From Cloeon dipterum (Eukaryota > Arthropoda > Insecta > Ephemeroptera > Baetidae), in NCBI RefSeq assembly GCF_949628265.1, contig NC_088787.1, positions 8,918,501-8,982,500 of the forward strand: a stretch of DNA of 64,000 nt, read 5' to 3'. Within the stretch, counting starts at the first letter, position 1; each line of letters starts with the position of its first letter. Below the pieces are notes generated by a model. The model did no database searches and was not told the DNA's origin. It worked only from the letters and a program-made list of their open reading frames with translations. Of this stretch, positions 1 to 64,000 are shown piece by piece. The position numbers and the translations under genes are program-made.

Positions 1-795
1 ACCAGGGGGTGGCGGGAAAGGGGTTGTTGCTCCTGTAGAGTCCGTCTGAAGCGAGTAATTAATTGCAAACTTAATGACCACGTCCGCACACACACACACA
101 CACGCTCGCACAGACGCACGATCGAAGCAATGCAAATCTAATCATTTCAAATGCATTAGGGACTGCAAAATTAATCGCGGGCTTTGATGCCTTTTGCTTT
201 TGCGCCGGCCCGACGAAAGTACGAGTTATGTATTGCTGCCATTAATCCGTAAATAATTAAGCGTTTCAGCCTGCTTTCAGCCGAATTGCTCCGCTCCGAT
301 ATTGTGCTCGAGCTCATCGCCGGTGCAAAGCAAGCAATCACGCTCGTGATTAAAACGGCGGGAACAAAAGGCCTCCAAACGGACCGCAACTATGTTTTTG
401 ATCCAAATGAATTGGTGCTTCTGTAAAATTTATTGCAATTTGTGTCTATCGAATCAATGAATCATCAAAACTGAAGGTATATTTGTGAGCAACTTTAATT
501 AATTAGAAGAAAAAATTGCTGGTGGAAATTATTGCAAAATTATGAAATATTATTTTAACCTTTACCTTAAATTAAATAAGTTATTGCGAGAGAGCTAAAA
601 TTTTCCTTGTTCGGTGTACAAATTTCTGAGAAAATCGGCTTCGTATTTTTATGCAAATCAAGAGCAAATGTCACCATATTAAAAATCATGATTTTTTACC
701 TCATATCGCACACCATTAGGTATACATCGCGATAAGAAGAATTGAAATCAAGCGTAAATCATTGACTAAAACGTTTCGATAATAATTACGCCTTC

Positions 796-1118
796 GTATA
801 CTTTCTTAAAAATTTAATGTTAAGGCACTTCCGCTGCGATTTTGGACTCAATCCTGCTACTGTGCATTCTTCATTTAATATACTTTCTTTTAACGTGCTG
901 AAAACCAAAATCGGTTGAGCCAATCGCTGTAGAATCGTGAAAAGCTATTTTTTGGAATATAAAATCTTTTCCAACGTTCCTACGGTGAATGGCTGGACTG
1001 ATTTTGGTTTTCAGCACGTCAAAAGAAATTATATTAAGTGAAGAATGCACAGTAGCAGGATTGAGTCCGAAATCGCAGGCGGGAGTGCCTTAAAATTAAA
1101 TGTAATACGAAAGTATAC
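796..1118. repeat. Foldback (long inverted-repeat) MITE
   Basis: The left arm from GTATACTTTC (796) through GGCACTTCCGC and the block ending near 905 is repeated in reverse complement from about 1000 to 1118. The arms are roughly 110-130 bp, include the shared words CAATCCTGCTACTGTGCATTC and GTGCTGAAAACCAAAATC, and differ at scattered positions. A spacer of about 90 bp separates them. No coding capacity is visible, so this is a non-autonomous foldback element. A target duplication is not clear beyond a possible TA. Confidence 0.8.
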
Positions 1119-1140
1119 AGTGGCGCCATCTGTTGGCGGC
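1119..1140. promoter_or_regulatory. Candidate CTCF-like site
   Basis: Directly beside the foldback element, the reverse strand reads CCAACAGATGGCGCCACT, which contains AGATGGCGC. That matches the insect CTCF core AG[A/G]TGGCGC. It is only a motif match and could be chance, but it lies on the flank of the tandem protease array where an insulator would be plausible. Confidence 0.3.
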
Positions 1141-2122
1141 TCCAAACACTAATGATTTATTAACATAAATTTTTGCATTTAATAAAAATCTATCTTAAAT
1201 TCGTCCTGAACAACCCAAGAGAGTATAAATCTACTTGTGCTAAGAATATGAAATAGTGAGCTCGCTTAAACATACCTTTTTTTTAAATTTACTGATTTCT
1301 TAAGTGAGTTGAAGCAAATTCAGATTTTGGGAAATTTTTAAAATTAAAAAAAATACGAGCTACAAATTTACTAAGTTTTCATCATTGTTTTTCTCATCAA
1401 AGCCTTGGATATTTTTAAATCAAATAATGAGCAGACTCATACGCCATGCAGACAAACGAGAGAAAAAGCGCTTTTTAAATGGTCCGCGGCGCAACAGAGC
1501 TGTTAGCGCCGTTCCATTTAATTAATTGCTCGGTGCGCGTGCGAAAAACAAAATGGGAAAAGGTGCGATTAGCATGACAAAGCCGGCGGCCGACCGGGAA
1601 ATTGGCGACATCTAAAGAATTTGCAGCGTTTAATCTGCAGAGGGATTTGCCAATAAATCGTACGCTCGCATGATGTTGATGAATCACTGCCAGCCAGCCA
1701 GCCAGCCAGCGCATACAGAGCGCACATTTCGGTACACAATGTGGTGGCTGGCTGAATAGGCTGGCGGTTTAATTACTATCCACCCTGTTGCTGGCGGCAT
1801 AGCAACACGTAATGCAAGCTCAGTGCTCAATTCGAACACACGCGCACCGCACACTTGCAGCTATAGCAAGCGACGGAATCCCAAGTGCACATACGGCCCA
1901 CAGCGTGGATTGTATTATGCAACTGAGTCCAAGTGAGAAGCACCTCTCGCACACAGGGGCAGATCCGGTCTGCTGGAATCTGTTTGCCCACCTAAGTGGT
2001 GTTTCAAACTAATTAGTTTAGCTCCTTAATTCAAGCACGTCGACGTCTGAAGTTGGATTAATAATTGCAATTCCAAATAAATATTTTTAGGTTGCACACC
2101 CTATTATGCAAATAGAAATCAT

Positions 2123-2255
2123 CCTGGTCCCGGCAAAATTGCGTAACTTTCAACAACCAAACGCGAATTTCCTTGTTGCAAGAAAAGGTCAACAATCAAA
2201 TCGACAATGCAAATTGGGGTGTTTGTTGAACGTTGCGCAATTTTGCTGGGACCAG
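2123..2255. repeat. Palindromic MITE, family 4, copy 1
   Basis: The ends are inverted repeats (CCTGGTCCCGGCAAAATTGC on the left; GCAATTTTGCTGGGACCAGG on the right). The core contains ACGCGAATTTCCTTGTTGCA. Related copies lie at about 42029-42162 and, degraded and inverted, at about 45535-45672. A short piece of the core also occurs near 38995. No open frame is present. Confidence 0.75.
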
Positions 2256-3713
2256 GAAATGTATTTTTCAAATGGAATACAAGAATCAAGAATTTAATTT
2301 TTTGCCATTGTTTAGACAAGTTTAACTAATTCGTTTCTCTTTAATTTTCGTAAGAAAATATAACTGGCAATTTTGGATGCTTTTTAAAAGACTGTCACCC
2401 ATCTTGATTTATTTCTGCACTAAGAGTTTCCCTGCAACGAATGATTTAAACTTAATATCAAACCACTTCAGTTTATTAGGGAGGGTCAAGATAAGTCTAC
2501 TGGTGTGCAGTTTTTTTTGCAACAGTGATGGTTAAAGCTTGAGATTTGGCGATGAAAAAATTTGCAAATATACAAAACTCGTGTTTTTCATATAATTTCT
2601 CAAAAACGACTATGAACAACACTTTGAAATTTTCCCTCGAGTACCTTGAGATTTTCTTTTCAATGCTTTTCAGATTTTAAAAAATCGCTGTTAATTTTAG
2701 TCAAGGAAAAATATAAAAAAAAAACTGAAGTAGTCCTCTAATGACTTTTGATCTTGACCGATGACTATAAATTTGGTGTCCATTCAATGTGTCTTGCCAA
2801 GAGCAATCCAATATGCTCAAATCATTTTTAAATTTAATCAGGATATTGCATTTTAAATCATTTCCAACCCTTAAAACCAGCAAAAAATAAAATATTGGTA
2901 ATTTTTTCACATGCTGTTGCGAATTTTGTTTCTTTCTTCCTTTTCAATACGAACTAAAAGTCCTACAAACCGTACCTTGTGCTCTTAATATGCAAATTTA
3001 ATTGGAATTTCAAAATATTAATAAATTTTACAGTATCTAGTAGCAGCCGTAATTGCGCAAAGCCTTAATTTTCACCCAGTAAATTATCGAGTAGAGCTAT
3101 GAAAAAAGCTGCAAATTTTGCATATTTTATATTTTCATAAAAAATCAATCGACTTATTTGAGACAGTTTGGAGTTATCTTTTAAATACAAAATATTTTCA
3201 AATACTCATAAAGCGTACAGGAAAAAAATATATTAACAATAAAGATCAATAACATATTTTTGCGCCTGTTAATTCAGGTGAAAATTTTAAATTGGTCAAA
3301 TCTCCCATGCATGAACAGATAAGACGCACTTTTACACAGATATTGAATAAATTAAGACAATTTTTGATAGATTTAGAAAACTTTGAGTTGGTTAAAATGG
3401 CCTCGAATTCCATGACATGTGCTCCTGTGATGATTAGAAACTTAGAAAAAGGTAACTGTCTAAAATTCACAGCCCTAATAATGATAAAAAATGTTTTTTA
3501 TTCTTCTAGATTTTCGTTCCAATTCAGATCAATTTAATTTTGCGAATTTTTCCAATTAATTATATATCAGACATTCGCTAGATATCAATAAGTCAGCTCT
3601 TTGGAATGGTATCATTTTGCAATCTGGCGACACATCCTCTCCCACACTCACGCCACTGGGCACACCGGTCGCATGAATATTTAGCAGGGGAACCTATTCA
3701 TTATTATACGCAT

Positions 3714-3714
3714 T

Positions 3715-3762
<48 letters not shown>
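3714..3762. repeat. GA microsatellite
   Basis: A run of about 22 GA dinucleotides with a single interruption near its start. GA runs can bind GAGA-type factors in insects, but this one may be only a simple repeat. Confidence 0.9.
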
Positions 3763-3764
<2 letters not shown>

Positions 3765-6575
3765 AGTGCGAGCAGGGATGGGGGGTGGCTGGCAGATAGA
3801 TAGTGGCCGAGAGTGTGTGACGCTAAATATGATAGATTTTGCAGGAGCGCATGTGTGCGTGTCCGCGACCGGCCGACGTATAAATTGCACTTTGATTAAC
3901 TTGATTAATGGATTATTTTACACGTAATTCCACACACAGACGCAAATTACAAACGGTCTGTGTGCCTCTGCGCTGACTGATTGACTGGCCGGGCACGTAC
4001 GTTCGGATTATAATTTATATTTATCCGCTGCTCCCAGTAATTGACCGGAGTAATTAGTGACGGGGGTTTGTTTGATTGGCATTAAAATTTGCGCACGCCG
4101 AACTGACCGTCCGCTCGCTTTTAATCACATCGCGCCCGCTTCAAACGCTATATACTTGTTGAAAGGGCTTATTTATTTGCCGCGCGCAGCACTGCCGAGC
4201 AGCAGCTGGGCCGGCCGCATTTTTGCGTGCAAACCGATTTTTATCGTGTTCGCTTTGACACAACACACGAGCTGTGCAGACAGGGTAAAGCGATCCTCTC
4301 CCTTTGATATACATACACAGAAACACAGACGGTCAATTTTGCTTCAATTACGGTGCGGATGGAGCAGCATTGCGTCAAATCAAAATATAGCTTGTATAAC
4401 GACTAGTTGCGATAATTTTACTTGATTTGAAAATTCCTTTACCATTCACATGAAAAATAGATAATTCTAATTGGAATAGAAAATTTTCCATTTGCTTTTG
4501 TGGTCAGAGAGTGTAATTTAAATTTGTTTAATGATATGAATAACAAACCAGAACTCAAAATTGATCCTGTTATCAATCTCATAATTGCACAATCCTTAAA
4601 TTTTATTCCCTAACCGTTCATGCAAATGAAAAATTTAAATTTCCATCTTGGATTTTTTAACTTTTATCCATCCTTTTTTAAATATTACTGATTTTGATGT
4701 AAAATTATAAAGATAATTTGTTTAAAATTTGAATTACAAATTTTAACATAATTTCTTGATTATTAATTTAGGGAGTCTGTAAATAAATGGCAAATTTTAA
4801 ATATATTTAGCCCTTTTCATCCTTAATTTCAATTATATATCTTGCGAGTAATTTGCAAAGAGTGGTTATTCCTAGTTAATTATTATTATTATACGGGCGA
4901 AAGTAAAAACTACTTAAAAATTGTTTATATGGTGGGTGTAAAAAATAGAACAATTTAAAGCAAAGTGGGTATTTCAGATCAAGTTGATGAGAAAATTTCC
5001 CAGATTTTACTTGAATATTTCTTGACAAAATATGTATTTTCACGAATTTTACGGGAAAACTTTGAAACGTCTGTATTAATTTCATCTGCTCTTGGTGCAA
5101 TTGCAAAAATGATATATGTTTGCTTCGGATTGCTCTCACTGAGCCCAATGAACTTACACTAAATTTAATGTCCTAACTAAGTCAAGACAAAGGCCATACT
5201 AGAGAATGAGAAATTCCAGAAATGAAAGAGAGCATATAGGAAAATAGCTTGAAATGTAAATTGCATAATTTCAACTTTGATTGCCATTTTATTTTTAATT
5301 AATTTTTCAGTGCTCTTTTATGATTAATTTACTCAGAAATTTTTATCCTTCACATAAACAATTTTGATGAAATGAACAAAATTAAAAAAGCGAATAAAAG
5401 AAGATGATAATTTTTAAAAGGTAAATTATTCAAATTTCTCCACTTGATTGCACCCCTGCGCCGCATTCTTCAGCATCCCGCCCTAATGAAAAGAGGGAGC
5501 GCGAAAAGCAGCTGCTCCTCTCGCATGCAAATGTCAAAAAGCGCGTGTTGCGTGAAAAACAAGCTCAGCGAAAGAGAGAGAGAGAGACGCGCTCACCCCC
5601 TGCTCGGAACAAATTAAATCATGTGTGGCCCGACCTGCCGGACATTTTTACGAGCCGCATGGTCGCTCTCGTAAAATCGAATCGTCAGTCATTTAATTAT
5701 GCCGACCGTTAAGCAGCGGCAATGACCGCAAAAATCTCTGCTCTCTTATTTACTCGCGATGCACGCGCGGCGACGGCGGGCGAGAGGAGAGCGAAACTGC
5801 GTGCAATTGAATGACAGAGTGTGGCCGAGCCGGGGCCGCGCGGGGATGATGGGCCGTCGTAAAATCTTACGACTGAAACGCGTGTAATTTCCTGATACAC
5901 TAAATTCCGGCCGAGATCATCATAAGTTCTCTGGCCGCAGAGCATAGAGTGCCGACGGGCATTAACTTCGCCGGAAGCGCTTTCTTCTTTTTTCCGGCGT
6001 GGCTCTCTTCGCACTGCGTTACTTTTAATTGCAGCGCCGCTTTTTTCAGCAGGTCTAGACGATTATTGTCTCGTTCCTGTCCTTCAGGGGTGTGAAAATC
6101 CTCCCTCTAAACACTAGAGAGGACTCTTTCTTTCTTACTGCTACTGCAAGTAAATAGAGTTGTTTATAAATATTTTGTTTTTTGAAAATGAAAATTATTA
6201 ATATCGTTAAATGCGTGACTTACAGCAGAGATACATTAAATTCAACTTTCAGAACTAAATTGTTTAAAATGTAATTACTGAAAGATAAGACAAAAAGGAA
6301 TTGAAAATTTAAGATTTAAGTTAACTCCCAACACAGATATTGAGCTATCCAGCACCACACTCTTTTAAGATTTTTAACAAAATAAATATGTTGATTGACA
6401 TTTAAATTTATAAAATAAAATTTTTATTAACTGTTTCAAAACAAAATTGTTTACTGCATCTGTAAAGATAAAATTGTAGAGAAAATCAAGGTAAAATTTG
6501 ATTTAATGCAATTAATAAGGAATTTTTCAAACTACCCTAATTTTATTTGATTGCACTCATGAACTTAGTAACAAA

Positions 6576-9500
6576 TCAACGACGCAGTGAAATGTCAGGA
6601 CTGTTTTGCACAATCCATTTGATGTATCTAGTGATGTCAACAAACAAGGAGAACTGATTTGTGTCACAAACACGTTGATCAACATTATCTATCTTTCCCA
6701 TTCGGCTAGGACCGAAACTAACGACGCCTCGCAAGTAGAATCGCTTGTCGCTGATCGAGGTGCCGTTTGCAATGAGCAGTCCGCCGCCGCTGTCCCCACC
6801 GCAAACATTTGTACCTGTGCATGTTAATTAGATCATTGTTGAAAAAGAATCAAAAGGTCACCATTATGAGGAAATCCGGCGCAAAAGTTTTGAGTTGGCC
6901 TCAGATGCTTCGAGAAGAACCTTTTATTCGAAAAGAAGCACTCGTTGTGCGACACAATCCGTAAAAATGCTTTCTGAAGGATTTTTGCTTGCGAATAGTT
7001 TGCTGTGAGACCAAATCCAACGACCTTACGAACAAATCCATAGTTTTAATATTTAAAAAAATTAAAACAGTAGCTCAACTTTTCCATCTTTTCCGACAAT
7101 TTTGTCAAAGTCATAATCACTATTCCACAAGCAGACTGGCTTAACTCGTTCAGATAGGTGTATGCTCTTATTGCCGTGCTCATCCAGGATTATCAAAGCC
7201 AAGTCGTGTTGCCAATCTTTTCTGTCATTGTTGTATCCGGGATGAATTACGACTGAAGCTGCCTATTTAAAATTAAAATGGAGTGAAATAAAGCGAGACA
7301 TAAAGCAGAAGTTTAGTTTTACTGTTATTAAATATCACAAGTGATATTTAATTTCAAAGTGCAATTCAAAATCGAGGATGATAGTTTGAAATGAAAAATA
7401 AAATCGATTGAACTATAATACCAAAAAAATGAAGTTCTTTATGAGCGCGTGTCGTCAATAGCCATGCGTAATTTATTGAAATGAGACCTTGTTACCTAAT
7501 TATTGTATCTGAAATATTTTCACCTGCACTATCTGCCGCCCGTTTTCAGTATTGTTCCGTACATCATACATCCCCAGGGTAATCTCCAGCCATTCCGGTT
7601 CATATCGTGTACCAGTAGGACCATACATGCAGTGAGCAGCTAAAAATATTAATTTTATATTATGTGAAGTTTCAGTGCAAGCGCCTTTATTTGAATTTTT
7701 CAATCACTCTATTTACCAGTCACTACTACTCTTTTAGACACCAGTGTGCCACCGCAGGCGTCGTAGAGAGGATCAGTAGTTGGCAAGTTGATCGTCAGGC
7801 TCACGTGCCACGGATTCTCCTCGATTGAGGCGTTTGTACCGTGATGCAAATAGGGCATTGCCAAGTCATCCCGTTTCTGGCGGCCTCCCCTTCTTTCCCA
7901 ATCAACCTTTCCGCAACCTTCGTAGCTTTCCTTCGCTCCAAACTCTGTGTGTTAAAGCAATGTTGTATAATTTTCATATTTTGATGTTTTGCATACCTAG
8001 CTTTTTCGCTAATTTTGGAATCTTTGGCAACAGAGTCACATCATCCAATTTAGGAACAATTTCTTTGATGTCATTAAGAATGTCAGTCCATAGAATAATT
8101 TCCGTCCTCCAATCGCCATGCCAAACATCAACCCACTCGGTTCTGAGTCTTGTTCTGGTTGCACGTAAATAATATCGGTTCGAATCTTTCATTATCAGAA
8201 GCATGCCTGGAAAAAATATTTTAATTAAATTACGAACTAGACACAATAAGTATTTTATTCGCTCTTTTAATAAATAAATTAAAATCGCAATAAAGTGATT
8301 ACAGCAATTTTAGTGCACCCTTTCAACTACTCTTTTGCAATACTGGTGAATGGATGTGAGGGTTAATTTTTGCATTAATCTTGAAATTCACCTGTATCTT
8401 CAAAATGGCTACACATAAGTAAATTCATCTTTTGGCAAAGGTACTGGCTGATTTTACTATCCCGAAAGCATTCTTGATGGTTTAAAAGTGTTGTATTTTT
8501 CAATTTTATCTGCAAAATAAATATTTATAAAAAAACAAGGGAAATTAAATATTTTAATACGTCTGCTTGAGTGAAGACGAATGTATCGAAAGAGAAGTCT
8601 TTCAGGTTATTCCTGCTCCACAAGCAGATTGGCTTCAAATGCTGCGTTAATGTAACTTTTTCGATTTTCCACACTTCTAGATCACCGACTACAATTTCTC
8701 TGGACTGCACCTAAAATAAAAAGAAACGAATAGATTGTTACGTGAGAATAGACAACAATATTATTCCATTAAACACAAACGGTCGTAATTAAAATTTTCT
8801 CAAAAATGGCTATAGTGTGTATAATTATGTAGGTTAACTTCGATTTATTTATAATTATGAACGCTGCCGAGCTGGTAAATTCCTACTTTTTGGTTTAGTA
8901 ATCCTCTTCCAATCCTACAATTCTCTTCATTTGACCCAGAATCGCACGGGCCAGCATAGAGACGGTAGTTTTCAATATTCCGAGTGGTCGTTTCATCTGA
9001 CAGAAAACTGTGTTAGAAAGGTGAAAATGGTAGGTGACAAGGGCTCTCTTTGATATGAGGAAACAACTGAATAATCGCTTTAAATTCTCGATTATGGTTA
9101 TTGTCTTGATGCATTATTATAGTTAGAAGGTTGGCAAGGAAATTCTTAGGATTAAACGTTTTAGATTTTTACGAAACAGGTGGCTTCATTTTTGTCGTTA
9201 ACTATAAAATTGTACATTCCTCGTACATTTTCTTAAATTTTAGTGCACCTACAATATTGGAAATTTAATTAAGATTTCAGAATAATTTTAGTTATTTGCT
9301 GGACTATTAACCACTACTTAAAACATATAAATGAACCCTTATGGGAAGTTTTAATTTATTTCTGGGAATGAGAAAGGACCTACCAATTAATATTTCCAAT
9401 TAAATAGTCACTAAAAAAATATTAACCTAAATTGAGCAAAAACAAATTTTTAAAAAAAAAAATATTGAAATGTTTGGCAAAATGTTTGGCTAATAATCGA

Positions 9501-10284
9501 TGAATCGACAAATCTCTGCCTCTCGTTAGGGATGGCCAAACAAATTCAATGAAACGTCGAATCGTATGAATTTCATTTTTGTGAGATGAAATGATATTTT
9601 TCCTCACAGTTGAGAATATAAATTTTCGATAGCGATTTAAGAAACATGCCCTTGAAAATATTTTAGAATGTACTCACTGTGAAAAACTAATATAGCTTTC
9701 TCGGTTACTAAAAAGCCACTCATTTCAAGAGAGCGCATCCAATAATCTGGAAACTTCATTATATACACAATTCATACAAATTAGTCAAAGATATGGGTTA
9801 CTTTGAGGTTAGTCTTCAATGTTAATTGTGCTTACCCATAATTTGAATCCAACCTGATCCCGACCTTCAAATGAAATGATAACAGACCATGGCACGTCAC
9901 CATTACCATCCCATTGTCCACATTTTTCAGAGCTCAAATTTTCCGTTCCAGGAGAATACACTGGAAATTTGTTAATGTTATCAAAATTAATGTTAAGCTT
10001 TAAAATTATAATCTCTTTTCTAAGTGTTTTAGTTTAATATTCTACTTGGGTTTTCTATTTCATCCCATCAAACCTGGTGCATCCAAAGCAGGTCTTCTTT
10101 TGCCGTAATTCTGACAGTTCCTTGCCGGCATTTTATCCTAAAATTTTCACAAAATTAGTGTTGAGAGTTCGAGCGAAATGATTTTTCATTGATTAAAAAA
10201 TAGATACAAATCGCGTCATACCTGCTGGGATCCTTCGCACGTTGATACGATGGTTAACAAGAGAATGAACCATTTGGTGTTCAT
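6576..10284 (-). CDS. Copy A: secreted two-domain serine protease, first domain degenerate
   Basis: Thirteen exons: 10222-10284, 10074-10137, 9836-9960, 9678-9753, 8887-8996, 8561-8710, 8392-8509, 7997-8206, 7717-7944, 7524-7639, 7080-7262, 6862-7024, 6576-6814. All phases agree and give about 614 residues. It starts with a signal peptide (MNTKWFILLLTIVSTCEG). Residues about 45-300 form a decayed trypsin fold: FLVTEKAILVFHN replaces the AAHC block, GDLEVW stands at the Asp position, and EDTGGM replaces GDSGGP. Residues about 310-614 are a trypsin-like domain with the full triad: AAHC near 384, HDLAL near 440, CGGDSGG near 544. Residue 189 is Asn, so the S1 pocket is not trypsin-like. The linker carries RQKR, a furin-type motif. 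Expected to be extracellular; the substrate is unknown. Confidence 0.85.
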
Positions 10285-10314
10285 TTCTCCTGTTTTTGTG
10301 CAATCCAATCAAGA

Positions 10315-10410
10315 AGACTGTTCTCGTTCATAGAAATGCTGATGAGAAGTGACTTTATCAGCATGCAATATTCGTTTTAGCTTGATATTTTATCATTGAC
10401 CGCGAATAAG
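10315..10410 (-). promoter_or_regulatory. Upstream block of copy A, shared by the array
   Basis: Reading the minus strand, this block has TGACC, ATGATAAAATATCAAGC, GCATGCTGATAAAGTCACT and then AACGAGAACAGTC shortly before the ATG. It is nearly identical upstream of copies B, C and D. GATAAAGT may serve as a TATA-like box with ACAGT as initiator, and TGATAA elements resemble GATA-factor sites, which are common at insect gut enzyme genes. Function is inferred from conservation only. Confidence 0.5.
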
Positions 10411-11192
10411 GTCAATTTTGTCAGCGGCAGTGCCATTATGCGAGAACTATTTTGCGTATTATATAAGTGTCTCTTCCGATTGTGAGATTTGTGACCTCCT
10501 GATTATTAGCAACTCTCGAAATGTCACGTCACATTTACATTTCATGAACAAAAAGCATTGCCAGCAAAAAACTCACCAAGATTATTTAATTAAATCATAT
10601 ATATTATGATATTAATATTATTTAAGACGATTTTAAGTTAGGGTCTGATGGCTTCAAATTATTGTTATTATTCGTGCCCAATCGATATTCTCATGAAGGT
10701 TCGAAGTTCAGAAATAAATAGTCAACCTTTTTAATTTCACGTCTTTACTTATTTGTCAGTTCATGAAGGTATCAAGCATATAATGGTACAAAATATATAT
10801 AAGGTTTTAAACAAAATGGAAATGTTGCACTCTGCTTATTGAGGTAGATATCTAAACAAAAAAAAAACGTATCAATGCAGTATTAAAGCTATGATTTTTG
10901 CTGTATGCTATTCCATGCTAGGGGATAGGCAAGCCAAGAGTGGTAAATATCTAGGATATAAAACAAAATAATTAAAAAATAGAAGCCACCGAAAATAAGG
11001 TTTAATAATTTTTCTCAGCCTGTTAAGTAATTGATGGGCCATTTATATTTCCATTAAATATTTCAGTAGCAACATTATTTACTGCAGTAAAAAGATTAAA
11101 ATTGATAAAAAAATGAGGGAATGCAGTTAATAAGCTTTTTTTCTAACTCCCTTTACTATATTTGATTACACGCTTGAACTTGGTGATACAAA
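10411..11192. other. Spacer between copies A and B
   Basis: AT-rich intergenic DNA of about 0.8 kb. I see no gene. Its sequence resembles the spacers at about 16310-16929 and 22860-23520, including CGTATCAATGCA and the ATGATTTTTGCTGTAT word, so it belongs to the duplicated unit rather than being unique sequence. Confidence 0.6.
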
Positions 11193-14100
11193 TCAACGAC
11201 GCAGTGAAATGTCAGGACTGTTTTGCACGATCCATTCAATGTATCTAGTGATGTCAACAAACAAGGAGAATTGATTTGTGTCACAAACACGTTGATCAAC
11301 ATTATCTATCTTTTTAATTCGGCTCGAACCGAAACTAACGACGCCTCGCAAGTAGAATCGCTTGTTCCTGACCAAGGTGCCGTTCGCAATGATCAATCCG
11401 CCGCCACTGTCCCCAACGCAAACATTTGTCCCTGAGAATGTTAATTAGATAATTTGTTGAGAAAGTATCAAAAGGTCACCATTATGAGGAAATCCGGCGC
11501 AAAAGTTTTGTGTTGGCCTGAGATGCTTCGAGAAGAACCTTTTATTCGAAAAGAAGCACTCGTTGTGCGACTCAATCCGTATAAACGCTTTCTGAAGGAT
11601 TGTTGCTTGCGAATAGTTTGCTGTGAGACCAAATCCAACGACCTTACGAACAAATCCATTGTTTTAACATTTTTTTTAAATAAAACAGTGAAGCAACTTT
11701 TCCATCTTGCCCGGCAATTTTCTCAATGTCATAATCACTGTTCCACAAGCAGGCTGGCCTCACTCGATCAGATAGGTGTATACTATTATTGCCGTGCTCA
11801 TCCAGGATTATCAAAGCCAAGTCGTGTTGAAAATCTTTTCGGTCGTTGTTGTATTTGGGATGAATTACAACTGAAGCAGCCTATTTAAATAACAATCGAA
11901 TGAGTTAGGGGTTAGGGCTAAACATAAATAGATGTTAGTTGTATTTTTATTAAATATTGTAGGTAATATTCAACTACAAAGAATTCATTTCAATATCGAG
12001 GATAATGATTTAAATTCAAAAAATATTCTATTGAAAAAATAACATGTTCGAAATTATTTAACCTGGACTATCTGACGCCCGTTCTCAGTATTGTCTCCTA
12101 CATCATACATCCCCAGGGTGATCTCCAGCCATTCCATTTCATATCGTGTACCAGTTGTTGGACTAAACATGCAGTGAGCAGCTGAAAAGATTAATTATAT
12201 ATTATGCGAAGTTTCAGGGCAAGCACCTCTATCTACTTGTCAATCACTTTATTTACCAGTCACTATTACTCTCTTAGACACCAGTGTGCCACCGCAGATG
12301 TCGAAGAGGGGCTCAGTTGTTGGAAAGTTGATTGTCAGGCTCACGTGCCACGGATTTTCCTCGATTGGGGCGTTTGTGCCGTGGTGCAATAAGGGTATTG
12401 GCAAGCCATCCCGTCTCTGGCGGCCTCCCCTTCTTGTCCAAGCAACCTTTCCGCAACCTTCGTAGCTTTCCTTTGCTCCAAATTCTGAATGTCAAAGCAA
12501 TGATTTATAAATTTCAAATTATGATGATATACACATACCTATCTTATTCGCTAATTCTGGAATCGGTGGCATCACAGTCACACCAGCTAATTCAAAAACA
12601 TTTTCGTTGAGATTGAGAATATCGAAAATATCAGACCATAGAATAATTTTCTTCTCCAAGTCTCCATGCCAAAAATCATCCCACTCGAAATTGACATTGA
12701 TATTGTATCTGGTTGCACGAAAATAATATCGGTTCGAATCCTTCATTATCAGAAACATGCCTGGAAATAAATGCGAAAAACTTTTACTAAAGGACTGTGC
12801 ACAACATGCTTTGCAGGTGAGTATTTTATTTTGCTCTTGTAATCAATAAATTAAAACCACAAGAAAATTTCAATTCTTTTTTGCTACTCAAAATCACACT
12901 TATGAAAAGGATAGGATATGATGAATAATTTTTGCACAAACGAAGGAATAAGCTAATCTTGAAACTCACCTGAATCTTCAAAATGAGTGCACATACGTAC
13001 GTTCATCTTTTGGCAAATGAATTTGCTGATGTTACTTTCCCGATAGCATTCTTGATGGTTCAAAAGTGTTGTATTTTTCAATTTTCTCTATGAAAAAAAA
13101 TATTTATGAATAGCAAAAGGTAAATTACATACTAGAAAAATGCATAATACGTCTGCTTGAGTGAAGACATATGAATCAAAAGAGGAGTCTTGCAGATTAT
13201 TCCTGTTCCACAAGCAGATGGGCTTCAAATGCTGCGTTAATGTAACTTTTTCAATTTTCCACACAGCCAGTTTGCTGTATCTATCGTCATATATATTCTG
13301 CACCTAAAAATAGTTTGAAAATGAAAGAATTTATAACACTACTATATTGACTTTTGCGTGAGAATATAAAATAACTATATAATTAACATTAATTGTCATG
13401 GACATTAAACATTTTTAAGATCCCAAAAATGGCTGCTGTGTAATTATGTAGGGTAAAATTCGTTTTATTTATAATAATGAAATCCCCAGCAAGATAGAAA
13501 GTTCTTACTTTCTGGTTTAGTAAGCCTCTTCCAAACTTGCAGTTCCCTTCATTTGACCCAGATTCACACGGGCCAGCATATAGACGGTAGTATTTAATAT
13601 TCCGAGCGATCGTTTTATCTGACAAAAAACTGTGTTAGAAAGTTGAAGAGATGGAAGGTGACAAGGCCTCTCTTTGCTATGATGATACAACTGAATTGCT
13701 ATATAAATTATCTAGTGTGGATATTGTGTTGACAAACTATTGTAAGAAAACTGGCAAGGAAACTCTTATTAGGATTTGCTGACGTTTTAGATTTTGGTGG
13801 AATTATTGAAATCGTGTATAGTTTCTATTAAGTTAAGATATATTAGAAAAAATGTTAGGTTCGAACTTGATGGGAAATGCATTCAAAATCGAATTTTTAT
13901 GACAGTTTTTTTCAACCGTGATGATATTTTATAGGCAAACACTACTTGATAAGACTAATCGATCAATGGATCACTTTTTATTTTCCTGAAATTTACCGGA
14001 AATTGGAAAACGCGTGGTTTAAGAAAATAATTAAACAACCAGGTCATAAATATGGCTTCATTGAATTTCTTAAGTCTTAATATTACACGCGTAAAATTGG

Positions 14101-15421
14101 AAATTTCATCAAGATTTAATATTTTTTGCTGTACTATTAACTGCTTAAAACAAAGCCCGAAACGAACCATGAGGGGAAATTTATACTATTTTTCCGGAAC
14201 ATGAGAATGGACCCACCAGCAATTAATTTGTCCAATTAAACATTCACTTCAAACCAATATTAATCTAAATTGAGCAAAAGCCGAATTATTCAATAAATTT
14301 TGATATGTTTTGTCATTTTATTAAAATCACAATATATTGCTAAAATTGATGAATAGAAAAATATCCACCTCTCGTTGGGGAAGGCTAAATAAATTCACTG
14401 GTTTCGCCAGAAACTAAAACGGCAAATCATAAGAGTTCGCTTGGTTAGAAGAAATCGAAAATTTGTTGAATATATATATACTCACTGCGAAAAACTAATA
14501 CGGCTCTCTCGGTGATTAAAAAACCATAAGATTCACGACAAGTCAAATCATCTGGAATCTTAGTGTAATAAATTAGCGTGGGATAGGATACTTTGAGGTT
14601 GGTTTTAATACTAGTTGTGCTTACCCAAAAAAATGGTCCATGCCAATTCGCGTTTTCAATTGAAATGATAACAGTCCATGGCATGTCACCATCACCATTC
14701 CATAATCCACATTTTTCAGTGCTCAAATTTTCGGTTCCAGAAGAATACACTGGAAGTTTGTTTATGTTAACAAAAATATTAAGCTTTAAAATTAGAATCT
14801 CGTCTTTTTTTAAATGTTTGCGAAGGGAAATTTAGAAGGTGCTTTGAATTTATAAAAAAATTTGCCGGTACGCCTCCAGATTTGTGAGGTACGACTCTGG
14901 CTAAATCAGGCTCTCGGCGTGGCTTCTCGGTGTCGCCGCCCTCGCTGTACTTACTGCTGACTCGACCTGGGCCGTCTCTTGGTGCTCAGCCGCTGTCGCT
15001 TTGCACCCTCGCTCACTCGGGTAAGGTCCTAAAGCGACAGCGGCTGAGCAGCGGCACCAAGAGACGGCCCAGGTCGAGTCAGCAGTAAGTACAGTGGGGG
15101 CGGCGCCACCGAGAAGCCACGCCGAGGACCTGATTTGGCCAGAGTCGTACCTTACAATGTTTTAGTTAAATCCTCTTCTGTTAATTTTTCCAACGCAACA
15201 TACCTGGTGCATCCAAAGCGGGTCTTCTTTTGCCGTAATTCTGACAGTTTTTTGCTTGTAATTCAGTCTAAAATTTAAAGAATAAATTGGTGTTGAGAGT
15301 TTGAGCAAATCACTGGTTCCAAAAATAAATTAAAAACGTGTCTTACCCCGGCATCGATGGCCTGGCATACTTCGTACGTTGCTACGGTGGTTAGCAGGAG
15401 AATGAACCATTCTTTGTTCAT
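11193..15421 (-). CDS. Copy B: secreted two-domain serine protease, first domain degenerate
   Basis: Thirteen exons: 15347-15421, 15204-15267, 14625-14749, 14486-14558, 13509-13618, 13151-13303, 12970-13087, 12539-12760, 12257-12484, 12063-12181, 11698-11880, 11480-11642, 11193-11431. All are in phase and give about 623 residues. The layout matches copy A: signal peptide, short Cys-containing segment (NCQNYGKRRP), a pseudo-protease domain, a linker with RQRR, then a trypsin-like domain with AAHC, QHDLAL and CVGDSGG. In the first domain the His block reads LVFRN and the Asp position is KLAVW, but EDSGG keeps the Ser, so at least two triad residues are lost. Intron 2 holds a GC-rich hairpin element. 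No stop or broken splice site was found. Confidence 0.85.
14887..15152. mobile_element. GC-rich hairpin (foldback) element in intron 2 of copy B
   Basis: Two arms of about 115 bp are nearly perfect inverted repeats. They begin AGGTACGACTCTGGC and end GCCAGAGTCGTACCT, and the loop is about 35 bp (around 15003-15037). The arms differ by a few substitutions and one 6-bp indel. The element is much richer in G+C than its surroundings and has no clear open frame. It is absent from the equivalent intron of copies A and D, so it inserted after duplication. Confidence 0.85.
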
Positions 15422-15545
15422 TTCTCCTGTTTTTGAGCAATCCAATCAAGAAGACTGTTCTCGTTCAGAAATTCTGATGAGCAGTGACTTTATCAGCATG
15501 CAATATTCGTTTTAGCTTGATATTTTATCATTGACCGCGAAGAAG
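15422..15545 (-). promoter_or_regulatory. Upstream block of copy B
   Basis: This carries the same GATA-type words and AACAGTC initiator-like sequence as the block before copy A, at nearly the same distance from the ATG. It differs by only a few substitutions, which suggests selection on the promoter or a recent duplication. Confidence 0.5.
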
Positions 15546-15704
15546 GTCAATTTTGTCAGCGGCATAGTGCCATTATGAGATGGCTATTTAGCCTATTGTA
15601 AGCATCTCCTCCGATTGTGAGATGGGCGACCTCCTGATTTATAGCAACTCGTGAAAAGTCACGTCCCCTTTACATGTCATGAACAAAGAGTTTATATATA
15701 ATAT

Positions 15705-16309
15705 ACTTACTGCGAAAAAATAATACGGCCCTCTCGGTTATTAAAAATCCATAAGATTCATGGGATAACATATCATCTCTGGAAACTTCATATTATACAC
15801 AATTCATAAAAACGAGCGTAACTTTGAGGTTTCTCTTCAATGTTAATTGTGCTTACCCAGGAAAAAAAATGTACCCCAAACTGGGGTTTCAATTGTAAAT
15901 ATAACAGTCCATGGCATATCACCATCACCATCCTATAGTCCACATTTTTCAGAGCTCAAATTTTCGGTTCCAAGAGAATACACTTGAAATTTATTTACGT
16001 AAATAAAATATTGTTTTATATATATAAGCTTTAGAATTATAATCTCGTCTCTTTCTTTAGTTTAATATTCCTCTTGGGTTTTTTCATCCCATCCAACCTG
16101 GTGCACCCAAAGCAGGTCTTCTTTTGTCGTAATTCTGACAGTTCCTTGGCAGTATTTTATCGTAAAATTAAAAAGAATATATATATTGAGAGTTTGAGAC
16201 AAACTAATGTTTTTGTTTGTTCCTAAAATAAATTTTAAACACGTCTTCACTGGGATCCTTTGCACATTGCTATGATGGTTAAGAGGAGAGTGAACCATTC
16301 TTTATTCAT
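15705..16309 (-). pseudogene. Copy C: 5' remnant of a protease gene
   Basis: Only the counterparts of exons 1-4 remain: signal-peptide exon from 16309 (MNKEWFTLLLTIIAMCKG), then remnants near 16100-16165, 15860-15990 and 15712-15795. Several breaks are visible. The acceptor of exon 2 is changed from TAGGATAAA to TACGATAAA. Exon 3 has a Trp-to-stop change (GGACTATAGGAT, where relatives have TGG). Exon 4 has a 2-base insertion relative to copies A, B and D. No later exons follow; the sequence runs directly into the upstream block of copy B. It looks like a truncated duplicate. Confidence 0.85.
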
Positions 16310-16929
16310 TTCTCCTGTAATTTTTCTTTACTACCAATCTAATCAAGAAGACTGTTCTCGCTCAGAAATGCTGATGAGCAGTGACTCTTATGCAATTATT
16401 CGTATTAGCTTGATATTTTATCATTGACCGCGAAGAAGGTCAAGTTTGTCAGCGTCAGTTCCATTGTGTGTAAGGGCTATTCTGCGTATTGTAATAATTG
16501 TAAGCAGCTCTTCTGGTTAAGAGATGGTTGACCTCCAGATTTTTAGCTACTCGCTAAAGTTATTCGCGTCCCATTTACGCCGCTCTACTAATTGCGTTTG
16601 ATATTATAATAAAATTCATAAAAATTAAGTATCAATGCAACGTTTAGGCTATGATTTTTGCTGTATAAGTTTCATGCTAGTTGAAAAGCAAGCTAAAAGA
16701 TGGTCTTACATATCTAAAAGTGATAAAACAAAATAGTAGAAAAGGATGCCAATTTTCTTTGCTCGTTTAGAAACTGGGTCATCTATTTAAAGCAAATTAA
16801 TACACCGCAGCATTACAATTAAAATTGCGAAAATAATTAAGGAAAAAATTGAAGGTATGCAAAATCATATGGTTTTTTTCTAACTTCCCTAATTTTATTT
16901 TATTGCACGCTTCAAATTAGTGATACAAA
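16310..16929. other. Spacer between copies C and D
   Basis: It contains the upstream block of copy C (about 16340-16445) and then AT-rich sequence similar to the A-B spacer. I see no gene. Confidence 0.6.
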
Positions 16930-18279
16930 TCAACCACGCAGTGATATGTCAGGACTGTTTTGCACAATCCATTCAATGTAACTAGTGATGTCAACAAACA
17001 AGGAGAATTGATTTGGTTCACAAACACGTTCATGAACATTATAAATCCTTTTAATTTGGCTGGGACCGAAACTAAGGACGCCTCGCAAGTAAAATCGCTT
17101 GTCGCTGCTGCTTGAAGTGTCGTTCGCAATGAGCAGTCCGCCGCCTCTGTCCCCATTGCAAACTTTGGTCCCTGTGCATGTTAATTAGATTATTGTTGAG
17201 TAAGTATCAAAAGGTCACCATTATAATGAAATGCAGCGCAAAAGTTTTGTGTTGGCCTCAGATACTTCGAGAAGAACTCTTTATTCGAAAGGAAGCACTC
17301 GTTTTTTGACGCAATCCGTACAATCGCTTTCTGAAGGATCAATGTTTCTTGCGAATGGTTTGCTGTGAGACCATATCCAACAACCTTACGAACAAATCAA
17401 ATGTTTTAATTCTTAAATAAATAAAACAGTGACGCAACTTTTCCATCTTGCCCGGCAATTTTGTCAAAGTCATAATCACTGTTCCACAAGCAGGCTGGCC
17501 TCACTCGACCAGAGAGCTTTATGCTCTCATTGCCTTTTTCATCCAGGATTATCAAAGCCAAGTCGTCTTGCCAATCATTCCTATCGCTGTGGTATCCGGG
17601 ATGAATTACAACTGAAGCAGCCTATATTTAAATAGCAATCGAATGATTTTGAGCTAAACATGAAAAGTTGCTTAGTTTTTGTCTTAATAAATATAATATT
17701 TAAATTACAAAGTACACTTCAAAACAAGACTGATGATTTCAATTATTTCAAATAATCTATTGAACAAAAAAAAATTATTTAAATGAAAATATTTTACCTT
17801 GACTGTTTGACTTCTGTTTCTAGTAGTGTCTTCTATATCATACATCCCCAGGGTGATCTCCAGCCATTCCGTTTCATATCGTGTACCAGTAGGACTATAC
17901 ATGCAGTGGGCAGCTAAAATATAATTTTATATTATGCAAAGTTTCAGGGCAAGCGTTTCCAATGCCTTTATTTGAATTTTTCAATAACTCTATTTACCAG
18001 TCACTATTACTCTCTTAGACACCAATGTGCCACCGCAGATGTCGAAGAGGGGATCAGTTGTTGGAAAGTTGATCGTCAGGCTCACGTGCCAGGGATTCTC
18101 CTCGATTGGGGCGTTTGTGCCGTGGTGCATTAAGGAAATTGGTAAGTCATCCCGTCTCCGGCGGCCTCTCCTTCTTGTCCAAGTAACCTTTCCGCAACCT
18201 TCGTAGCTTTCTTCCGCTCCAAATTCTGAGTGTCAAAGCAATGTGTTATAAATTCCATATTATGTGATGTTTTGCATAC

Positions 18280-18588
18280 CTATCTTTGTCGCTAATTTTG
18301 GAATCGGTGCCATCAGAGCAACAATTTTTTTCATTCCATTGAGACCGATTCCATGACGCAGTGAAATGTCGGGACTGTTTTGCACAATCCATTCGATGTA
18401 ACTAGTGATGTCAACAAACAAGGAGAATTGATTTGTATTACAAACATGTTTCGTATCATTATTTATCTCCATAGTTCGGCTCGGACCGAAACTAACGACG
18501 CCTCGCAAGTAGAATCGCTTGTCGCTGATCGAGGTGGCGTCCCCAATGAGCAGTCCGCCGCCGCTGTCCCCAACACAAACATTTGTAC
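18280..18588 (-). other. Chimeric exon joining two protease units
   Basis: The first part matches the last exon of copies A and B (GDSGG through NSPDISLR). Where those end in Arg-stop, this exon continues with HGIGLNGMKKIV and then the PIPKLATKIG linker that belongs to exon 8 of the other copies. It is open from acceptor to donor, 309 bases, with the phases of a linker exon. This is what unequal crossing-over between the paralogous C-terminal exons of two protease domains would produce. Confidence 0.85.
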
Positions 18589-21149
18589 CTGTGCATGTTA
18601 ATTAGACCATTGTTGATAAAATATAAAAAGTTAACCAGTAAGAGGATATCCAGCGCAAAAGTTTTGTGTTGGCCTGAGATGCTTCGAGAAGAACCTTTTA
18701 TTCGAAAAGAAGCACTCGTTGTGTGAAACAATCCGTAAAAACGCTTTCTGAAGGATTGTTGCTTGCAAATAGTCTTTTGTGAGACCAAATCCAGTGACCT
18801 TACGAACAAATCCATAGTTTTAATATTAAAAAAAAATAAAACAGTAGCTCAACTTTTCCATCTTTTCCGACAATTTTGTCAAAGTCATAATCACTATTCC
18901 ACAAGCAGACTGGCTTCACTCGATCAGAGAGCTGTATACTATTATTGCCTTTTTCATCCAGGATTATCAAAGCCAAGTCGTGTTGCCAATCTTTTCTGTC
19001 ATTGTTATATCCGGGATGAATTACAACTGAAGCTGCCTATTTAAAATTAAAATGGAGTGAAATAAAGCGATACATAAAGCAGAAGTTTAGTTTTACTGTT
19101 ATTAAATATCATAAGTAATATTTAATCTCAAAGCGCAATTCAAAATCGAGGATGATAGTTTGAATTGAAAAATAAAATCTATAGAACTATAATATCAACA
19201 AAAAAATTAAGTTCTTTATGAGCGCACGTCGTCAATAGTTATGCGTAATTTATTGAAATGAGACCTTGTTACCTAATTATTGTATCTGAAATATTTTCAC
19301 CTGCACTATCTGCCGCCCGTTTTCAGTATTGTCCCGTACATCATACATCCCCAGGGTAATCTCCAGCCATTCCGGTTCATATCGTGTACCAGTAGGACCA
19401 TACATGCAGTGAGCAGCTAAAAGAATTAAATTAGATATTATGCGAAGTTTCAGTGCAAGCGCCTTTATTTGAATTTTTCAATCACTCTATTTACCAGTCA
19501 CTATTACTCTTTTAGACACCAGTGTGCCACCGCAGGCGTCGTAGAGAGTATCAGTAGTTGGCATGTTTATCGTCAGGCTCACGTGCCACGGATTTTCCTC
19601 AATTGGGGCATTTGTGCCGTGGTGCACGTAAGGGATTGGCAAGCCATCCCGTCTCTGGCGGCCTCCCCTTCTCTCCCAATCAACCTTTCCGCAACCTTCG
19701 TAGCTTTCCTTCGCTCCAAACTCTGTGTGTTAAAGCAATAGTTTATAAATTTCATATTATGATGTTTTGCATACCTAGCTTTGTCGCTAATTTTGGAATC
19801 TTTGGCAGTCACATCACCCGATTTAGCAACAATTTCTTTGATGTCATATAGAATGTCAGCCCATTTAATAGTTTCATTCTGCTTAGCATTATATCTGGTT
19901 GCACGTAAATAATATCGGTTCGACTCTCTCATTATCAGAAAAACGCCTGGAAATAAATATTTTTAATTAAATTGCCAAAAACTTTTACTGGATATTTTAC
20001 TGAGTATTTACAAATAGTAAATATATAATGCATGCAAAAAATTATGACGGAAATTTTAATGCACCCTTTCAAGTGCTCTCTCTAATTCAAAATCACACTG
20101 GTAAATAGATAGGATGATAAATGATTTTTGTTAAAATGAAGGAAAAAATTAATCTTGACATTCACCTGAATCTTTATAATCAGTAGACTGCATATTATCT
20201 AACTTCGGTAAAATCCGGTAAACCGTATATCTATTGCGAATGCGTCCTCTTTTCCAATCCATGGAGCATCTGGCAAGGGGTGCACGTGGCAAAAGTGTTG
20301 CAGTTTTCAATTTCCTCTACAAAATAATTTTTGTCAAAACCGGGGAAATTAAATATCTGAAATATTTCTAATACGTCTGCTTGAGTGAAGACGAAAGAAT
20401 CGTAAGAGGAATCTTGCAGATTATTGCTGTTCCACAAGCAGATTGGCTTCAAATACTGCGTTATTGTAACATTTTCGATTTTCCACACTTCTAGTGCATC
20501 GCCTACAACGTTTCTTGACTGCACCTAAAAAAAGACTGGATTTAAAAGATACGAATTAAACGCTATTATATTGACTTTTACGTGAGAATAAACAACTATA
20601 TTATTCTATTAAACATTAATGATTGTAATTAATTGTAATCAATAATGGCTAGTGTATAATTAGGTACGGTAAAACTAGTTTTATTCACTACCATCAACGC
20701 CAGCTAGCTAGTAAATTCCTACTTTTTGGTTTAGTAATCCTCTTCCAAACTTGCAGTTCCCTTCATTTGACCCAGAATCGCAAGGGCCAGCATACAAACG
20801 GTAGTTTTCAATTATCTCAATGTCCATTGGATCTGACACAAAACTGTGTTAGAAGGTTGAAGATGGTAGGTGACAAATGCCTCTCTCTCTCTGCTATGAG
20901 TATATACAACTGAACCGCGATAAATTCAAGAGTTTGGTTATTGTGTTGACGAACTATGGAAATAAGGAAACACTCGACGTTTTAGATTTTGCCGAAATCA
21001 TTGAAATGATATATGTAGTTTCCATCAAGTTAATAGATATCGCCTGAGGAAAATTTTAAATTCGAGAGTTATGTTATATGGTGCTCCTAAGGTAAAAAAA
21101 TAAAACATGGGGATGCATTTTAATTTTTGGAAAATTCATCTGTAGATTT

Positions 21150-21600
21150 TAGACGTTTTTTTGCTCTTTTTATCCCTGTCCCCTCGGACCGGGAAGGGCG
21201 CGCACTGCACTAGCACGAATGCTGAAACCCGGGTCCCAATAACACCGCGAACGGATAACATGGGCGCACCAGGCCGCACAGGGACCCAGCCCACTGAAGG
21301 GTCACTTGCCTCCGCACCGAGGACTGCATTGTAACGCTAGACATTCGTCCCGTGAAGCCAAATCACGCATGCTGGAAAGGTGCAAACCAGCAAGTACAGT
21401 AGAGAGTCGCCTCCCAGCCCGTTGAGCAATTTGAGCATTTCGAGTCACTAAACTAACCACTTTTTGCCATCTCTGACATTGGGTAGCCAGTATTAGATCT
21501 CCGAACTGCTCAAATACCTCCCATTGCTTTGACACTCCTGAGAATGCCTTAACAATGCGAGCCAACGGGCTGGTTGCCGGGAAAATAAAATTAACGAGGT
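21150..21600. mobile_element. GC-rich insertion in intron 4 of copy D
   Basis: Intron 4 of copy D is about 1.3 kb, against about 0.7-0.9 kb in copies A and B. It contains a block of much higher G+C with a minus-strand open frame of about 87 codons (21302-21565). I do not recognise the protein. The composition and absence from the sister copies point to an inserted element, possibly a retroelement fragment. The borders are approximate. Confidence 0.45.
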
Positions 21601-22749
21601 TAAAGTAAATAATTAAAATTCTGATCCCACTACCAGGTCATGGGATTTCATTAAAAAAAACTGTAATTTCTTAATACGTTTTCGAAAGTGTTAGTTCATT
21701 GGAAATTTTATCAAGATTTCGGGGTACTTTTTGTTTATTTCTGTACTATAAACCACTTAAATCATAAAAAGCCCGATACGAACCCTTATTGAATTTAACA
21801 TTTTTCCGGAACATGAGAAAGGAACCATTAATCAATATGTCCAATTAAATAAACACTAAAAACCAATATGATACCAAATGGAGCAAAAACTGCATTTTTC
21901 TTTAAATTTTAGAAATGTTTGGCTATTTTTCTACAGTTTCAAAATCACTAAAATCGATCAATCGAAAATTTCCAACTCTTATCAGGGAAGACTACACAAA
22001 TACAATAGTTTCTCCAAAAACTGAAACGTCGAATCGGAAGAGTTTCCTTAATAATGAGAAGAAATCTCAGGGGGGAAATGTTTTTCCGTATACGGTTGAG
22101 AACATAAAATTTTAAGACTCACTGCGAAAAACTAATACGGTTTCCTCGGTTATTAAAAAACCATAAAATTCTTGAAAGCTCTTCAAATCATCTGGAATCT
22201 TCATAAGATACACAATTCATCGAAATTTAGCGTAATAGGATACTTTGAGGTTGGTCATCAATGTTAACTGTACTTACCCATCCGGCGGATGTGTTCCAAT
22301 CCTGGCCTTCAATTGTAATGATAACAGTCCATGGCATGTCACCATTACCATCCCATAGTCCACATTTTTCATAGCTCAAATTCTCAGTTCCAGGTGAATA
22401 CACTAGAAATTTTGTATGTTAACAAACAGATTGTTGTGAATTAATTAAGCTTTAAATTTGAATCTCGTCTCTTTTAAAAAAATTTCAGAAAATTTTCCTC
22501 TTATGTTTTGTATCCCATCAAACCTGGTGCATCCAAAGCAGGTCTTTCATTGTAACAGATCCGTTGGAGTAAAGTCTAAAATTGAAAGCAAAATTGGTGT
22601 TGAGAGTTCGAGCAAAACTATTTTTCGTTGGTTCCAAAAAATAAATAAATAGAAACGTATCTTACAGAAAGGGCTCCTTCGCACGTTGCAACGGTGGTTA
22701 GCAGGAGAATGAACCATTCTATGTTCATTTCTCCTGTTTTTCTCCCAAT

Positions 22750-22860
22750 TCAATAAAGAGGACTGTTCTCGCTCAGAAATGCGGATGAGCAGTGACACTT
22801 TATCACCATGCAATATTCGTTTTATATTGATCTTTTATCATTGACTGCGAAGAAGGTCAA
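22750..22860 (-). promoter_or_regulatory. Upstream block of copy D
   Basis: The same block with the AAGGTCAA, GATCAATATAA and GATAAAGTG words precedes this copy too, more diverged than in copies A and B. Confidence 0.45.
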
Positions 22861-24632
22861 TTTTGTCGACGGCAGTGCAATTATGTGTAAGAGCTAATAT
22901 TTTGTGTATTGTAAGCATCTTTTTCTGATTGAGAGATGGGTTGACCTCCTGATATTAAAAGCAACTCGCGAAAAGTCACGTCACATTTATATGTCATGAA
23001 CAAAAAGCATGTCCAGCATGATATCACGGAACTCACCAAGGTTATTTATTTAAATCTTATATTATATAAAAAGATTCATTAAGATAAAAGATAAGTTTTG
23101 GTAACTTTAGACGATTATAATTAAGGTTCAGGTGACTTTAAAATTGCATGGTTTCTGCCCATTTGATTGTCCCATGACGGTTTGAAGTTCAGAAATTAAT
23201 ATTCAACCTCTTCTCAAATACACATCTTTATCCAGTAAATGCTGGAGTTATCAAGCACATAAATGGTACAAATTGTAGATAAGGCTTTTCCCATCCGCCA
23301 AAACGAATATATAGCGTTCTATTAAATGATTTAGATATTAAATAAAAATGTATATAAATTATACGTATCAATGCAACGTTTATGCTATGATTTTTGCAGT
23401 ATACTGCCGCAACTAGGTGATAGAACAAATAAATAATTAATAAAGATGCATCTGAAATAATGGTTTGGCAATTTTTCTCTGCTCGTTAAGTGACTGAGCC
23501 ATCTATTTAAATTTCAATCAAAAGAAAGAAATTCATCAAATCTTATTTTAAATCCAGAAAATTTTAAAAGTCAACTATGAGAGCTTTTCTTTTATTATTA
23601 AAACATTCTTGAATATAGAAATGCCAACAATATGTATTACAGGCTTGGAGAAGAGGATAGTTATCATTTGGAATAAACTATTGACAGGAAAATCACAGAA
23701 AGAAGAAAGAAAAATGCAAACAAAACTCGTCAGTATATAGTTTAATGACAAACGAATTCCCTGTTGACGCAGATCACAAAACGAGTAATGAAACGAATCG
23801 AGCTCTCGTCCTAAATGCAAATTAACAGCGGCTCGACAAACAGAGCAGGGGGAATTACGCACTGTCGTTTTGTTGTGTCATTATGCTGCAGCAACAAACA
23901 CAATATGTCGATTGTCCCCGGCCAATGAATAGCTAACTAAACGAATATCGCGCGCATGAATGTTTAAAGTGCGTGTCGTCAAACAAGTCTGCGTCTGACG
24001 AGTGTGTGCAAACACCTGCGGGCGATGCCGAACGCCGAACGCACGCTCTGCTCTCAAATTGACTCGTGAATTATTCGAGCGACATGTGCTTAATCTTGGA
24101 TGCAAACAGACGGAAAAGAGAGCCGCATCTCTGGTCCCACCTAATTCGATTTGCGACAGTGACAAAACGCTCCCCTCGGATAATTCCGTCATTACTCTTT
24201 TCTCTTGCTTCCGGCTGGACACTCGCAGGCGCAGGAAAACGCCGTCAAGCTAAAAAATCGAGCGCACTCGATCATTAGCTTTTATTTTGTTTGCCACGCA
24301 GATATTGAGAAAAATTGCCTAGCCGAGTGAATCACGCTCTGTTCGCTCTGTTTCGTCTCATTTGCTACATTTTTCTGCGTTAGCACGAATTTCCTCCTTC
24401 TCCGTTTTTTTTTTTTTAGCTTTTCGTCGCTCTCACGCAGTTCAGTGAAAAGAGGGTAATATGTTTTTCTTTTTCCCTTAAATTGCTGTAGTGAACTCAT
24501 GAAAGAATTTTTGTAGTTAAATTTGATTTAAAAAAAAAAATGAAAATCAGAAGGAGACTCAAATCAAATTGTTACATATGGGTTTATTAAAACGATTTAA
24601 AATTATTTTAATGAAATACTATCATTGATAAC

Positions 24633-24907
24633 CAGCGGGGCCAGATTCTTGTGACGCGCAGATATGGCGTCTGGTGGAGTATGGCGCGAAAAAACGGTCA
24701 CGTGAAAATGCGCGAAAAGAACTAAGTTTTGGTCAATATTGCGACATAATTTGCATTGCTCTTATCTAATTGTGTATTTTGGATCGTAAAAACAAACGCT
24801 TGACACTCGCACGGCAATCCAAAGAGAGCTTTTTGTTTCCCTCAGTCAGACGCCATCTTGGATCTGCGCAGTGGGAACCAATATTATCGCACATCTGGCC
24901 CCCGCTG
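24633..24907 (-). mobile_element. hAT-like MITE, family 1, copy 1
   Basis: The ends are inverted repeats: CAGCGGGGCCAGAT on the left and ATCTGGCCCCCGCTG on the right. The element is flanked by ATTGATAAC on both sides, an apparent 9-base (or 8 plus a shared base) target duplication. The internal sequence is shared with copies at 31044-31326 and 58032-58278, in the opposite orientation. CAGnG-type ends and duplications of about 8 bases are typical of hAT elements. It has no transposase. Confidence 0.85.
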
Positions 24908-27900
24908 ATTGATAACGAAATGCTCATGGTATTTTTTTAAAATAATTTTTATTAATTAGTGGTGAAATCACTCAATAAGCTTTATCAAAGCTGACTTGAT
25001 ATGTTTAAAAAAAAGAATTTTGATCAGATTGAGAAAAAAACATTCAGTATACATTTATGATTTAATTTTAAGTTTTTTTTAAATTAAAATCTATGGCACA
25101 GGTTTTTCTGTTGCTTTTGCAATGCTAAACCGTATTTTAAGAGGAATTAGAAAATATCAACGCGTGTTTTCAAAGGGTTAAAGACGAAATGTTAATTTCC
25201 TCCAAAACAAAGCCAAAAGAGTATTAAGGCAAGACATTTCTCTTTTGTTTCAACACGCCTTGCTTCGTATTACTCGAACAAATTAAATTCAGGGCACAAT
25301 GCAAAATTGAACAAAAGTTCGTAATCCTTTCGTCTTTGCTTAAGCCAATTAGCAAGTGACGAAAAGACGAGCTGCTGCATGCGTTTTAATAAAAGAGCTG
25401 CTGCTTATATTCACCCTGGGGAAATCGCGAGGCTTTGGGGAAGCGTGGAGCGAGCAGGCGAACCACCTGTGCTTGGACAGGCAGTACGCTCGTTCATAAA
25501 TTACCGGGGACAGGCCGAGTTTGCCGCCTCATTTAACCGTCTCTCTATCTGTGCGGCATTAATCGCGACTGCGCCCGCCGGCCAAATTGATAATTTGTCA
25601 AATGCTCAATGGCTCAGACTACGCGTTCCAGCCAAATCGAGCAGGGGAGATTGCGCCACAACAGAATTAAACTCATTACTATATATACACATTTACGCAT
25701 AGAGAGCCGCTATGGCAGCCGGAATAATCACTAAAGACCGCACGCGTTTGCATCCGAATTTCTTCATTTCTTTTTCATTTTGTACTCACCACGCTCGTCG
25801 TTGGCAATTTGGAAGAAAATTCGGTCTTATTTATTTAATTGCTTACTCTTCACGCAGATGATTTTTGTTCAGCTCAATTTGCGCTCTAAAAAAGTGTATG
25901 CATTTTTTAAGTTCAAAACGTTTGGCGGTATGTAATTTGCTTTGGCTTTGAATCACATAATGTTATAGACGAATTTTAATTTGTCTTAGTTAGCACATTT
26001 AACTGTCAATTAAGTCCTTTTTTGTTTAAACCGCGATATAGGTTTTTTTATTAATTTTAGTATTTTTCATTGTACTAAATTAAGTTTTTAAAATCTTTAA
26101 AATTTGTGTAACAAGTTATTAGTTTTTTTCTTTTATTTTTACTAAATGCATGCAAGTATAATAATTTTGTAATATATATTTTATTTATAATTAATTTTAA
26201 AATTATTTGCACAATTTAACAAATTTTTTTTTAATATATTGGCTATCCAAATTAATTATTTCTTAATTTTACTTCTCATAACAAACTTTATATTATTTTC
26301 TATTAATTAATAAATTCTATACGCTGTCTAAAAAATCTTAAAGCATGAACCATGATCTAAGTTAAATTGGTTGAATTGATGCAAAATTAATTAATAATAG
26401 ATGGGAATAGTAAATTTAACTTGATAAATTAATAACATAAAAAATGAAAATGAAACACTAGGAATTTGAATGTTAATTATTTAAATCCATACTCGTCCAG
26501 TAAGAACAACACTGGTTTCAAAGTTATATTTTTTAGATCAATGTGACAATGTTTATTAAGAAACACTTGAAATAGTTTCATGACGATTCACCTTTTTCGG
26601 GAAAAACGGAGCGATGTGCATTCCTTGTCAATAGGATTTGATACGCTGTTAATCAAATTGTCAAATTACTTCAATCGTATTTTCTTCCCCGTTCGTTTCA
26701 GGACGGAAGTGCGCGTTCTCGCTCATTTTTCACGTGTTTCGCCGGCGCGTGCTGTGTGTCAGCTCGTAATTTTTTATGTGATTTGATAAAAAGCAGCGGG
26801 CCAATCTCTTTATTTATTTGCCCTTTGTTGCGTGCACTGTGCTCCCATCGCATACAGTCCGCTCAGTCAGGGGGACGCGCAGACAGACGAATGGACCACC
26901 CTAAGGCCGTGTGACACTACATTAGCCAAGACGCTGCTCGAATAATGTGCCTGCCCCGCCGGCGAAGCAGCAAGGAGAGCAGAATAGAATAATTCGAAAT
27001 AAGGAAGAGAAAACAGCCCCGAGCTGCCACTTTTTGTCTGCGCTCGCTATCTCAATTGCAAATAATGATAAACACTTTGTCGGCAATTTTGGGGAAGTTG
27101 TTTGCATCCAAAGAGGAGGTAGCATATTAATAAAAGAATTTAAGATGTGTTTTGGAGTTTAAGTGGATCTTTTCATATAAAATGACAATCATATAAAACT
27201 TTTTGATAGAAAAAAAATAAATAAAAATAGTAAAAACTACGAACAACGAGCCATTTCATTTTTTCAGCAAATCAAACTGCATTTTTCGATTTTGTTAATT
27301 TTAAAATCAAATCTGATTTTATGGTTTAATTATTAATTCTTCAATTACAGGCAGAGTAATTTGCTGTTTACTAACTAGATAACTGACAAAAAATCTGCAG
27401 AAATTATAAATTACACTTTTTAAAAAAAATCAAATAGAAGCCAAAACCCATAGAAAACAAATGCAATTTTTCTTAATTCTTCAGTAAAAATATGAAAGCC
27501 TTCATTATTGATCCTATTAAAGGGAGCGAGTGCAGCGAATGTTGATTAAAGCCAACTTTTCGCACGCAGTCGGAGTAATTTAGAAGGACGATAAGCTCGA
27601 CACAATGAACGCGCAATCGGAAAAGTGCGGCGTCCGAGCGTGTCACAATTGAAAATGCAAAACGGGGCGGCCGAGAAATGGGTCATTACGCATATAAATG
27701 GCGTCAATGATAGCAGCAGAGAGCGAGAGAGCAGTTATTAAGTGATACCCTCATATTTCGCGCGCGCGGGGGGAGAGTTAATTGAATATAGGGGTGGCAC
27801 GCCGTGCAAACGAAAATAAAGCTGCGTGGCGCAGGGCGAGAAAGCACATCAGCAACAGAGGCAGCAGCATCACGTCTCGCACCGATTGACTGACCAAATA

Positions 27901-28390
27901 GCCTCGCATTTTTTTTTATAAAACTCGGCCGCGGGCGCCTGCACGCCGACCAGAGTGTTTCACGCAGGGATTAACAGCATCATTGTTTTGGACACAAAGT
28001 CAATTTAACCCTTTAACCAAGAGTTGACAGACTAAACTGTTTTTTTAAACAACATGCTGCAGCAAACGAAATAAACTTGATTTCTCCATAATATTTTATG
28101 TTGTAGCTATAGTAAAGTATGTTTAAGTACAAAATAATTAAAATCAAAAAATTTGAAATTTGTATCTATATAAATTTTAATTTGGTTTGATTTAAATATT
28201 TGTACAAAAATTTGGGGTTTACTGCAAATTATTTTTATTTTAAAAAGCGTTATATTTAAACTATAAATTCTTTAATTATTATTAAAAAAATATATATAAC
28301 GGTTTATCACTGTAACTTATTATTAGAATTAAATAATAATTTGTAACACTTTCTTGAAAGGTAATGATTAAAATTTAATGCATTTATAAT

Positions 28391-28763
28391 CAGGGTTCAC
28401 CAATTCTGCAATGCGCAAAAATACTGTTTTTTTTTGCGCAAAAAAACGGCTGGAAAAACCCACCAGTCTTGGGGTTTTCCGTATTTTTCCGAATTTAACC
28501 CAAAAATAGTCAATTTTCGCTACAAAAGAGTCTGAAATTTTAGAAAATAACGTTAGTGTTAAAATTTTCAGTCTCTTGGTGGAACCAGTGGCTCTAATAC
28601 TGATTTTGGTGATTTAGAAAAATCCCCATTTTTGTTCATCCACTTTGAGATTTTTTTATTTTCCAAAAGAATGCATGTGTTTCGGAAAAATGCGCCAAAT
28701 TGCAGAAAAACCCGCAAAATGTAGTGGGTTTTTCCGGAAAAATGCGGGTTTTCGCGAACCCTG
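28391..28763. mobile_element. MITE, family 2, copy 1
   Basis: The ends read CAGGGTTCACCAA and TTCGCGAACCCTG as an inverted repeat. The interior has GGGTTTTTCC-type words arranged symmetrically. A related copy lies at about 31403-31681. The ends again resemble hAT-type termini. No coding capacity. Confidence 0.7.
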
Positions 28764-31043
28764 TTTGTATAATACGCCAAAACTTAAATCGAATGAATAG
28801 CTCTATTCTGCTAAGCAATAAGTGCAATTCTACAAGGAAAAAATTAAATCCCACATTTTCGTACACTTCAGCGTCTGTTTCAGCCCTGGTAACTATAACC
28901 TTATTAATTCCTCCTCGATAGAGATGCAAGTAAATTTTATTTCCACCTATTTGCAAAGTAGCTTTCATCCGTTTTAATTGCATCCAGCGCATGCAGTGAA
29001 GTGAATATTACCATCAATTCATGACATAGGCCAGACTGGATTAATTGAAACGCAAGCTGCAACTATAAACTTATTGGGGCCGCATACATACGGAAATATG
29101 CGCCGGTCCATTCGGAATGATCGGTGACAATTGCGTTTCGGACGCCGCGCCGGCCATAAAATCTTATAGTTCGGCCGGCCGGCATTTGAATGCGCGTTTA
29201 TGCCATTGATTTTGCGCACACGACGATGATGAAAATACATAAATTAGGCGGCCGGCGTGACGTTTATGATTTCGGCGCCTTTACGATCGCGCAATTAACG
29301 CCGTTTTGCTGCTGCCGTGTGTTTATCAATCCGACCCCGCCGCCGCGATTCGTTCCGCACCGCACTTTATTATGTTATCAACTTGCACCCCGTGTGTCGT
29401 AATTTTTCTGCACTCTGTCAGCAGCTTCAATCAAAAGAGGGGCAGTTTCTACTTTTGAGAGATTCCATTGTGCGGTCAACAAATACCTTTTATTTCGGCT
29501 ACGAGGTATCTTTTCGATTCAGGTAATCAATAAATATTAATAAATCACACAGGAGGAGTCTATAGATTAGCGGAAAAGTGATTTTATTTAACATAAATAT
29601 TCAGGATAATTCGCAAATAATTAATGAGCGTCGGGAAATTTCTAATTTTCTCCTAGGCACCAGAAATGATTAAGATTTTTGGGCCGCACTTAAAAACTGT
29701 CTAAATTGTTTGAATAAATAAACCAAGAGCAGCTGCGGTCATCCGATCGTGTGAGGCCATGTGTGCATTGGTCATCAGGAAATGGAGTAAAAAATCGGCG
29801 TCTGCTTTGTGTCGCACGCATTTATGATTTTATGAGCACTCACGCCCTAATTCGAATCCCCCCAGGGTTGAATATTTAGTTTCCACCTCTCGATCGTAAA
29901 TTTGGAAATTTATTGCCCACGCGGAATTGTATCCCAGTTTTTTGCCATGTGTTGATATGGTTTTATTTTATTCCTCTACTGAAGAAATGAAATAGTATGA
30001 AAATACAGACAAATAATTGGAAGAGAAGAAAACATATAGTCATATTTCCAATTAAATTAGTATTTGATTATTCTATAAATTTTGAATGTATGTTTTTTGT
30101 TGCACTGTATCAATTGGAAACTTGTTCCAACGAGATGGAAAAATTTATATAAGTGTAATATAATTTCGTCTCATGATTTCTGCTTCAAACACCAATGCGT
30201 TTAAATAGGTTTTAACCTTCTCTCGCCTTACGTTATATTTTGACAAAATAGCCAATAAAATACAATTGAAAATTAGTTATTGTTTAATCAAAAAATTTAT
30301 TTTATGCACCAATAAATAAAATGTCAAAATTTTCCTTTATCTTATAATTATTACAAATTTAAATTGCGTTCAAATCAGCTCAACCGGAAGCTGAATAAAT
30401 GTTTGTCCAATAACCTCACGGCTATTTATTTCAGGCAACCACCAAGCAGAAAACGGGTTAACCCAGAGGCGAAATACTGCATTCATTGTTCAATAATACG
30501 TTTGCGCGTCGATAATAGCAGTGATCAGTGGTGGTGGTGGACCACAATGGCGAGAGGCGCGTGCATTATTTGGGCCGGTTCGGGTTGCAGCCGGGCGGAA
30601 AGTTAAGTGCTCCAGTGAGTGAGAACGGCCCGCGGCACTTTATAGCTGTGACGCGGCACGTGAGGAACGAAGACGAAACGTCGCGTCCGCCCTCCGCCCC
30701 CCACCGACACGCGACTATGTTGTTATGCCATTCTCCGCCACTGCACACCACCCTCGCGCTTCACCCTTTCGCCCCGGGACGCTGATTGATACCCAACGCA
30801 CAGCTTTTTTCTCGCTTGTGACAGTTATTGCTGATTGACAGGTCTCGGGGAAACAGTGGATTAGAACGCGGTTTAGTTTGATTTTTTACACGCAGATAAT
30901 TACTTCTAAATTTTTATCGTTTTGATTAAGTTGTAAAAGGGGAAGTTATTTAAAAAAATATATTTTATATGAGTATTTATATTATACTTGATGCAAAAAT
31001 TCGAGCTATAAATTATTTAAATGGTTTTTGTTATGGGTTTTAG

Positions 31044-31326
31044 CAGCGGGAGCCAGATGTGCGATAAAATTGGTTCGCATTGCGCAGATCCAAGATGGCT
31101 TCTGAATGGGGGAAACAAAGAGCTCTCTTTGGATTCCCGTACGAGTGTCAAGAATTGGTTTTTACGATCCAAAAGACACAATTAGTACAAGTAATGCAAA
31201 TTAAACGTCACAATATTGAACAAAACTTTTTTCTTTTCGCGCATTTTCACGTGACCGTTTTTTCGCGCCATGCTCCACCGGACGCTATATCTGCGTCTGC
31301 GCGTCGCACGAATCTGGTTCCCGCTG
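31044..31326 (+). mobile_element. hAT-like MITE, family 1, copy 2
   Basis: It starts CAGCGGGAGCCAGATGTGCG and ends GAATCTGGTTCCCGCTG. The flanks GGTTTTAG and GGTTTGAG form an 8-base target duplication with one mismatch. It contains CCAAGATGGC and GTACGAGTGTCAAGA, both also present in copy 3. Open frames running through it are not genes. Confidence 0.85.
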
Positions 31327-31402
31327 GGTTTGAGCTAAAAAGATTGTGGGGATTCTCCCCACTACTTAAGATCTGGAAACTTCCAGAAGCTTCGCGTATG
31401 TT

Positions 31403-31681
31403 CTAGAACCCGCCAATTTCGCAATGTGCAAAAAAATTTTATCGCAAAAAATAGCTGGAAAATACACTAGTTTTGGGGGTTTCCTCATTTTTGGAATTTA
31501 ACCCCAAAAAGGAAACATTTCGCTCTAAAAATGTCTGAAATTTTGGAAAATTACGTATTGTGTTAAGATTTTTTGGTCATCAGCATCGTGAAAATTTGTT
31601 TAATCTTCCAAAAAATGCGAAAAATTGCAGGAAAAACCCGCAAAAACAGTTTTTGCAATGCTGCGGGTTTTGCGAACCCTG
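31403..31681. mobile_element. MITE, family 2, copy 2
   Basis: Similar throughout to 28391-28763: near the left end CCAATTTCGCAATGTGCA, internally GTCTGAAATTTTGGAAAAT, and the right end GCGAACCCTG. It is about 90 bases shorter, mostly through a missing internal part. It lies only 76 bases from a family 1 element. Confidence 0.7.
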
Positions 31682-32883
31682 CTTAATACGTTTTCTGAGC
31701 CAATTTAGGCGTTTTTACAAATCAATTTTTACTTGTTTATTTTTTGTTTATTTCGATATTATTTGTCTCAGAACCATTTCATATAAAAACTGCATAAGAT
31801 ATTTGTCACAGTTAAATTTTTAAATCTAGAGAGGACCATTTCTTCTAGAATCAAGGTAGCTTATATAAAAAATAAAATTAATACATCCATTTTCTCGTCA
31901 TGGGGAGTCCACTAACAATAACCAGAAAAAATTATGTCCTTTTGGACAAATATTCGAAATGATTAAAGAATTAAAATCATACCATTATTCTGCAAAAAAG
32001 ACTTGTCAGTCGAAACAAAAAAAAAGATGTTTAAACTCTCATAAGAGTCTATAAATTATTTAAAAGCGATTAGGAAGTACCCGCATTCTGGTGCTTTTAG
32101 TGCAAATACAATAACCACACGCAGCACACACGTGCCCGTGGACACTGACTGCTGAGGGAGGGCCAGCGCTGGCTAGGTTAAACAAATTAAATCATCCCCC
32201 TTGACACTTATACGAGCGACATCACTTAGCGTTGCAAAAAAAGCGGACGGCGCGCGCGGCTGACGTCTCGCTCGTAAAACGCAATCACATCATATTTCTG
32301 GCCAACCAACGCTCTCTCATTTTCAGTCCTCGCCATAAAACTGATTGCGCGCCCTTTGTGCGGCGCAAAATGCCTATTTTCTCACCAAAAACGGTCCGTT
32401 TTATTGCTCCGCGTCATTCGCTTGGTCCAGTTACGCTCGTTTCTGAACCAAAATGCTACGATCACTCGCGTGAATTGCACTTTGGATCATCTAAAGACAT
32501 AAACTGCTTGAGAGACAGAATGACCTCTTTGGCCTATTCAATTTGCAATGTTTCTCTTTTACAGGCTGTCAATATTTATCTGACTCTTTTAATTTACATA
32601 TCAAAGATAATACACATAGCCTATAACGCTCGGATTGGGAATTAAAGATAATATAATATTGTTTTTCTTTTCATCTGATGTATATTTTACTTGCAAAATT
32701 TTTAGATTTATTTTAAACGGTCTAATACTAACAAAATCTGAAAACAAAAGTTTTAAAAACGCCCAAATTTGTTGAAAAATATTTTTAGATATTTTTGGTT
32801 CTTTAGAAATTTATAGAAACGGCCAACTTAATTGTTTTATTTAACTATATTGGCTGTTTTCAAGTTTTCATTGCGAAATTTCA

Positions 32884-33800
32884 CTATAAAATTGGAATTC
32901 GAATAACAGGTTTTCTCGTTGTCTGTATTAATTTTGTTGCCTTTTTAATCTGAAGCGGAGGAACAAGTTCAACAAGCTGGGTTTTATTCATAAAATTTTT
33001 ATTTAAAACTAATTTGAAGGGACTTTTCGGCAGTTTGTTGAAAATTATGAAGTCACTTGTTTTGATATCTGCAGAGCTTTGGATGAGAGTTAAAAAAAAT
33101 CCAAATGAATAATTTTCGCCAATCTTGATAGCTGATTTAAAATCTAAATTATTGCTAAAACACGTAAAAGAATTGCAACTCTTAAAAATGATAATATTGT
33201 TAACAAGAAAAAATAAATAAAACCTTTTTATATGAAGCCCGAATTCGCCTTTTTCGTTGTAGAATCCAGGTATAAATATCATATTTTTTGCCCCCATACA
33301 ATATCTGTCGTATATCAAGTTTGTATATCGCAATCTCGCTCCAGTAGATGTTGCTTTTAATGGATGATAAGCGCTCTCGTTATACCCGATTTGTCTATAA
33401 AACTTGTCCTCTTGTAACATTCAATTCATGTTATAATATTTTGCCATTGTGTCTTTCACAAAAGATATTATTTTGATGACGGTATCCCTTCCTAATCTTC
33501 CCTATATCCTTACAAAAGGAGAACACACTTTTTTTATTATCATCTGACAGATTTTATATAGGTTGAAAATACACAAAAAGGAAAATTTCTGTTGTTTGCG
33601 GTTTTCAGGTTATAGACGATCATCTCTCAGGGTACCAGATACCTGATCAGATAACCTGGAGATGATTTACCTCAAGTATAAACCTGGAGTCTCTTACCGT
33701 AAGGCCAGTGTCAATGGTCAGTTTAAGAATGGATTCGTCCATAATATGGGCAAACATCAAGAAAGACAAGGTTACGACATTCAAAAAATTGTATTGAATG
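32884..33800 (-). pseudogene. Calpain domain III-like fragment
   Basis: Two minus-strand segments resemble the beta-sandwich (domain III) of calpains. The upstream one (about 33672-33800) reads VVTLSFLMFAHI and LKLTIDTGLTV, like the FLVALMQ...TIGFAIYEV strand pair, and ends at a good donor (ACG, then GTAAGA). The second (from 33420) reads LQEDKFYRQ, RLRYTNLIYDRYCMG, NMIFIPGF and KGEFGLHIKR. That order matches the family pattern of REV-RF, Y-IVP-TF and EGEF-LR. A further open stretch follows to 32884. I find no protease core or EF-hands nearby, so it is a relic or part of a divergent gene. The assignment rests on remembered family patterns. Confidence 0.35.
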
Positions 33801-35179
33801 AATTCCCCCCGCATATGTGTTCTCTCTTCTTCATATTTTTAAGTTTCAAAAGATTTATTTGACGCGAACGGCCTGTTTTTCAATAAGTGGGAGATAAAAC
33901 GGTATTTATTTTGGTGTGAAAAGGTAAATATACATAGCGCTCATAAACACTGCTCCTGCTGGGTATGCTGCACCCATAGCTTTACACGTAATTCACGCGT
34001 TTTACAGCCCCCATAGTTATGAATGGAGGCGGAGCAGTCCAGATGTCCAGATAGAGAAAATATGTATTAGTCAAGCTTCAGCAGATTTAGAATTTGGACA
34101 CGACGGAAGGCATAGTAAATATAGCGTATAAGTTCAGTGTGCACGGATCCGCGTGCTCCCTTTTTAATTGAATCAAAGAGAGGTCCTTTTTATCACTTAA
34201 ATTTATTTCTTTTTAAAATATGGAAAATACCAAACAGGTGTTTTTGGTTCAGTACGAGAGAAAAATCTTGCAAAAATTTGTATATTGAGATAAGCCATAT
34301 TAAGGTGAGTCTTCTTCTGAATTACGGAATTTTTCCCTTTTAGAAATTATTAAATTAAAAAAAAACTATATTTTCTTTGATTTCATTTTATTAATGGGCG
34401 TAACAATCATTTTTAATATAGCATCGCGAACGAATAATATTGTGTTCCGTGTTCGTGAGACTATAATTTGAGAGGCCCAAGAGTTCAGAAAAGAACCAGC
34501 TCATGTTAACTGCACCTGCACACGGGTCTTTTATAGAAAAGCAGATAATATACAGACATTCATCCAGTCGGATTATTTCACGCAAGTTGCAACATAACCA
34601 GCAAGAAGTAGAAGCTTTCGCTTTCCCGCAAAAATAAAGCAATCGTGCCCAAAACGTGTCAGCTTAGATTTTCCGGTCTATGCAAAAGCAATTCAAACGA
34701 AATTTCTTTAGAACTGTACCACAAAAGATTTTGTGTTGAAATTCTCTGTGTGGGATTTATTTAGTAGAACAGGCAAATATAGCACAATGCACTGTGCGGG
34801 AAATCCATTTTAGTCACAATATTTTTTTTTCATGACACATCTATACATATATTTTATATCCTTTGGATTTTGGGCAAACATAAGGTGCAGCTGTGAACCT
34901 GTAACAATGCACCAAGTTGTATTGCACTCTGCGGGGTGCCATATTTTGAATGTCATGCAATGCACTCTGATTTAGTTGACGGTATTCAACCAGACAGCCG
35001 TACGTGCTTGCGAACTAACAGAGTATGATTATTTATTGAGTAAATGAAATAATTCTATTACCTGTTTTTCTGTTGTAACGTTGTATTGGATAATATGTAT
35101 AAACCAAGGTTATGAAACACAAGACTGATTTTTCTCCTCACCAAACCAATTTTTTCTATTTTAAAATGGAATGATACTG

Positions 35180-35275
35180 GGCGACAATCGAAAATTATTT
35201 GAATTGTTGGATGCCATACACAATTGATCGATAAACAATTTGTTCAACAGTTTGCAATAATAAAAAAGGACCTTC
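35180..35275. repeat. Dispersed repeat, copy 1
   Basis: The stretch with CGAAAATTATTTGAATTGTTGG, ATCGATAAACAATTTG and AATAATAAAAAAGGA recurs with changes at about 47767-47850, inside PrimPol intron 4. No ends or target duplication were defined. Confidence 0.5.
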
Positions 35276-38200
35276 CTACAATAAAAATTCAAATTTTGCC
35301 AATTTTCTCCAAATTTTACAGTGCTCGAACATATTTTCTTGGCGTATTCCGATCCCTCTCGTCGAGATCTGTCCAACGATGTTTGCCACTAATTGGGGAA
35401 AATTCAAGTAAGGAGACAGCCCTTACCATTTGAAAAGCACGGTAACTTTCCAGCCAATTTTCTCAAAAAATTACAGCGCTCCTTAGGTCAATTTAGGCTT
35501 TAACTGAATCCTAAGGGACGAGTTTATGCATTGGCAACAAGCATTTTCCAGGCTTTTGCAGCATCATTCCTCTTTACCTAAAAATTCCAAACATTTTTAA
35601 ATTTATATGTTATAAAAAAATCATTTTATTTTTCAACTCTCCTATGATACTATGAGACATCTAAATTGTCAGATTAAACCCACTTCCTCGGTGCCCAATA
35701 ATATTCTTGAACTCTTATTAGATGCATGATTACGATTCTCATGATTAATTTCTAAAAATTACCCCCTTATTTTTCACTCCCTTGTATACAAAGATGATTT
35801 TTCTCACTTCGCTCACGCCCTTGGCGCGGGGGTGCGTAATTTCCTGTTGTTTTCGCCGGTATAATTTTCCCACCAAAAGACAGCATGCGCTGCTGGGAGT
35901 TCGCGGGTGTTGCGTAACGCCCGTCAATCATTCGGTGACGGCATGCAAAATCGCAGCAGATCCTGTTTTTGTTATGGAACCACTCGATTCGCCACGCGGT
36001 CGCGTAACGTGCCAAAAACAAACGCGCACAGTTTGATAAATTGGCTCGTGCCAAGCGCCAACTCGCATGCAAAAGTCCTGAACAAATTTAATTTTTTTAT
36101 TAATTTTTAATTGTGTTGTTAAATTACTATCTACAAAAATAATTTTAATCCCATTAAAAAAATGAAGAAACGTGTAATTTCTAGAGGTCTAATAAAAAGG
36201 CGAATATTCAATATTATGGGATTAGATTCAAATTGCAGTCGAAAAAAATAATTTGCTTTATAGCGTCTAAAAAAATGACCTATCAGTTAGATCTACACAT
36301 TATTTTGCTCCCTGAAGCTTTTCAACTAAAGTGAGTCGTGATATTTGTATATGAGCGAGAGTTTGTCATGAGCAAGCGTTCAGTAGAGCAGAAAATTTTA
36401 ACGATCGCGTCGCGATTTTAGAGACCCCGACTTTTTCAATTGTCAAAAAGCAACTTTTCCACTTGACTGCACTCGTCGATCTGGGAAAAAGGACGCATTA
36501 TTGAGCGGCAAGAGATTTATTCGGTCGCGTGTGCCAAAGACAAAGCCGGAAATTGCTTGTTTGCCAAACATTTGTGGTGAAAAACGTGAATATAAAGCAA
36601 CAGGGGTAATTGGAACAGAGAGAAAATATTTCCAACACATATACGTACAACAGACAGTTTTTTGAAATGGAAACTCTGACTAAATTTTATTTAAAAAAAT
36701 TACTGTTCGAAATTTGAATTACGTGATGTTCAATTTTTATTTATTTTTTTCAAATTCCTGATTCTAAAGAAAAATTGCAAAGGTTTAAAGACAAAAAATT
36801 GAAGGTAAGTAATGATTGCATATTATATGATTTTTAATAATAATTTTATCAGAGAAAATTGATATGGTTAAAACTTTATATTTAATTTGGACAGATTGAT
36901 TTTTTGTCTGCTTGGTCATTTTTATGCTTGTCTGGGATAATAATTTTTTTCAATTCACTGGATGTAAAATTTCCTTTGTCCTTTATTCTACAAATCTCTC
37001 AGCTTTCAATTTTATTTCAGATGAATGAAGCAGTTGCACACGAGAATCGATTTAAAAACTGTAAAAAAATTGAATGCACTCATTTAAACGCACCCTCGGG
37101 GGCTTTGGCAGCAAAAATGAAATCACACACCGCAAAATACGCTCTTCATCTCGCATTAATCCGATCTCTGCGGTCTCAACGTCGCTCACTCTCCTTTCTC
37201 GCGTCAAACGAAGTGTCGATTCACCGCGCGAGTAGACTAAATTGGATCCGCGGGGTGTGAAATTCGACGGGGGTGGTGATGGTGTGTGCGCGCCGAGGGG
37301 GATGATTGACACCCGTCAGCGTCGCCTCTCTCGGACCTTGTCCATGGCCGCGTGTCGGGGGCGTAAGACTGCTGACCCCCAACCCCTTTCGCAGCCACAA
37401 AATGCAAATTCCGGCGAATTTGAATAAGTTTTCCATTTTTCAGGCGTTGCGGTTATTAAATTCAGCGCGTGCTGGTCATCTTGAGCGCTCGTTGCGTTTG
37501 ATGGCCTTTTCACATTTCAAATTAAACAAGAGTATGTGACTCACAAAAGGACAATGAATGACAGCAGCCTGACAAAAGCCATACAGAAATGACGCACTCT
37601 CCTTTTCACGCCATTTGTGCCGTGAAATTTGATTTCTACTTTGTTTTAATACGAGAAATGATACAAATTGAAGCAATTGATAAAAAAAACTCTACTTGCA
37701 AGTTCAGCAAAAATAATCAGAGTTTCCAGAACAATAATATACTAAAATTAAAATAAAAAATGTGATCGTAATGAGGATATTTTTAATTTTTCGTTTAAAA
37801 ATGTAGCATGAAAATATTTAAATATGTAGAAATTGTTGGAAACCTATGGCGTGATTAAAAATTAATTTCCAGTCGAGAAGGCACGCGTCAGCAGATGCAC
37901 ACACCTATAAATTTTAATCTGGCGTGCCCATCTTTTTCACACGAAACAATTAAAGTTGCGGAAAAAATCTCGGTTGCGCAGACACTGTACAAAAGAAAAT
38001 AATCCGAGAGCAAGTGAGGGGGATTTATATAAAAATTAAATAAAAATGAGTATATAATCCCCGACAAAGAGAGGAGGGTGTGTGCTCCGCAAATACATAA
38101 ATCCATCCGCGCGAATTACTTTTAAACCTGATCAACCGTGAATGATACGCGGCAAAAATCGCTAGAAAAGAAGCGGGCGGCAGCAGATTATAGGAATCGA

Positions 38201-39798
38201 GTGCCACCCCTGATTTTCCAATGTTGTACAGTTGCATTTCAAAAAGTATCAAATTTAAAAACCTATATGTTGACACAAAATTAATTTAAATAGAATAAGA
38301 AAGCAATGCACACGCAGGAAAATATTTAAAACGGAGTTAACTAAAGGATGGGTGGCAAAAGGTGAATTTTAAACGGAAAAATCAAAAACCACGTTCACAG
38401 CGGATATTTTAGTATGAATTTTGTTTTTAAGGTTGAATACTGCTTCATTTATTTCAATTTTAAATAGACAGTGAACAATGCACAAATTGTATCAAATTTT
38501 GATATTTTTTCCAAATTCTAGTAAAAAAATTTACAGTTCAACAATGTTTGATGATTTTTTCCTTTTCACGTATTTTTGAGCTTTTTTACAGGGGCACGTT
38601 GATCCCATTAAACGCGACAAACACATCTGTGTAATCCGAATCCATCTCTTGAGGATCTGAAGATCAGATCTGCCGACAAATCAAAAACACGCGAGCAGAG
38701 TGCATTTTGTACCAAATGGGGGAAAGTCGGTGAAATTGTTTTCAAAGCGGATTTATGGAAACAAAAGTTTTTTCCTTCTCACAAGTTCACAGGGTTTCAA
38801 GTACACATGTGAAAAGAGGGATGCAGACTCTTTGCAGTTCTTGTGTTGTTTGTATTGATAATTGGACTACGTCCATAACACCGAACCCCAAAATAAGAGA
38901 TCCTCTGCTTGATGGTGAGGACTCCAAAGCAAATCGTCTTCGTGTATAGCGGAAGAAATGGCGTATTTTTCAAAACAACCAAATAATGTACGTGAATTTC
39001 CTTGTTGCAAGTAAATGGCTTTTTCGGTAAAAATACCCTTCAAGGCACAATCCTTTTTCCTTTTGAATTTGTGCTTCAAATTTATAATCCCTCAGTTGCA
39101 TTCTTATTCTTATCTAATGTCCATCAATCTTACACAGTATGAGAAATTGTAAGGATCGTATTTCAGGATATTTATTTAACATTATAGCTGCGAGCATATA
39201 GGCCCGTTGAATTGGTGATGGCTGATGGAAGTGATGGAGATTGACACGAAAACAGAAGAAAATAAATATTGTGCTCAACTCAGTGAGTGCGCGTCTTAAC
39301 AAAGGCTATAGTTGACATGAGGGTTAAAAGTTTTCTTTAGCTCAGCAGGGAGCCAAAGTAATATGAATTAATATTTTTTGTGTGGATAAAATTTCCGTCT
39401 CCTCGTTGTTGTGGCCTTTTCTATTGTGTAGCCTATAGAAACAGGCGAAATATGGAACAATCATTTAAAGAAAAACCAGGGGTGCATGATAGTTGTGTTA
39501 GCAACTATAAACAAGTGCCCAGTTAGGAAAGGTGAAATCATAGAAACGGTGTTACCGCATGACTGCACAGTAAAATCGAAAATATATTTTTCCTGCCATA
39601 ATTCACACTCCAATCTAACCAAATCCCAATTAGCTGGACTAAGTAGCATAGTAATTTTAAGAAAAGTCTAAAAACATTTTATTGCGGTGTTGATGTGGAG
39701 TAACAAAAATTAAATTTAAAATATAACATTGAGTAAGAAATAGATTTTAGCGATTTTAGTTTGTTATTTTCAGCGAAGCAAGAGGAGAAACTTTTTTG

Positions 39799-42700
39799 TT
39801 ATGTTAAGGAGTTCACTTGCATTTCACGGAGCACAATTTCAACGCACTCAATCAGCTTTTGTGAGTCGCAAGCGCTCAGGTCTCCGATGTGGCCAATGCG
39901 AAAGCAGGGAGTGCGCGTCACCTTGCCAGGGTATATGACCAAACCTAAAATTAAAAATTATTAAACCATCTTCTCAGATAATCCACAATCAATCGTTTCA
40001 CCAAGACCGCTGAGTTTTTTGTAGAATTTCTTAAAGTCAAAATTGGGATGCTGCGGAAAGTGGAAGCTGGAGATTATGTAGCCGTCGGCACCCTTTTCAC
40101 CGTGCTTCAGCAAGGGCCGAATTCCTAATTTGCGCATTCCCTCGTGTACGATTTGCCAGTTCTTTTTGTACCTAATAAAAAATTTCAGTGCAAATTCACA
40201 GTCAGTAAAAAAATTTAATAAGTTCACCTGTTTGCCCTGACGGCGAGTCCTCCCTCGAGCTTGAATTCAGTGAGCGCCTGACGAAATGCGAGCAGTGTGT
40301 GAGTAGGTGGTGTGAATCGAAACTGGCCGTCACCCTCTAGCCCTCTAAGCTGCGCCACCAAATCCAAACTCAGGCAACGAGCGTTCCCTATACAGAACAA
40401 AAATTGTACTTTTTTTAATTTATAATCATAGCCATATGAAAAAGTTGACTGAGAATGATAACCAAAATAAAATTATAAGAAACAAGAAGAAAAAAATAGC
40501 AACAACAAGAAAGTAAGGGTTGATCATGAGAAAGAGCGAGCAGAGAGCAAATGAGCCAGAAAAAGAACGAGCAATTTCTGCTATTTTTGTATGCGAGTCG
40601 CCGGAGCAAGAAACACCAAGTAGTGGAGAGACCACCCATAAGGAAACTGTTTATAATGCCTAAGAAAGCAACTCGAGCAAAAGAAGAGCAGCCTTGCTCG
40701 CTCATTTCTGCTCAAGATTTTCTGCTGGGATTCCTTTACATCGGCACTCAATTTATTTGGGCATTCTGTCTTGCCGTCTCGGCGCCTCTCTACACAATAA
40801 ACCACCTCCTTCGCTCGGAGCAGGAGGGTGAACAGCTGTGGTGAAATGAAACATAGTTGTGGGAAAACTCTTTATCCTGCACCGCTGCAATAATATATAT
40901 AAATATAAATTATTGAAAAATTTCATTATTCTATTCATTAATTTTTTTTCAAAAATAAAACAAAAAACTAAGGATATCGAAGATATTATTTATACCGTTA
41001 GAGGCGGCTTAAAATAAAATAATTAAACTTCTGATTTAATTGTAGAGTTTTGTAACTTCGACATCATTTTTAAGTTGCAGGAGATATAAAATCAACTTGG
41101 TAGTATTTTTAAACATTTAAAGAAAATCCCCATAGACCTGCACATCATTCATTTAAAAGGTTGTTATAAAACGACCAAGATAAAATCAGCTGAGCCGCAC
41201 TGTCTAGACATTTTTACCTTTAAAAAGGATGTTGTGAGGGATTTATTCGGACGAAGATGATGTGCTCGCAATTTATCACCATTGAGTCGAAAATAATGCG
41301 TTTGTGTGTGCTCCAGAGCAGCAGAAAGACGAGAATAAATCAATCATATGTACGTGCAATTAGGGGACGGATCACTGCACTTTTTGTAGCTTGACCTTGA
41401 AACGCTGTACAATGCTATATATAGCCTTAATAAGTCTATAGCGTTGCCATTTTATTTCAAAGTGGCGTTGCCGTGATCCACCCCCAGGCCAGCGCAGCAC
41501 AATAAGCGAGCAAACTGCAATTGCGACTCAAAATTTGTCAGGTGGTCTTCACCACGTTCCCCCATTAAATAAAGGTCAGTATTTGTACTAAATTTCAGCT
41601 TTTAAATTAGATGCGAACCAAATCACCCCTTGCAATTAGATTAGCTAGTTTTTCTATACAAGCTGATAAAATAAATCTTGATGTAAAAAAAGGGACACTG
41701 CACTCTAATTGGAAGGAATTTCCTTGGGTATAAATGTTAACAAATATAATTTTTTGCACACAAATACCTGAAGGAAATGGACACGCAGAGGGCGCAGAGG
41801 AAATAATTATTGTTTAAATCCCTTTCTTTTAGTGTCTCTCCTGGAAACACTAGCTTCTTACTCTCTTTTGACACTGAGGAGGATCCCGGCAGCATGACCT
41901 TCAAAGAATATGGCAACTCTGGGCGCATAAGGGTAGCATTGTACAGTACGGTGTTTCAAGGTCAAACTATCGTGATCCACCTCAATATTGAAGCAGATTT
42001 CCTACGCTTGAACTGGGATTGCATTTCGTCCGGTTCCGGTAGAATTGCGCAACTTTCAACAACCAAACGCGAATTTCCTTGTTGCAAGAAAAGCTCAACA
42101 ATCAATTCGACAGTGAAAATTTGGGTGTTTGTTGAACATTGCGCAGTTTTACCCGGACCAGGATGATTTCGTGTTAGTGCTTTCCTAGGGGGGACTGTAA
42201 TATGCATGTCGCAAAAGGCAAACAAAAAGGATTTGCTTCACTATGATCTCCCATTTCCGTGCATTGCATTATAGATGACGAAATGATTCAGCCGCACGTG
42301 TTCATTCTTCATTCCCATTGAAAATATCTCGCAGCAGTCACACAGCCTAAATTTATAAATTTTCAGAATTTATTTTGCCCGCAAAAATTTTTAGTAAATT
42401 TACTATTTTATTCTGTGTAATTTTATTCCATGAAATTGGACACAAGTTGACTGCCGAAAATAAAAAAAACGGCTTTCTACGAGCAATAATGTCCTGTTTT
42501 TGTTGGTTTAGACGTTTTAAAATTTCATTAATCATTATAGTCAATAAACTAGTGCTTTTATTATTGTTTTTCTCGGTTTTCTCACCTTCACACTGGCTAA
42601 GCTTGTCTCTTCTAGCGATGACGAACGCGAAGCCCGGCACCCCTTGCAGGCACTTGTTGGCCGAGCTAATGACAAAATCAGCGCCGGCAGCTTCTATGTC

Positions 42701-44140
42701 GATCGGCACAGCGCCAAAACTACTCATAGCGTCCACGACGTAGGCGCAAGTGGGTAAAAGACGCTTGACAACGCGGCCGACGTCCTCTACCGGGTTCAGC
42801 ACGCCCGACGACGTTTCGCAGTGCACCACGCACACTGCAGAAAAATCGGTCTGCGACGCCGAGAGCAATTTTTCCAGTTGGTCCTCATTCACGGCCTCGT
42901 CCTCCTCGAATTCGAGCACTGCCACCTCCACGCCAGGCAAATACGAACACATCGTCTGCATGCGCCGTCCATATGCTCCGTTTATAAGAAGTAAAATCTT
43001 TTAACAAAAGACAGACAAGAGGAAAGAGTTAGAAAAATTAGGAAAATCAAGTTCTGGGAAAATTAAGCTAATTTTGTTATTTTTACCAACTTTCTCCATT
43101 CGTAAAAAATGCTAAATTTATATTGAACTAATTATTCCTATTAAAAAATGACCGAATTGCTATTCAATCTTTCCTAGAGGCACTGTGAGGAAGATAGTCA
43201 CCACGCGCCTCAATATGAGCCTCAGTGATTTCTCGTCGATCGGGATCCGCAGCCGCGAGCTGACGTGATCAGCGGATCCAACAAGGGGCGCCACGAGATT
43301 ATCATGCGTAAAAAAAATAGTAGAGTCATATCAATTTGCTTTGGAGAGTTATTCTCATGAAATTTAAGGACGTCATTTCCAAGAAGCAAAATGTTCACAA
43401 ACATAAATGTAAAAAGCAAATTTAGAAAAAATAAATATTTTTGAACGCACGATTTGGTCACAGAAAAAATGCCAAATTCATTGTTTCCTCCAAATTTCAG
43501 AGCGCAATCAAACAGCAATTATAATTATTTTCACTCTAGCATAATCAAGAGATTATTAAAATTCTCACCTTTCCACCTGATTTTGGGATGACTGTGTGCA
43601 GGACTGCTTCAACGGCGTAGGTTCCACTTCCTTGGAGCAGCACAGCAGCAAAATCCGATTCAGGAGTTTCTGTTGCCACCAATCAAAATTAACCCCCATT
43701 ATTTCTGAAGTTATTATTTCTCTAATTAAAAAAAGTACTGAATTGCAACTTTATCGTGTATAATTTAATTTATATGAATAAAAAACCCTTTCACTATAGG
43801 TTTAAATTTTCTACCAACGCATAGTTTAAATAAAACAGATTTTTTTCCATTCTCACGAATATAAGAACGAAGAACCTTTCACACCTGCAATGGCGAGTAA
43901 TTCACTGCGGATTTGCTGGACGGTTTGCACGAATTCAAGGTCGCGGGATCCGAGGTCGCGGAGCATCGCCTCCTTCACGGACCAAGTGCAGTTCAACGGG
44001 CCCGGCGTGAACAGCGCCTTGTCCCCTGAAAACTTTCTACATCCAGAAATTTTTCTCTTCGTCTTTAAAATTTTGTACCCTTTCTGTGGATGCTGTTTGT
44101 GCTCATCGTCACAGTCAAATGCCGAGATCTCGGCTGACAT
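39799..44140 (-). CDS. phnW: 2-aminoethylphosphonate-pyruvate transaminase
   Basis: Six exons: 43885-44140, 43569-43669, 42586-42997, 40228-40387, 40002-40171, 39799-39944, about 414 residues. This is a class V PLP aminotransferase. The family converts 2-aminoethylphosphonate and pyruvate to phosphonoacetaldehyde and alanine. Diagnostic blocks in order: [90 protein letters not shown] (Lys binds PLP), [21 protein letters not shown] and [10 protein letters not shown]. These fit PhnW better than the animal AGXT or PHYKPL enzymes. The first about 45 residues are an extension beyond the usual start; part of it could be an unrecognised short intron. Introns show that it is a eukaryotic gene, not contamination. 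No phosphonoacetaldehyde hydrolase gene is adjacent. Confidence 0.9.
42029..42162. repeat. Palindromic MITE, family 4, copy 2
   Basis: This lies in an intron of the phnW gene. It shares ACGCGAATTTCCTTGTTGCA and the terminal inverted repeat (TTGCGCAACTTTCAACAA versus GTTTGTTGAACATTGCGCA) with 2123-2255. Confidence 0.75.
43150..43320. other. GC-rich island in phnW intron 2
   Basis: The 570-base intron contains a GC-rich stretch with an inverted pair of GGATCCGC words. On the minus strand it has an open frame reading [19 protein letters not shown] and [14 protein letters not shown]. The PhnW protein is complete without it, so it is not a needed exon. It may be a relic of other coding sequence or an inserted element. 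Confidence 0.3.
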
Positions 44141-45753
<1,613 letters not shown>

Positions 45754-46620
45754 ATGAGTGAAGAAAAAGGCGGCAAATTGTCGGACACCTTGCTCAGGTT
45801 ACTGAGAGGGACCGGAAGACCTTTCAGCGTGAATGCCCTGCTAAAAGAACTACCCAAAGATGCAAAGAAGGCCAGTGTGGAAAAAGTCCTCGGGAAGCTA
45901 GTCGATGTAATTTAAAACCAAACTATGGGGGACTCACACTTTCCGCTCACTCACACTTCTCGCTCTGATGGGAAGATTCAATGTTAATCCCTATCCTAGC
46001 GAGAAGTGAGAGTTGGGCGAAAACGGTGAGTCTGCCATATTTATTATCTTAAAAATTAAAAATTTATTTCAGTCTGAATGTGTCGTGGAAAAGACGTTTG
46101 GCAAGAAGACCCTGTACTGGGCCAAGCAGTCCAAAGTGGACTCGGCCAAGCTGTTGGAGCAGAGGAACCAGCTGAGCGAGCAGATCATCCTCCTGGACAA
46201 ACAGTTGGCTGCTACTGAGGAAACCGCTCGAAAGCTGGAAGCAGAGTTGAAGCCGTTCACAAGCAAGGGCAAGCAGGACCCTGACCAGAAGCTCAGCGGA
46301 CCTGAACTGGACGAGGCCATCAAGGAGGTCAGTCTTTAGAACAATATATTGTAGTCAAGGGTTCTAATGTATAAAATAAATAGCAAGAGAAAAGGGTGGA
46401 GAGCCTGACTGCTCAGCGAGACAGAATGGCAGCTGCAGGCGGACCGAAAAAGAGCTCCAAGAGTAAGGCTGAGTACGAGAAGGCCTGGAGGCAGAGGAAG
46501 AGGATTGTACTTGACATCATGGGGGCGGTTCTGGAGAATTCAGAGACGCTGACCAAAAAGGATATCATAGAGCAAATAGGCCTGGAAACTGATGAGGACG
46601 CTGGGGTGGCTCTCCCTTAA
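45754..46620 (+). CDS. hop2: Homologous-pairing protein 2 (Hop2/PSMC3IP)
   Basis: Three exons: 45754-45906, 46073-46327, 46384-46620, giving 214 residues, close to the usual 217 of the vertebrate protein. Hop2 with Mnd1 stimulates Dmc1/Rad51 strand invasion in meiosis. The N-terminal part (residues 1-70) is the winged-helix domain, with TGRPFSVNALLKELP and the VVEKTFGKKTLYW strand. Residues about 75-150 are heptad-rich coiled coil (LSEQIILLDKQLAATEETAR). The C-terminal part has YEKAWRQRKRIVLDIMGAVLE and then LTKKDIIEQIGLETDED, typical of the family. The third exon begins after TAG at 46383 so that it stays in frame (QEKRVESLTA). An ATTAAA lies shortly after the stop. PrimPol lies convergently about 230 bases downstream. 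Confidence 0.93.
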
Positions 46621-46853
46621 TTCTGTACTTTGTTGTGTAAATAATATTAAATTGTATATAATTCATTTCAAAAATTCTAGGGTTTATTATCAAATTATAA
46701 ACAAAATGACTCTTTGAAAAATATTGTACATTAATCAGACAAGATTTCTTCCATCATATTAGTTAATCACAAATATCTCAATTCTTTTAAAAAGAATTGA
46801 ACAGAGCACCTAGGCATCACAAAATTAATCATATATTTATACACTTAAGAAAG

Positions 46854-49108
46854 TCACGTTGGCAGTGTGAGTTGAAGTGGCGCGTTGGAGGTTGGCCCTG
46901 AGAGACAGAGTTCCCACGGGTCGAGCGGTCCTCTCGCCTCAAGCAGTAGGTGATCAGGCAGCAACTGCTTGGGAGAGCGGAAGTCGCCGCAGTCGCTCTT
47001 GTCTCCGCACTTCTGGTAGTAGACACCCAGACGCTTTGCAAGAACCCAGTAGACCCTGTGCCGCTGGTGGGCGGCGCCTTTGTTCAGGCAGTAACCTGAT
47101 GGGCCTGAGGAGTACACAACGTAGCCCCTCGGGTAGGACAGAATCTTTTGCAGCCCAACTGGGGACAAAATCTGAAAATTTTAAAAACGCAATATTGCAA
47201 TAAATTCATGAACGTGAGAACATGCCACATGAAAATAAATGGGAGATTGAGATGGTGGATTTTCCCAGGTCTTCCACACAAAGTCACAGAAATATATTAT
47301 TGAAATTGTGAATTTAGAAATAATTTTTAGGTCTTTAAGTAATAATGCATAATTAAATCTTACAAATAAAAATTAATTTCTAAATAGCAAATATGGAATT
47401 ACATGTTGGAAGAAGGCATCAATACGCGGCATTCCAGAAAAGCTTTCTGGCTTGGCCTGCTCAACGGCGGCCATTGGTTTTGGCCTCTGCACCGTGGCCA
47501 GCACGTTGTACGGCAAGATAGGATTGTTGGAGCCAGTCACCAGGCTGGACAAAAACAGAACCTCATCTCTCAAACGGCCACTCGTTACTTGAAGACTCAA
47601 TGTTTTGTTTGCACCATCACTAAGCACCAAAGGCGCTTTTCGGCAGAATTTTGTTGATCCCAGAATCCTGAAAATAAATTAATGAAACGAGGTGACAGGA
47701 TGCGACAATATTTTGTGCCACAAGCAGATTTAAATTAAGGAGGAACACTTTAATTTTTTGTACAGGGGGACAATTGAAAATTATTATTAATGTTGGATGC
47801 ATTAAGCAGATAATCGATAAATAATTTGAAACAATAAAAAAGAAATTTATAAAAGTTGTCTTAAATGTGTGTGAGAGGCGAGAATTGCCAAATTGATAAA
47901 AAAAAACAGCATTTGAAAAACATTTTCCAGATTTTCCAACTGTGAATAAGTGAGATTTCTGTTTCTATTTATTCCAAAAACTGCCTTGAAAATATGATTG
48001 CTTCCGAGGGTAAAAATACATTCTTTGTGTCAATTGTACAAGCTTTTCAGGCTGAAGGTTAATTTCAGATGGCTCAAAAGCTTTACACTCGATTTTTATT
48101 TAATTTCTTACTCGTGTTTTCCTGTCTAAAAAATTACCTGAAATGTCTGTTCTTGGTGTAGACGCAAAGGTCGACAATACACGTTTGACCGCCGTCCTTC
48201 TTGCGCACCCTGAGCTGTGGGTGCTGTCCTTCTTGGGTGACGTTTCGTACCAAGGCACCGACAACGCTGTTGTCTTTGAAAGAGAAAAACGTGTTGAAAA
48301 TGACGTGTCTGCTGAATTTGACATCAGTTGAGCTGTCCAGGTCAACAACTGAGCTTGAATCAATGTTCAGATTTAGTTTAGAGTTGAGGTGCTCCACGAA
48401 GAGTTCAATAGCAGTGCTGGTCATTTTCTCTCCATCAACATCTGGGTTTGCCTGATCCAAAATTTAGAGTAAAAATAATTTTGAAATCTTAAAAATACCT
48501 TTTTATCAAACTCAAGATCCAGGTACAGTTTTGAAGGCACGCCCTCAGCAATAATTTCATAAAAATAGTTTTGAGATCTAAGATTGCAACATTTTAATGT
48601 TTTTCGTTCTTTTATTCCTTAAATTTTATATACCTGTCCTTTGTCCTATAGAGAAGTTCCAATGGATGGACTAGCACAAACGTCCTTGTGCTCCTGAGTG
48701 CGTCGTGGTAGACAAACGGCATGACATTGAGGGCTCGGTGCTCTTTAAAACAGTCGAGCAAGTCAGCTTGCTTCCGAAAAAAGCGCCATCGTCTGCTCTC
48801 CACGTCCAAAGCTGAATGCATTGTGTTCACTTCTGCTTCCTGTTGGACAATCCAGATATTAGCCCTTAATTAATTAAGAAGACAAAGATATAAATTAATA
48901 CCCTTTGTAAGTATTTGAAATAGCAACGCTCCAGGTCAACGTTGATTTCAGACTCGTACTTTTTCTCCTGCCCTTCTTCATCATCATCATCATCATCATC
49001 AAAGTCTTCAGCTGTGATGCCTTGCAGGAGCGCAGCAACGTCGATTTTTTCCATCTCACTCGCACTCCTTTTTCTGTCCAGACGAATTTTGTCATTTTCC
49101 GTGGACAT
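46854..49108 (-). CDS. primpol: Primase-polymerase PrimPol
   Basis: Six exons: 48902-49108, 48634-48839, 48499-48577, 48138-48451, 47403-47667, 46854-47171, giving about 462 residues; the human protein has 560. PrimPol reprimes DNA synthesis past lesions in nucleus and mitochondria. Visible motifs are KLYLDLEFDKK (motif I, the catalytic Asp and Glu), DLDSSTDVKFSRHVIF, and VDLCVYTKNRHFR (third catalytic Asp). The zinc-finger region has YCLNKGAAH, YYQKCGDKSDCGDF with Cys-His-Cys-Cys order. The Asp/Glu-rich segment near residues 35-50 is encoded by a GAT repeat. The C-terminal RPA-binding tail of vertebrates is largely absent; the gene ends soon after the finger. An upstream in-frame TTG is not needed as a start. 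Confidence 0.92.
47767..47850. repeat. Dispersed repeat, copy 2 (PrimPol intron 4)
   Basis: Resembles 35180-35275, sharing ATTGAAAATTATT, GTTGGATGC and ATCGATAAATAATTTG. See that entry. Confidence 0.5.
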
Positions 49109-49800
49109 GGTGCCAGACAAAAATCAGCGACAGTGAATACATAAATTTTAATTCCGTGAATCTCCTCCTGTCAGTGTCAGTGGGCCTGTAACAATATGAG
49201 AAGAAAGAAACAATGAAAAATGATCAGCTAAAACACATAGACTAAACGTACCGCAAGAGAGGTAGTTGTGTTTGTTTACAAGAAGCTAAGAACAACAACA
49301 AAAACAAGTCTTCAGCAGGTGGGTGCTGCAAACACGATCAGGATCAGATGGTTTTGTTTTTGTTTCCAGTCTCCCCCTCCCCTCTCCCGTTGGACAGCTA
49401 CGCTCGCTAACAGCTTTTCCGCCAATTCTTTGATGGTCACGCCTACTTTGCTTCCATCGAATCACTGCTTGAGTTGAGCGCGCAGCGCGCTGTTGCTGCC
49501 TCCAAGTGGCAACTGTGGAACCATCTTTAAACAGTGCCGGTTGACCGTTGCGGGCGTAGTGTGCGAGTTAGTGTTTCCCTGTTTGGGGGCCGGGGATTTA
49601 ATTTCGGCGGATTTGACGTTTTTTGACTAAATCGTCCTTGGAATCATTTGCATTTGAGGTGAGAATCGTGTTTTTCATCGCTTGCAAGTCATTATCTTCT
49701 GCATTCCGGTCAGAAATCTGGAAATTGGCGTTTGTTTACATCGACCTTGGACTTGAGCCAAGTTAATTTTTGACAGGTCTGACCTGAGCGCATTTTACAG
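49109..49800. promoter_or_regulatory. Divergent promoter region, PrimPol and kinesin-8
   Basis: Less than 0.7 kb separates the start codons of two divergent genes, so both promoters must lie here or in 5' introns. There is no obvious TATA box. The interval contains a GC-richer stretch (49480-49600) that would fit a housekeeping-type start region, with a possible 5' UTR intron donor (GAGGTGAG) near 49657. Confidence 0.4.
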
Positions 49801-52800
49801 ATGTTTGGCCGTCCGATCAAGAAGGCTTCTCCCCGGAAGCGAAAGTCGCTAACCCTGAAGACCGGGCCTAGCTCGAAGAGGTTGTCCAATGTTGGGATAT
49901 TGGCGACTCCCAGCTCGAAGACTGTGGCTCCCGGCAGCAGCAACATCAAGGTTCTCCTGCGCGTGAGGCCGTCGAACAAAAAGGAACTGGATGACAATAG
50001 ATGGAGGTTAGTCGAATCAACCGTCTCTCTAATTTTATACGCGATTGCAAATTGAATTTGTCTCCAGAGATGTCGTCGAGGTTGTAGACAAAGATCTGGT
50101 GATTTTCGATCCTAAGGAGGAGGAGGACTTTTTCTTCCACCACGGCAAGAAACAGACCTTTCGAGACATCAACAAGAAGCAGCCCAAAAACCTGCAGTTC
50201 AACTTCGACCGAGTGTTTGGCCCAGAGGAGGCCACCTCCGATGTTTACCAACAGTCCATCCAGGGCCTCATCGGCAACCTGATGAACGGCTACAACTGCT
50301 CAGGTGAGAATATTTTTGTCCCAACCCAAGTGCCGCTAATCAACTATAATTAATAATTGGCATCAGTGTTCGCTTACGGTGCGACCGGAGCTGGAAAAAC
50401 CTTCACCATGCTGGGCAGCCCTGATCACCCTGGAGTGACGCCTCTTCTTATGAAAGAGCTCTACGACACTCTGCAGCTGGAAAACACGGACGTTGACGTC
50501 GCCTGCTCCTACCTGGAGATCTACAATGAACATGTTCGTGCATTTTCTTATTTTCTCACTTGCTCCTGGTGTTTTTTCCTGCATTCTGGGACTTGCAATA
50601 GATTTTCTGTTAATCTTCTAAAGTTTTCTGTTAAAGATTGCCTTTTCTTTACATCTAGTTAATTTTTTCCGCTTGTATAGCCCTCATTTTTGTCAAATAT
50701 TTACTGAACAGTGATTGCAATCCCTGATTTAATCAATCTAATGAAAGTCTCTAAATACACTCCGTATGAAATTTTTTAAAAAAAAATTGGCTAGTTCTCA
50801 TTTTTAAAAACCTAGCTCTATTCTTGATCTCAATAGAAACTCATGTCTTGCTTTTGTTGGTCGTTTTGTTAATTTGAAAATCCTTTTTGCTTCAGGTGCA
50901 TGATCTTCTGGTGGAGTCGAGTCAGCCTAAGCCATTGCAGCTGCGCGAGGATGGCGCCAGTGTGATGGTGAGCGACCTGAGCTGGCACCGGCCGGCCTCG
51001 GCAGAAGACCTCATGTCCATCTTGCAGGCTGGCAACTTGAGAAGGACACAGCACCCAACAGATGCCAACAAGGAGTCCTCTAGGTCGCACGCAGTGTTCC
51101 AAGTACTGAGTTTTATGTCCTTCTATTTACGGATTTCATTAAATAATATTTTTTAGGTTTTGGTGAAAATGAAGAAGAGGTGTGAGGGTGCTGCCAGGAG
51201 CGGACAAGTTCGGTGCGCCAAGCTGTCCATGATTGACCTGGCAGGGTCAGAGAGGGCGGCGGCCACAACTAACAACAAGAGTCGCTTCACGGAGGGCGCC
51301 AACATCAACAAATCTCTGCTTGCACTTGGTACGATAATTAAAATCGACATGACATTAAGTATCTCCTTTTACTTTACAAACAATTTTTTAGATGAACGTG
51401 TAGCTTATTCTGACTAGATTTTTGTGTGCTTAACACTTGATTTTTCTGGCATTGAGAAGCCGTTTTTTGGAAATTTGCCTAAAATGCTATGATTTTAATG
51501 CGCAAAGCAAAACTGTGCACTACTCCGTGGATTTCTTGCAAATTGATATGGGATTAGACTGTTTTTATGTGGTGTAAGCAGTTTTAGAGATTTAAAATTG
51601 GATTTGATGGTCCCAGGTTCCGCAACAATTGAAAACTCATAAATAATAAAGAGTCCATTGTCTAAATTTCACAAACCTATAGTTGCAAAATATTTTCTCA
51701 TGTCCATTTTCTGTCAGCTTTATAATTATTAAATATTTTCATCAATAAAAATTGTAGGCAACTGCATCAACGCCTTGGCTGATGGACTGAAGCACGTGCC
51801 ATTCCGCAACTCAAAGTTGACGCGCCTGCTGAAGGGCTCGCTGGGTGGCAACTGCCAGACCGTGATGATCGCCAACGTGTCCCCAAGCAACGCCGTCTAT
51901 GAGGACACGTACAACACGCTCAAATACGCGACCAGGGCAAAGAAGATCAAGAACAGAGTGAAGAAAAACCTCATCTCAGTGGACATAAGTGCCGCCGAGA
52001 CCGCCAAGGAGCTCGATTCGGCTCGCACTGAGATCGCAGACCTGCAGGCCAAGGTGGCTGCCCTGCAGAAGGAGAATCTGGCCCTGAAGCGGGCGGCTGA
52101 GGAGCACGTCTGCGTGTCCGTGGCAGCAGCGGAACCGCCACTGCCGCTCCCGGAGCCTGCACCAGTGCAAGAGACGCCTCTGCCAACGCCTGAGGCCAGT
52201 CCTAAGGCGCTCACTCCTCAGGTACGAGTGGAAAACGAAATTGACTTGAGGATAGTTAATGTTATCATTGTTGCTACTGTCGTGAGTTTATTCCAATCCT
52301 TTGTAGAATAAAAAATATTTATTTAATGCAGATGTTCAATTCAAAAGTTTTGCTTATATTTTTTTATTATTTATCAATCATTAGGTATCCATTTTATCTT
52401 CTGAAAAACATGTAAGGTTTAATTTGAATTATTTTAGCTCTTTGCTGCATCCCCAATGTTTGTTGCCTTATTTTTTTTATTGATTATTTTGAGAAAAGGT
52501 AATTTTAAAACCGAATTTTTCTATAAACTTAATTTAATTTGTATTTGTGGTATTCCCGATATTAACCTACTTCTTGGAATGATTTTGATGGATATTTATG
52601 AATCTTTCCCTTGAATAAAACATGCCCTCTAGAATTAACAGGCTTCATGCTGGTTTCCTAGCTCTTTTGGCAGCAGCTAAAGGGAAACCTTTCAAAAGAA
52701 TTTCTTTAAAAACTGGAAACCTCATAAATAAAATTACTGAACAATATTTGGGATTTTCCTGGTGAGGAGATTGGCCACAGAAGGAATCTAAAATCTTAAG

Positions 52801-54844
52801 CCTCATGCTGGAAATAAAATTCCTTGTTAAAAAATTCTTTAAAAATGAGATAATCCAGTAAAGTATGTGTTGGTAACAAAACCAATGGCATGACAAAAAT
52901 TCTGGAATCTTCAAGACACTCCCCTACAATATTCTCTTTCTTTTTCATTAAAATTGTTCATAATATAGATGAAAATGATTATATTAACTCTCTATTAGGT
53001 TTTAAAACCTATAATAAGTCGATTAAAACAATCTTCCAGCGACAGCAAATAAATTTTAAAAGATTAACATTTCTACTAACTGTTCACAGGTGCAAGAAAA
53101 GCGAAATAATCTGGAGATCTTGGAGACTCTCAAGGCTCTGAGGGAGCTGTGCAAAAGATACGAAGCAGCAGCCGGCGCCAAGTATTTCCTGGTTGCCGAG
53201 CTGGAGAAGCTGAATTACAACTACGAGGTCAAGAAGCTCAAGCTGCAGAGGATTAACGAGCTGTGCAAGGATGCCACGCAAATCAAGGTCACGTCTCTGG
53301 AGATTAAGACGCAGGCTCAGCGGCAGAACCTGGAGGAAAAGCTGTTCCACGCCAGTACCGAGGAGGAAGAGAGCCTCGCGGCTGTCAAGTCTGCTATCGA
53401 GTCTCTCCAGCAGTTTGACTCCACCATTTTCAGCTTTGCAAACATCATGCTTGGCCCCTATGTAAGTCAAGAAACTAATTTTAAAAACAACTACTCTATT
53501 TAAAAGAAATAATTAGGGTTACATTATTTACTACTTTGGTTAATATAACTTTTTAAATTTTTTCTGAAATTTTGAACCACAATATTACAATTTCACTAAG
53601 GTGAACGCTAAGATTTAAGGCAAACTTCTTGGAATCACTATTTAATAAATAAAAAATGGAAAGAATTTTAACTTAAGCAATGCTTTAATACAAAAATCCA
53701 ATTAAAAATGAAATTTTTCTTTCATTTCCACTGCTAACAAGAGTGACACTTCATAATTTTGTTCACTTCCAGTGCGAAAGCAAGGTTAAGGAGCTGCAGT
53801 TCGGTCCATGCCAGAAGCTGTCAAACCAGAAGAACGTGGAAATCGAGACCGTGCAGAACGCCTTCCTGCGTTGCTCGGCGGTGCTGCAGAAGTGCTACTT
53901 CGCGCTGAAAGGGCTGTGCTGCGTGAGCCCGGAGGTGCAGGCGCAATACGAGGATCTGCTTTCGTTCGTGCGCCAGAGCGGCAACGTCACCTTCAAGGCG
54001 GCCGAGGAGGACGTGCCGGACGGCAAAAGGTCCAACGAAGAGTTTGACCACCTGATGGACGAGTTCGAGCAGGAGCTGATGGCCAGGCCGCTCGACCAGA
54101 CCTTCGAAGCAGCTGCGCCGCCGTCTTCAGAGAGCATGGATGCTACGTTCTGCATTGAAACCAAGAAGGCACCAAAGAGGCAGCCGATGGAGGCGCCCTT
54201 CAGGGTCAAACCCTACTCAGGTGCGTTGAATACTGGAAGGATCTAGCTTGATGTTCTTTTGGTCACAATCAGTGAGGAAGTCTAGTGTTGAGGTACTAAT
54301 TTTTTTATTTGGTATTTTTGTGGCACAAACAAAACAGTTTCAACCAAATTTAATCTTGAATACAAATTTTCGTAGGTGCAGAAATTAAAAAAAAAATAAG
54401 GTTCCTAATAATTTAAAGATTGTAATAAATGATATCGATTAACCGTTCAACTGAATTTTAGTGACAGGAAAATGATCATGTGTCTTCTTAAAATATTCTT
54501 GAATTTTCAAAAATTATTTGGTGATAAATAAATTTACGTTAGTTCTTTACCTTTAAGAAAACAGTTTCACGTCATCGAGAAGTTGTAAATTTTCTAGTTT
54601 AAAAAAGTCTCAACTCTCGCAGATTAATTTCAATTTTTGCGAAGATTATCAAGTGAATTGAATAAATCTAAAATCCAATTTTAAATTGTCAGGTGGATTG
54701 AAGAGGAAGCCAGGGACGCCGATGCGAAGTGCATTCAGGAACAAAATTCGGATCACATCGACCATCAGCTCCGCAGCGAAGATCGCCAAGCCAGTCTCAG
54801 CGGTGCGGAAAGTAGCGACAAACAAAGAAAACGACCCTGCTTAG
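49801..54844 (+). CDS. Kinesin-8 motor (KIF18/Klp67A type)
   Basis: Nine exons: 49801-50006, 50068-50303, 50367-50533, 50896-51102, 51157-51328, 51758-52221, 53090-53461, 53773-54220, 54693-54844, giving about 807 residues. Kinesin-8 motors walk to microtubule plus ends and limit their length, aligning chromosomes in mitosis and meiosis. The motor (about 48-400) shows [16 protein letters not shown] (P-loop), [34 protein letters not shown] (switch I), [11 protein letters not shown] (switch II), and [36 protein letters not shown] and QHPTD are marks of the KIF18 branch. A neck and coiled coil ([20 protein letters not shown]) follow, then a Pro-rich linker, more coiled coil, and a basic tail ([18 protein letters not shown]). 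An AATAAA lies at 55037. Confidence 0.93.
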
Positions 54845-55036
54845 CTATGAACTTTTCGCCTAGCTCTTCTGTAAATATCTTCCTCGCCGACACGACAAGA
54901 GAAATATTTATTTCTTCTTCTATCCTGTCAGATTAAATCAACTAATGTAAATAACACGATCTCGCACTGTAAATAACACATCTGAATTATAGTTTTCTGT
55001 TGTGGGACGGATTTATTGATGCCTTGCTTCATTGAT

Positions 55037-55042
55037 AATAAA
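55037..55042 (+). terminator. Poly(A) signal of the kinesin-8 gene
   Basis: AATAAA about 190 bases after the stop codon and just before the convergent end of the next gene. Confidence 0.6.
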
Positions 55043-55083
55043 TAGTTTCGCTAATAAATAACATTATCGCTTTTGCAGAAAAT

Positions 55084-55662
55084 TCAATGTCTGTTCTTTA
55101 GCTTGACTCCCTCGTTCATGTTGTCCTGAAAAATTAAATAAATAACAAATAAAATCGATTTGAAGCGAACAAATTATTACATAGAAGTCGATGGCGGAGT
55201 CAAGCAGGTTGTGGGATGAACTGCTATCGCCCTGGCGGCTGCTGGCTGCGTTTCCGTGCGGCAGGTAGTACCCTGCGGAGTGAGAGGGTCGAAACAGGAA
55301 CGACAGGAGGGCGTGCAGCAGGAATGAAATGAAGGACAGTCCAGCTAGAAGACCAATCGGGTCGAATCCACCGAAGCCAACACTGAAATTTTGATTTTAT
55401 TCACGAAATTTGTCGGAAATCTTTGTAATTGTTATTTTTAGCTTGGATAAAATTGTTTGTTATGGTTTATGGTGTTTTCCTTTGGTTATTAAAATAAAAT
55501 CCCACGCTAAAAATGTCCCAATATTTTTGTGTTACGTACTTTAAATCAAACACTTACAATAAAAATTGTCATTATTGCCATATCCATAAAAGAAAAATTT
55601 ACTCACGAGTAGCCTCTGTCCTGAGCAACCGCCGCGGCACCATAGGGACTGGGAGTGTACAT
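55084..55662 (-). CDS. Small protein with one membrane segment, unknown function
   Basis: Three exons with good splice sites and matching phases: 55607-55662, 55181-55382, 55084-55125, giving 99 residues. The start is the first ATG (MYTPSPYGAAAVAQDRGYS). Residues about 25-48 are hydrophobic (FDPIGLLAGLSFISFLLHAL, then LSFLF), a likely membrane segment. The rest is short and Ser/Gly-rich, ending DNMNEGVKLKNRH. There is no clear signal peptide. I do not recognise the family, although short arthropod proteins with a Gly-Phe-Asp-Pro motif before a Leu-rich segment look similar. It is convergent with the kinesin-8 gene. A gene missed by long-ORF scans, supported mainly by splicing and composition. 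Confidence 0.6.
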
Positions 55663-57126
55663 TTCAAAGTGCGTTTCTCTGTCTTGCGTCGACAGTGAGC
55701 TCAACGACTGTATGTGGTGCAGAATATTTCATGCGTTTATATATAGGAGTCTCCCAAAAATCTGTCCAATTGCTGAAATAATTTTTTCTGCCAGCCCTGT
55801 TAGATGCGCTGTTGCACGCTGAATGACGGGAGAGCAGAAGATCGCGCGGCCAATTTCACGCCACTCAGGCCGCCCCATTGGCCTCCATATTCAGATGGGC
55901 CGCAAAATATGTATGCTAATTTAGATTAAATTTCTAGATTTGAAGATTTCTTGTATTGACTCGCAAAATTAGTTGATCTAAAATACTTTTCTTAGAAATG
56001 CTTTATATTTTATTTTCTAATTTAAGCGGGGAGTAAATTTAAACAAACAATTCATGCAAAGTGGGAGAGTTAAATTGGAAATTATTGCCAGGAATTCAGG
56101 ACATTAAAAAGGGTGAAATTATTCTGAATATAAATAAATTAGTAAAAATGTTTTGCTCGAATAATGAATATTCGATTTCAAATATTTAAAAATATAATTC
56201 ACTTCAAGCAATCCTGTAAACCAAATAAGAAAATTCGAAAATAATCCACGGAAAATTTTCAGTAGAAAATTCGAAAAATTATTTATGGCGAGATTTCCAT
56301 AAAATAAATCCCATACAAAATGGTCAGGCACACATATATTATATTAGCTTAAATGCTCCACTAAAAAATGAAAAAATGATGAAAACGTTAAATGAGTTAG
56401 ATTATTTTTGTTGGATAAAGAAAAAGCGACTGCAACTCTTAAAAATCATGAGTCAACATGTCAACAATGCTAATTGCGAAAAACAGCATAAAATTTTATA
56501 ATTTTAAATTTTAGCTTGTGATTAGAATTTTCAAGCATTTTTAAATAATTCTGATTCTGATACTGATTCATTATTTATGCAATAAAAAAATCACTATTGA
56601 GACTCGAAAATCAGGAAAACACCTAATTTAATCAATTTTGTATTATTTCATTATCATAAAAGCAAAAGCACAAGAAATACCGGATTCGTAACATCGTATT
56701 CCTTGTTTTCGACATTTTTCCATTGACTTATTGGTTGGAATGGTTGGTTTCGCGCGGTCCTGGAGCCTCCCCCCTCTCTTCACCCGGTAACAGCACACGT
56801 TCACAACTTTGCCAACCAAAATTATTAACACGAGATTGCCGAATCCCTCTATATGACTCAATTATAAAAATCAGAAAGAAAACATTTTTTAAAATTAATT
56901 AATAACTAGAAAGATTTCTATCAAATGGTTAAAAATTTTGATTCATTTCATTTTGGCTGAGATCTTTTGCAGACTCTTGTTCCCCAAAACTCAAGAGTCG
57001 AGGTTACGCCCCCTTGTTCCCGAACCATAACACACCTCTGAACCAAAAGGTCACCTTGAGGCCGCGCACGTCCCTCGTCTCTTTGACATTGTCATTTTGG
57101 AAGAGTTCCTCACACCACACGCAAAA
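55663..57126. other. Intergenic region upstream of Tpi
   Basis: About 1.5 kb. It starts with a GC-richer stretch (55690-55910) upstream of the small membrane-protein gene, then AT-rich DNA. The part just before 57127 is GC-richer and is likely the Tpi promoter and 5' UTR. I see no other gene. Confidence 0.5.
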
Positions 57127-58808
<1,682 letters not shown>

Positions 58809-59207
58809 TGCAATTACTGTGTCACTTTTTTCTCCTCTCTCGACGGTGCTTTTCTTTTTTCCTATTACACGATTACGAATTTTTTGCTGTAGTCAAATAA
58901 TTGTTGAACCTGAAAAATTACGCAGCTGTTGATAAGTTTTATTGGATTTTATGACGCAGGATGTAGCGAATTTCGGCCCAGAGAAGATGCATAATATTTA
59001 TGAAAGACACTGTATAGCTCGCAATAAAATTGCCTAGCTGAATTAACTTGGTTTATTTTTCCGCCGCTTATACATATTCGCAGCTGAATGCAATCAAAAA
59101 GTTCTCGGCCGCAAGATGGAAAGAGTGGTTTTCGGTGTCACGCTCTCGCCTCACGCTGCGTGCCAGATTCGAGGAGGGATGTTCGCCGCCTAACCGCCCC
59201 TCTTGGG

Positions 59208-59240
59208 CATAAAACCCTGGCCCGGTCGCAGTCAGCGTGC
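59208..59240 (+). promoter_or_regulatory. Core promoter of pburs
   Basis: A TATA-like CATAAAAC at 59208 is followed about 25 bases later by GCAGTCAGCG, which resembles an arthropod initiator (TCAGT class). The ATG is 20-30 bases further on, giving a very short 5' UTR. Confidence 0.5.
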
Positions 59241-59259
59241 AGACCCCGAGACCTCGACG

Positions 59260-60030
59260 ATGCGATCGCTCCTGCCAGGCACGCTGGTGCTGCTCTCGCT
59301 GTGGCTCGTCCAAAACGCGCTCGCCGCCCAGGACGCAGACGAGGCCTGTGAGAGCCTTCCGGCCGAAATACACCTCATCAAAGGTACACCCTGAGAGAAA
59401 AATAATCTCGGCTAAAATTTTGGTATTTAATTTTTTATCTGGAGAAAATGTATTTTTTGTTTTCAAAGTTTGGTAAAATATATTTCCTTGTCGGATTAAG
59501 ATGCAAGAAAAGTTAGATAAAACACAGATGATTAATCTGCTAAATTAAAATTTAATTTACTTAAATTCAATAACTCCCCAGCAACTGGGAAATTCCCTAG
59601 TTTATTGCAGCCACAGCAAAATATAAAGATTTGAACCCTTCAAACGGTTAATTTGAGTTATAATTCATTTTCTTTCAGAGGAATTCGACGAGTTGGGCAG
59701 GCTGCAGCGCACTTGCAACGGCGACGTGGCGGTGAACAAATGCGAAGGACAGTGTTCCTCCCAGGTGCAGCCGAGCGTTGTCACCCCGACCGGATTCCTC
59801 AAGGTAAAATTATAAAAAAAATAATCCCAAAAAAACCCTTTACTAATGCTCTCGACTGGCAGGAGTGCTTCTGCTGCAGGGAGACGTTCATGAGGGAGCG
59901 CACCCTGACCCTGATGCACTGCTACGACCCTGACGGCACCCGTCTGCACGGCGACAAGGAAACGATGGACGTCAAGCTGAAGGAGCCGGCCGAGTGCAAA
60001 TGCTACAAGTGCGGCGAGTACTCGAGGTGA
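59260..60030 (+). CDS. pburs: Bursicon subunit beta (partner of bursicon)
   Basis: Three exons: 59260-59383, 59679-59803, 59863-60030, giving 138 residues. This is a secreted cystine-knot subunit. With bursicon alpha it activates the receptor LGR2/rickets to drive cuticle tanning and wing expansion after moulting; beta homodimers have immune roles. The signal peptide is about [18 protein letters not shown] and ends at ALA-AQD. Cystine-knot signatures follow: [56 protein letters not shown], then [21 protein letters not shown] and [12 protein letters not shown]. Length and cysteine pattern fit pburs rather than burs. Two AATAAA signals occur at 60087 and 60095. The alpha subunit gene lies about 2 kb downstream on the same strand. 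Confidence 0.96.
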
Positions 60031-60100
60031 TCTCATACACAGACCACGCGCGGCCCTTTCAACCAGCATCTTTTGTCACGAACGAGAATAAACTAATAAA

Positions 60101-61930
60101 GTGAACCATAATGAAAACTGATTTATGATTTTATTGTCATTCCCTCGCTAAACACAATAATAAAATTCTATAAAATGCCTAAATACATCGTTGGGACTAT
60201 TAATGATATTTAAATTGCACAATTTGCGCCACACCAGAAACCGCAGAAATTAAATTGTGCAATCTGCTCGAGGTCACCAATCGCGGGGGTTGCTCTGCGC
60301 GGTGCCACTTCCCCCAGCGTCTGCTGCGGGGAGCACCGTGGGGCTCCTCTTTCTCACCACCACGAATATGCAATAAGAATGATTTGTGACTCGCTTTCTG
60401 CGCTTCGCCACCAAATCCAACATGTGACAGTTGTGTATATATCAAAATAAAATATATCGGCTCACTAATATACAGTACGAAATAAACTCAAAGATGGATT
60501 TTGCTTTGAATAAGAATAATTTAGTTGGTAAGAAGAAGTTGCATGGAACAGAAAAGGTTGTGATAATAATATCCAGAAAGACGACTTAATTTTTGGAATT
60601 TTTTGTGTTTCAATTTTTGATTTGGACCGAAATAGCTCAGAGAAGAAAAAGGGTGATATTTATGACTTTTTGGATATTTAATTATTCTTTTGTAACGAAA
60701 CGTTAACTAACACGTGGTTTTTGCAACATTTTTTCTTGTCTGGACTTTATTTAACTGGACACAAATGAATTTTTCAAGCATTTTAGCCTTTCTGAGAAAA
60801 AAATTATAAAATTTATGGAGGGGCTTGAACAGATCTGACAGAAAAGTCTAGATTTTAATGAAAAATGTAGATTTTTTGTCCTTATTTTTGTGGGTTTGTC
60901 GGTAAAAGTTTCAAATTAGTCAAGTTGCACGGTGCCAAAAAATATGTTTTAGTTTATTTGAAATCGCAATTTTTTATTTTTAAATTATAATGGATTTTAG
61001 AAAGATAGACAGATAATTAGCTTAGGAAAAACATATTGATTAAAATTCCAAAGTCAATCATTATTGCTACTATCTCAAGTGTTAGATAAATAAACTACGA
61101 AATTTGATATGATTAATAATGCGATTCCTATTTCATAAATAAAATTGGCACCTGTAACAGTTGAAATTATTAATTTCTACAAGATGGTTTTATTCATATT
61201 ACGGCTTTAAAATTAAGCAGGATTCAGATATTTTGCCATAAATAATGCTAACTATAAAAAATACCCCTCATGTTTTCATTCAAAATAATATATTTATTTT
61301 TGGGAATAAAAAATCAAATTAAAGCAAGCGTGTAAGAATTTTTAGGATGAGTTTAAGTGGATCTGAACAAAAAATTTGAAAATAATACCTCTCTTTCTGC
61401 TTAATATTGTGTTAAAAAATTCAAGAGGGTGCAAAAATTAGCACGCTTAAATCAAGCGGCGAGCGCTGTCTTTCTTTATTAAAAATCATGATTCTACCAG
61501 AAATAATTATATTAGACACACTTCTAGATAGATCACAAAGAGAGGAATTAAAATCAAACAAAAAAATAACCATTTTCAGGCCATTTAGTTATTCGAGAAA
61601 TGAAGATTTACATTTATGTACAAAAAGAAAGCTAACCGTTTATTTTATCTTTAATTATGCCAATTATTCAATCATTTGAAGAGCCCCTATTCTTTTCATT
61701 ATACGATTATTAACGTAAAATAAATATACTTGAGAGCAAGTTAAAAGCGCAACACGGTGACGAAAGTCATTGCTCCCGCACGCTGCTCATTTTCGCTGCG
61801 GCAGCAAGGAGCGTGTAGCCACAGTTTTGCTCTCATTACAGAGGAAAAGTGCAATTTCCAAGCAGCGATCGCGACCGACTGGGGGTGGCGATTGGCAAAC
61901 CGCACCACGGGGGTGGCCCGGGGGTGGGGT
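60101..61930. other. Intergenic region between pburs and burs
   Basis: Mostly AT-rich. A GC-richer piece at 60220-60360 and another from 61735 lead into the burs promoter. Because both subunits are usually expressed in overlapping neurons, shared control elements could lie here. I see no gene. Confidence 0.5.
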
Positions 61931-61936
61931 GACGCG

Positions 61937-61980
61937 GTTAAAAGGGTGTGCGTCTGCTGCTGGCCAAGACAGAGCCGCTC
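61937..61980 (+). promoter_or_regulatory. Core promoter of burs
   Basis: A TATA-like GGTTAAAAGG near 61937 lies about 35-40 bases before CGCTCAGAC, a possible initiator, with the ATG at 61985. Confidence 0.45.
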
Positions 61981-61984
61981 AGAC

Positions 61985-63139
61985 ATGAGCACTGGCTGGC
62001 TGCAAGTGCTGATCGCGGTGGCCGTCGGCCTGTGGGCCGTGGCCGGCGCCGACGAATGCTCCGTCACGCCCGTCATCCACGTGCTGCAGTACCCGGGCTG
62101 CGTGCCCAAGCCCATTCCCAGCTTCGCGTGCACCGGCCGCTGCACCAGCTACCTCCAGGTAATATGGGTAAATATGCTTCAGAAATTTCTCTGAGTGTTG
62201 CCCGTTGTACGAGTCCAAGAGCGTTTTTCCTTTGCACTCTCTCGTCTCGCTTGCAGGTGTCCGGATCCAAAATTTGGCAGATGGAACGCTCGTGTATGTG
62301 CTGCCAGGAGAGCGGAGAACGCGAGGCCAGCGTCACGCTTTTCTGCCCCAAAGCCAAACCCGGAGAGCGAAAATTCAGAAAGGCAAGTGAATTTATGTCA
62401 ATTATCAAGTATCAACCACGTGGATTTTTCCGATGTAATTCGTTCAAACAAGATTTTAGTTCAAAACTTTCATTTTAGTAACTAAAGATTATTCAAAATT
62501 CCTAGATTCAATTTATAGTACGTAAAAAAGGTCATTTATTAAAATTCAAATTTCAAATGCAGCTTTTTAACTATTTAAATAAATTCATTGAATTAAAATA
62601 TTTTAGTTTTTAGCTCCGTCTAAATAATTTAAATTTTCACTAAAATGAACGACTTACATCTATTTTTGTTCATAAAAAACATAGATAATTAGTTACACTT
62701 TATTCTCCTTTGTGATGGTTTATTTAGGGTTGCGAAAACTCCCGAAATATTTTGAAAAAAATGCAGAGCACGATTTTTTTACCAAAATCTTCCAGGCAAT
62801 TTTTGCACTTACAATTATTTTACATTAGTTTTGCTAATTTTCTGTCAAAGACCTCGACTTGAGCTCAGGGTAGACAGAAAATTCAGGGTAAGATTTACAA
62901 AACCGAACCTCCAATTTCTAGCCGAAGTAATTGGTAAAAATCGACTCGTAGTGATAACAAGAAAATCCAACATGCCTTTTTAAACGATCTGCCCTCAGGT
63001 AATAACAAAGGCGCCGCTGGAGTGCATGTGCCGGCCGTGCACGGGGGTGGAGGAGAGCGCGGTAATCCCGCAGGAAATCGCCGCTTACGGAGACGAAGGG
63101 CCGCTCACCGCCCACTTCATTAGGAGCAACCAATTGTAG
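61985..63139 (+). CDS. burs: Bursicon subunit alpha
   Basis: Three exons: 61985-62158, 62257-62382, 62999-63139, giving 146 residues. It is the second subunit of the bursicon heterodimer, a secreted cystine-knot neurohormone. The signal peptide is about MSTGWLQVLIAVAVGLWAV, ending at AGA-DEC. Conserved blocks are ECSVTPVIHVLQYPGCVPKP, IPSFACTGRCTSYLQVSGSK, IWQMERSCMCCQESGEREAS and then TKAPLECMCRPCTGVEES, IPQEIAAYGDEGPLTAHF. The second intron has a GC donor: AAG is followed by GCAAGT, while the acceptor is CAG. Only this junction yields the conserved RKVITKAPLECMC, so a GC-AG intron is well supported. A poly(A) signal is at 63204. Confidence 0.96.
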
Positions 63140-63203
63140 TAACCGAAATTGAAACTGCTGTGCGAGAGTTTGTGTGTTCTTTGCATTGAGGGTGTAATTA
63201 GCT

Positions 63204-63209
63204 AATAAA
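63204..63209 (+). terminator. Poly(A) signal of burs
   Basis: AATAAA about 65 bases after the stop codon. Confidence 0.6.
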
Positions 63210-63869
63210 ATCATTCGTCACAAGTTTAGTTGGACTCGTTCATTGTTGAAAGCAGCCACCACGTGCGATTTTATTAATATCAAATTCCAATCATTTTTAC
63301 TTATCAATCTACTTCTACCCTTAAGTATCATTGCGTCGTATAATTATGTGTATAAAAAAATAAAATTGAGAGAGAAGCAGATCCACGGACGATCGGCCTC
63401 ACTTTTCCAAAACGCCTGTTCCGATTATGAAAGCAAGACTAAATGAAATTTGACTAAAAATCAAAATAATGATTTTAATATAAAATATAACAAATTTGGA
63501 TAAATACCATTTTTTAGACAGCCAAGTAGATTAAAAGGACAAGACAAGTTTAAAATTTAAGTTTTTCCTCCCCAAAGACTACAGGGGAGTAACACAAGTA
63601 ATATCCCAGAGATTAGAATAAAAACAAAAAGGAGAGCAAAGCGCAGGAAAAGTGGAGAACGAGCGACTGTGTAAGTGCTCAGAGGTATCGATGCTACTTT
63701 ACTTTGATGGCTTCTCGGTTGACAGATCAAAAAATTGCGTTAGGTAATTGACCAGCCTTATTACTCCAAACCTTTCTCTTGCAGTGTGTGTGTGTGTGTT
63801 GTTTGTCCTCGACTCAGTGGGCAAGTACATATCTTATAAATAAATTAGAAGGAATGCGCTGAAGCGTCT
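63210..63869. other. 3' flank between burs and the RCC2 homologue
   Basis: Convergent intergenic DNA, partly the 3' UTR of the minus-strand RCC2-like gene. It contains a short TG run near 63784-63800. No gene is seen. Confidence 0.5.
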
Positions 63870-64000
63870 CTAGGTGATGTTGTACAAGGGTAGGTCGGCC
63901 AGGTTGGCCTTGTCCTGCTCCGTTTCATCCCTGCAGATCATCAAAGTGTGCGCCATGCCCATCTCGATGGCGTGCACGTGGAGGCCGTCCATCGTCTTCA
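63870..64000 (-). CDS. RCC2 homologue, C-terminal end (cut by window edge)
   Basis: An open frame entering from the right edge encodes KTMDGLHVHAIEMGMAHTLM, then ICRDETEQDKANLADLPLYN and two more residues before a TAG stop at 63870-63872. This matches the C-terminus of RCC2 (TD-60): a last RCC1-type blade motif (K-T-L-D-G ... MGYSHSLVIARDE) followed by a short charged tail ending L-P-x-Y-N. RCC2 is a propeller protein that binds Rac1 and Arf6 and acts at the centromere and spindle midzone. Only about 43 codons are visible, so the call rests on this tail. Confidence 0.75.
   Translation of the reverse strand, partial: KTMDGLHVHAIEMGMAHTLMICRDETEQDKANLADLPLYNIT

Follow-up and report, generated by a model that had tools for sequence, protein, structure and literature searches.

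Insects and vertebrates are known to have serine proteases in which an active domain is combined with a dead one (PMC11172050, PMC1435904). In Tenebrio molitor, seven polypeptidases are described, four of which consist of a chymotrypsin-like protease followed by an inactive homolog; the same report proposes, by analogy with the human polyserases, that the inactive domain has a modulating role (PMC11172050). Among the domains of human polyserase-2 just the first is active, and recombination or exon swapping has been suggested as the origin of the human polyserases (PMC1435904).

We analyzed a serine protease gene, U1, in a stretch of 64,000 nucleotides from Cloeon dipterum (the window). Judged from its DNA, U1 belongs in kind with the insect polypeptidases and the polyserases and differs from them in its spacer, its leading degenerate domain and its readable breakpoint. 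Like the T. molitor polypeptidases, which have two or three S1A domains per chain, it encodes several S1A domains of which a later one looks inactive (PMC11172050), and like human polyserase-2 and -3 it has tandem S1A domains in one chain, here as read from DNA (PMC1435904). The later domain of polyserases and insect polypeptidases is often an inactive homolog, and this trait is found in D2, the second catalytic-type domain of U1. Whereas the T. molitor polypeptidases, as that report describes them, mostly have Sushi domains before each unit, the spacer of U1 consists of a linker-exon tail and a short propeptide; also unlike them, U1 starts with a degenerate S1A-like domain (PMC11172050). The origin of polyserase-2 and -3 is just suggested in their description, whereas the breakpoint of U1 can be read beside relatives of both parents (PMC1435904). 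No described case like the U1 fusion was found among the matches listed in the literature searched.

The tandem array and its chimeric exon

The window sits in contig C2 of a 190-Mb assembly of 10 contigs. It contains a tandem array of serine protease genes, all on the minus strand: the fused gene U1 (22728-16930) with its domains D1 and D2, the 5' remnant U2 (15697..16578), and two ordinary units, U3 (copy A, 11193..15421), which groups with D2, and U4 (copy B, 6576..10284), which groups with D1. Contig C4 holds five more genes whose exons match. An ordinary unit is made up of a signal-like exon, a degenerate trypsin-like domain, and then a catalytic trypsin domain split over five exons (T1-T5); we call the final exon of the degenerate domain the linker exon. 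The 5' part of U1 (19948..22728, minus strand) holds a signal-like exon (22728-22666) and the exons of the degenerate domain. The ordinary genes (U3, U4 and the five on C4) have degenerate and catalytic exons that match those of U1 and a furin-like site as U1 does, intron phases having been compared with those of U1 by eye for U3 and U4 only. Counting from the helix tryptophan, these genes have 12-13 codons left before they stop, whereas U1 continues into a second catalytic-type domain. For two of the C4 genes, at 21.8 Mb, a signal exon was looked for and no match was found.

Neither of the two degenerate-domain sequences compared with Pfam had a match at E up to 1. In a profile alignment, the degenerate and catalytic domains matched each other with E values of 3.2e-9 (global) and 4.1e-5 (local), the C4 members of the degenerate-domain profile being without two short exons. 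A reading of the 5' exons as a farnesoic acid O-methyltransferase-like domain was dropped because PF12248, with 4 matches in the genome, has none in the window and because the profile shows a degenerate trypsin-like domain. Scans of the window with Rfam (gathering cut-off) and for tRNAs gave no matches.

Several other features of the array were recorded. The T4-like exon of the degenerate domain of U1 (20316-20166) has ~33 extra bases and is strongly different from that of U3 and U4, yet is open by eye. In U2 the donor of the signal exon is lost and the first domain exon carries a stop. This remnant directly abuts, at 15697-15690, sequence homologous to the region upstream of U3 and of other units, and the U2/U3 boundary is an apparent second rearrangement within the same array. 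An intron of U1 contains a repeat of ~420 bp (21156-21576). Of 3078 candidates in the genome, 40 were scored, and 39 other copies match over nearly the full length at 93-96%; the repeat is a putative high-copy, SINE-like element. An imperfect palindrome of ~276 bp in an intron of U3 (14882-15157) is 86% identical to its own reverse complement and had a single genomic place in the genome search.

The chimeric exon (18280..18588, minus strand) is open throughout and carries the last exon of D1 (to 18356) followed by a linker-exon tail. In copies A and B the end reads ...CTG CGT CGT TGA, and in D2 it reads ...CTG CGT GGT TGA. At the equivalent place D1 reads ...CTG CGT CAT GGA ATC GGT..., with GGA aligned to the TGA stop of A and B, in agreement with the loss of a stop codon proposed from the sequence-only reading. 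That reading had also suggested that the breakpoint could be mapped by comparing the copies with one another, and this proved to be the case. On the left, homology ends at the last sense codon, at 18355 (against A and B) or 18356 (against D2); on the right, homology to the linkers of A and B is secure from 18318 and continues into the linker intron. The 37 bases of the junction core (18319..18355, minus strand) have their best match in the helix segment of the B linker.

The intron that follows (18226..18279, minus strand) is a homolog of the introns behind the U1, A and B linkers, and the donor of the chimeric exon has the same phase as those of the A and B linkers. The next exon, T1 of D2, is in frame from 18225 and reads EFGAEESYEGCGKV. 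As read from DNA, a single open frame runs through D1 and D2 across conserved splice sites, as the earlier claim of an in-frame fusion had it, and both domains match the Pfam Trypsin family (E of 2.1e-32 for D1 and 1.5e-28 for D2). The open frame is weak evidence when taken alone, because ~24% of simulated joins with true linker ends were likewise open and in frame (5581 out of 22920 and 5961 out of 24360). In-frame openness was rejected as a proof of selection, such joins being common by chance. Searched against the 190-Mb assembly, the joined stretch of 181 bases was matched over its full length only once, at its own place in the window.

Register of the join and origin of the two domains

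The 37-base core aligns to the segment of the B linker that codes for W-T-D-I-L-N-D-I-K-E-I-V. When the core was compared with the linkers, dinucleotide shuffles scored as high in 1 of 1000 cases for B, 6 of 1000 for U1 and 166 of 1000 for A, the best place in the A linker being further upstream and gapped. The 3' flanks of A, B and D2 were rejected as the source of the core, with 238, 343 and 285 of 1000 shuffles, respectively, equally good. Against the whole 4-kb B unit, 5 of 200 shuffles reached the observed score, and against the 4.5-kb A unit the score did not stand out (174 of 200). In view of these whole-unit results, the placement of the core draws its support also from collinearity with the bases that follow; when the whole tail was aligned pairwise, the linkers of U1, A and B all matched from the helix onward.

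A profile alignment pairs the linker helix with F-V-D-I-T-R-Y-I-K-W-I-V of T5. The chimeric exon contains the complete T5 helix and then repeats it as the linker helix, the linker being re-entered 17-21 codons early, a register call that rests on the diverged 37-base core. By eye, no clear shared bases were seen at the join. An inverted repeat at the join, as in a templated insertion, was considered and dropped: linker sequence accounts better for the core, and matches of 10 bases occur often in the window.

We then compared D1, D2, A and B over their whole length, introns included. The pairing of D1 with B and D2 with A is favored by 54 sites, that of D1 with D2 by 9 and that of D1 with A by 6, and the D1 and B versus D2 and A split has a bootstrap of 100% (200 replicates). 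With the five C4 copies added, the split around D1 and B had a support of 97 and the placement of D2 with A a low support of 39. Some stretches carry other signals. In T4-T5 and their intron, 2 sites pair D2 with A, 3 pair D1 with D2, and 1 shows the remaining pattern. In its 3' flank, D2 agrees with B (84 of 110) no less than with A (81 of 112), and the best match of the linker tail and intron just past the join is the linker of U1 itself (93% over ~60 bases). Given the 54 sites for the first pairing, D2 most likely derives from another, A-like gene, which upholds the earlier proposal that two different genes were joined. Gene conversion could explain the signals in T4-T5, the 3' flank and the U1-like linker tail.

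As a whole, the locus is probably best explained by a fusion of U1 to an A-like gene through an out-of-register join, with D1 as the active protease and D2 as its pseudoprotease partner. The join would have been made by a single deletion or illegitimate exchange. Its extent would be ~3 kb going by the spacing of A and B today: the end of A (11198) and the corresponding point in the U4 linker (8091) are ~3.1 kb apart. The last exon of U1 runs, just before its stop, into the linker exon of the A-like gene, and re-entry 17-21 codons upstream of the homologous position would have repeated the C-terminal helix. The promoter, the signal exon and most of the degenerate domain of the neighbour are missing from the fusion.

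Other origins of the chimeric exon are less convincing to different degrees. The sequence-only reading had explained it by homologous unequal crossing-over, in register, between two exons that encode the C-terminal helix. The helices of both parent exons are homologous, and the divergence of the core means that the register rests on limited sequence, but the same core places the join at non-equivalent positions of the parents. Because the two helices stand in series and the join is 17-21 codons out of register, with no clear shared bases by eye, in-register crossing-over is a poor fit and we consider it improbable; a deletion or illegitimate exchange of ~3 kb fits better. It is slightly harder still to believe that both domains come from one gene, U1 having copied its own catalytic block in an intragenic tandem duplication. 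Such an event would yield the same kind of exon, and both the 93% match of the linker tail and intron to the linker of U1 and the T4-T5 pattern (3 sites against 2) agree with it, but the sites overall (54 against 9) point away from it. An assembly chimera or a collapse of copies is the least credible of these origins, and we regard it as very unlikely. Tandem arrays are prone to misassembly, but the window has no N, D1 and D2 are only 85% identical, and the junction flanks are similar but never identical to the other copies (94-95% to the left, 84-93% to the right); in addition, four of the 10 contigs of the assembly are 33-43 Mb long.

Reading frame and state of the two domains

The product of a fusion of U1 to an A-like gene would depend on the upstream linker exon of U1 (19775..19946, minus strand), the end of the degenerate N-terminal domain. 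This exon is 172 nt long (mod 3 = 1), compared with 210 nt in B and 222 nt in A (both mod 3 = 0), and has a 5-base deletion between 19808 and 19807. With the conserved donor, the frame from the signal-like exon to D1 is broken and a stop is met 40 bases into T1 of D1. A candidate alternative donor, GTGATG after an exon-final G (19808..19817, minus strand, exon end at 19818), keeps the frame to D1. On a matrix built from 38 donors read by eye from the array, it scores 4.11, above 8 of the 38, and the conserved donor scores 7.85. Either the alternative donor or skipping of the linker exon keeps the frame, with no stop in the linker or T1. A three-domain protein from U1 is possible. The earlier description of the locus as a three-domain polyserase holds in part: profile comparison places a degenerate trypsin-like domain upstream, but the protein would require a splice that avoids the 5-base deletion, and its third domain, D2, is without the catalytic serine.

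Exons T1-T4 of D1 extend over 18640..19723 on the minus strand (tblastn codon spans 19723-19490, 19417-19301, 19036-18851 and 18798-18640, with the true exon ends perhaps a few bases off); T5 lies in the chimeric exon, and the motif GDSGGG is kept. Exons T1-T5 of D2 extend over 16930..18226 on the same strand (codon spans 18226-17993, 17914-17798, 17621-17436, 17384-17223 and 17172-16936), with the stop at 16932-16930. At 17146..17148 (minus strand), D2 has AGA (Arg) for the catalytic Ser codon. The resulting GDRGGG aligns at GDSGG of factor IX, and the His and Asp motifs are retained. D1 looks like an active protease and D2 like a dead one.

No stop was found in the exon translations of D1 and D2. 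Substitutions unique to D2 number 56 in its exons and 27 in its introns; the exons have 2 indels, each of +3, and the introns have 8, of which 6 are frame-breaking. Neutral evolution would predict ~12 frameshifts and 2 stops in D2 and ~5 frame-breaking indels in D1, and no frame-breaking indel unique to the exons of either domain was found. The same pattern was seen in D1 (28 exon substitutions, no exon indel) and in A (22 exon substitutions, one +3 indel); copy B, which has no intron indel, is uninformative for this expectation. Compared with A, D2 has more changes in exons (56 vs. 22, P = 0.00015) and a similar number in introns (27 vs. 32, P = 0.60), and the ratio of exon to intron changes differs between the two (56/27 vs. 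22/32, P = 0.0027). This ratio showed no significant difference between D2 and the pooled D1, A and B (P = 0.24), and none between D1 and B (P = 0.77). The unique codon changes of D2 (25 nonsynonymous to 12 synonymous) are near the neutral 2.9:1 and do not differ from those of the other copies (P = 0.36). Because the exon indels are of +3 only and exon changes are in excess relative to A, we infer that D2 has kept its frame while its protein was freer to change than that of A. This constrained history may partly be older than the fusion.

A serious competing view is that the fused locus is a decaying pseudogene in which the 5-base deletion stops translation 40 bases into T1 of D1, so that no fused protein is made. 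The linker exon is out of phase where those of A and B are in phase, the conserved donor is stronger than the one that would rescue the frame, D2 has lost its serine and changes fast in its exons compared with A, and the T4-like exon of U1 is heavily altered by eye. Against this view, the exon translations of D1 and D2 are without a stop, none of the ~5 (D1) and ~12 (D2) frame-breaking exon indels expected under neutrality is present, the remaining splice sites and frames of U1 are intact by eye, and the alternative donor and the skipping of the linker each give a stop-free linker and T1. Weighing both sides, we hold decay to be possible but somewhat doubtful.

If the fused frame is translated, the product is predicted to be an active D1 protease with D2 as its pseudoprotease partner. 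The motif R-X-[K/R]-R-D precedes the protease domain in all 9 T1 exons compared, and we take it to resemble a furin site. Presumably, the CG motif ahead of this site contributes a Cys that pairs with the one in P-A-C-L-W, forming the propeptide disulfide that we take to be usual in this family. Because of this pairing, D1 and D2 could remain joined after cleavage: the chain would be cut at the furin-like site before D2 and its halves would still be held by the propeptide disulfide. D2 could modulate D1 without having activity of its own, in line with the proposal made for the T. molitor polypeptidases by analogy with the human polyserases (PMC11172050).

We tentatively propose, with no more confidence than we give to decay, that U1 is a working protease/pseudoprotease polyprotein near its origin. 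An illegitimate join would have captured the catalytic domain of a neighbour together with its furin-like site; the serine would then have been lost, with fast evolution in frame, and the splice of the upstream linker would have been shifted or skipped. Since relatives of both parents lie a few kb off, one can read where the break lies, in which register the parts were joined and what later became of the captured domain. U1 suggests that a crude join, out of register and with a helix repeated, is one way in which fusions of active and dead proteases can arise.

Last trypsin exons elsewhere in the genome

A query with the T5 exon gave 75 matches genome-wide at E up to 0.001, 4 of which are inside the window. 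The remaining 71 were all compared, each with 1 kb downstream. From the helix tryptophan to the stop, these exons have a median of 13 codons, with >20 codons in 7 exons and at least 28 in 4. For 70 of the 71, no T1 or T2 match was found downstream on the same strand, with queries made from the nine closest copies, which distant T1 or T2 exons could escape. In the other one (L030), the best downstream match resembles T2 weakly and lies at a distance of 568 bases (E of 0.005). A T1 exon directly after a T5-type exon was found for D1 only (1 of 75). Two distant paralogs (L083 and L084) extend 58 and 48 codons, counted from the helix tryptophan, into a hydrophobic stretch that looks like a candidate C-terminal membrane anchor.
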